A stretch of 37,788 nucleotides of DNA. Source: an uncultured Eubacteriales bacterium (lineage in GTDB: Bacteria; Bacillota_I; Bacilli_A; RF39; UBA660). Below the pieces are notes generated by a model. That model had not been told where the DNA came from. It saw only the letters and a list, made by a program, of their open reading frames with translations, and did not search any database. The stretch is from contig ONQM01000004.1 in the NCBI GenBank assembly GCA_900319955.1, positions 1-37,788 of the forward strand, given 5' to 3'. This document shows, one piece after another, positions 1 through 37,788 of this stretch. The translations under genes and the position numbers were made by a program. Positions within the stretch are counted from its first letter, which is position 1. Each line of letters begins with the position of its first letter.

Positions 1-1707
1 AACGCTTACTTGATTATCCCAATTAGTATTGTCAGTATGAGCTCCAAATCTCTTTCCATTTCCTATATATAATTCAACGTGATTAGATTTTAATAATAAA
101 TCACCAGCTTGTAACTCGCTTTCTTTAATCATTTTTTTATTACTCTTACACCAAGAATACTGAGTTGAAGAAGTTGTAGGAAGTGTTATGTCAAAATGTT
201 TATAAGATCTGTATACTAATGATGAACAATCAACATGATGATCGTCAAATCTTAATGTTTTACTATAACCAAATGAATCAAATGTTTTTACTGCATAATT
301 AGCAACCTTAGCACCTATTCCACTACCAGAAACTGATGTATCACCACTTTCTTCTGATGAACAAACCTCAGGGTCTATTCCAAATACATTTTTACGAAAT
401 CCATTCATTGTTTCCATATTGTAATGAGAAAATGCTGCTTGATCTTCTGCAGTTGTTGCAACCTCAGTTCCTGCATCACATGATGCTTTTGCCCTATTAT
501 AATTAGATTGTGACATATACTTATTTATATATGGAAGATAATAACATCCTCCTTTGCTAGCACTTCCAGGTGAGTACCAGTTACTACCAATATAAGAATA
601 ATGTTTAACGTTAAATACGTCAAAGAGTGATGAAACACCATATCCCCTAAGAATGTTTATATATGCAAGTACACCGTTATCAAATGATGAATAACTTTTA
701 CAAGCTTTATATCCACCAGTATTTGTACAACCAATACCCCAATAGTTATTATTAGAAGCACCTGGTGAATATCCTTCAGCCATAGCACGAACAACAACAA
801 CTTCAGGATTGATACCATTTTTAACAGAAATATCGTAAATATCATCAGCATTATTTGCAAGTGTTTTGAATCCAGATCTTGATGTCTTACTGGAATAATC
901 TTTCATCTTTGATGCAAAATCACTTTTACTAAGTGTTGTTGAAAACATATTGAATTCACCGCACTGTGCATCACCACCGAAACTATATTCAGAACTATCC
1001 ATTTCAATTTGTTCATTAGTCATTACAACAAGAATAATTATAAAAAGAAAAAGTGCAACTACAACACCACCAATTACAAGTGCTAATACTGGATTCTTTA
1101 TAGCAAATGAAACTAACTTAGAAGAACTTTCTAAATTAATATTATTAAGAATATTTAAAGAATTACTGTTTTCATTTTGTTCTTCTTTTTCATTATTTCT
1201 ACTTAAAGAATTTTTCTTCTTTTTATCATCTTTCTTGTTTTTTTCTTTATTCTTACTATCTTTTTTCTTCTTTTCTTCTTCTTTTCTTTTTACTTCCTCT
1301 GCCCCTCCTGCAAGAGCTGCAGCTTTACCACCAGGAGCAAGTGCAGTTGCAGCTTTTCTAACAGCATTTTTCTTTATTTGATCATCTAGTTTTCCATTAT
1401 TTTTTTCTTTTTCTTCATCAAGTTTAGACATTCCAGGCTTTTTAATACTAGTATTATTATTAAGTAAATTCTTACCAGTATTCATATTTTTAGGAGTAAC
1501 TTTTTGCCTTTCACCAAGGTTTGGTAAATGTTTTTTAGGTGAAAGAAATGATTTTGCTCTTGCTTCAACATTAGCTTTTATTCTATCTCTTGTTTCATCA
1601 AGAGCAGAAAAAGAATCAAATGAATCTTTATTTTTTTTATCATCATTTTCTTCTGGCATATTATCTAATTCATCTTGAATTTCATTTTCATCTTTATCAT
1701 CCATCAT
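1..1707 (-). CDS. VirB1-like two-domain cell-wall hydrolase of a type IV secretion system (partial)
   Basis: Read on the minus strand from ATG at 1707; the 3' end lies beyond base 1. Residues 1-200 are a charged cytosolic tail, very rich in Lys/Glu around 130-185. One membrane segment follows at about 202-229. Next comes a lysozyme/glucosaminidase-like domain (about 255-385, with AMAEGYSPG and NNYWGIG), then an NlpC/P60 peptidase domain from about 460, with Cys494 in VDCSSLVY, His543 in SNHVELYIG and a second His near 557. Muramidase plus NlpC/P60 behind one TM is the plan of CwlT/PrgK-type hydrolases that open the wall for Gram-positive conjugation machines. The gene is last in a VirB6-PrgI-VirB4 operon, 42 nt after the ATPase. 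An in-frame ATG at 1713 is an alternative start. Function is inferred from domains and neighbours. Confidence 0.85.
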   Translation of the reverse strand, partial: MMDDKDENEIQDELDNMPEENDDKKNKDSFDSFSALDETRDRIKANVEARAKSFLSPKKHLPNLGERQKVTPKNMNTGKNLLNNNTSIKKPGMSKLDEEKEKNNGKLDDQIKKNAVRKAATALAPGGKAAALAGGAEEVKRKEEEKKKKDSKNKEKNKKDDKKKKNSLSRNNEKEEQNENSNSLNILNNINLESSSKLVSFAIKNPVLALVIGGVVVALFLFIIILVVMTNEQIEMDSSEYSFGGDAQCGEFNMFSTTLSKSDFASKMKDYSSKTSRSGFKTLANNADDIYDISVKNGINPEVVVVRAMAEGYSPGASNNNYWGIGCTNTGGYKACKSYSSFDNGVLAYINILRGYGVSSLFDVFNVKHYSYIGSNWYSPGSASKGGCYYLPYINKYMSQSNYNRAKASCDAGTEVATTAEDQAAFSHYNMETMNGFRKNVFGIDPEVCSSEESGDTSVSGSGIGAKVANYAVKTFDSFGYSKTLRFDDHHVDCSSLVYRSYKHFDITLPTTSSTQYSWCKSNKKMIKESELQAGDLLLKSNHVELYIGNGKRFGAHTDNTNWDNQVSV

Positions 1708-1749
1708 AATCATCTACTTTCTTTATTTATACGCAAGGAAGCGAACTTT

Positions 1750-3540
1750 TTATAGTCCGCCTCCACCACCAAATGAATCTAACTCATCATTTGTAAGTGC
1801 AACATTTATTTGCATTCTTCTATTTCCACATACAAATAGAGCTTCTCCTTGAGAGTACTGTTTAATACCCTCTTTCTCACTATCATTCAAATCTATTAAT
1901 TTTCCTAAATCTTCAACAGCTTGTTTCTTAAGTCCCATTATTAGATAATATGCAGCATTATCAAATATAGCTTTACCTTGTGTTATAACTGCTGGATCAG
2001 AGAAATCTGAAGGCTGCTGAGTAATAATTATTGACCCTGTATTATACTTTCTAGCCCTTCTTTGTATTTGAGCTAAAAAGTCAGCACCAAGTGCATTATT
2101 ATCACCTAGTATTACATGTGCCTCATCTACCATAAGTATTGTGTTAACATCAGGATTAAGACATAAACTCCAAGCATATTTTAATATGTTAAAGAAAAGT
2201 GCATTTCTAACATTACTATCACTATTCATTAACTCTTTAATATTAAATACCATAAAATCACTATGTGCAGTTAAAGTTGTATGACCATCAAAATAGAATT
2301 TTAATTCTTTTACAAGAGGTCTTACTTTTAATTCAAGGCGTTCTAATATATCACGTTCTTGAGTTTTTTCGGTAATAGACATAAGTCTACCTTTTATTGT
2401 TGCATAAACATCAGTAAATGTTGGATAATCATTAGAAGTAAACTTAGAAAAGTCAGTATCAAAATCTATTCCAAATCTTTTATAAGTATCTTGAACAATT
2501 TCACTAAACATCGTTAAACAATCTTCTTCAATTGTTGGATCATAGTATTTCATAAATGCTTTTAAACTTTGTAAAGTTCTTGTTAAAACAGTATAACCAA
2601 GTCCTTGTCTTATTTCATCTTCATCTGCATCTAACACAACTTCAAGTGGATTAATTAAACCAAATCTTCCACCTTTTCCAATATCAATTGTGTCTCCTCC
2701 AAGAGATTTTGTTAAATCTCTTAATTCATCTTCAGGATCTATTGCAACTATTTGACATCCATTTCTAATATGTGTTCTTAAAAGAAGTTTTGCAGCAGTT
2801 GATTTACCAGATCCTGATGTACCAAGAATAATCATATTAGCGTTATTTCTATTAGATTCTTTTCTTATTTGATATAAGAACTGATTAAATAAAACAACTC
2901 CACCTGAGAAGTCAACTCCAAGAAGTGTTGAAAGTCCAGGATCTTTTATACTATCAAATATGAATGGGTACATTGCAGCGATTGTTTGACTTGGAATTGG
3001 TGTTCCAATTCTATCTTCAATATCTTGCTTAGGAAATATTGGAAGAATAGACTTAAGAGCTTTTTCTTGTTCAAATCTTAATGCTATTGCACGAAGCCCC
3101 ATAGCATCCAAATAGTTCCTAACATTAGTTTTCATTATTTCAAGATTTTCTTTTGTATCAGATGTAACCATAATATGCATCTGAAAATCGAATATATGTT
3201 CCTGGTTAGCTGCAAGCATAGATGTAAAATACTGCAGGGACTCTGCATCTTGTCTTAAACGCTCTTTTGCAGTCAAATCTTTTTCTTCTTTATACTTTTC
3301 CTCTAAATCTGCAACTTGTCTATTAAGCATCTTAGACATAGAAGAAAATGGAACTGGAATATGCTTTATAACAATTTTAATACCAGGCATACTAGTTAGT
3401 GTTGATAAATAACCAGGCATTATATATTTGGGATATGATATAACTGTTAGAATTGTTGCATATTTGTCACTTATATAGAAATCGCTTGAATTAAAATTTA
3501 AGCTTTTAGGAGCTAATTCACTTTTAATATTCATACTCAT
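1750..3540 (-). CDS. VirB4-like secretion ATPase, C-terminal motor part
   Basis: 596 residues. Walker A is GTSGSGKST at 240-248, Walker B is TILMVDEAH at 467-475, and a further motif IITQQPSDF lies near 506-514, all typical of VirB4/TraE/PrgJ-type ATPases that power type IV secretion. The region before Walker A (1-230) matches only the second half of the usual VirB4 N-terminal domain. The first half is encoded by the separate gene just upstream (3540-4088), whose stop overlaps this start as TAATG. Together the two give about 778 residues, close to a full-length Gram-positive VirB4. The tail ends in a short glycine run (GGGGGL). A cytosolic, membrane-associated ATPase is expected. Confidence 0.92.
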   Translation of the reverse strand: MSMNIKSELAPKSLNFNSSDFYISDKYATILTVISYPKYIMPGYLSTLTSMPGIKIVIKHIPVPFSSMSKMLNRQVADLEEKYKEEKDLTAKERLRQDAESLQYFTSMLAANQEHIFDFQMHIMVTSDTKENLEIMKTNVRNYLDAMGLRAIALRFEQEKALKSILPIFPKQDIEDRIGTPIPSQTIAAMYPFIFDSIKDPGLSTLLGVDFSGGVVLFNQFLYQIRKESNRNNANMIILGTSGSGKSTAAKLLLRTHIRNGCQIVAIDPEDELRDLTKSLGGDTIDIGKGGRFGLINPLEVVLDADEDEIRQGLGYTVLTRTLQSLKAFMKYYDPTIEEDCLTMFSEIVQDTYKRFGIDFDTDFSKFTSNDYPTFTDVYATIKGRLMSITEKTQERDILERLELKVRPLVKELKFYFDGHTTLTAHSDFMVFNIKELMNSDSNVRNALFFNILKYAWSLCLNPDVNTILMVDEAHVILGDNNALGADFLAQIQRRARKYNTGSIIITQQPSDFSDPAVITQGKAIFDNAAYYLIMGLKKQAVEDLGKLIDLNDSEKEGIKQYSQGEALFVCGNRRMQINVALTNDELDSFGGGGGL

Positions 3541-4088
3541 TATGACATCACCGTCCCAAAACTAGTATCCATTCCCCCATTTAAGAAATTATTTAAAATA
3601 ATTCTTAAATCTTCATTAGATGCTTGCGAAGCATTAAGTCCACAAGATGCAAGACCATTAATTAAAAGTCTTACTTTCTTTTGAACATCTTCATCTTTTC
3701 TATCTTTAAATAAAATATAATATTCAGTATCAACAACGTTATTATTTATAAAGTTGTTAGCTTTATCCAAATCTTGACTAATTAGCTTTCTAATAGCAGG
3801 ACTTGTTGTTTTATTATACTGAAGCTGTAACTGACTCATATAAACAGAAATATCAACAGGACGATCTGCAACAACAAGCCAAAACTCAAAATCAATCATA
3901 TTATAAAAGTTTTTTAAACCAATTAATGTATTATTCTGAGAATCTTGATCAAGAATAAATATATTTTTTGGTGTTATCTTTACACCTGTAACTTTATATC
4001 CATCATCTGTAACAATAGTATTATTTGTTATAGCCTTTACTGGAAGCCAGTTCTCAGTAAAAGGACTTGTACCTTTTTTATTTGCCAT
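3540..4088 (-). CDS. VirB4 N-terminal domain encoded as a separate gene
   Basis: 182 residues starting MANKKGTSPF, no membrane segment. It resembles the N-terminal part of Gram-positive VirB4/TraE proteins (a region containing DDGYKVTGVKI and later WLVVADRPVDI), and its end FLNGG leads naturally into the start of the next gene (SELAPKSLNF...SYP). The start overlaps the PrgI gene by 11 nt (ATGGCAAATAA). The stop overlaps the ATPase start by one base (TAATG), so translation is probably coupled. Either VirB4 is genuinely two subunits here, or a single-base change has split one gene. A separate unrelated subunit is less likely, because the two pieces add up to a normal VirB4 length. Confidence 0.72.
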   Translation of the reverse strand: MANKKGTSPFTENWLPVKAITNNTIVTDDGYKVTGVKITPKNIFILDQDSQNNTLIGLKNFYNMIDFEFWLVVADRPVDISVYMSQLQLQYNKTTSPAIRKLISQDLDKANNFINNNVVDTEYYILFKDRKDEDVQKKVRLLINGLASCGLNASQASNEDLRIILNNFLNGGMDTSFGTVMS

Positions 4089-4386
4089 TTCTTATACACC
4101 AACCTCTCCATATATATTTTTGTCTATGAGTTAAAAATCCAATTGCTTCACTTATTACAACTAACATATTGTGATAATAAGGTATTGGCATATCTAGAAA
4201 TGCACAAATAAGTGCAGGTAGTAGAACTAAAACTACAGTTAAAGTAGATGTTAGTTCTACAAAGAAAAGCATCAAAAGTGTTATACCAATACCAGTTCCA
4301 AGAAGAATTAAATCAAATGGTGTAAAAACACCAAATATTAGTTCTCCATTCTTTGTATTAGCTGGTATCAAATATTGATTATTCAC
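4078..4386 (-). CDS. PrgI family (VirB3-like) inner-membrane protein of conjugation machinery
   Basis: 102 residues beginning at a GTG codon. Two adjacent hydrophobic segments lie at about 26-48 and 50-66, and the C-terminus is FLTHRQKYIWRGWCIRNGK. The YxWRGWC ending is characteristic of the PrgI family, which sits directly before VirB4 in Gram-positive conjugation operons, as it does here. The family is thought to act like VirB3, holding the ATPase to the membrane channel. The gene overlaps the next one by 11 nt. An AAAGGG stretch lies about 12 nt before the GTG, a longer spacing than usual. Confidence 0.85.
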   Translation of the reverse strand: MNNQYLIPANTKNGELIFGVFTPFDLILLGTGIGITLLMLFFVELTSTLTVVLVLLPALICAFLDMPIPYYHNMLVVISEAIGFLTHRQKYIWRGWCIRNGK

Positions 4387-4406
4387 TATATATCACATCC
4401 CTTTTA

Positions 4407-6815
4407 TTAATGACCGCCAGGTCCTCCACCTCTATTATGACTAGTTGCAGCTTCTTGCTCTTGAATTTTTTTCTGAACTGCTTGAATTTGAGGTGTAATG
4501 CTATCAATTGCATCTTGATATGTTTGAAGCTGTACATTGTCTTTTTCAATTTCAGCTTCTCTTCTATGGATTTCAGGATCAGTTGTACTTGTAAAGAAGT
4601 TAGTAATTTTATCTATATCACTACTTAATGTAGAACTGTTAGTAGCAATTGAAGTTACTCCAGCTTCTTGAGTAGCACCTTCATCAATTAACATTTTCGC
4701 ATTACTAAATGGATTCATGAATTCAGCATCTTCTGCAAGTCTCTTACCATTAAATGAATCATTCATATGATCAAAGGCATTATCAGTAGCAGTTTTTTGA
4801 ATTAATCCTAAGTTAGTTCTTATATCGCCAACTTTATACATTGTACCATTAATATCTACTAGTTCATCATCAGTTCTATTTTCAATCTTAGATCTTGCAT
4901 CTCTTTCAGAAATACTAAGGTCTCCAACTCCAGCATTTTCCATAACAGTTTCTTCATGTGAACCAAGTCTTAAGCCATTTTCATCATAATCATCAACAGT
5001 TCTGGTAACTTTTTTATACTGTTGTATATTTTTAAGCATTCCTTCAACACCATATTTATTAGCAAAATTAGAAGCCTCTTTTTTAGCAGCATTAAGTTTT
5101 GATTTAACCTCATTTGCAGGTGTAAAGTGTTGCTGTTTATACTCTTCAAGAGCTTGTTTATGTGGATTAAGAGTTGTACGCTGGAATTCTTGAAGTGCTT
5201 GCTTAGCAGCTTCTTGATCTCTTTGTAATTGTGCTTCTCTTCTTTTACTAAAATTATAAGGCGTATTACCAATAGCACTACCAGCATTGCCTTTAAGTCT
5301 ATCAAGCTCTGAAACACCTTTAGAGCCATCATCCATAAGTTCAGTATTTCTAGCTGTCATTCCATTCCAAGCAGTTCCCCATCTACGATTTTTAGCATGT
5401 CCGTATGCATACATATTACCAAGCAATCCTCTCATTCCTCTATATCCACCTTCAAGTCCTGCTCTTGCACGGCGAAGTCCTTTATTACCCCTTGGATTTT
5501 TAAGTTCAGTTGCATCCATACTAGCTCTATAACCAGCAATTCCACCAGTAATTCCACCAGCAAGTCCAGATCCAAGCATTCCAACTCCTGTAAACATTCT
5601 TCCGACATTTTTGAAGAAATCACCAGTTTTCATACCAATTGATCCTAAAATAAATTCTGGAGCTTGTCTTGCAAAGAAGAATAATCCAAGTAAAATAAAT
5701 AAATAAGAAAATGCACCAACTGCACCAGAGTTTACTACAAATAAATTTCCTTTTGTAAAACTCTTTGGAAGTTCAGCAGCAATTAACATTACAAAATACA
5801 TAACTCCAACTCTTAAGAATATATCTATATAAGTTTTTAAGGTTGTTTCACCCCATGTTTGAAGCATTTTATCACTTTTAGGATCTATGTATGCAATAAT
5901 TGGCACTATTGCGATAATTCTAAGTATTATTAATTTAAATGATCTGATTGCAATATCAATTACAAATCCTAATAACATTATTAAAACAAAAATACCACAA
6001 AGTGATGATAAGAAGATTCTATAATCCCATACAAAATACTTTTTTATGCCTCCATCAGATAAAGATGAAACTTGCTCTAAGGTATATCGAAGTGAGCATC
6101 CAGGATCACCTTCAATATCACCACATGTATCTGCTTCTATATTTTGAACAGTAGTATTATTTCCGCTGTCTCCATCCAATCTATTTGTTTCATCTGCATA
6201 AAATTCAGGTGTTGCAACTCTAGGATCATCTCTAATTTTCTTTTCAGCAGCATCAGTTACATTAACAGTATAAAATGATTTTAATAAGCCTTTTGCCAGG
6301 TTATTACCATCTTCAACATATTCGTTATTAGCTTCACTAGATGTTTGAGAACTTGGAACACTTGGGCCAATAATTATTTTACCTAAAGTATTATTACTAA
6401 AAACTCTATCTTGAATATCATACATAAGTCCGAACATTATACCATTTTTATTTATTCTATCTTGTAAACTGTTTTGTTCAAAATCACCAGACAAATTTAG
6501 AGGAATAATTGTAACAACTAAAACTAGAGAAATAACAACTCTAGTAATTACTTTTCCAAAGCCAGTTTTTTCATTTGAAAATGCATCAGGATTGACTATT
6601 CCACTAATTAAAGAAATAGCAAGTCTAAATAAAATAATAACACCAAAAATAAGTTGAATTCTCGAAAATAAATCAGTTATTAAAGTTGAACTTAAAATAT
6701 TTGCATTAGCAACATTAAAGAAAACTTGATAAGCGCCACTTATTAGTGAATAGATTCCGTTGTCCATTGCAGCACAGACACTTCTAATTGATTCAACTAC
6801 CTTACTATATTTCAT
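4407..6815 (-). CDS. VirB6/TrbL-like polytopic channel protein
   Basis: 802 residues. The N-terminal half is a membrane domain: helices near 50-72 and 90-112, a 150-residue outside loop with cysteines (DTCGDIEGDPGCS), then a cluster of four or five helices between about 268 and 395. The C-terminal half is soluble, starts with a glycine-rich stretch (LGSGLAGGITGGIAG) and is then rich in Gln, Lys and Glu with likely coiled coils, ending GGGPGGH. Membrane domain plus long cytosolic tail, placed directly upstream of PrgI and VirB4, is the arrangement of the Gram-positive VirB6-like proteins PrgH/ConG. GGGTGA lies 5 nt before the ATG. The gap to the preceding gene is only 14 nt, so they share an operon. 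Confidence 0.8.
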   Translation of the reverse strand: MKYSKVVESIRSVCAAMDNGIYSLISGAYQVFFNVANANILSSTLITDLFSRIQLIFGVIILFRLAISLISGIVNPDAFSNEKTGFGKVITRVVISLVLVVTIIPLNLSGDFEQNSLQDRINKNGIMFGLMYDIQDRVFSNNTLGKIIIGPSVPSSQTSSEANNEYVEDGNNLAKGLLKSFYTVNVTDAAEKKIRDDPRVATPEFYADETNRLDGDSGNNTTVQNIEADTCGDIEGDPGCSLRYTLEQVSSLSDGGIKKYFVWDYRIFLSSLCGIFVLIMLLGFVIDIAIRSFKLIILRIIAIVPIIAYIDPKSDKMLQTWGETTLKTYIDIFLRVGVMYFVMLIAAELPKSFTKGNLFVVNSGAVGAFSYLFILLGLFFFARQAPEFILGSIGMKTGDFFKNVGRMFTGVGMLGSGLAGGITGGIAGYRASMDATELKNPRGNKGLRRARAGLEGGYRGMRGLLGNMYAYGHAKNRRWGTAWNGMTARNTELMDDGSKGVSELDRLKGNAGSAIGNTPYNFSKRREAQLQRDQEAAKQALQEFQRTTLNPHKQALEEYKQQHFTPANEVKSKLNAAKKEASNFANKYGVEGMLKNIQQYKKVTRTVDDYDENGLRLGSHEETVMENAGVGDLSISERDARSKIENRTDDELVDINGTMYKVGDIRTNLGLIQKTATDNAFDHMNDSFNGKRLAEDAEFMNPFSNAKMLIDEGATQEAGVTSIATNSSTLSSDIDKITNFFTSTTDPEIHRREAEIEKDNVQLQTYQDAIDSITPQIQAVQKKIQEQEAATSHNRGGGPGGH

Positions 6816-6829
6816 CTATATCACCCACT

Positions 6830-7708
6830 TTAATTTATTCCACAAAGACTTGTAGCATCAAAAGATCCATCAAGTACTATGTTAAATAGAAGTACTATTA
6901 TATTAGGTAAAAAGAACAATAGTGCAGCACAAACAAGTCTAATTCCTAAATTACTTTGTGCTTTTTTCATTGATTTTTCATCACCAGTCATTACAACTTT
7001 TGTGAAATCCATAGAACTTAATATTATAACTAAAAGAGGTCCTAATATTTTTATATAATTAAAAATTTTTTGAAGAATAAATGCTATAGAATTCTCATCA
7101 CTTACACTACCTAGTAAGCTTTCGCAATCTGTAAAATTTTGTTTATTTTTAGTTTCTTCACTTTTTTTGGAGGCACTGCCACATTTTAAACTAGTATCTG
7201 TTCCATCTAAACAAGCAGTATTATTAAGCTCAGTACATGTATTTTTTGTTTTAGTAGGTCCAAAAGAAATAAAACCATCAGATTTTTTTTCAAAAGATTT
7301 GCAAGCTTTTTTCATTGTTTCTTTCTTATAATATCCCCTTATATTGTAAGTTATCTTTTGTTGAGGACCATTATATGAAACCTGATGTTTTCTTATACTC
7401 ACGTATTTTGGGCAAACAGAACTTTGACCCTTGTTTCTTGCAATTTTAGATAAATTATTAGCATTAGTTGTTTCTAGCATGCTATCAGAAACTCCGACGC
7501 CATTATATAACAAAGCTTTTCCAGTCATTGTATAATCTTTATGAACTACAATCTGTGCTTGATAATTCATCTTACCTTTTTTATCATATGAAGTATACTG
7601 ACAATATGCAAGTACATCTGCGGCATAAACTTTTTTAGGAGAGACTATAAAGACACTAAGCAATAACGCAAAGAAAACAAAAAATATATATTTATGTTGC
7701 TTAGTCAT
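6830..7708 (-). CDS. Secreted/membrane VirB2-like protein with cysteine-rich outer domain
   Basis: 292 residues. A signal peptide (YIFFVFFALLLSVFIVSP, probable cut after YAA near 29) is followed by a Cys-containing extracellular domain (about 30-205), then two membrane helices (about 222-243 and 258-280) separated by a charged loop MTGDEKSMKKAQSNLG. The two-helix module closely resembles that of the 117-residue protein at 7807-8160 (SSDDKEIKAATGRLVKRI), so the pair are paralogues in that region. Two hydrophobic helices with a short charged turn is the shape of TrbC/VirB2 pilins. The large outer domain is unusual for a pilin; it might be a minor pilin or a channel component. The gene leads the VirB6-PrgI-VirB4 operon and has its own promoter. 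Confidence 0.6.
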   Translation of the reverse strand: MTKQHKYIFFVFFALLLSVFIVSPKKVYAADVLAYCQYTSYDKKGKMNYQAQIVVHKDYTMTGKALLYNGVGVSDSMLETTNANNLSKIARNKGQSSVCPKYVSIRKHQVSYNGPQQKITYNIRGYYKKETMKKACKSFEKKSDGFISFGPTKTKNTCTELNNTACLDGTDTSLKCGSASKKSEETKNKQNFTDCESLLGSVSDENSIAFILQKIFNYIKILGPLLVIILSSMDFTKVVMTGDEKSMKKAQSNLGIRLVCAALLFFLPNIIVLLFNIVLDGSFDATSLCGIN

Positions 7709-7740
7709 TTTTCACCACTCCAAACATTTTTACATAGTTT

Positions 7741-7769
7741 ATTATATCAGACAAAAAATAAAATAGCAA
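7741..7769 (-). promoter_or_regulatory. Promoter of the VirB6-PrgI-VirB4-VirB1 operon
   Basis: On the minus strand TTGCTA (7764-7769) is followed after 17 nt by a perfect TATAAT (7741-7746). The -35 box lies inside the left arm of the terminator hairpin of the preceding gene, so terminator and promoter share bases. Confidence 0.6.
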
Positions 7770-7788
7770 CGTATATGCTATTTTATTT
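7756..7788 (-). terminator. Terminator after the small VirB2-like gene
   Basis: Perfect 13-bp inverted repeat (AAATAAAATAGCA / TGCTATTTTATTT) with a 7-nt loop. It lies 19 nt after the stop of the 7807-8160 gene and is followed on the minus strand by a T-rich run. Confidence 0.65.
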
Positions 7789-7806
7789 ATGTAAAACTTA
7801 TATAAA

Positions 7807-8160
7807 CTATTTAATTGAACTCCAACATGTTCTCCAGTCACCAGTGTTACTAGTAACATTTGAATCAGAACTTGTTGCAATAATGTTCATAATAAGAGTT
7901 ACAATAGTCGTCATAAAGAATATAACTGCAGCATAAGCAATTCTTTTAACAAGTCTTCCTGTTGCAGCTTTTATTTCCTTATCATCACTAGAAATAACTG
8001 CTTTACCTAAATCAACAGTACCTAATATAATTAAAAGAATTGGAATACCTATTTGTATAATTGGGAAAACTCCTCTTTTAACAACTGTTAAGAATGGTTT
8101 AATACCATTACATGCATCAAAATCTCCCATAGACTCTGCTATTAAAAGTAACTTATTCAT
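7807..8160 (-). CDS. Small two-helix VirB2/TrbC-like pilin candidate
   Basis: 117 residues from ATG 8160, chosen because GAAGGAG lies just upstream; a longer frame to 8214 has no ribosome site and would run into the promoter. After an N-terminal part with one Cys come two hydrophobic segments (about 28-52 and 69-95) joined by a charged turn SSDDKEIKAATGR, then a polar tail ending CWSSIK. Size and topology fit VirB2-like pilins or the small membrane proteins beside VirB6 in Gram-positive conjugation operons. The two-helix core resembles that of the next gene. It has its own strong promoter and terminator, which suggests it is made in greater amount than its neighbours, as a pilus subunit would be. 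That reading is inference. Confidence 0.6.
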   Translation of the reverse strand: MNKLLLIAESMGDFDACNGIKPFLTVVKRGVFPIIQIGIPILLIILGTVDLGKAVISSDDKEIKAATGRLVKRIAYAAVIFFMTTIVTLIMNIIATSSDSNVTSNTGDWRTCWSSIK

Positions 8161-8185
8161 AAAATCTCTCCTTCGTATACTATAA

Positions 8186-8214
8186 ATATTACATAATTTA
8201 TTGCTTTTTGTCAA
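8186..8214 (-). promoter_or_regulatory. Near-consensus promoter for the small VirB2-like gene
   Basis: TTGACA (8209-8214), exactly 17 nt spacer, then TAATAT (8186-8191), with TG just before the -10. Transcription should begin near 8179, about 19 nt before the start codon. This is one of the strongest promoter matches in the window. Confidence 0.75.
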
Positions 8215-8404
8215 TCATATTAACAATTTTTGACAATTATTTTACTAATTTTTTTAAATTTTTATATAATTATTAATACTATTATTTCATCATATGACTT
8301 TCTGCTTTGATGAGAATCAATAATAATCTGTTATTATCAAATCTATATGTCAAAAGCCTATTTAGTGAATACTATATGACTTTTAAACAACTTTTCAATA
8401 ATAA

Positions 8405-8431
8405 AAAGTTAGTAACTAAATTACTAACTTT
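8405..8431 (-). terminator. Terminator of the pilin/TadZ unit
   Basis: Perfect 11-bp inverted repeat AAAGTTAGTAA / TTACTAACTTT with a 5-nt loop. It overlaps the stop codon of the TadZ-like gene and is followed on the minus strand by TTTTTATTATT. It separates the Tad-like unit from the VirB-like units. The 200 nt between this and the next promoter hold no recognisable gene. Confidence 0.75.
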
Positions 8432-9425
8432 AATTCTTAAATATACTAAAGAATCCTCCACTTTTAACCTCAGTACCAAATATACCAAGTTTAGAAAGAA
8501 AATTAATTATTTCATCATTTTTCATTCTATCATTAAGTGGTGGAATATTGTAAAATATATGAGCTTTAGTTTCATATTCAAGTTCTGATACATCTTTACC
8601 ACTTAACATACTTTTATTTAAAACAATTTTTTTACCTTTTAGTTCATCAAATATATCTCTTCTTGTCTTCATAAGTTTATTAAGCATAATACTACTTGGT
8701 TCAATTAAATAAATTACATCATCACAAACAGTATCATCTTCCATATCATTTAAATCGACAAGTATACATGTTGCACCACTTATTTTATTAATAGTACTTA
8801 TAAGGCCTGCTTTATTAGTAGATATTGTATTTCTAACATTAAAATATTCAAAATCATGTCTGCTTACCTCAACTGCATAAATTGTTTCACCATACTGACG
8901 TTCTAGCTCTTTCTTTATCATATAAATAAGTGTAGTTGCTCCAGCATGGTCTGTTACATTTCTAAAACCAATTACTTTACCAGATACTCCTCCTATTTTA
9001 GAACTACCACTTGTACCTTCAGAATCATCTTGTGGAACATCATCTTGCATACTGCTTACATAACTTACATCTTCTAAAGTATTAGTGTGAGTAACTAAAT
9101 ATTTAACACCATTAATATTATTAGTAAAATTATATATACCAATTGCAACTAGTCTTGATAAATAATTCTTGCTAGAGCATTCTGGTCTATCTGGCAAAAG
9201 AAGTATAATTTTATCAGGTTCTATACTCATTGCAAGTCTTTGTAAATTAGAAACATTCATATAATCTTTAATTGCAGTTAAATCAACAATCATCTTGTTA
9301 AAGTAAAAATTTCTAAAAGTATTTATAAGTTCATCAACAGAAAAAACACCATCCATACTTTTAATAATTTCTACATTTAATTTTTCTAATTCTTCTTTTC
9401 TTTCATTTGCTATTATTACATTCAT
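8430..9425 (-). CDS. TadZ/CpaE-like MinD-family protein with degenerate P-loop
   Basis: 331 residues, soluble. Residues 1-115 look like an atypical response-receiver domain (alternating strands and helices, VDLTAI near 48-53 and IILLLPDRPE near 73-82). A Ser/Asp-rich linker follows. Residues 148-310 resemble a MinD/ParA fold: KVIGFRNVTDHAGATTLIY stands where the deviant Walker A (KGGxGKT) should be, but the lysines are missing. A receiver-like domain plus MinD-like ATPase, often with a damaged P-loop, is the plan of TadZ/CpaE, which places Tad pili at the cell pole. The gene follows three pilin-like genes in one unit. AGGTGA precedes the ATG. The family call is by layout, not by alignment. 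Confidence 0.6.
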   Translation of the reverse strand: MNVIIANERKEELEKLNVEIIKSMDGVFSVDELINTFRNFYFNKMIVDLTAIKDYMNVSNLQRLAMSIEPDKIILLLPDRPECSSKNYLSRLVAIGIYNFTNNINGVKYLVTHTNTLEDVSYVSSMQDDVPQDDSEGTSGSSKIGGVSGKVIGFRNVTDHAGATTLIYMIKKELERQYGETIYAVEVSRHDFEYFNVRNTISTNKAGLISTINKISGATCILVDLNDMEDDTVCDDVIYLIEPSSIMLNKLMKTRRDIFDELKGKKIVLNKSMLSGKDVSELEYETKAHIFYNIPPLNDRMKNDEIINFLSKLGIFGTEVKSGGFFSIFKN

Positions 9426-9433
9426 ATAATCAC

Positions 9434-9964
9434 CTAATTATTGTAAATATTTACAGTCTTAGTGGCACCAGTAACCCTAAATAAACTCATATTACTAAAG
9501 AAATAATTAAATATTGGAATATCAATACTTGCAAATGTCATTACATCAACATAAGAACTTGTATATTCAGTAATATCAGTTCGATCTTTAGCTTTATCAG
9601 ATTGTGATCCATAAGTATGTGTACTTGCAGAACTAGATTCTTCATCACTACCATTTCCTACAATCTGTTCAACTTTCCAGCACCAACCAGCATTTTCACA
9701 TTTATAGCCATCATGATCAGCAACAGATGTAAAAGTAATTGATGCTCCATACCCGATAGATTTTGAATATTCTTGAAGTTCTGCTGTTATTTCTTTTTCA
9801 TGTTCTTTAACTTTATTATCATATTTTTCAATTACAGATATCGCCTTATTTTTCATTTGAAAAGCCTTATTGTAACTAATAGAAAATGCCATAAAGCCAC
9901 TAACTACAACGACAAATAAAGCAATAACAATGTATGCCCAATAACCACCTAGTGCTTCACGCAT
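9434..9964 (-). CDS. TadE-like pseudopilin, copy 1
   Basis: 176 residues. Starts MREALGGYWAY, then one hydrophobic helix (about 11-31), a charged helix (KAISVIEKYDNKVKEHEKEI), and an outer domain with a Cys pair (CENAGWCW). The end, DIPIFNYFFSNMSLFRVTG, recalls the amphipathic end of TadE-type proteins. It is a paralogue of the next protein upstream: the same MR(E/D)ALGGY start, the same (V)ISxIEKY helix, the same paired Cys and WCW/WCY motif. AGGAGTGAT precedes the ATG. A minor pilin or a periplasm-facing structural subunit is likely; the exact role is unknown. Confidence 0.55.
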   Translation of the reverse strand: MREALGGYWAYIVIALFVVVVSGFMAFSISYNKAFQMKNKAISVIEKYDNKVKEHEKEITAELQEYSKSIGYGASITFTSVADHDGYKCENAGWCWKVEQIVGNGSDEESSSASTHTYGSQSDKAKDRTDITEYTSSYVDVMTFASIDIPIFNYFFSNMSLFRVTGATKTVNIYNN

Positions 9965-9977
9965 ATTCTATCACTCC

Positions 9978-10439
9978 TTATTTAAAAACTGGTATAGCAG
10001 TTGTTGTACCTTTCATCCATAAAAATTGCTGACTAAAAAGAGTCCATATAAATGGCAAATGTGAATTTATAAATACAGCAACATTATATTGCACATAGCC
10101 TTCCTTAACTTTAGATGAAGAAACTTGCTGATAGCACCATCCTAGTCTTCTACCTTTAAAATCAGGACATGTCCAACCAGCATTTTTAGCAGTTTCTGTA
10201 GCATAATAAATGCCTTGACTTTCACCATTATAACCAAGTGCCATTAAATCATCATAAGTATGAGAAAGCATATCTTCGTTCTCAATATTGCCCTCATATT
10301 TTTCAATATATGATATGACCCTATTTTTAACTCGATATGCTTTTGTAAAGTTAAGTGAAAGTGCAATAAGTGCAGTTACAAGTACAATAAACCCTATAAG
10401 CATTGTTAAATTAAAATAACCACCTAATGCATCTCTCAT
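9978..10439 (-). CDS. TadE-like pseudopilin, copy 2
   Basis: 153 residues. MRDALGGYFNLT is followed by one membrane helix (about 13-31), then RVISYIEKYEGN and an outer domain with Cys residues in WTCPDFKG and WCYQQ, and the C-terminal stretch FINSHLPFIWTLFSQQFLW. It shares start motif, helix and cysteine plan with the gene after it (9434-9964), so the two arose by duplication. It starts 15 nt after the stop of the 54-residue pilin-like gene with AAAGGAA upstream. The single N-terminal helix and short leader resemble type IV/Tad pilins, but no clear peptidase cut site (G followed by a helix with E5) can be fixed. Confidence 0.55.
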   Translation of the reverse strand: MRDALGGYFNLTMLIGFIVLVTALIALSLNFTKAYRVKNRVISYIEKYEGNIENEDMLSHTYDDLMALGYNGESQGIYYATETAKNAGWTCPDFKGRRLGWCYQQVSSSKVKEGYVQYNVAVFINSHLPFIWTLFSQQFLWMKGTTTAIPVFK

Positions 10440-10454
10440 AATTTATTTTTCCTT

Positions 10455-10619
10455 TTAATTTTTTGCGCCAATAGCACTAGTATTGCTTACATTAGCCCAT
10501 TGATCGTTTATACTATGTCTAATATTTGGCCAAATAACTGTAGTAAAGAATGTAGCTATTGCAGCAATTGCAATTATAGTTACAACTGTTAAGTTTAATT
10601 CTCCTGAAGCCTCTTTCAT
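10455..10619 (-). CDS. 54-residue Flp/pilin-like protein
   Basis: Too short for routine ORF calling. It starts MKEASGELNLTVVTIIAIAA, has one hydrophobic helix (about 9-30) and ends with a short polar tail (SAIGAKN). The ribosome site GGAGAAAGGAT lies 5 nt before the ATG. The size and single helix behind a short leader are those of Flp-type major pilins, and the leader MKEASGE(L)NLT parallels MRDALGGYFNLT of the next gene. A G6 followed by Glu suggests prepilin processing, though the usual E5 is not in place. It is first in the pilin-pilin-pilin-TadZ unit, where a major pilin would be expected. Confidence 0.6.
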   Translation of the reverse strand: MKEASGELNLTVVTIIAIAAIATFFTTVIWPNIRHSINDQWANVSNTSAIGAKN

Positions 10620-10651
10620 ATTATCCTTTCTCCTTTCGTATCATCATCTAT

Positions 10652-10681
10652 ATTCTATCATAAAAGCTATAATAAATTCAA
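10652..10681 (-). promoter_or_regulatory. Promoter of the pilin/TadZ unit
   Basis: TTGAAT (10676-10681), 18 nt spacer, TAGAAT (10652-10657) on the minus strand, about 33 nt upstream of the 54-residue gene. Fair match. Confidence 0.5.
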
Positions 10682-10723
10682 TAGTGTTTTAATATACATT
10701 TTTTGTTTACACTCATTTGTAAA

Positions 10724-11806
10724 CTAATCTTTCTTATCAAACTTTCCAAGTATTATTTCTTTATATGTATATCCTTTGCTTCCCCATAAAGGAACATTCA
10801 TAATAATATTAGTAATAATTTTCATTACTTCATTATAGTTTTTTGAAGTAATATTTAAGTTAGCTTCTTCAAGCATTTCATTTAGTGTTTTCATACCATT
10901 ATCATAGTTTACTCTAAACTGATTTACAATTACACCTACTGATAAATCTATATCTTTTTCTGTCATTTTTTTGCTATTGTTTTTTAAAAGATTTTCAAGT
11001 TTTATAACATCATCAGTTCTTTCATAATAGAAGAAATCTTTATAATTTAAAAGTTCCTTTAAAGGTAATTTTTTATATGGAACATCAAATAATATATCTT
11101 CATCTTTTGTAACAACATCAAATGTATCAATAGCATCTTCTTCATCATCTAAGTAATTTGGTTTTCTTAAATACATTTCATTTTCATTATTGAATCCATT
11201 TACAAGTGCTAGACATTCTCTTCTTTCATCAACTAAAACACAATCAAAGTTGATTTCTCTAGGATTATCATAATTTAAATAATCCATTGCATATTGTATG
11301 TAAACAGAAAGTGGAATCGCACCATATAAATTTACTACTGCAACTGAAAAATCATATAATCTAGTATTTTTAATAACTTTATTTTTTATTTCAATATCTT
11401 CCATCTCATTTATAATTTCATCAGGCATAACCGTATAAATTTTACCATCTAAGTTATAGAAATAAATAAGTCCAGAATATTCAAGAAATCCATATTTAAT
11501 TGTATCAATATCATTATTAGTAATTACACCATTATTTTCTATTAATTCTTTTATTAAATCATACTCATATTCCACTAATAAATTAAGATTTCTTTCTAAT
11601 ACACCCATATCATTTAATAATTTTTCTACTTTCTTTATCAGTATTTTCTTATTGCCAGAAGGTTCTCTATTTGATAATGTAGAATAAATACTTTCCAGTT
11701 CATCTTTAGTATGAAGCTCAAGTAAATCTTTTAGTCTCCTTTTAGGTGCCTTCTTAACCTTTTTTAAATATTCTAAATTAAAATCTTCATGAATACCCTT
11801 TTTCAT
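10724..11806 (-). CDS. Unrecognised 360-residue soluble protein with SAP-like N-terminus
   Basis: No membrane segment. Residues 20-68 (RLKDLLELHTKDELESIYS ... NKKILIKKVEKLL) look like the helix-helix pattern of a SAP or Rho N-terminal nucleic-acid-binding motif. The middle is acidic. The C-terminus (about 325-352, VPLWGSKGYTYKEI) resembles a short motif (W.xxGxTxxE) found at the ends of many uncharacterised Bacillota proteins. It lies 11 nt after the DUF6056-like gene and is the last gene of that run. TAAAGGAG precedes the ATG. A regulatory or nucleic-acid-linked role is possible, but nothing here proves it. Confidence 0.7.
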   Translation of the reverse strand: MKKGIHEDFNLEYLKKVKKAPKRRLKDLLELHTKDELESIYSTLSNREPSGNKKILIKKVEKLLNDMGVLERNLNLLVEYEYDLIKELIENNGVITNNDIDTIKYGFLEYSGLIYFYNLDGKIYTVMPDEIINEMEDIEIKNKVIKNTRLYDFSVAVVNLYGAIPLSVYIQYAMDYLNYDNPREINFDCVLVDERRECLALVNGFNNENEMYLRKPNYLDDEEDAIDTFDVVTKDEDILFDVPYKKLPLKELLNYKDFFYYERTDDVIKLENLLKNNSKKMTEKDIDLSVGVIVNQFRVNYDNGMKTLNEMLEEANLNITSKNYNEVMKIITNIIMNVPLWGSKGYTYKEIILGKFDKKD

Positions 11807-11817
11807 ATACTACTCCT

Positions 11818-13260
11818 TTACTTCTTATAAATAATAAGTTTCCATTTTCCATCATTTAAACTTATGTTAACATTCTTTTTTATACCATAATATTTCTTAA
11901 ATTTATCTATATGATACTTATTAGTAGGATTAATATTACAAGGAGCAAAAGATGGATATGAATCAATTATTATTTCTTCTTTATTTTCTTTAACTTTCTT
12001 TTTTATTTCTTTTAAGTTGTTATTATAGCATCTAAATATATTTATGTAAAATACTAAATAAAATATAGCACCTAATACATTCAAAATAATTAAAAAATTT
12101 TTTATGTGATTATTTTCTTTAATATATTTATCTATTATAATTATAAAACTAATTGACATAAATAAATATGCACCAAAACTAGTTCTATATCCCCACGTAG
12201 GAGATAGTAGCATTACAAGGTTAGAAATTATTCCTATCATATAAAAGAAAGATTCTAAACTTTTAATACTATCATCTTTAATTATTAATATAAAATTAAT
12301 AATAGTAAGAAAAATAAAATATAAAATAGCATAAATATTTGGAATATTAAACACTACTATTTTAAAGCTACTAATTAAATATGTGAATGTAAATATTAAA
12401 GATATGCTTTCATATAAATATAAAATGACTTTTAATAATTTATTTTTAATATTTTTTCTTATTAAAATAAACATACTGATTATCATAAGAATAATTAAAA
12501 AATAATTAATTATGTATGTATAAAAAACAAAATTATATGAATTAAAACCTATCTTACCAAATAAACTTAATTTATTAAATTCTATATTTTCAACACTACT
12601 TCTTATTCTATTACCAGGTGACATAAACATAATAAGAAAACTTGCAATAGATATAATTAAAAATAAAAGTAAATTCTTATTAATTTTCTTATTTTTAATA
12701 TAATATTCTATTAAAAATATTAAATTAATAAATATAAATACAAGTGACATATTTTCTATAAACATAGGTATTATTATATTTAAAATAATTAGTAGTATAA
12801 TTTTTGCTTTACTATATTTATCATTTTTTCTAATAAGAAAAATATAAAGGAGTATTAAAGGTATTACAAATAAGTAGGTAATATTACCTGCTATCCAAGT
12901 AACTACTTGTGAAAATGTATAAATGTTCATAAAAAGAAATACTGAAAACAATAATAAATACTTTATTTTTTTATTTTTAAAATTACATATTTTATTAGTT
13001 AAATAAATGATACTAACTATTAAAAATGAATTAGCTATATTCCAAATTATCTTATTATAAGTTAAAAGGTTTATAAGAATTCTACTTATAAGCCTTCCTT
13101 CCCATGAAAAATATAAGCTAAAAGCGCTTCTAAAGTCATAAATTAGCCCATGTTTACCAATAAGATAATTGCCCCAATCATCACCAGATATGGGACTTAA
13201 AAATAGAATTGCTAAGAAAAATATAAAATATAATATAAGCTCTTTTCTATTTTCTTTCAT
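11818..13260 (-). CDS. DUF6056-like polytopic membrane glycosyltransferase
   Basis: 480 residues with about 11-12 hydrophobic segments. Near the N-terminus SPISGDDWGNYLIG puts an Asp-Asp pair just after the first helix, followed by LYFSWEGRLISRI. That DDW...WxGR pattern is typical of DUF6056 and related GT-C type glycosyltransferases, which move sugars from lipid-phosphate donors on the outer face of the membrane. The C-terminal 60 residues form a small outer domain. It is 12 nt from the LCP gene and in one run with a GtrB-like enzyme that would supply the lipid-linked sugar. The specific sugar and acceptor are unknown. Confidence 0.7.
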   Translation of the reverse strand: MKENRKELILYFIFFLAILFLSPISGDDWGNYLIGKHGLIYDFRSAFSLYFSWEGRLISRILINLLTYNKIIWNIANSFLIVSIIYLTNKICNFKNKKIKYLLLFSVFLFMNIYTFSQVVTWIAGNITYLFVIPLILLYIFLIRKNDKYSKAKIILLIILNIIIPMFIENMSLVFIFINLIFLIEYYIKNKKINKNLLLFLIISIASFLIMFMSPGNRIRSSVENIEFNKLSLFGKIGFNSYNFVFYTYIINYFLIILMIISMFILIRKNIKNKLLKVILYLYESISLIFTFTYLISSFKIVVFNIPNIYAILYFIFLTIINFILIIKDDSIKSLESFFYMIGIISNLVMLLSPTWGYRTSFGAYLFMSISFIIIIDKYIKENNHIKNFLIILNVLGAIFYLVFYINIFRCYNNNLKEIKKKVKENKEEIIIDSYPSFAPCNINPTNKYHIDKFKKYYGIKKNVNISLNDGKWKLIIYKK

Positions 13261-13272
13261 TATCTTTCACCA

Positions 13273-14706
13273 TTAATCTTTTAAAGTATCATTAATAACT
13301 TTACTTGCAGCATTAACCTCATCCATATTAGGGAATGTAACGCCAACTTCTTGAGTTCCTAAATGACCCATTGCTTTTCCATCAGTACCATCAGGACTTT
13401 GAGTGACAATTTCATATCCACTATAATCTTCTATTAATGATTTAAATAAGTTAGAAATTACTTTTCTATTCATATCAGTTGTATATAAATCACTATAACT
13501 ATTTAATACTTTACTATAATTTGTAAGAGTTGAAGTAGATAAAGTCTTCTTAACAATACTATCAAGTATCTTACGACAATTTTCAATTCTACCTCTTTCA
13601 TTATTCTTAAGATTTAATCTTTCTCTTGAGATAGTAAGAATTTCAATTCCATTATAATTTCTGCAGCCTTTTTCAACGGTTAACTTCTTTCCTTTACTAT
13701 CATCATATGAATTAACAACCAATGCATGAGTTGTTTTAAAACTATAATCTGAACAGAACTCAATGCCACCTAATGAATCAACAACTTTAACAAGAGAGTT
13801 TGTATTAACATTTACTGTATAATCTATCTTTGTGTTAAATAATTTTTCAAGTGCTTCACGACTAACATTACTATCAAATGATCCCAAACACATCAAGGTA
13901 TCTTTTGTATTATATCCAGGAACATCAACATAATATCCTCTAAGAACAGGAGTCATAACAATTTTTTTCTTTTTAGTATTAACTGTTATTAACATATTAA
14001 AGTCTCTCATAATACCAGTAAAATCTAATCCATTTAAATAAATTGTGTAGCTACTCTTTACCTTAGTATTTTTCTTTTCCTTCGTTTTAACTTCAAAGTC
14101 CTTAATTATTTTATAGTTATCTTTATTAAACTCAATAGCAGATGAAAATAAATAATCATAATTACCCTTACTTATTAATAAATAAGTATTTGGATTAGTA
14201 TTCATTTCATAAAGTACTGTACTTACACTATCTGTCTTTATATACTTGTAATTGCCTAGTTTTTTTTCAGCTAAATCAATATTTTTAGAAAATCTATGTG
14301 AATAAATATTTGTATCAGGTGTTAAAGAGTCAGCATCATTTACACTGTTAGAAATGCTTGTTAATAAAACATATTCTGTACTTACTGTAATTGAATCATT
14401 ATTAAAGCCCTTTTCAATAAATTTATCAGTAGTTTTAACATATGTATTTAAAACTATATTAAATGCTGAAAGAAGAGAAAATAAAATTATTCCAATAATG
14501 AATGATACTTTCTTCTTACCAAATAAGAAAAGTATAATAATAAGTAAATTAAGAATAACTTCTGCAAGAACAAATATAATTAAATACTTATCTGGTACAA
14601 CATTAAGTTTTAAAATATTAAGTACAAGTAAAACTGTAATTAAAACAGTTATAATAGAGAATACTATTCTAAATATTCCACTAATTTTTAATTTTTTCTT
14701 TTTCAT
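13273..14706 (-). CDS. LytR-CpsA-Psr (LCP) family cell-wall polymer ligase
   Basis: 477 residues from ATG 14706, picked because AAAGGTGG lies 4-5 nt upstream; the first six codons of the longer frame precede that site. Three hydrophobic helices (about 10-105) anchor it. The LCP domain follows: ITVNTKKKKIVMTPVLRGYYVDVPG, then DYTVNVNTNSLVKVVDSLGGIEF, then LTISRERLNLKNNERGRIENC. The R.R(x)...D/E-R-x-R-x pattern holds the Arg residues that bind the pyrophosphate of lipid-linked polymers in this family. LCP enzymes attach teichoic acid or capsule to peptidoglycan outside the membrane. Its neighbours, a GtrB-like and a DUF6056-like enzyme, support a wall-polymer role. Confidence 0.9.
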   Translation of the reverse strand: MKKKKLKISGIFRIVFSIITVLITVLLVLNILKLNVVPDKYLIIFVLAEVILNLLIIILFLFGKKKVSFIIGIILFSLLSAFNIVLNTYVKTTDKFIEKGFNNDSITVSTEYVLLTSISNSVNDADSLTPDTNIYSHRFSKNIDLAEKKLGNYKYIKTDSVSTVLYEMNTNPNTYLLISKGNYDYLFSSAIEFNKDNYKIIKDFEVKTKEKKNTKVKSSYTIYLNGLDFTGIMRDFNMLITVNTKKKKIVMTPVLRGYYVDVPGYNTKDTLMCLGSFDSNVSREALEKLFNTKIDYTVNVNTNSLVKVVDSLGGIEFCSDYSFKTTHALVVNSYDDSKGKKLTVEKGCRNYNGIEILTISRERLNLKNNERGRIENCRKILDSIVKKTLSTSTLTNYSKVLNSYSDLYTTDMNRKVISNLFKSLIEDYSGYEIVTQSPDGTDGKAMGHLGTQEVGVTFPNMDEVNAASKVINDTLKD

Positions 14707-14756
14707 AATACCACCTTTTATCATTTTATCATTATTTCATATAAATTTCCATTTAT

Positions 14757-15680
14757 TTATAATTCTTTTTCATTTTCTATGTAAATTGGTCTTCTCTTCA
14801 CTTCTAAATATGTTTTAGAAAGGTACTCTCCTATTATTCCAAGACATAAAAGTTGAATGCCTGAAACAAAAAGTAAAATACAAGCAAGACTAGGGTATCC
14901 TTTAACAGGATCTCCAAATAAAAGTGTTTTAATAATAATAAAAATAACCCAAATAAATGCAATAATACAAAGTATGACACCAGAGTATGATGCTATTGAA
15001 AGTAGAGCTGTTGAAAATGATGTTATGCCTTGGATACCATATCTTACAAGTTTACCAAAAGACCACTTAGTTTCACCTGCTGATCTTTTTCTATTTTCAA
15101 ATTCTAACCATTTAGTTTTAAATCCAACAAAACTATATATTCCTTTAGAATATCTGTTATATTCTTTCATTGATAAAATAGCATTAACAAACTTTTTATC
15201 CATAAGTCTATAGTCTCTTGCGCCATCTACCATTTCAAGTTTAGACATCTTATTAATTAATTTATAGAATCTTCTTGCAAAGAAACTTCTTATTGGAGGT
15301 TCACCTTTTCTATTAACTCTTCTAGTTGCAACAGAATCAAATCCAGATTTTACATATTTATACATTTCTGGTAATAATTCCGGTGGGTCTTGCAAGTCAA
15401 CGTCCATTGTGCAAATGTAGTTTCCACTTGCATTAAGAAGTCCTGCATATATTCCCGCTTCTTTACCAAAATTTCTTGAAAATGAAATAAACTTAACAGA
15501 TTTATCTTTCTTTCTTAATTCTTTAATAATATTTAAAGTCTTATCATAGGATCCATCATCAATAAATAATATTTCAAATTCTGCATCAATTTTTTTAATG
15601 ACTTTTTCTATTTCTTTATAAAAAATAGGAACAGCTTCTTCTTCATTATAAACTGGTACAACAATACTAATCTTATCCAT
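14757..15680 (-). CDS. GtrB-type polyprenyl-phosphate glycosyltransferase (GT2)
   Basis: 307 residues from ATG 15680, where GGAGGGAG sits 3-4 nt upstream; a longer frame to 15701 crosses that site. GT-A fold: IVVPVYNEEE near 6-15, FIDDGS at 39-44, DVDLQDPP at 93-100, and SAGETKWSF at 200-208 before two C-terminal membrane helices (about 226-252 and 264-288). This is the GtrB/ArnC/DPM1 layout, which transfers a sugar from a nucleotide donor to undecaprenyl phosphate on the inner face. It is the first gene of the run GT2, LCP, DUF6056, unknown, and probably makes the donor used by the DUF6056-like enzyme outside. Confidence 0.92.
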   Translation of the reverse strand: MDKISIVVPVYNEEEAVPIFYKEIEKVIKKIDAEFEILFIDDGSYDKTLNIIKELRKKDKSVKFISFSRNFGKEAGIYAGLLNASGNYICTMDVDLQDPPELLPEMYKYVKSGFDSVATRRVNRKGEPPIRSFFARRFYKLINKMSKLEMVDGARDYRLMDKKFVNAILSMKEYNRYSKGIYSFVGFKTKWLEFENRKRSAGETKWSFGKLVRYGIQGITSFSTALLSIASYSGVILCIIAFIWVIFIIIKTLLFGDPVKGYPSLACILLFVSGIQLLCLGIIGEYLSKTYLEVKRRPIYIENEKEL

Positions 15681-15750
15681 ATACTCCCTCCAAATATACA
15701 TAAATTATATAATAAAATATATTAAAATAAAAGAAGATTTTAAACTAAAA

Positions 15751-15770
15751 ATATCTAGTTACCTAGATAT
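15751..15770 (-). terminator. Hairpin terminator downstream of the surface-protein remnant
   Basis: Inverted repeat ATATCTAG / CTAGATAT with a 4-nt loop, followed on the minus strand by TTTTTAGTTT. It lies 22 nt past the stop of the decayed glycine-rich gene. Confidence 0.6.
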
Positions 15771-15792
15771 CATTATATCAGTATCAATTTAT

Positions 15793-16056
15793 TTACCTAT
15801 ATATGTTAATTTTTTCATAGTCATTACCTATCTTAGCATAATCTTCAGTTGGTGTTTCGGAAACACAAGTAACAGAAATTGTTCTTGTTGATTCTTCATC
15901 AGATGTTTCACAATTATAACAAGTCATATGTCTACTAGATAAATAATTACTTCCTATAAATTCAGAACCTCCTCCAGCACCCATCCATACGACTTACCGC
16001 CACCATTATAATCAACAGAAAAGCTACAGAATTAGTTCCAACACCACCTACATTAA
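15793..16056 (-). pseudogene. Frameshifted C-terminal remnant of a glycine-rich surface protein
   Basis: Three conserved-looking pieces lie in order but in different frames. They are INVGGVGTNSVAF (about 16015-16056), VDYNGGGKSYGW (about 15983-16020), and MGAGGGSEFIGSNYLSSRH... down to the stop at 15793, which includes CYNC and a Thr/Ser-rich stretch. The pieces read as one glycine-rich domain interrupted by small indels. Glycine-rich repeats ending in this Cys/Thr-rich tail occur in large surface proteins of low-GC Bacillota. The 5' part is absent: the similarity stops within a few bases of the point where the HTH remnant on the other strand begins. Confidence 0.55.
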
Positions 16057-16059
16057 TAA

Positions 16060-16527
16060 ATAGCAAATAGAGTAAAAATATTCATAGATGATAATTCTAT
16101 TAATACAGAAAGACTAATAAATATAATAGAGAATTTAGAACTCACTCAAACTGAAGTTGCAGAAAAATTAGGATGCACAAGATCTGCCTACTCTATATGG
16201 AAAATAAATAAAAATACTATGTCACTTTATTATCTTAATAAATTCTCAAATATCTTTAATATTAATATAGATTATTTAGTTAATCTATCTGATAAAGAAT
16301 ATATTGAATTTAATAAAGTTATAGACAAAAAAGAGCTTGGTAAAAGAATTAAGCAAGCTAGAAAGAAAATTGGATTTATACAAGATAAGTTAGCATCTAA
16401 AATTAATACAACTCACTCAGTTATTAGTGCTTACGAATATGGTAAAACATCTGTTCCAACATTATTTCTAATTGGAATAGCTAGAATAACTAATAAGTCT
16501 CTTAATTGGTTTTTAAATAAGATTTAA
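16060..16527 (+). pseudogene. Headless double HTH (Cro/CI-type) regulator
   Basis: An open frame from 16060 (just after a TAA) has two Cro/CI-type helix-turn-helix units. The first is at about 16110-16200 (LTQTEVAEKLGCTRSAYSIW) and the second at about 16340-16440 (KRIKQARKKIGFIQDKLASK... and SVISAYEYGKT). There is no ATG, GTG or TTG before the first HTH. The first in-frame ATG, at 16219, comes after it and would give a 102-residue protein with only the second HTH. The sequence therefore looks like a regulator whose 5' end was removed at the junction with the surface-protein remnant. A shortened 16219-16527 product could still be made. Confidence 0.6.
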
Positions 16528-16531
16528 TTAC

Positions 16532-16744
16532 TTAAAATTTATTTTTTAAAAGTACTTTAAATACAAACATACAAATTAAAAATATAATTATAAAAAATAT
16601 TATCTCATATAAAATGTTATTATTTATAAAACAAAATAAAAATGCTAAAAAAGAACTTATAGTTATAGATAAACATACTTTATTATAAGTACAAATAAAG
16701 AAAAGCAAAAATATTACGAATAAAACTAAATAAATAAATGCCAT
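16532..16744 (-). CDS. Small membrane protein, possibly NfeD-like
   Basis: 70 residues, nearly all hydrophobic, with three helices (about 1-20, 26-44, 46-66) and a basic end LLKNKF. TAGGAGTG lies 8 nt before the ATG. The spacing of helices recalls the N-terminal membrane part of NfeD-type proteins, but without the soluble OB domain, so the name is tentative. It is convergent with the HTH frame, with only 4 nt between them. Confidence 0.5.
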   Translation of the reverse strand: MAFIYLVLFVIFLLFFICTYNKVCLSITISSFLAFLFCFINNNILYEIIFFIIIFLICMFVFKVLLKNKF

Positions 16745-16795
16745 ACTATAAACACTCCTATTTCAATTATATAGTAATAATATTAAAAATACAAC

Positions 16796-16824
16796 TTGTA
16801 TTAAATTAAACTTTATATTATAAT
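16796..16824 (+). promoter_or_regulatory. Promoter of the Ig-like surface protein gene
   Basis: TTGTAT (16796-16801), 17 nt, TATAAT (16819-16824). Transcription would start near 16831, about 24 nt before the ATG. Confidence 0.7.
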
Positions 16825-16854
16825 TTAGGTATTAATAACAGTAGAGGTAGAAAG

Positions 16855-17622
16855 ATGAAAATAAATAAAGACAAAATTGGAAGAAATATATTAGTTGCAT
16901 GTTTAAGTATTTCTGGTATGGTATCTATATCTGTTGGTGCTGTACTTAATAATTTAGAAGTAAAGAAGCCAATTAATAAAGTTAAAATAAATGTAATTGA
17001 AAAAAGTACTGCTAAAAAAGATGCTGAACCTATACTTAAAGAAATAAACATAGAAGTTAACATGCCACTAAGTGTTGATGTTAAAGATTATATTGAAAAT
17101 ATAGAATCACTAGATAAAAATGTTTTAAAGAAATGTAAGCTTGATACTTCTCTTGTTAATGTTAATGAGAAAGGTACTTATACTTATCAAATAACTTATA
17201 AAGATAAAAAGTATAATGGTATTGTTAAAGTTGAAGAAAAAGAAGCTCCAATAATTGATAATATAACACTTAAAAATATTAGGTTAGAACTTGGATCTTC
17301 TCTTCCTAAGAATTTAAATGATTATATAACTGAGGAAATACCTGAAGAAGCTAAAAAAGAAATTTTAATTGATTTAACAAAAGTTAATACTAAAGAAGTT
17401 GGTAATTATCAGTATACTGTTTCTTATCAAAATAAGATATATACTGGAAATATAGAAATATATGATAATAATAAGCAAACATTTATTGAGGATAATAGTA
17501 CTAAAAATAATAATAATAATGCAACTGTTGCTCCTGTTCAAACACCAAGTACTAGTGATGCACAACAAGCTGAAACGCCTCAAACTGATCAAAATAATTC
17601 TCAAGAAGAGGTACAACAATAA
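16855..17622 (+). CDS. Membrane-anchored protein with two Ig-like repeats
   Basis: 255 residues. A basic N-terminus is followed by one hydrophobic segment (about 12-30), a linker, then two similar repeats at about 60-130 and 138-205. Each carries a pattern of (G)xYxYxxxYxxKxYxGxxxxxx (GTYTYQITYKDKKYNGIVKV and GNYQYTVSYQNKIYTGNIEI). Such repeats are bacterial Ig-like domains seen in surface proteins. The tail is low-complexity Asn/Gln/Thr/Pro (about 212-255). Outside-facing, held by the N-terminal helix; no sorting motif. GAGGTAGAAAG precedes the ATG and a strong terminator follows directly. A binding or structural role is possible; no specific partner can be named. Confidence 0.75.
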   Translation: MKINKDKIGRNILVACLSISGMVSISVGAVLNNLEVKKPINKVKINVIEKSTAKKDAEPILKEINIEVNMPLSVDVKDYIENIESLDKNVLKKCKLDTSLVNVNEKGTYTYQITYKDKKYNGIVKVEEKEAPIIDNITLKNIRLELGSSLPKNLNDYITEEIPEEAKKEILIDLTKVNTKEVGNYQYTVSYQNKIYTGNIEIYDNNKQTFIEDNSTKNNNNNATVAPVQTPSTSDAQQAETPQTDQNNSQEEVQQ

Positions 17623-17653
17623 AAAGTTATTTCAAATTGAAATAACTTTTTTT
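17621..17653. terminator. Bidirectional terminator between the Ig-like gene and fhs
   Basis: Stem AAAAAGTTATTTC / GAAATAACTTTTT with a 5-nt loop, flanked by A-run and T-run on opposite sides. It starts at the stop of the plus-strand gene and ends 2 nt before the stop of the minus-strand gene, so it can serve both. Confidence 0.8.
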
Positions 17654-17654
17654 A

Positions 17655-19280
17655 TTATGATAAACCAACTATCTTTCCATCTATAACATCAATTTTTTCA
17701 TAATTAGGGGTAGTAGGAAGTCCAGGCATTGTATAAACATTTCCTGTAAGTATTGTTATAAATCCTGCTCCACCATAAACCTTTACATCTTTTATATGAA
17801 GTGTACTTCCAAGTGGTGCATTAAGCTTCTTACTATCATCACTTATAGAGTACTGAGTTTTAGATATACATATTGGTAAATTTTTATACCTGCTATCACT
17901 TATTTTTTGTAATTTTTTAAGTGCAATATCAGAGTACTCAATTTTATGTGCTCTATATATTTCACTTGCAACTTTATTTATTTTAGTAAATATATCATCT
18001 TCTAAACTATATATAGGCTTAAAATCATTACTATTTTTTAATAATTCTAATACTTCATTTGCAAGTGATATCGCACCTTCTCCGCCATCTTTATATGATG
18101 TTGTTATAGCATAATGTATATTATTTTCTCCTAAAAATTTAGTAACTACTTCTATTTCTTCATCTGTATCTGTATCATACTTATTTATTGCAACGACTAG
18201 GTTAGAATTAAACTTAAGCATGTTTTCTATATGTATTTTTAAATTAGGAAGCCCTTCTTTTACTTTTTCTGGATTGCTATTATAAATCTCATCTTTAGGA
18301 ACACCTGCATTATACTTTAATGACTTAATTGTTGTAACTAAAACTGTACAATCTGGTTTTAAATTATTTAGAGGGCAAACTATATCAAAGAATTTTTCAG
18401 CACCTAAATCTGATCCAAATCCTGCTTCAGTTATTGTATAATCAGAAAGTGTTAGAGAAGTCTTTGTTGCAATTACCGAACTACATCCATGTGCTATATT
18501 TGCAAATGGTCCACCATGAACTATTGCAGGTGTATTTTCGAGTGTTTGAACAAGATTTGCATTTAGTGCATCTTTAAGTATTGCACACATTGCACCATTT
18601 ACTTTTAAATCTTTTGCAAGTATTTGTTTACCATCACTATCATATCCACAAATAATGTTACCAAGTCTTTCCTTTAAATCATCTAAATCTTTTGCAAGGC
18701 AAAATACTCCCATCACCTCAGATGCTGCGGTTATATCAAATGATGTATCATAAAGATTAGTTCTAATATTTCTTAAACTTCTATCATTTGTATCAATGCA
18801 TCTTCTAAATGTAACTTTTTTAAATCCTAATTTGTTTCCTTTTTCTATGTGATTATCAATTGCTGCTGCAAGAAGGTTGTTAGCACTTTCGATAGATGCA
18901 AAGTCTCCAGTAAAGTTAAGATTAATATTTTCCATTGGTACTATTTGAGAGTATCCCCCTCCACATGCTCCACCTTTAATACCAAACACTGGTCCCATTG
19001 ATGGTTCTCTTAGTGAAAGTGATGCATTAAGTCCTAGTTTATCTATTGCATCCGCAAGTCCAATGCTAACTGTTGTTTTACCTTCTCCAAATGGTGTTGG
19101 ATTAGTTGCAGTTACTAAAATTAGTTTTCCATATCTTTCATGATCATTAACCTTAGTATAATTAATTTTACACATATTTTTTCCATATGGTGTAATATCA
19201 TCTTCTTTAAGGCCAAGCTTTAAAGCTATATTCACACTATCATCCATAAGTGCCTTACTAGATATTTCTATATCATTCAT
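17655..19280 (-). CDS. fhs: Formate--tetrahydrofolate ligase
   Basis: 541 residues from ATG 19280, with GGGGTGA 5 nt upstream. The longer frame to 19385 only translates the palindromic repeats and is rejected. The P-loop PTPFGEGKTT is at 61-70, followed by SLREPSMGPVFGIKGGACGGG and FTGDFASIESANNLL; the end is PGLPTTPNYEKIDVIDG. These are signature stretches of FTHFS, and the length is close to the usual 556. It joins formate to tetrahydrofolate using ATP, feeding one-carbon units to purine and serine/glycine metabolism. It is divergently placed from the SpaA-type adhesin gene, with four palindromic repeats between them. Confidence 0.98.
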   Translation of the reverse strand: MNDIEISSKALMDDSVNIALKLGLKEDDITPYGKNMCKINYTKVNDHERYGKLILVTATNPTPFGEGKTTVSIGLADAIDKLGLNASLSLREPSMGPVFGIKGGACGGGYSQIVPMENINLNFTGDFASIESANNLLAAAIDNHIEKGNKLGFKKVTFRRCIDTNDRSLRNIRTNLYDTSFDITAASEVMGVFCLAKDLDDLKERLGNIICGYDSDGKQILAKDLKVNGAMCAILKDALNANLVQTLENTPAIVHGGPFANIAHGCSSVIATKTSLTLSDYTITEAGFGSDLGAEKFFDIVCPLNNLKPDCTVLVTTIKSLKYNAGVPKDEIYNSNPEKVKEGLPNLKIHIENMLKFNSNLVVAINKYDTDTDEEIEVVTKFLGENNIHYAITTSYKDGGEGAISLANEVLELLKNSNDFKPIYSLEDDIFTKINKVASEIYRAHKIEYSDIALKKLQKISDSRYKNLPICISKTQYSISDDSKKLNAPLGSTLHIKDVKVYGGAGFITILTGNVYTMPGLPTTPNYEKIDVIDGKIVGLS

Positions 19281-19292
19281 AAAAATCACCCC

Positions 19293-19393
19293 AAATTTGC
19301 AAATTTGACCAAAAAACCCTACAGATTTGCAAATTTCACTAGGGCAAATTTGCAAATCTGCAAGAAAATGCACACAGATTTGCAAAATTGGTC
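19293..19393. repeat. Cluster of four palindromic ATTTGCAAAT boxes
   Basis: Boxes with the core ATTTGCAAAT or close to it lie at 19293-19307, 19323-19337, 19346-19359 and 19376-19388. Their centres (the GC of TTTGCAAA) are spaced 30, 23 and 30 bp. GACCAA (19307-19312) and TTGGTC (19388-19393) form an outer inverted pair. The cluster fills the space between fhs and the divergent adhesin gene, and its last box touches the adhesin promoter. A multi-site operator is the likely reading; a small expansion of a repeat is the alternative. Confidence 0.7.
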
Positions 19394-19414
19394 ATTTGCT
19401 ATTTTTATTATAAT
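19388..19414 (+). promoter_or_regulatory. Likely promoter of the adhesin-sortase pair
   Basis: TATAAT at 19409-19414 with TTGGTC at 19388-19393 (15 nt spacer, shorter than ideal). The -35 region overlaps the end of the fourth palindromic box. Confidence 0.5.
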
Positions 19415-19455
19415 GCTGTATTCTACCACTTGTCAAAAGAAAAAGGAGGGATTTT

Positions 19456-20886
19456 ATGAAAAAATATTTTATTTTCTTATTGACACTACTATTATTAGTT
19501 GGCCTAAAGGCAGAAGGAGTAAGTGCACTTGGCATAAAAAATGCTGAATATGTTGACACTTATGTAATAGGTATTGATAATACAACTGGTAAAGGTAAGT
19601 ACATGCAAACAAGAATTGCAAGAAAAGATGATGACAATTCACCTGTTTACTGTATAGACCCTTTTGTAACTCTTGATTTGTCAAAACAGCTTAGTGTAAG
19701 TGATATAACAGATGATAAAACTTTAGGAAAGCTTGTTATGATTGCGAATTATGGTTATGGGTATGAAAATCACACTGATCCTAAATGGTATTCTGCAACT
19801 CAAATGCTTATTTGGAGAACTTTATACCCTAATGACACATTTTATTTTACAGACAAGTTAAATGGCAAAAAAGTTGATATATTAGAATCTGAAATGAATG
19901 AGATTCAAAGTATAGTTGATCAAAAATTAAGAGATCCATGTTTAATTGGAGATATCTATAATGTAGTTGGTGGCAATTTAGTTTTAACTGATATAAATAA
20001 TATGATAAAAAATTACACTATTGATGATAACTCTATATCTATTGATGGTAATATTGTAACAATTCATAATGTACAAGAAGGACACAAAGATATTATCTTT
20101 ACTGAAAAAAGTAAATTTAATAAAAATGCTCTACTATTCTATGGTCAAGGTAATCAAAGATTAATTTCAACAGGTGATATTGCTCCTAAAAAATTACATA
20201 TTGATGTTACTGGAACAGTAAATAAGATAAATGTTGAAAAGGAAGATAGTGAAACGGGAAAAGATTCTCAAGGAGATGCATCTCTTGATGGAGCAAGCTT
20301 TGGCATTTATGATAAAAATGATGGAAGTATAGCAAATATATTTATAATAAAGAATGGCAAAGCAGAAATTAAAAATCTTCCTTATGGAGAATACTACATC
20401 GAAGAAAGATCTAGTGGTGAAGGTTATCATGTAAATAATGAAAAGTACTATTTTACAGTTGATAAAGATACAAAAACAATTTCATTAAAAATTAAAAATG
20501 AAGTTATTAAAAAAGAAATAACTATACATAAAGAATATGAAGTTAATGATGAAATGAAAAATGAAATGGGTATTGAATTTGAAATTACTGATAGTAAAGG
20601 GAAAATAGTTGACGTAATTACAACTGATAAAGATGGTAATGCTAAAATTATTCTTCCATATGGTACATATAAAGTAAGTCAAAAAAATACAACTGATGGC
20701 TATGAAAAAATAGATGACTTTCTAATAAAAGTTGATGATAATAATGATGACTATGTTTATAAACTACTTGATAAAAAAATAGAAGTACCAGTTCCTGATA
20801 CAGGTATAGAAGAAAGTAATGCAGGATATTTATTATTTTTTTTAATTATTCCAGTATTAATAATTAAAAAATGTTTATTAAAATAA
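19456..20886 (+). CDS. Wall-anchored adhesin with thioester domain and SpaA-type repeats
   Basis: 476 residues. The signal peptide spans about 1-24. Residues 25-240 look like a thioester domain: Cys66 in SPVYCIDPF and Gln116 in YSATQMLIWR are the expected Cys-Gln pair. Two SpaA/Cna-B type domains follow at about 265-350 (INVEKEDSETG...LDGASFGIYD, ending in E-containing YYIEERSSGEGY) and 352-440 (ITIHKEYEV...GIEFEITD...GTYKVSQKNTTDGY), which may form Lys-Asn/Asp isopeptide bonds. The sorting signal is VPDTG (446-450), a hydrophobic helix and KKCLLK. AAAAAGGAGGG lies upstream. The gene overlaps its sortase gene by 16 nt. Thioester adhesins can bind covalently to host or other targets; the target here is unknown. 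Confidence 0.85.
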   Translation: MKKYFIFLLTLLLLVGLKAEGVSALGIKNAEYVDTYVIGIDNTTGKGKYMQTRIARKDDDNSPVYCIDPFVTLDLSKQLSVSDITDDKTLGKLVMIANYGYGYENHTDPKWYSATQMLIWRTLYPNDTFYFTDKLNGKKVDILESEMNEIQSIVDQKLRDPCLIGDIYNVVGGNLVLTDINNMIKNYTIDDNSISIDGNIVTIHNVQEGHKDIIFTEKSKFNKNALLFYGQGNQRLISTGDIAPKKLHIDVTGTVNKINVEKEDSETGKDSQGDASLDGASFGIYDKNDGSIANIFIIKNGKAEIKNLPYGEYYIEERSSGEGYHVNNEKYYFTVDKDTKTISLKIKNEVIKKEITIHKEYEVNDEMKNEMGIEFEITDSKGKIVDVITTDKDGNAKIILPYGTYKVSQKNTTDGYEKIDDFLIKVDDNNDDYVYKLLDKKIEVPVPDTGIEESNAGYLLFFLIIPVLIIKKCLLK

Positions 20887-21434
20887 TTATTTCTTTATTA
20901 CTATTAATATTTAATATTAATGGTAAAGATGTAGTTAGTGTAAGTAATAACAAACTATATTGTTATGAAAATTTTAATAATTTAGATATTGCAGAAGGAA
21001 TAATAGATAATAATAAATCAAAAAGCATTAATAATATATTAAAGAATGAAGAGGAAGATGATTTACTTGCGACCATTACTATTGATAAAATTGAATTGAC
21101 TGACAAGCCGATATATAAAATGGGCTCAAATAAAAATAGCATAAATAAAAATATAACTATACTTATGAGTGATAATGGCATAATAGTTTTATGTGCACAT
21201 TCAGGATATGGTTCTATTGCTTATTTTAAAAATCTATATAAGCTTCAAAAAGGAGACATTATAAAAATTAGCAAAAATGGTAATATAGAAAAATATTCAG
21301 TAAAAGATATTTATGAAGAAGCAAAAGATGGAAAAATTGAAATTACAAAAAAATATGATGATGAACTTATTCTAACAACTTGTAGTTACAATAAAGGAAA
21401 ACAATTAATAGTAGAAACAGAAAAAGTGATATAA
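20871..21434 (+). CDS. Sortase dedicated to the neighbouring adhesin
   Basis: 187 residues. Hydrophobic N-terminus (about 1-16), then a sortase barrel from about 65: ATITIDKIEL, IYKMGSN, His110 in LCAHSGYG, and Cys171 in LILTTCSYN. In most sortases an Arg follows the Cys by about 7-9 residues; here the matching stretch is KGKQLIVE, with Lys177/Gln178 instead. The start lies inside the adhesin gene (16-nt overlap), so the two are probably translated together. The sortase should cut the atypical VPDTG signal and join the adhesin to peptidoglycan. The sequence class is uncertain. Confidence 0.85.
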   Translation: MFIKIIISLLLLIFNINGKDVVSVSNNKLYCYENFNNLDIAEGIIDNNKSKSINNILKNEEEDDLLATITIDKIELTDKPIYKMGSNKNSINKNITILMSDNGIIVLCAHSGYGSIAYFKNLYKLQKGDIIKISKNGNIEKYSVKDIYEEAKDGKIEITKKYDDELILTTCSYNKGKQLIVETEKVI

Positions 21435-21448
21435 ATGTATCACTTTTT
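21421..21448. terminator. Bidirectional terminator made from the ends of two convergent genes
   Basis: Perfect 11-bp stem AAAAAGTGATA / TATCACTTTTT with loop TAAATG. The left arm codes the last residues of the sortase and the loop carries its TAA. The right arm carries the TGA stop and last codons of the S41 protease. Confidence 0.85.
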
Positions 21449-22687
21449 ATCTTTGCTTACTAAATCAAGTGCTGTTTGAAGTTGATTATCAGTTTCTTCA
21501 GAAGGTTCTTTATAATAGTCTTCACTTAAATTAACTTTATTTGTTGGTTTAATACCTTTTTTATTTATACTCTTTCCTTTTGGTGTTAACCATCTTTCTG
21601 ATGTATATTTAACACTTGTTCCATTTGATAATGTATATTCTTTTTGAACTGTTCCTTTACCATATGTTGTTGTTCCAACAAGTGTTGCTCCATAACTTTC
21701 TTTCATAGCACCTGCAAGTATTTCTGATGCTGATGCAGATGATGAATTAATAAGCACACTTACAGGATATGTTCTCTTTTCATTTGTTAATGAATAATAT
21801 TTTGTTTTCTTACCATTAGATTCTATTTGATAAATAACTTTTTTCTTATCCATAAATAATGAAAGTACTTTTGTTACTTGATCAAGTGCTCCTCCAGGAT
21901 TATCTCTAACATCTATTACAAGTCCATCTATTTTATCTTTTTCTAAAGCTTTTAATTTTTTATTAAATTGTTTATAAGTTTTACTTGAAAACATTGAAAC
22001 ATTTAAGTAGCCTATTTTCTTTCTATTTTTTTCAAATGTTTTACTACTAACTGATGGTATTTCAACTGATGTTATAGAAAGCTCTTTATCAAATGTTTTA
22101 TCATCTCTTGTAATATTTAATATAAGTTTATTTTTCTTCTTAATCATCTTAACTACTTCATCAAGACTCTTGCCAGTAACATCTTCTCCATTAACTTTGT
22201 TTATAATATCTCCTGATTTTAATTCTGCTTTAGCAGCAGGGGATTCTTCAAAGACTGATACTATTACAACTTTATTATCAATTATTGTTACTTGTACTCC
22301 TATTCCTTCATATGATCCATTAACTGTTGTATTAAATGATTCAGCTTCTTCCTCATCCATATATGTTGAGTATGGATCTCCTAGGTAATTTACCATTCCA
22401 TTAATTGCAGCATCTATAAGTTTTTTCTTATCAACTTTTTTATAATAATCTGTTATTATACTATTATATACTTCTTTAAAGTTTTTAATGTATTTATCAT
22501 CTGTTCCCCTATTAGATACAAATTCTCCAATAAATGCACCAAATACTAAACATACTGCAACTATTATAATAACTTCAATTAAGTTAAACTTAATGTTAAA
22601 TACACCTTTAATATTATTCTTTATTGTACTTTTCTTATACTTATTATTTTTTTTCTTTTTCTTTTTATTTTTATTATTCTTTTTCAT
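21440..22687 (-). CDS. C-terminal processing peptidase, S41 family
   Basis: 415 residues. A Lys/Asn-rich start is followed by one membrane helix (about 35-55), a PDZ domain (about 120-200, ESPAAKAELKSGDIINKVNG), then the S41 catalytic core: VIDVRDNPGGALDQ near 257-270, Ser319 in SSSASASEI and Lys344 in TYGKGTVQ. The 25-residue Ser-Lys spacing matches CtpA/CtpB and Prc. It acts outside the membrane on envelope or secreted proteins. AGAGGTAATAT precedes the ATG. It is convergent with the sortase gene and shares its terminator. Confidence 0.93.
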   Translation of the reverse strand: MKKNNKNKKKKKKNNKYKKSTIKNNIKGVFNIKFNLIEVIIIVAVCLVFGAFIGEFVSNRGTDDKYIKNFKEVYNSIITDYYKKVDKKKLIDAAINGMVNYLGDPYSTYMDEEEAESFNTTVNGSYEGIGVQVTIIDNKVVIVSVFEESPAAKAELKSGDIINKVNGEDVTGKSLDEVVKMIKKKNKLILNITRDDKTFDKELSITSVEIPSVSSKTFEKNRKKIGYLNVSMFSSKTYKQFNKKLKALEKDKIDGLVIDVRDNPGGALDQVTKVLSLFMDKKKVIYQIESNGKKTKYYSLTNEKRTYPVSVLINSSSASASEILAGAMKESYGATLVGTTTYGKGTVQKEYTLSNGTSVKYTSERWLTPKGKSINKKGIKPTNKVNLSEDYYKEPSEETDNQLQTALDLVSKDKK

Positions 22688-22706
22688 ATATTACCTCTAA
22701 AATAAA

Positions 22707-22724
22707 AATCGCTTAAAGCGATTA
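22707..22724 (-). terminator. Terminator after tRNA-Asn
   Basis: Inverted repeat AATCGC / GCGATT followed on the minus strand by TTTTTATTTT, located 10 nt past the tRNA 3' end. Confidence 0.6.
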
Positions 22725-22733
22725 TTAACAAAA

Positions 22734-22810
22734 TGGCGCCCCAACTAGGACTTGAACCTAGGACCCCTTGATTAACAGTCAAGTGCTCTAACCAACTGAG
22801 CTATTGAGGC
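22734..22810 (-). tRNA. tRNA-Asn (GTT)
   Basis: A 77-nt cloverleaf on the minus strand. The acceptor is GCCTCAA / TTGGGGC (with one G-T pair). The D arm holds AGTTGGTTAGA. The anticodon stem CTTGA / TCAAG has loop CTGTTAA with anticodon GTT. The T arm is CTAGG-TTCAAGT-CCTAG, and the terminal CCA is encoded. It lies between the S41 protease and a thioredoxin-like gene, all in the same direction. Confidence 0.97.
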
Positions 22811-22820
22811 ATAAAGAGTA

Positions 22821-23324
22821 CTATTTTGTAGTACTATCTAAATAATCACTGAAACCTTCTGTTACATAAGAAACATTTTTGTGATCTTTGATTCTAATAA
22901 TTGTTGCACCTTTAACTTTTAAATCTTTAATACTTTGTACATCTTTGTTTTCATCATTACTTATATATCTTTTATTTAATCCTTCACTTAAATCTACTGT
23001 ATATAAAGGAAGTGATTTTTTCTTACTTCTATACTTAGATGTTAAGTCTGCGTAATCTGATGCATTTTCATCATTATCATAATCATAGAAGAATACTAAG
23101 TAATCTGAATCTTTTTGATTAAATGTAGTTCCTGCAAGTATTTTAGTATATTGTATACTTGAATTTGTTTCAATCTTTGTACTTTTCTTATTAAGTATTA
23201 AAACTGTTAACAAATAAAATGCTACAAATATTACAATTATAACAATTACTAATTTTACTCCCCCACTAACACTTGTTTCTGTGTCTAGTGATATTTTTTC
23301 AGTTGCCTTTTTTCTTTTAGCCAT
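22821..23324 (-). CDS. Membrane-anchored thioredoxin-fold-like protein without CxxC
   Basis: 167 residues from ATG 23324, chosen because GGTGA lies 6 nt upstream. One membrane helix at about 26-46 is followed by an outer domain. Within it TTFNQKDSDYLVFFYDYDND, a later LPLYTVDLSEG and GATIIRIKDHKNVSYVTEG suggest the strand-helix order of a thioredoxin fold. No CxxC pair is present, so no redox role is expected. It sits 10 nt upstream of tRNA-Asn on the same strand. Function unknown. Confidence 0.65.
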   Translation of the reverse strand: MAKRKKATEKISLDTETSVSGGVKLVIVIIVIFVAFYLLTVLILNKKSTKIETNSSIQYTKILAGTTFNQKDSDYLVFFYDYDNDENASDYADLTSKYRSKKKSLPLYTVDLSEGLNKRYISNDENKDVQSIKDLKVKGATIIRIKDHKNVSYVTEGFSDYLDSTTK

Positions 23325-23372
23325 AACAATCACCATAAAAAGTATAGCATAGAAAGCATGTAAAAGTAAAGA

Positions 23373-24341
23373 CTATTTCATTGTTGGAACTGCATTTATT
23401 GATGATGCAACGCTTAAGAGTTCATCTTTATTTAATGAATCACTTACAAGATAATAAGAATTCTTACCACTTGTAAAGTAAACTGAGTTGTCAGATACTG
23501 TTCCATATCCATCTTGCAAATAAACAGGCTCACCAAACGTTGGAATAACTGTCATAGAGTTCATCGGCTCTAGTACTTCTTCAACAAGTGTAAATGGTTT
23601 ATCTCCATCAAATGTCATAATACTACTTTTTCCATCAACGCTTTTATCTTCATGACTTAAATGTGTACCATCAGGTATATCTAAAGGATATACTGCTTCT
23701 AATTCATTTGTACTTTCAAATGTTTCTTTTACATTTAAATTATTACTAAGTTTAAATACTTTATTTGGTATATGGTTATTATATTTTATTTTATCAAATA
23801 TCATTGAAATAACAACTGATCCATTATCATCATATACTTTTACTGAGCGTGCATTCATATGTTTATCAAATAATATGCTTTGTCTTACTAAATGTCTATT
23901 ACTAGGATAATTAACTGTTGTACTAAATGAATAATATTTTTTGTCTTGTTTAAATGATCTCTTGTCATCTTCTAATATATCATTTAATAAACTCTTTAAA
24001 AGATATACTTCAGAATTATTATAAGGCCAGTTACTTTGAAACTTAAAGCTTTTATTTAAAGAAGGTGTAATTACATAAACTCCATTTTTATTTTTAAGTA
24101 TTATTTGTGTATAGTTAGTATCTTTATTTAAAAGTTTAACCATATACATACCTTTTTTGTAATTAACTGTAACATCATATTTATAAATATTATCTGAATT
24201 ATTTACTACCATATTTCCATTTAAACTATAAGAATTACTATATGCCTTATCTTTAAATATCTTTAATGCTTTCTTATCATTCATATTAGAGCATCCTGTA
24301 ATTAATAGTAAACTTATTAATAAATAAAATATTTTTTTCAA
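23373..24341 (-). CDS. Lipoprotein, GerS/LolA-like with a DUF4367-like end
   Basis: 322 residues from a TTG start with AGGTGA 5 nt upstream. The lipobox LLITGC puts the acylated Cys at about 17. Residues 30-200 show repeated beta strands (YSLNGNMVVNN, YKYDVTVNYKKGMYMVKLL, QIILKNKNGVYVITPSLNKSFKF) in the order typical of LolA-fold lipoproteins such as GerS/YdcC. Residues 220-320 (ESTNELEAVYPLDIPDGTHL ... KNSYYLVSDSLNKDELLSVA) resemble a DUF4367-like module. It should be tethered to the outer face of the cytoplasmic membrane. Whether it works in sporulation cannot be told from this window. Confidence 0.7.
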   Translation of the reverse strand: MKKIFYLLISLLLITGCSNMNDKKALKIFKDKAYSNSYSLNGNMVVNNSDNIYKYDVTVNYKKGMYMVKLLNKDTNYTQIILKNKNGVYVITPSLNKSFKFQSNWPYNNSEVYLLKSLLNDILEDDKRSFKQDKKYYSFSTTVNYPSNRHLVRQSILFDKHMNARSVKVYDDNGSVVISMIFDKIKYNNHIPNKVFKLSNNLNVKETFESTNELEAVYPLDIPDGTHLSHEDKSVDGKSSIMTFDGDKPFTLVEEVLEPMNSMTVIPTFGEPVYLQDGYGTVSDNSVYFTSGKNSYYLVSDSLNKDELLSVASSINAVPTMK

Positions 24342-24412
24342 CTAAATCACCTAATAAAATATACGTATAAATTTATAAAATATGTTAAAAATAAAGAAGA
24401 AAGGATGATTAA

Positions 24413-24604
24413 ATGGAAATAATTAGAAAAATATGTTTAGTTCTAACTATTATTGGTGGTTTTAACTGGTTATTAATAGGGATATTTGATATAAACTTAG
24501 TTACTACTTTAATTAATAATAAGATGATAGATAATATTATTTATATCGTTATAGGAGTATCTAGTTTAATATCATTAAATTATCTAATAGAAAAAAGGGA
24601 CTAA
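24413..24604 (+). CDS. DUF378 family small membrane protein
   Basis: 63 residues with two helices: IIRKICLVLTIIGGFNWLLIG (about 3-23, with the FNWLLIGIFD motif of the family) and IIYIVIGVSSLISLNYLI. AAAGGATG precedes the ATG. The stop codon falls in the loop of a terminator hairpin shared with the convergent cdaR-like gene. The biochemical role of the family is not known. Confidence 0.85.
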   Translation: MEIIRKICLVLTIIGGFNWLLIGIFDINLVTTLINNKMIDNIIYIVIGVSSLISLNYLIEKRD

Positions 24605-24613
24605 GTCCCTTTT
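24593..24613. terminator. Bidirectional terminator between DUF378 and CdaR genes
   Basis: Stem AAAAGGGAC / GTCCCTTTT with loop TAA, which is the DUF378 stop codon. T-runs on both strands. Confidence 0.8.
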
Positions 24614-25967
24614 ATTTTTGTGTAATTTTAACTTTAACTTTCTTTGTCTTTGGAGTATATGTAAGTCTTAAGTCATCGCCCCTTACTTTGACTGCAACTT
24701 CGTGTTCTCCTACTCCATAGTTCTTTAAGTCAATGTATGCTGTTATATCTGCTTGTGTTAATGCATCAATGTTTGACTGACTTCCTGTTACTGAAACAGT
24801 TACTTTAGAGTCTTCCTCACTTAATGCTTGTGCTTTATATTTAGATCCTAAGTTTTCTGTTGCAACAGCAATATCAGGGAATTCTTTAGTTACTGAACTA
24901 TCAAGTATAACATCAACTGTAATATCTTTAACACTTAAATCAGTTACACCATTTGGCTTGGATAAAGTTACATTGAATTTTTTATTTTCATTTAAATTCT
25001 TAACATCAATTGGAACTTCTATGTTATCAATATCTGTTAGTGATGTTTCATCTCCATATATTGTAACTGTTGTTGCAGATGGTGTAAGAGAACTTATCGC
25101 TTTACCAAGAGCTACTGTTCCTTTTGGTACAACTTTTATTGGAACTGTCTTACTTGGGCTTTCAATTGTAACTGATGCAGTAACATTTGTTGGAACAACT
25201 TCAACATCAAGTACATTACCATTAGAGTCATATGCAACAAGTGGAACTTTCTTAAGTGTAATTGTACCTTCTTTTGGATTACTAATTTCATCTACATCAA
25301 CAAGTGCTCTTACTGTTGCAACTTTCTTAAGCATGTATTCAGCACCCTTAACAATTACTGTATCACGATTTAATTCAACATTTTTTATATGTAGTTTAGA
25401 ATCTAAATCATCTTGATGTAAGATATCTACTGTAAGTGATCTTGTATCGGATACTTTTTCATATATTGTTACAGTAACCTCTGATGGATCAAGTTTATAA
25501 TCAAGTGACTTTATTCTTTCAGAATATTTAAGCTGAACTTTATGGTTACCTGGTTTAAGACCAGTTAAATCAACTGTAACTCCTTTTGATGGAGATTGTT
25601 TTGCAAGAAATATATGTCTTTTTTGTCCTATTAATGTTACATCAACTGTTTTAGGAAGCCCCTCTACAACATATAGTTCTTCATTGTATGTTGCATTAAC
25701 TTTTTGATTATATAAAACTTCAGCATACTGATCTACCATTACATTTGATTCATTATCAACAATTAAAAATATTCCTATACTAATTAATAGTGAAACAATT
25801 AAAAGTGTTGATTTCTTTCCCATTAATTTATCAAATCTTTTAGAATTCCCACTAAATATACGTGATATCATTAAAACAAGTTTAGTAATTGGTGTTATTA
25901 TCCATTTATCAAAGAAAACTATAAGTGGATGAAATATAATTTTAAATATATTAGTTGTCTTCTTCAT
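24612..25967 (-). CDS. cdaR: CdaR (YbbR-domain) regulator of diadenylate cyclase
   Basis: 451 residues from ATG 25967 (GAGG about 9 nt upstream). One membrane helix lies at about 55-72, after a basic amphipathic start. Then come repeated YbbR-type beta modules, each about 80-90 residues, with recurring pieces such as LPKTVDVTLIGQK, LDYKLDPSEVTVTIYE and KTVPIKVVPKGTV. It is the standard partner of CdaA and lies outside the membrane, where it modulates c-di-AMP synthesis. Its start overlaps the end of the cdaA gene by 17 nt. The glmM gene that often follows is absent here. Confidence 0.9.
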   Translation of the reverse strand: MKKTTNIFKIIFHPLIVFFDKWIITPITKLVLMISRIFSGNSKRFDKLMGKKSTLLIVSLLISIGIFLIVDNESNVMVDQYAEVLYNQKVNATYNEELYVVEGLPKTVDVTLIGQKRHIFLAKQSPSKGVTVDLTGLKPGNHKVQLKYSERIKSLDYKLDPSEVTVTIYEKVSDTRSLTVDILHQDDLDSKLHIKNVELNRDTVIVKGAEYMLKKVATVRALVDVDEISNPKEGTITLKKVPLVAYDSNGNVLDVEVVPTNVTASVTIESPSKTVPIKVVPKGTVALGKAISSLTPSATTVTIYGDETSLTDIDNIEVPIDVKNLNENKKFNVTLSKPNGVTDLSVKDITVDVILDSSVTKEFPDIAVATENLGSKYKAQALSEEDSKVTVSVTGSQSNIDALTQADITAYIDLKNYGVGEHEVAVKVRGDDLRLTYTPKTKKVKVKITQK

Positions 25968-26778
25968 ATATATCATCCTCACTATCTAATTCTTTTGGAG
26001 CATCTTTTGGACTTAATTCATCCATAAGCATCATACGTATTTCATCAATTGAAAGACCGTAAAATAATTCTCCCTTGATTGCAATACTCATAGCACCAGT
26101 TTCTTCAGACACAATTAGACTAATACAATCTGTTTCTTCTGATATTCCAACTGCTGCTCTATGTCTTGTACCTAAATGTTTAGTCTGGAATTTAGGATTG
26201 TTGTCTGTTGGGAATACTGCACCAGCACAAGTTATCTTATCACCTTGTATTATTACACCACCATCATGAAGTGGATTTCCTTCATAGAATATTGCACCAA
26301 GAAGGTCTGCAGATAAATCAGCATAAACTTTTTTAGCTTTCTCAATATAATTGCCTAAGCTTATATCACGCTCTATGACCATTAATGCACCAATTCTGTT
26401 CTTGCTTAGATATTCCATTGCAGTTACTATTTGATAAATCATTTTTTGTCTTTCATCAAATGTTAATGTTTTGTGTCTTCCCAAGAACTGACTTCTTCCT
26501 AGCTCTTCTAGTATTGTTCTAATTTCAGGCTGGAATATAACAATTAATGCTAGTGGTCCATACATAATAATGTAGTCAAGCAGTAAGTTAACTGTTGTAA
26601 ATCCTAACCACTGTGCAACAACTTTTAAAATGATAAGTATAAAAACTCCTTTAAATATTAAGGAAAGTTTTACATTGTTTTTTATGTTTTTTAAAAGTGT
26701 GTAGCATAAAAACCAAACAATAGAAATATCTATTATCTTTCTAATAATTGTAACAACATCTGTAAGTGTTATAGTCAA
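25951..26778 (-). CDS. cdaA: Diadenylate cyclase CdaA (c-di-AMP synthase)
   Basis: 275 residues from a TTG start. Three membrane helices (about 12-28, 38-58, 66-83) are followed by a DAC domain. NPLHDGGVIIQGD at 168-180 replaces the usual DGA with DGG but keeps the catalytic Asp172; LGTRHRAAVGISE at 202-214 is the RHR motif. It makes c-di-AMP from two ATP, a second messenger for osmotic and wall balance in Bacillota. The acidic tail ends DSEDDIYEEDN. Overlap with cdaR implies one operon. Confidence 0.95.
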   Translation of the reverse strand: MTITLTDVVTIIRKIIDISIVWFLCYTLLKNIKNNVKLSLIFKGVFILIILKVVAQWLGFTTVNLLLDYIIMYGPLALIVIFQPEIRTILEELGRSQFLGRHKTLTFDERQKMIYQIVTAMEYLSKNRIGALMVIERDISLGNYIEKAKKVYADLSADLLGAIFYEGNPLHDGGVIIQGDKITCAGAVFPTDNNPKFQTKHLGTRHRAAVGISEETDCISLIVSEETGAMSIAIKGELFYGLSIDEIRMMLMDELSPKDAPKELDSEDDIYEEDN

Positions 26779-26910
26779 GTTAAATCATCTCCAAACGCAA
26801 AAATAATTATACAAAAAATTTGTATTTAAGTAAATAGAACCCTAACCTATATAAATAATAACATTTTTAAGAGAATAGATAAAGGTTAAATTGAAAAAAA
26901 GTTAAAGAAA

Positions 26911-27218
26911 TTACTTTTTTAAAGTTTTAAACACACTTAATAAGTAATCAAAACGTTGTGTAATTATGCATGCGTTTGATAAAGATTTTGCAACATTATA
27001 TAACGGAACAAGGTTTGAATAATTAATGTTATCATCAGAAGTTATTCTCTTATCACTCTTATCACAGATATTAAATTTTTTTACAAAATTTATCAAATTA
27101 GTAAAGTTAAACTTATATCCAGCTGAAACTATTTTTTTACAAATTCTTTTAAAGCAATTTCATCCATTCCAATACTTAATAATGATGAAAATGCCCACAA
27201 TGTCATAAAGTTTATCAT
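26911..27218 (-). pseudogene. Unknown small gene broken or shifted at an A7 tract
   Basis: From ATG 27218 (AAGGAGAGA upstream) the frame reads MINFMTLWAFSSLLSIGMDE...FVKK and stops at TAG (27129-27131). One base back, another frame continues without a gap as IVSAGYKFNFTNLINFVKKF... to TAA at 26911-26913, giving about 102 residues. The switch point is a run of seven A (27132-27138 as T on the plus strand). The codons are GTA AAA AAA TAG, so the heptamer A AAA AAA fits a -1 slippage site directly before a stop. The possibilities are a homopolymer sequencing error, a true frameshift mutation, or programmed slippage. The first part is hydrophobic and the rest soluble; no family is recognised. Confidence 0.6.
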
Positions 27219-27301
27219 ATTTGTCTCTCCTTCGAATTTTTCTATTCTTCATTAGAACAAAAGTCAAGTTTGAAATTCTTATACTATACTTTGATTAATT
27301 A

Positions 27302-28354
27302 TTATTTAGTAACATCTATTATAAAATCTATTATATTTTGAGTTACAATAAAATTGCTATTATTATCTATTAATAAATTATGATCTCCATTAAATTTTTC
27401 AAATTTAGCATTTATGCCCATTTTTTTATACATATTCTTAACATTATCAAATCTTTCTTGCACATCATAACCAAATAATTTATTTATCAGTGTTGCTTCC
27501 TCTTTAGTATAAGCATCTTTGTATACTGCTTCACCATTATACATTTTAGCAGGATCATTAAAATCTTTATTTCCAATAAAATAATATTGAGGTACTAATT
27601 TAAATTCATCTGCATTAAATTTTTGAATATCATTAACTCCTAAAGGAAAGTTTAATTTATTACCACTCATTTCTTTTACTGGTAGTATATTAATTCCATT
27701 AGTACCTCCTCCAATACATGCTTTTATAATATTAGGATAAAGTGCAGTGAAACGATTTGCAAATTTACTACCAGCAGAATAGCCTTCAATTATTACTTTG
27801 TCATCTATTTTTATTCCCATATTTAAAAGAATTTTTTTAGAGTCTTCAATTATATTTACAAGTTGAAATGGTAAGTCAAAGCACTTATCTTTTATTTTTC
27901 TTATCTCTTCATTTGATAATTTTATGCTACCTTCTCTTTCTTTATTATCTTCTATTAAATAGGAAACATCATTATGATATACCATACTGCTAAGTTCATG
28001 TGTATAGTATCCTCTTACTCTTGGTATTAAAGGTGTTAGAACTGGAAATTTTAGCATCTTTCCAAGTTCCATACCTAAATTAAGGTCTATAGATGAAATT
28101 TTAGCAGATTCTAATCCTTCATCTAAATGAATAGCACTTTTTGTAGTATCTAATTTTCCATTACTTGTTCCAAATCCTCCAGTATTACATGCATTAACTA
28201 AAAGAGTTGCATCCTTATTGCATCCTTCTGGTATAAAAAGTGAGTATCCTAAATTAAAGCCTTTTTCTTTATCTGATGGTATTATATAGACTTTACCCTT
28301 AATACTTCCTAAATAATTATAATTAATATTATATATTTCAATTTTTTCTTGCAT
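27302..28354 (-). CDS. Alpha/beta hydrolase (esterase/depolymerase-like)
   Basis: 350 residues, no signal peptide. The nucleophile elbow GYSAGSKFA (Ser in the centre, about residue 194) follows IDDKVIIEGYS. The likely His is in NGDHNLLIDN near 332-336, and acidic residues between could complete the triad. An early stretch FNLGYSLFIPEGCNKDATLLV resembles the start of PHB-depolymerase-like esterases. It is probably cytosolic. AGGAG precedes the ATG. Substrate unknown. Confidence 0.78.
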   Translation of the reverse strand: MQEKIEIYNINYNYLGSIKGKVYIIPSDKEKGFNLGYSLFIPEGCNKDATLLVNACNTGGFGTSNGKLDTTKSAIHLDEGLESAKISSIDLNLGMELGKMLKFPVLTPLIPRVRGYYTHELSSMVYHNDVSYLIEDNKEREGSIKLSNEEIRKIKDKCFDLPFQLVNIIEDSKKILLNMGIKIDDKVIIEGYSAGSKFANRFTALYPNIIKACIGGGTNGINILPVKEMSGNKLNFPLGVNDIQKFNADEFKLVPQYYFIGNKDFNDPAKMYNGEAVYKDAYTKEEATLINKLFGYDVQERFDNVKNMYKKMGINAKFEKFNGDHNLLIDNNSNFIVTQNIIDFIIDVTK

Positions 28355-28396
28355 AACGTACTCCTAAATTAATTTTAAAATAAAGGTGCTATAAGT

Positions 28397-28720
28397 CTAA
28401 GTAGTGCTTGCCATATTTTTTTTTAATATTCCAGGGCTTGCCTCATCATTACTTAAAATTCTAGATGACTTTAGTGTATCATCAAAGTCTTTTTTTATTT
28501 TTAATATTTCACTTATATTTAAATACTTTTGATTTTTTAATTCATTTTCTGTATAAAATAAACTTATTTTAAGTTTAGTATATACTATTATCTTTAATAT
28601 TAGTCCTATTGTAAGAAAAACAAAAAATAAATGAATATTAAATATTAGAATAATTTAAATAATTAATAAATTATTAGATATTTTGTTAGTTATATATGCT
28701 TTATTTATTTTATCAGTCAT
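28397..28720 (-). pseudogene. Small membrane protein interrupted by an in-frame TAA
   Basis: From ATG 28720 (AAAGGAATAGAG upstream) the frame MTDKINKAYITNKISNNLLII hits TAA after 21 codons. The same frame then continues IILIFNIHLFFVFLTIGLIL and a soluble tail to TAG at 28397-28399. The joined product would be about 107 residues with one membrane helix. A single nonsense change explains it. Family not recognised. Confidence 0.45.
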
Positions 28721-28788
28721 AAAATACTCTATTCCTTTCTTAGAATAATTATATATTATAGTTTAATAAATTTCTATATTTTATTTTA

Positions 28789-28846
28789 TTATTTTAATAA
28801 TTATAAATAAAGCAAGTTATACACATTTGTTGTGAATAACTTGCTT
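28789..28846. repeat. 58-bp hairpin repeat, copy 1
   Basis: It matches 34396-34453 at 56 of 58 positions by eye. It contains a near-perfect 16-bp inverted repeat (AAGCAAGTTATACACA against TGTGAATAACTTGCTT) and an AT-rich shoulder. It lies 23 nt downstream of the 58-residue gene on the minus strand, where the T-rich side could serve as terminator. Confidence 0.75.
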
Positions 28847-28868
28847 ATATCATATTTTACATATTTTT

Positions 28869-29045
28869 TTATGCTTTCTTTTTATTAGTTGCTACAATTT
28901 TCACTTTAGTCTTACCTTCCAAAACACTTTTACTCCATTCAAAAGGTTTATCATCTTCATGATTTATTTTCTCATGACTTACTTTTAAGCTTGAAAAGAA
29001 ATTTGGTGGAAAACTTATTAACTTTTTCTTCTCTGATTCTTTCAT
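28869..29045 (-). CDS. 58-residue basic protein beside a toxin-like gene
   Basis: Starts MKESEKKKLISFPPNFFSSL, ends KIVATNKKKA; charged, no helix spanning the membrane. A GAAAGGAAG ribosome site lies before the ATG. It follows the PemK-like gene by 82 nt on the same strand and is followed by a hairpin repeat. The small size and pairing make it a candidate antitoxin or accessory, although the toxin-first order is less usual. No family recognised. Confidence 0.5.
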   Translation of the reverse strand: MKESEKKKLISFPPNFFSSLKVSHEKINHEDDKPFEWSKSVLEGKTKVKIVATNKKKA

Positions 29046-29127
29046 TCCAATTACTTCCTTTCACTTTATCTTTATCCTATACATGTATTATATACTATTT
29101 TTTCATAAATATCTACTAAATATTTAG

Positions 29128-29541
29128 CTATTCATTTACATTAGTAATAATATTTTTTAGTTTTCCTTCATTATTAAGTTTAAGAATTAATTGCACTAAT
29201 TCAACCAATAATTCATCATCTACACGAGCCAAAACTTTATATTCTATCTTATCTTTATCAAAGTAATATAATTGATCTGCTTTTATGTATCCTGTTTTAT
29301 TGTTAATATCTTTTCCATGAATTCTTTTCTCATTTATCTCTATGTTTTCCTCATACTTTAATTTTTTCTTTTTATGTTCTTCATTATGAAAACTGCAAAG
29401 CATATTGGCAATAAAATCATATCTAAAACCTTCTATAAAATTTTTTTCATCATTTATTACAACAAATGAATGCTTAGGAACAATTATATCATCTTCGCCC
29501 TTAAATTCTTTTACAACAATAATATCTCCTAGTTTGCACAT
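29128..29541 (-). CDS. PemK/MazF-like toxin candidate
   Basis: 137 residues from ATG 29541 (GGGAG about 10 nt upstream; a TTG one codon earlier is possible). It opens GDIIVVKEFKGEDDIIVPKH and SFVVINDE, continues SFHNEEHKKKKLKY, and near the end has GYIKADQLYYFDKDKI and KVLARVDDELLVELV. The order of an early GDIxxV strand, a middle basic stretch and a late strand resembles the SH3-like barrel of PemK/MazF-type toxins. The similarity is by pattern only; catalytic residues cannot be fixed. It sits at the left part of the accessory region. Confidence 0.45.
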   Translation of the reverse strand: MCKLGDIIVVKEFKGEDDIIVPKHSFVVINDEKNFIEGFRYDFIANMLCSFHNEEHKKKKLKYEENIEINEKRIHGKDINNKTGYIKADQLYYFDKDKIEYKVLARVDDELLVELVQLILKLNNEGKLKNIITNVNE

Positions 29542-29795
29542 CAACCATCATCTCCCTTTTTATTTTTTATTTCTGTGCATTTTTTCTTCTGTATGGTTTA
29601 CTATTCTAATATATATAAATTTAAAATGCAACATAAATTTTGAAGAATTGATATATTCATTTTTTATGAATAACTTTTTAACCTTCCTAATTAAATTATT
29701 CATTAATATATTTTTACTATAAATAATTTCTTACTTATATTTAGATAATACATAAATGTTAAATATTATAAATATTAAATACTATTTTTTTATTA

Positions 29796-30883
29796 TTGAG
29801 TCACAGCTATTTTGTGTTTTTTATTAATATTGCGTCATTTATATTTTTTACTAATTTTTTAAAGTATCTCTTAAGATATCACTTATATCTCTTTCTAGTA
29901 TTTCAGATATATTTTTCCTTAAAGAATCATTGTTATAAAAATCATTTGTATTATAATTCTAAACTTGCACAAAGACATTATGAAGAAAAATTATATGATT
30001 CTAGAAGTGGTGTTGATATTAAACCTGAAACATTGGAAGAAATTGAAAGCATTATTGTTCCACTTATAAAAGATAAAGAGCAATCAGTTAATCAAGTATT
30101 TAATAATCACCCTGATATTTTATATTTTTCAAAAACAACATTTTATAAATATGTTGAATTAGGTATCTTTTCACTTAATAATTCTGATCTTCCTAAAAAA
30201 GTTAAATATAAACCTAGAAAACATAAAATTAATCAAGAATACAAAAGAAAGGTTTCTCTTTTGATTGGTAGAAAGTACGAAGACTTTATAGAATTTATCA
30301 CTCTTCATCCAGAATATAACGTATTTGAAGCAGATACTGTTATTGGTAAAAATACTGATAGAAAATGTCTTCTTACTTTGTATTTAGTTAAGACTCACTT
30401 CATGTTTATTTTTCTTCTTGATAAGAAGGAGGTAAAATCTGTTGACTCTAAAATTAATTATCTTAAAGAAACGCTTGGCATTAAGTTATATTCTAAAGTA
30501 TTTGGAGTTGGACTAACTGATAATGGTACTGAATTCTATGACCCTTTATGTTTTGAAAATGATTATAAAACAAGCAAAAAAGTTTCTAATCTATTTTATT
30601 GTCATTCTTATTCATCTTATGAAAAAGCAGGTATTGAACATAATCACGAATATATTAGAAGAGTTTTTCCTAAAGGTGGTTCGTTTGAAAATTTAAATGA
30701 CAATATCATTTAAAAACTTCAGGATAATATAAATTCTATTCCAAGAGAATCTTTAGATGGTAAAACTCCTTATGAAGCTACTCTTGAAATGTATCCCGAA
30801 TTAATAAAAAGACTCAATTGTAATTACATTGAGCCTGATGATGTCACTCTTAATCCTCGTGACTATAAAGGTGATGACATCTA
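29796..30883 (+). mobile_element. IS30-family transposase remnant with in-frame stop
   Basis: The catalytic core is recognisable: FEADTVIGK (first Asp), GLTDNGTEFYD (second Asp), and EKAGIEHNHEYIRRVFPKGGSF (Glu plus the IS30 signature). The reading frame is cut by TAA at 30711-30713 and continues KLQDNINSIPRESLDGKTPYE, the usual IS30 end, to TAA at 30881-30883. The N-terminal HTH region (29796-29950) is scrambled between frames. The element is therefore decayed, at least for the transposase. Its terminal repeats could not be identified. Confidence 0.8.
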
Positions 30884-31141
30884 ATGAAATTTATAAATTA
30901 TAACGATATTAAAGATTCACCAATTTATTATGATAGCCTTTTTAACAATTATTACACCCTTGAAAATTTAATTGATGAACTTGAAGTTTGTACCAACCAA
31001 TACAAAAAGTTCGAAGACATTTTATACAACTTTTTAAAGTCATATAATATTGATGATGAAACTATAGCAACTATTCTTAATTTTTCTTACACGGATACTA
31101 TAGATTTCATTATCAAAATCATAAAAAATGAGATTATCTAA
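30884..31141 (+). CDS. 85-residue passenger ORF coupled to the IS30 transposase
   Basis: The ATG overlaps the transposase stop as TAATG, so it was translated with it. Sequence MKFINYNDIKDSPIYYDSLF... is acidic and rich in Tyr/Ile/Asn, with helix-forming C-terminal half (FSYTDTIDFIIKIIKNEII). No domain recognised. It is probably part of the transposon rather than the host. Confidence 0.6.
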   Translation: MKFINYNDIKDSPIYYDSLFNNYYTLENLIDELEVCTNQYKKFEDILYNFLKSYNIDDETIATILNFSYTDTIDFIIKIIKNEII

Positions 31142-31145
31142 TATT

Positions 31146-31181
31146 CAGAGAATGGGTAAAATTTTTTTCACCTATTCTCTG
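31146..31181. other. Hairpin after the IS30 passenger ORF
   Basis: CAGAGAATGGGT pairs with CACCTATTCTCTG across an A/T-rich loop (about 12 bp with one G-T). No T-run follows on either side, so a simple terminator is not assured. Confidence 0.5.
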
Positions 31182-31335
31182 GCAAACAAGCCAGTATAAT
31201 CTATATTTTTAAATAATGTGCGTGCACTTAGTCTCGAAAAATTAGGCATACGTACACTTTTTTGCGTGCAATAAAAATTACACATATCATTATATTATCA
31301 CATTTTTTTATTTTTTCAAGTTTTTAATGCAAATA

Positions 31336-31359
31336 AAAAGCCCATAAAATCGGGCTTTT
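31336..31359 (-). terminator. Terminator downstream of the 31436-31846 gene
   Basis: Stem AAAAGCCC / GGGCTTTT with 8-nt loop, T-rich on the minus side. About 77 nt past the gene's stop. Between here and the IS remnant lie three GCGTGCA boxes (31220, 31264, 31388). Confidence 0.65.
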
Positions 31360-31435
31360 AGTACTGGAATTCTATTTTTTACGTTTTGCGTGCAGTTACT
31401 TTTTTATTCAATCAGATATTTATATAGTCTATTAT

Positions 31436-31846
31436 TTAAAATTCAAGTTTATTATATTTTTTTCTATATTTATTTTCCTTATCTACTAAAATATCTGTTA
31501 ATTCTCTGTAACATTTGTTACATTCATCTTTATTTATTTTCGTGTTATTCTCATAATTATCTAGATAATTTGTTTTAAGTCTATATATTAAATCATTTAT
31601 TTTGCTATCAAAATATGTTTCTTTTGAAATTAAAAAATTAAGAATTTTGTTTTGATCTTTATTAGTTAAGTCGGTAAAATCAAAAGCTCTTCCACGCATG
31701 ATACTATCCCATAAAATATAAAATTCTCTATAAACATTATATTTTTTCTTTTTTTCATTTGATTTATTCTTTATGCAACTAACTATAAATTCTAATAAAG
31801 TAGTTAAAACTGCAGTTCCAACTATACTAACTATTGTCTCACACAT
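31436..31846 (-). CDS. Small membrane-anchored protein of unknown function
   Basis: 136 residues. An N-terminal helix (MCETIVSIVGTAVLTTLLEF, about 1-25) is followed by a basic stretch (KNKSNEKKKKY) and a soluble helical domain with a few Cys (ECNKCYRE) near the end. AAAGGATG lies about 12 nt before the ATG. It may be a membrane-tethered effector or an accessory of a neighbouring defence gene; nothing fixes this. Confidence 0.55.
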   Translation of the reverse strand: MCETIVSIVGTAVLTTLLEFIVSCIKNKSNEKKKKYNVYREFYILWDSIMRGRAFDFTDLTNKDQNKILNFLISKETYFDSKINDLIYRLKTNYLDNYENNTKINKDECNKCYRELTDILVDKENKYRKKYNKLEF

Positions 31847-31914
31847 TATAATTCACATCCTTTAATAATTCTTATAAATTTATATCTTATATTAATTTAA
31901 CTATAAATTAAATA

Positions 31915-32718
31915 TTATTTAAAACATTCTGCTATTTCTTTCCTACTCCTATAGTCTAAAGGAAAGAATATATTCTTTTCATGCATTTGAAAATAAAATG
32001 TAGTTTCAAATTTTTCATCATATTTATATTTTAAAAATTGTGTTAATTCAACTTCATTTCTGTTTTTATTAGGATTTAAATCTAATATAAAGCCAAATGG
32101 ATAAGCATAAATTTCAACAATATTGTCTGTTTCTCCATTATTATATCCAATTACTGTCGCACCACTAAATCCTAATGTAGCATTTTTTAATAGGTATGCA
32201 TATATTTTAAAATCATTGCATTCTTCTAATGCTTTATCTTTATTTAAAATAATATCCTTAACATATGAATATTTTTTTGTAAAAACTTCATATACACTAC
32301 AAAACATAGATAAAACTTGTTTAACAAATCTACTTATATATACATCTTCAATTTTAAGCTGCATATAACAGTTATCTTTTAATTTTTCTTTATTGTTATG
32401 TAATGCCCATGCTGCAGCATATGCAACTTTTTTATATTCCTCACCATACAATTCACCAGTTATGTTATTACATGACTTGCAAATAGAATATTTTTCTAAT
32501 CCTCTTTGCATATTTTCGTAATTTATTCCTTCAAAATCCCATGGCATTCTTTCTTCACTTTCTATTACTTTTGATAAATTATCACCTGTTATTGCTTTTA
32601 TTGGATTTGAATTAAAAGCACTTCTTGGTGGAATATGTTCGAAACTCAATTCATCATATTTTCCACAAATTGCACATCTTCCATAGTGCTTATTATTTTT
32701 ATTTCCATCTTTTTTCAT
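31915..32718 (-). CDS. HNH endonuclease-like protein
   Basis: 267 residues from ATG 32718, chosen for the AGAAGG site upstream; an earlier ATG at 32751 lies inside the preceding gene and has no site. CAIC at 15-18, FEHIPPRSAF (His28) and SICKSCNNITGELYG (CxxC 80-83, Asn84) form the zinc-and-metal finger of HNH nucleases. The remaining 170 residues carry aromatic-rich strands of unknown fold. It lies in an accessory run beside Abi-like and RloB-like genes, which suggests defence. Confidence 0.75.
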   Translation of the reverse strand: MKKDGNKNNKHYGRCAICGKYDELSFEHIPPRSAFNSNPIKAITGDNLSKVIESEERMPWDFEGINYENMQRGLEKYSICKSCNNITGELYGEEYKKVAYAAAWALHNNKEKLKDNCYMQLKIEDVYISRFVKQVLSMFCSVYEVFTKKYSYVKDIILNKDKALEECNDFKIYAYLLKNATLGFSGATVIGYNNGETDNIVEIYAYPFGFILDLNPNKNRNEVELTQFLKYKYDEKFETTFYFQMHEKNIFFPLDYRSRKEIAECFK

Positions 32719-32734
32719 AAATCTTGCCTTCTTT

Positions 32735-33229
32735 TTATTTAAAAATTTCATATATTTGAGCTACAATTAGTGCTAATCCAAGTAATTGTGATAAAACTAG
32801 AATTATACTTGAAAATGTATTTTTCTTTGTCTTCATTTCCTTTGAATTTTTGTAAGCAGAATAAAGCATTTGAATCAGTCCTAATCTAAGAGAATATACT
32901 GCCAATAGAAATAAAATAAATATAAAAATTTCAAATAAACTATTTAAAATGGTATTCTTAATATTAAGATGCATTTTTAAAAAGAATGATAATAAAAATA
33001 AGAAACTTCCTACTGAAATATTATCAAGTCCTTTTATTTTTAAAATCTTATTCATATTATTTATTTCAGTTATTAATCCTAATATTCCTAAAATTATAAA
33101 CATAATTTTTACAGTTCCAGTTGATTTTCAAAAAAAAGAATTATCAAATTGAAGAACACTTCCTACAGTTATAAATGCAATAACCAAAGCAAATCCATCA
33201 ATTAAACTGTCTGTGTTTTTGTCAAAGAT
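32735..33229 (-). pseudogene. Multi-helix membrane protein with lost start and a TGA
   Basis: The open part (33103 to 32735) gives 122 residues with three or four membrane helices. The same frame continues upstream: KSTGTVKI, then TGA at 33128-33130, then FDKNTDSLIDGFALVIAFITVGSV back to ATC at 33227-33229. AAAGGA lies at the right distance before that ATC, as if an ATG had mutated to ATC. Start loss and one stop suggest a decayed gene of about 165 codons. The shorter 33103 frame may or may not be made. It lies upstream of the HNH gene and downstream of promoter copy A. Confidence 0.5.
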
Positions 33230-33314
33230 TATTTCCTTTTATTTAATTTCACTCTTTCTTAACTAAAAGAAATACAGAATATTTGCATTCTCATGTCTCT
33301 TTTTATCTATAACC

Positions 33315-33344
33315 ATTATATCATCAGCTAATATTAACTGTAAA
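33315..33344 (-). promoter_or_regulatory. Duplicated promoter module, copy A
   Basis: TTTACA (33339-33344), 18 nt, TATAAT (33315-33320) on the minus strand. The 46-bp block 33299-33344 matches 34337-34382 at most positions. It would drive the broken membrane protein and HNH genes. Confidence 0.7.
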
Positions 33345-33373
33345 TCACATCACAAATTACTGAATATTATTTA

Positions 33374-34171
33374 TTAACTTTTGCATTCTTTCTTTAATAA
33401 TATTAAAAATCTCATAAATGAACCTGTTAAATAAATTATAAAATCAACTTCTGCATAGTCATATTCTTTTTCGTTATGTTTAGCATTTTCGTTATTATAT
33501 TTTCCATAATATTCAAGCAATTTTTCAAACATATTTGCAAACTCTTTATCATTATAATCTTTTAATAATTTTCCTATTTCACTCTTCTGATTTTCAAGTG
33601 ATTTATCATTTTCAAAATATTTTTTTAGGAATTGTTCTAAGGCAAATCTCATATCATCTATTATGTGTCTATAGTAATCTTCATTCATTTCTGTCTTTAA
33701 TGCTTTACTAAATGATTCTTTTGCATTTTTATATTCATCTAACCAGTTTAATACATCAATTTTTAATGCATTATCAAGAAGAATATTTTCTTTTGGATAT
33801 AATTCATATTTATCATCATTTTCACATAAAATAACATCAGCATTTGATAATGCAATATCAGAACTTATTTCATTTGCAAATTCTTTATTATCAAAATAAT
33901 TTAGAGTAAACTCCAAGAACTCTATTAATTCTAAATAATTATTTTCACTACTTAGATTAAGTCTTTCAACCCATGAATTTATATATAAATTTCTTATGCC
34001 ATTATATCTATCATATAAATTTAAACCCATATATCTAGAAAAGTTTGATGAATATTTAGTTACATTTTCTCTTTCGTTAGCCTTACCTTCGAAAAATTTG
34101 TAAATAGTTTCTAAACACCTATTTCTAAATGCATCTTTATCTAAGCTTTCTTCAATATTAAATCTTTTCAT
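33374..34171 (-). CDS. Abi/HEPN-like protein, unrecognised family
   Basis: 265 residues, soluble, helical. The C-terminal third (DDMRFALEQFLKKYFENDKS ... LLEYYGKYNNENAKHNEKEYD) has an N-E-N-A-K-H motif in a helical context like the R/NxxxxH motif of HEPN or abortive-infection C-terminal domains. The N-terminal half shows no known domain. It overlaps out of frame with a 23-codon ORF that carries the only strong ribosome site, so its translation may depend on that ORF. A role in phage defence is a guess from the motif and neighbours. Confidence 0.5.
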   Translation of the reverse strand: MKRFNIEESLDKDAFRNRCLETIYKFFEGKANERENVTKYSSNFSRYMGLNLYDRYNGIRNLYINSWVERLNLSSENNYLELIEFLEFTLNYFDNKEFANEISSDIALSNADVILCENDDKYELYPKENILLDNALKIDVLNWLDEYKNAKESFSKALKTEMNEDYYRHIIDDMRFALEQFLKKYFENDKSLENQKSEIGKLLKDYNDKEFANMFEKLLEYYGKYNNENAKHNEKEYDYAEVDFIIYLTGSFMRFLILLKKECKS

Positions 34172-34229
34172 AAATCTCTTTTTTTTCAGTTACTCTTTCA
34201 TCATTTTCTGGTTCAATCCTTTTAAACAT
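34158..34229 (-). CDS. 23-codon leader ORF overlapping the Abi-like gene
   Basis: MFKRIEPENDERVTEKKEIY... has GAAAGGAG in front, then an A8 run, and ends 14 nt inside the Abi-like gene. If one A were lost from the run, it would join the Abi-like frame as ...TEKKRFMKRFNIEES. It is either a coupling leader or the true N-terminus split by a homopolymer change. Confidence 0.4.
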   Translation of the reverse strand: MFKRIEPENDERVTEKKEIYEKI

Positions 34230-34352
34230 AAATACTTACTCCTTTCAAATATTTAAATAATTGTTTTAATATTCATAATTCATAATTAGTAATTGATAGC
34301 TAAAAAAGCAACAAAGAATATTATTAGTATATAACCCTTTTTATCTACCAAC

Positions 34353-34382
34353 ATTATATCATTAGCTAGTTATGACTGTAAA
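34353..34382 (-). promoter_or_regulatory. Duplicated promoter module, copy B
   Basis: TTTACA (34377-34382), 18 nt, TATAAT (34353-34358), about 124 nt upstream of the leader ORF. It shares the block with copy A, including ATGATATAATG and GATAAAAAG. Confidence 0.7.
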
Positions 34383-34395
34383 ATAAATTTTATAT

Positions 34396-34453
34396 TTATT
34401 TTAATAATTATAAATAAAGCAAGTTATACACATTCATTGTGAATAACTTGCTT
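34396..34453. repeat. 58-bp hairpin repeat, copy 2
   Basis: Second copy of the element at 28789-28846, two differences by eye, both in the loop. It lies directly upstream of promoter copy B and 61 nt downstream of a startless minus-strand frame (34515-34730). Confidence 0.75.
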
Positions 34454-34514
34454 TATCTTTTTAACTTTTATTTATTCTATCTAATTACTTAATACCAATA
34501 CTTAAAATATTTTA

Positions 34515-34730
34515 TTAATTATATAAAATTAATACTATCTCATATAGTTTTTCTCTTCCACATATCAATACTTTATTAAATACTTTATCCTCCTTCTTAC
34601 CCTTAATTAAATTACCTATTAAAAGTCTACATAAATCATCTATTAATACTTTTATATTTTCTAGTTGTTTATACTTATTGTTAGTATTTATACTCCTGCT
34701 TTTTACATTATTAATATTACTTTTGTTGCT
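34515..34730 (-). pseudogene. Startless 71-codon frame, possible gene remnant
   Basis: A minus-strand frame after TGA reads SNKSNINNVKSRSINTNNKY, then QLENIKVLIDDLCRLLIGNL and IKGKKEDKVFNKVLICGREK to TAA at 34515. The later part has the look of a helical protein, but there is no ATG, GTG or TTG near its beginning. It may be the end of a lost gene. The rest of the gap 34454-34850 shows nothing else. Confidence 0.3.
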
Positions 34731-34853
34731 TCAATATTTTATATATATTATTAATTAATTTTTCAAAAAAGTTTTACTCTTTTATACTCATATATTTCAC
34801 GAAATTGTATATACTATTATAGTAGATATATTTAATAAGCTCATTATTAAATT

Positions 34854-34881
34854 TTGTTAAAAATTGTTTTCATGCTATATT
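34854..34881 (+). promoter_or_regulatory. Candidate promoter of a small RNA
   Basis: TTGTTA (34854-34859), 16 nt, TATATT (34876-34881) on the plus strand. No coding frame follows before the terminator at 34988. Confidence 0.4.
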
Positions 34882-34888
34882 ATTGCGT

Positions 34889-35030
34889 TAACAATTACAA
34901 ATGAAACAAAATGTTTACTAAATAAATTTTTTATGATATTTTATTTATGTAAGCATTACACGTTTACCTATGGTAAAATGTGTTTCTGAAAACGTCATTA
35001 GAACTAAACTAATGGCGTTTTCTGTTTTTT
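34889..35030 (+). ncRNA. Candidate small non-coding RNA
   Basis: About 140 nt between a fair promoter and a strong intrinsic terminator, with no open frame of note. It can form a hairpin CACGTTTACC / GGTAAAATGTG (34959-34982, one bulge) before the terminator stem. No known RNA family recognised. Alternatively the terminator is what remains of a deleted gene. Confidence 0.4.
34988..35030 (+). terminator. Strong intrinsic terminator
   Basis: 14-bp stem GAAAACGTCATTAG / CTAATGGCGTTTTC (one G-T pair), loop AACTAAA, then TGTTTTTT. No gene lies upstream on this strand for 3.8 kb. Confidence 0.8.
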
Positions 35031-35099
35031 ATAGTCATTTTACTTTTTAATTCACTTTTGTATATTCCTATTTTATCATTAACAATTGATAAAAAATAA

Positions 35100-35413
35100 G
35101 TCTCTTTTCGACTAAAGTGTTGCTGAGCGACAAAGAAATTTGATATTTAATAAAGCTTATAGAAAATTGATAGTAATAAAATATAAAATATAGAAAGTTA
35201 AAAATGTATACAATTGTACATGAATTAATTCCACTTTTTGTACATTAAATATTGCCATTAATAAGAATAAAGGATAAAAAATGGTTTTAAATATAAATAA
35301 AGAAGCATATAGATAACATTAATATTCTAATCAACATATTAATTGATAACATAACAAAACAATTTTCTAATAATGATTTATTTAGTTAAGCAACACTTTA
35401 GTTGAAAAGAGAC
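35100..35413. mobile_element. 314-bp miniature inverted-repeat transposable element
   Basis: The ends are 25-bp inverted repeats: 35100-35124 (starts GTCTCTTTTCGACTAAAG) and 35389-35413, 24 of 25 matching. Outside both ends is the same 8 bp, AAAAATAA (35092-35099 and 35414-35421), as left by transposition. The interior has no coding frame. An 8-bp duplication occurs with some IS families (for example ISL3), but the parent element is not identified. AT-richness makes the 8-bp match less strong than the inverted ends. Confidence 0.75.
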
Positions 35414-35443
35414 AAAAATAATTCAAATTTTTTAAAATTACAT

Positions 35444-35470
35444 TGGTGGGTTCCGACTAGTTCCTCCACC
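35444..35470 (+). other. Possible tmRNA 3'-end-like fragment (attachment-site remnant)
   Basis: GGTGGGTTCCGACTAGTTCC followed by TCCACC is GC-rich in an AT-rich gap and resembles the T-arm and acceptor end of tmRNA (GGGTTCGACTCCC...CTCCACC), with changes. Such pieces mark ends of elements inserted in ssrA. No other tmRNA part or integrase is here. Confidence 0.25.
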
Positions 35471-35507
35471 GCAACAAATATATTATAAAATAGTATTTAT
35501 TATATAA

Positions 35508-36152
35508 TCATCTTTTAATTAATCCAACCTCAGAAATTATGCTTTCAAAAAACTTGTATATTTCTAAATTAGGTTGATTGAATATCAAAGGATTATTACA
35601 CATAATATTCCTATCATTTTTATTGGTACTTTCTATTCTTTTTGCTCTCTTAATTGCTAAAAACACATCATCCAAATTAATTTGTTTTAATATTTTATCA
35701 ATTGTTGACTGTGCTTTGATATCTGTATTTTTATCTAGTCCATATTCTTTTATTATTTCTTTCTTATATTCTATATTGCTTTTAACTTTTCTATTAAATT
35801 CCTTCTTATGCATCAAAATCCATAAATCAAAATTTACAATTGAATATGCAGGAAATATTTTACTTTTTTCACATGTTTTAACAGCTTCTATAAATTCTGA
35901 TTCTTTTTGATCATAGTCAAAGATAGCTGTCTTTACATTTTTTAATTTTGCATCCATTTGTAATTCTCTATTATTTACAGCAACTTTAACAATTGACATT
36001 GGACTTCCACCTTTTGCATCCTTTACATTTATTTTTACGTTATATTTTCTTTTTTCACATGAATTTATTAAAGCTTCAAAATGTTTTAGATACATTTTTT
36101 CTTGTTTACCTTCAACATATGCATAATAAATCTTTGACTGTCGTATTTCCAT
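35508..36152 (-). CDS. RloB-like protein
   Basis: 214 residues. It begins KIYYAYVEGKQEKMYLKHFE, with the early Glu of a TOPRIM-like fold, has AIFDYDQKESE (Asp-x-Asp) near 90-97 and YSIVNFDLWILMHKKEF near 121, in place of the common SNPxFExWLLLH of the family. RloB sits next to an AAA ATPase (RloA) in restriction-modification-linked and stand-alone defence loci. Here the ATPase gene is directly upstream, 8 nt away, but broken. AGGTGG precedes the ATG. Nuclease activity is expected for the fold but not shown. Confidence 0.75.
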   Translation of the reverse strand: MEIRQSKIYYAYVEGKQEKMYLKHFEALINSCEKRKYNVKINVKDAKGGSPMSIVKVAVNNRELQMDAKLKNVKTAIFDYDQKESEFIEAVKTCEKSKIFPAYSIVNFDLWILMHKKEFNRKVKSNIEYKKEIIKEYGLDKNTDIKAQSTIDKILKQINLDDVFLAIKRAKRIESTNKNDRNIMCNNPLIFNQPNLEIYKFFESIISEVGLIKR

Positions 36153-36160
36153 TTGACCAC

Positions 36161-37290
36161 CTACTTTATAATGTTTTCGAAATCTATTTCATGAATAGGT
36201 CCATACTTACCTGCTAAATAATTTTTTAAAAGTGACTCTCCCTTTCTAACTCCTTTTATATCTGCTATTGTATATCCAACAGTTGTTAATGTATTTTCAT
36301 CTTTTTAAGCTCAGCCCCGTTCTTATTAATTTCACTATTAGTAAATAAATTTATTAATCCAACAATTAGTACAGGATTTATTGATGAATCAATTTCATCA
36401 ATAATCATAGTTATTCCATTTTTTAAAGCAACATCTATCACAGGAATATAATCAAATAATTTTAAAGTTCCTGATGACTCTGTTAATTGAGATGGTACTG
36501 TAAGTGTTTCATCACCCATTTTATATTGTGAAAGTAGTTCTGGTTTATTAAGTATGTTTTTTTCTTGATTCTTACTTAGTCTTAAAATTATATTTTGATT
36601 TCCAAAATCAGATAGTTTTATAATTTCATTATATAAACTTTGATTAATATCAATTACATTTGTACCACTAGGCACCCTATCAATTCTAATAGTATTTATT
36701 ATATTATCAAATGATGAAATTATAATCAATTTATTTATAAAATAATCATTAAAATCATCTATTATATCTTTTAAGAAAAGTAGATAAGATATAAATATTC
36801 CATTGTGATCAATTGTTTCATTATTAAACATTTTTTCTGTATTTTCTATATATGATTTATCTATATCTTTAAAGTATTTTTTTGTTTTATCACTATAATT
36901 TATTTTTAGTTCGTTACCATGTCTTTCAAATATTTTTATATTATTTACTATTAACTTTTCATATTCAATATTTGTTTCATGATTTTCATTATTTTTAATT
37001 TGTAAAAAATATTCATATTCATTGTTATTAATAAAATTTATATAAAATTTAATAGGTTCTAAATATTTCTTTTTATCATTTATATTCGAAAATAAACTAT
37101 AATTAGAATATATATTTTCATTTTTATCATTTATGTATATTCCTTTATTAACAATAATATTTTTTAATACTTCAATTGCTAATATAGTATTAGTTTTACC
37201 TGTTGCATTACCTCCTAGTATTAACTTTACTGGTAAATATTTTTTTTCTATTAAATGGTCAGGTAATTCTGTTACATTCTCCTTATTCAT
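36161..37290 (-). pseudogene. RloA-like AAA ATPase, internally deleted and frameshifted
   Basis: From ATG 37290 the frame has Walker A GGNATGKTN at 26-34 and Walker B MIIDEIDSS near 296-304, then runs ...NKNGAELKKMKIH to a stop at 36286. A different frame just there gives KDENTLTTVGYTIADIKGVR and KGESLLKNYLAGKYGPIHEI, the normal end of such ATPases, to TAG at 36161-36163. The expected stretch between (ending in a His of the switch region, about 25-30 residues) is missing. Upstream of the ATG the same frame reads ESFRTLYNELDIN after a TAG, so the normal start may also be lost. It is the likely partner of RloB. Confidence 0.7.
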
Positions 37291-37337
37291 ATTTATGTCA
37301 AGTTCATTATATAGTGTTCTAAAACTCTCCTATCCAT

Positions 37338-37366
37338 ATTATATGTCAAAAAGCAAAAATATGCAA
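37338..37366 (-). promoter_or_regulatory. Promoter of the RloA-RloB pair
   Basis: TTGCAT (37361-37366), 17 nt, TATAAT (37338-37343) on the minus strand. The -35 box is inside the hairpin 37348-37390. Confidence 0.6.
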
Positions 37367-37390
37367 GTTTTTTGCATATTTTTGCTTTTT
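37348..37390. terminator. Long symmetrical hairpin between divergent genes
   Basis: Perfect 19-bp stem (AAAAAGCAAAAATATGCAA and its complement) with 5-nt loop and T/A runs on both sides. It sits between divergent genes, where a terminator is not expected, so an insulating or attenuating role is possible. Confidence 0.7.
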
Positions 37391-37433
37391 TTAAATAAGT
37401 ATTTATCTTTTTTTAATCCTTTGTGCAATTTAT

Positions 37434-37462
37434 TTGCATAATTTGAATAGATGTGCTATTAT
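37434..37462 (+). promoter_or_regulatory. Promoter of the DUF2188 gene
   Basis: TTGCAT (37434-37439), 17 nt, TATTAT (37457-37462) with TGC directly before (extended -10). Confidence 0.7.
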
Positions 37463-37468
37463 TGCTTT

Positions 37469-37487
37469 ATCACGATGTCAACGTGAT
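37469..37487 (+). promoter_or_regulatory. Inverted repeat at the transcription start of the DUF2188 gene
   Basis: ATCACG-N7-CGTGAT lies at the predicted start site and 17 nt before the ATG. It could be an operator or an RNA hairpin near the ribosome site AAAGGTGG. Confidence 0.45.
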
Positions 37488-37504
37488 AGAAAGGTGGCGA
37501 TATT

Positions 37505-37687
37505 ATGGTCAAAAATGAGTACCATGTTACTTATGATAGAAATCGTAGGATGTGGAAAATAAAGAATACTGAAAATGCTAAAGTCTCAAGGTATTCAGAT
37601 ACGAAAAAAGAAGCAGTAGATATTGCAACAAAATTTTCGAAGAATAATAATTCTGAATTATTTATTCACAAAAAAGATGGCAGCTAG
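37505..37687 (+). CDS. DUF2188 family small protein
   Basis: 60 residues. YHVTYDRNRRMWKIKNTENA, then DTKKEAVDIATKFSKNNNSE and LFIHKKDGS follow the DUF2188 pattern (HV...W.V......TK.EA...A......L.IH..DG). AAAGGTGG precedes the ATG. It is soluble. These small proteins are widespread in accessory regions and their role is unknown. The last 100 nt of the window show no complete gene, but GAAAGGTCGTGA at the end may lead into one. Confidence 0.8.
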   Translation: MVKNEYHVTYDRNRRMWKIKNTENAKVSRYSDTKKEAVDIATKFSKNNNSELFIHKKDGS

Positions 37688-37788
37688 AAGGTTGTACAAT
37701 AAATAGTGTTGGTGGTGATAAAAATAGTATAGAAAAAGACATTTAGTCGAGTTACAATATAATTGGAAAAAATATTGAAAGGTCGTGA

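Follow-up and report, generated by a model that had tools for sequence, protein, structure and literature searches.

The window analyzed here, the whole of contig ONQM01000004.1 (C32; 37,788 bp, cut at base 1) of an uncultured RF39 bacterium (UBA660), contains a run of Tad-like genes followed by genes of a type IV secretion system (T4SS), all on the minus strand. The pilin-like, two TadE-like, TadZ-like, VirB2-, VirB6-, PrgI-, VirB4- and VirB1-like genes that the first-pass annotation had placed on one strand were confirmed at their coordinates. VirB4 is encoded by two coupled genes, with a TrsD-like N-terminal part of 182 aa in a gene of its own (VirB4N, 3540..4088; NF045975 positions 98-276, E 2e-16) that overlaps by 1 base the gene for the 596-aa motor domain (VirB4C, 1750..3540; NF045975 positions 294-891, E 1e-104; PDB 4ag5, E 2e-64). 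Together with a PrgI/VirB3-like small membrane protein (4078..4386; weak match to positions 2-95, E 0.032), these proteins line up one after another along NF045975, a single NCBIfam model. VirB4N is a separate gene in the 78 named loci scored, where it overlaps VirB4C by 1-4 bases, and the PrgI-like gene is kept between VirB6 and VirB4N across the relatives. The VirB4 motor motifs are intact (Walker A GTSGSGKS, Walker B ILMVDEA).

The gene at 4407..6815 encodes a VirB6-like polytopic channel protein with a long tail, which matches the conjugal transfer family NF045848 at a sub-cut-off level (E 4.7e-7) and occupies a conserved position in the relatives. Two VirB2-like genes that belong to one family by HMM follow in the direction of the TadZ-like gene. 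The protein encoded at 6830..7708 combines a signal peptide and an additional exported domain with a VirB2-like two-helix pilin domain (PF18895, E 0.16, below the cut-off), and the other is a 120-aa pilin (7807..8169) that itself gave no match to PF18895. Among 24 members of this family, 13 match PF18895 (T4SS_pilin) at E<=0.1, with the best E at 4.8e-7. At the opposite end, the contig border truncates a VirB1-like wall hydrolase (1..1713) with a long charged N-terminus, one TM helix and an NlpC/P60 domain (PF00877, E 1.8e-12); the same slot in the relatives is filled by related or SpoIID-type hydrolases (SpoIID in G013).

The first-pass annotation noted the absence of TadA, TadB, TadC and VirD4, which is true of the window only: the contig ends at base 1, and the parts that seem to be missing sit elsewhere in the same genome. 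In particular, TadA, TadB, TadC and CpaB are encoded on contig C37, where an ISL3 transposase adjoins TadC, and VirD4 is found at the start of contig C55 (C55:154-2355; NF045973, 314.6 bits against a cut-off of 250; PF02534, E 1e-58). In the relatives, a single co-directional chromosomal cluster holds all the parts in the order CpaB-TadA-TadB-TadC-Flp-TadE-TadZ-VirB2-VirB6-PrgI-VirB4N-VirB4C-wall hydrolase-(P255)-VirD4. P255, which has no match in a Pfam search, is a candidate VirB8-like NTF2 protein. Of the components of a monoderm (MPF_FATA-type) T4SS, VirB4, VirB6, VirB3/PrgI, a VirB1-like hydrolase and VirD4 are present. Most likely, the window covers the central part of a single apparatus, inherited with the chromosome in gut Bacilli of the RF39 type, that comprises Tad and a monoderm (MPF_FATA-like) T4SS.

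The Tad components differ in how readily they are recognized. TadA has an intact Walker A motif, so that the ATPase motifs of VirB4, VirD4 and TadA are all intact, and matches PF00437 (E 1e-28); both the VirB11 (117.8 bits) and the TadA-family (103.7 bits) models of NCBIfam score below their cut-offs, and the TadA/CpaF identity leans on CpaB, TadB and TadC as neighbors. RcpC/CpaB is identified by PF16976 (30.8 bits, above the cut-off of 28.8). TadB and TadC gave no match in a Pfam search and were recognized by profile-profile comparison with annotated TadB and TadC (94% probability; E about 1e-7 in one comparison). Sequence searches of TadC and TadZ against PDB found nothing. The TadZ-like protein (8430..9425; alignment A2) consists of a receiver-like N-terminal domain and a ParA/MinD-type domain whose Walker A motif is degenerate (HAGATT), and its AlphaFold model (pLDDT 83) matches ParF (4dzz; Z 14.5 over 163 residues, rmsd 3.3). 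Sequence profile comparison with six other TadZ proteins gave nothing, and no entry named TadZ was among the fold matches listed; the predicted fold fits TadZ, and the assignment leans on this fold and on the gene's position.

Both TadE-like pseudopilins are single-helix proteins. For the one encoded at 9978..10439 (AlphaFold pLDDT 90), Foldseek gave no significant match, and the top fold matches are T2SS pseudopilins with a weak Z of 5.4, which ranked top solely after VIA re-alignment and lies within the range of common arrangements. The other (9434..9964; aligned family A3) has the shared leader M[KR][ED]A.G and lacks G-x4-E. The Flp-like major pilin (10455..10619, 54 aa), the gene for which comes after TadC in the relatives, has the leader MKEASG|ELNLT with no E5, and 76 of its 83 homologues share the motif K.A[TSAVG][GA]E.[NST].T. 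The canonical prepilin site G-x4-E occurs in none of these 83 homologues and in none of 109 TadE-like sequences, so that the description of the RF39 pilins as canonical Tad pilins is unsupported. Thus, among the family assignments made in the first-pass annotation, TadZ and, by weak matches, TadE find some support in their folds, the Flp assignment holds by position and shape only, and the canonical prepilin motif is not found. No dedicated prepilin peptidase (TadV) was seen in the cluster, and the genome yielded a single A24 peptidase, encoded on contig C19 alongside type IV pilus-like genes.

The cluster is nearly universal in this group. VirB4 matches are found in 84 of the 98 genomes of the family, nearly all of them close orthologues with 65-91% identity, and in 221 of the 241 genomes of the order, whereas elsewhere in the class the best identity is only 32-35%. 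Among named loci for which the upstream DNA is long enough, 56 of 58 have Tad, and all 69 loci with sufficient DNA downstream have VirD4. Unbroken clusters from Tad to VirD4 are observed in many genera, including a congener (G203, loci L220/L221), and chance falls far short of explaining an order that dozens of genera share. The chromosomal flank is also shared, with RmuC located downstream in 17 of the 21 loci tested. The distance matrices of VirB4 correlate with those of TadB (r 0.81), VirD4 (r 0.89) and the housekeeping neighbor RmuC (r 0.77), one pattern, as expected from vertical descent. Among 96 family genomes scored by hand, 80 have both Tad and the T4SS, 8 only the T4SS, 2 only Tad and 6 neither (Fisher p 8e-5, uncorrected for phylogeny), a co-inheritance that could reflect linkage only. 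The two modules are separable: G083 and G094 have Tad and lack this T4SS, G038 has the T4SS and lacks TadA, with no Tad pilins beside it, and in several genomes the two halves are located at separate loci. In such separated blocks the VirB2-like gene remains behind TadZ; it is gone in the two Tad-only genomes.

Genome-wide relaxase searches covered the families PF03432 and PF02486, and the absence of a relaxase noted previously extends from the window to these two families in the whole genome. PF03432 exceeds the cut-off in 14 of 96 genomes and, where the gene could be placed, it is not near the cluster, and PF02486 was found in none of 11 genomes. No integrase was seen beside the cluster, and no DNA-processing genes were recognized in it. 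As evidence against a chromosomal machine that unites T4SS genes with genes of Tad type, the first-pass annotation had named a relaxase, VirD4 and an integrase just outside the window, with the pilin genes absent from relatives that carry the VirB unit; VirD4 is indeed outside the window, whereas neither a relaxase nor an integrase was seen alongside and most VirB-carrying relatives have the pilin genes. Such a machine is supported by the recurrence of the gene order free of mobile-element markers. The cluster is inherited as part of the chromosome, and is not a mobile element, in a large group of genome-reduced uncultured gut bacteria.

Plasmids that combine a MobP3 or MobP3-like relaxase, VirD4, a T4SS and Tad exist. 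In Exiguobacterium acetylicum pEYLC1.2 (NZ_CP082335.1) and the plasmid of the cold-seep Mycoplasmatota zrk4 (CP074574.1), both of which encode VirD4, a strand-uniform run holds split VirB4, PrgI, VirB6, CpaB, TadZ, TadA, TadB, TadC and pilin-like genes, and CpaB (140.7 bits), P167 and TadC of pEYLC1.2 match the RF39 models. Single-sequence hhalign comparisons with the zrk4 plasmid proteins were unproductive. Unlike the RF39 cluster, these systems are plasmid-borne and accompanied by the relaxase, and the zrk4 pilins retain, by eye, the canonical G|xxxxE site. In the VirB4 tree, RF39 does not group with the Tad-bearing plasmids. Its neighbors there are T4SSs around whose VirB4 no Tad was detected, so that neither one common origin for the T4SS-Tad association nor descent from such a plasmid is demonstrated. 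A single origin likewise received no support from the TadA tree, which has long-branch problems. The association is not general, since no Tad was found near VirB4 in the plasmid T4SSs of Halobacillus, Sulfobacillus, Priestia and Peribacillus; for those of Carnobacterium, Spiroplasma and Planococcus, the analysis covered approximately 2-4 kb per side.

To our knowledge, Gram-positive T4SSs are described almost only as conjugation machines, and we know of no VirD4-type coupling protein in the Ups/Ced systems of Sulfolobales. The latter, which are archaeal, resemble the RF39 cluster in that a chromosomally encoded type IV filament (Ups pili) and a VirB4-like ATPase (Ced DNA import) serve cell-cell exchange (cited in PMC12102498). 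The question of other T4SS functions is long-standing (PMC12857230, a 2025 review). The T4SS of Patescibacteria (Southlakia/Nanosynbacter) is similarly chromosomal and clade-wide, with an MPF_FATA-like VirB4, a separate gene for the TrsD-like N-terminal part, PrgI, VirB6 and VirB2-like pilin genes, often in arrays, and mostly no relaxase, and its hosts are genome-reduced and also possess type IV pili (PMC12102498, PMC12857230). However, Patescibacteria are a different phylum, and the likeness is drawn from gene content; their VirD4 is usually encoded away from virB4 and VirB1 is mostly lacking, whereas the RF39 cluster has VirD4, the hydrolase and Tad, a word absent from both papers. In linear plasmids of Cutibacterium acnes, VirB4-like and TcpC-like conjugation genes lie close to a tad locus, and the pilin was detected on the surface (PMC5696575), but these plasmids are mobile, actinobacterial and strain-variable. 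In the PAPI-1 island and the IncI plasmids R64/TP114, a type IV filament and a VirB4/VirD4 system make mating contacts (PMC12857230, PMC9045228), although the filament is a type IV pilus rather than Tad, the hosts are Gram-negative and the elements mobile. A term search of RF39 papers (PMC7301438, PMC6784871, PMC13155120, PMC12306168), from a literature search that did not extend to bioRxiv or most subscription journals, gave no mention of Tad or a T4SS in these bacteria.

We favor, with moderate confidence, the interpretation that the cluster is a conjugation apparatus, domesticated and devoid of a relaxase, whose Tad pilus establishes contact and whose T4SS transports protein or DNA. TadA, TadB and TadC with TadZ would extend a pilus, and might also retract it, to catch a neighboring cell, the wall hydrolase would open the peptidoglycan, VirB6, PrgI and VirB4 would build the channel, the VirB2-like proteins might form a sheath or a short pilus, and VirD4 would feed the substrate. 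Since the cluster is not accompanied by a recognized relaxase, the most likely substrate would be protein or non-conjugative DNA, and not a plasmid. The apparatus likely originated from a conjugation module of the kind found on pEYLC1.2 and the zrk4 plasmid. Given that the two ATPase sets are each complete, a single physical machine is not required. A motor set in each half also agrees with two independent surface machines, a T4SS and a Tad pilus for adhesion, sharing the cluster and its inheritance and working by separate mechanisms, as do the Tad-only genomes G083 and G094, the T4SS-only G038 and the genomes with the halves at separate loci; the tight co-direction in most genera, the recurrence of single-operon T4SS and Tad on plasmids of other families and the placement of a VirB2-like gene behind TadZ argue against such independence, which we consider possible rather than probable. 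It is less likely still that the system exchanges DNA with kin, by export or uptake of chromosomal DNA between cells paired through the Tad pilus, in the manner of Ups/Ced or the PAPI-1 pilus. Intact VirD4 and VirB4 homologous to DNA-transfer ATPases, ComEC in 11 of 11 genomes searched and the auxotrophy of RF39 reported in PMC6784871 are compatible with this scenario; however, ComEC is common among bacteria generally, the cluster lacks recognized DNA-processing genes, and neither PF03432 in the window genome nor PF02486 in the 11 genomes was found.

Every T4SS part is of conjugative type and the ISL3 transposase lies next to TadC, which might hint at a resident conjugative element (ICE) or at what is left of one in decay, but the close orthologues across genera, distances that match those of the housekeeping neighbor, the intact motifs and the lack of a visible relaxase or integrase beside the cluster make this highly improbable. 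The proposal of the first-pass annotation that VirB4 might serve as the motor polymerizing Tad pilins drew on the apparent absence of TadA, TadB and TadC within the window; it was abandoned once these genes, including TadA with its intact Walker A, and VirD4 were found on other contigs of the genome and within the same cluster in the relatives, and is barely credible.

The domesticated apparatus that we favor suggests that RF39 bacteria hold on to neighboring cells and pass some material through the contact. More speculatively, the whole RF39 order, abundant in the gut, could consist of epibionts or contact-dependent partners that rely on Tad-T4SS to attach to other cells and exchange material with them, a second independent evolution of the Patescibacteria lifestyle of T4SS plus pilus, with Tad-type pilins off the canonical processing route, a scenario that we put forward only tentatively. 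A lineage of Bacillota widespread in animal and human guts has a near-universal chromosomal Tad and T4SS cluster with no relaxase beside it, and a possible dependence on neighbors offers an explanation, open to testing, for the difficulty of cultivating these genome-reduced bacteria. The Exiguobacterium plasmid, as a relative amenable to culture, would allow a test of whether Tad and T4SS work together.

The adjacent Tad-like and type IV secretion system (T4SS) genes reported in the window by the first-pass annotation are real, and every gene that it named is present on the minus strand. They belong to a clade-wide chromosomal Tad and T4SS cluster, with no relaxase found beside it, which is of greater interest than a puzzle of missing parts; we found no earlier description of such a cluster in the searchable literature. 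The VirB4 and VirB6 identities are backed by Pfam and NCBIfam profiles, and that of PrgI weakly, and the wall hydrolase matches the NlpC/P60 family (Pfam, E 1.8e-12). VirB4 is split: the PrgI-like protein and proteins of 182 and 596 aa tile a single NCBIfam model in order, and the 596-aa part matches the solved VirB4 structure 4ag5 (E 2e-64). The split as such is not new because a TrsD-like N-terminal part encoded by its own gene is already known in pGO1-type systems and in Patescibacteria (PMC12102498).

The apparent lack of TadA, TadB, TadC and VirD4 comes from contig ends and from the splitting of the locus. At 37,788 bases, the window spans a whole contig, and its base 1 is an assembly end. 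Contig C37 of the same genome carries TadA, TadB, TadC, CpaB and a sortase-like gene, and VirD4 lies near the beginning of contig C55. In G203, a congener, the entire cluster is unbroken and unidirectional, in the order P583, sortase, BigA, P167, CpaB, TadA, TadB, TadC, Flp, TadE1, TadE2, TadZ, followed by two VirB2-like genes, VirB6, PrgI, VirB4N, VirB4C, hydrolase, P255, VirD4 and P408. In another congener, G079, the TadC/Flp break looks like an assembly break because one contig runs out immediately after TadC and another immediately before Flp. In the window genome, both contigs continue beyond this junction, so that a rearrangement is more likely than a misassembly driven by an insertion sequence. 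An ISL3 transposase gene (L003:6584-7354 on C37) follows TadC directly, at the site of the split. Contig C37 also encodes ComEC and, beside the Tad block, one or more giant secreted proteins (L003:3-5573 and L154), possibly adhesins, which contain repeats of a glycine-rich ALK/LTK domain as well as cadherin-like domains. A type IV pilus-like set on contig C19 (L004, L200) includes a PilB-like ATPase whose tail is long and of low complexity, together with pilin-like genes and a single A24 peptidase.

VirB4 matches were detected in 84 of the 98 family genomes and in 221 of the 241 genomes of the order. Nearly all family matches are close orthologues (65-91% identity, ~600 aa); G083 and G094 have only a distant match, and further distant or fragmentary matches occur in some family genomes. 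The best VirB4 in the class beyond the family shows 32-35% identity. The 80 named loci come from uncultured Bacilli/Tenericutes MAGs, mostly from gut, including Candidatus Onthousia (Bacilli incertae sedis in NCBI) and Candidatus Faecimonas, which we take to represent GTDB order RF39, family UBA660. Among the named loci, TadABC and TadZ are located upstream of VirB4 in 56 of the 58 for which 9 kb or more of upstream sequence is available, and VirD4 downstream in all 69 with 7 kb downstream, fractions that are biased upward because these loci are the closest matches. In a looser family sample, the two halves are apart in G007, G020, G034, G045, G057 and G061. Upstream of the cluster in G013 (L197:15396-16265), a VirB2-like T4SS_pilin domain and an NlpC/P60 domain are fused in one protein.

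With orthologues scored by hand, 80 genomes contain both halves, 8 the T4SS only (several of these being fragmented), 2 Tad only and 6 neither (Fisher p 8e-5, the related genomes not being independent). Separated Tad blocks (L168, L188, L190, L193) still end in TadZ and a VirB2-like gene; no such gene was detected behind TadZ in the two Tad-only genomes, G083 and G094. Pairwise identities of VirB4 correlate with those of TadB (r 0.81, 62 loci), VirD4 (r 0.89) and the downstream housekeeping gene RmuC (r 0.77, 36 loci), which follows VirD4 in 17 of the 21 loci with enough DNA. Profile searches found no PF03432 relaxase in the window genome and no PF02486 in any of 11 genomes, the window genome included. 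Taken together, the distances, the RmuC flank and the relaxase searches give the picture typical of a locus resident in the chromosome. Some family genomes (L054, G094:C1:1000-20999; also G003, G025, G052 and G083) encode a further, distant T4SS whose VirB4 is undivided (~790 aa, 33-35% identity) and, in several, a sub-cut-off relaxase match; this looks like a separate conjugative element.

The model of the TadZ-like protein (pLDDT 83) combines a receiver-like N-terminal domain with a C-terminal one of ParA/MinD type (ParF 4dzz, Z 14.5 over 163 residues) and a degenerate Walker A motif, HAGATT. TadB and TadC match annotated TadB/TadC with ~94% probability in profile comparison. The TadE1 model (pLDDT 90) pairs a single long helix at the N terminus with a small beta domain and has T2SS pseudopilins as best fold matches (Z 5.4), which is only suggestive of a pseudopilin fold. 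With the E-value cut-off set loosely at 0.1, 13 of 24 VirB2-like members match T4SS_pilin (PF18895). The canonical prepilin site, G|xxxxE, is absent from all 83 Flp-like and all 109 TadE-like sequences, which have in common a short M[KR]xAxG-type leader. The machine is thus Tad-like, but its pilins do not qualify as canonical Flp/TadE.

These findings are explained most economically by a domesticated apparatus of conjugation type, in which the Tad pilus would mediate capture, the wall hydrolase and VirB parts would provide the channel, and VirD4 would handle the substrate. Type IV filaments can assist, or be indispensable to, VirB4/VirD4 systems, as is known for IncI plasmids and PAPI-1; the Patescibacterium Southlakia needs both its T4SS and its type IV pili to grow as an epibiont (PMC12857230, PMC12102498). 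RF39 too have small genomes and auxotrophy (PMC6784871), and RF39/UBA660 are described as gut bacteria with reduced genomes (PMC13155120); by analogy, RF39 might be contact-dependent or epibiotic. Independently of this locus, UBA660 DNA has been reported to stand out in the virus-like-particle fractions from human stool (PMC12946183), which is compatible with very small cells or with DNA release.

Similar single-strand runs of T4SS and Tad genes are found on the Mycoplasmatota zrk4 plasmid (CP074574.1) and on Exiguobacterium acetylicum pEYLC1.2 (NZ_CP082335.1). Both plasmids encode VirD4 and a relaxase (annotated MobP3 in pEYLC1.2; MobP3-like, sub-cut-off, in zrk4), and both are typed as non-mobilizable in PLSDB. 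Three proteins of pEYLC1.2, CpaB, P167 and TadC, match the RF39 models; the CpaB score is 140.7 bits, compared to at most 67.8 for the other loci tested. The neighbours of RF39 in the VirB4 tree are T4SSs for which no Tad was detected close to VirB4; T4SS and Tad may have come together repeatedly, or their association may have been lost. The relaxase-T4SS-Tad operon of pEYLC1.2 (L211, NZ_CP082335.1 8000-49168), which resides in a cultivable host, also includes a DUF4320 pseudopilin-like gene and a prepilin-peptidase-like gene, whose GDTK motif was identified by eye.
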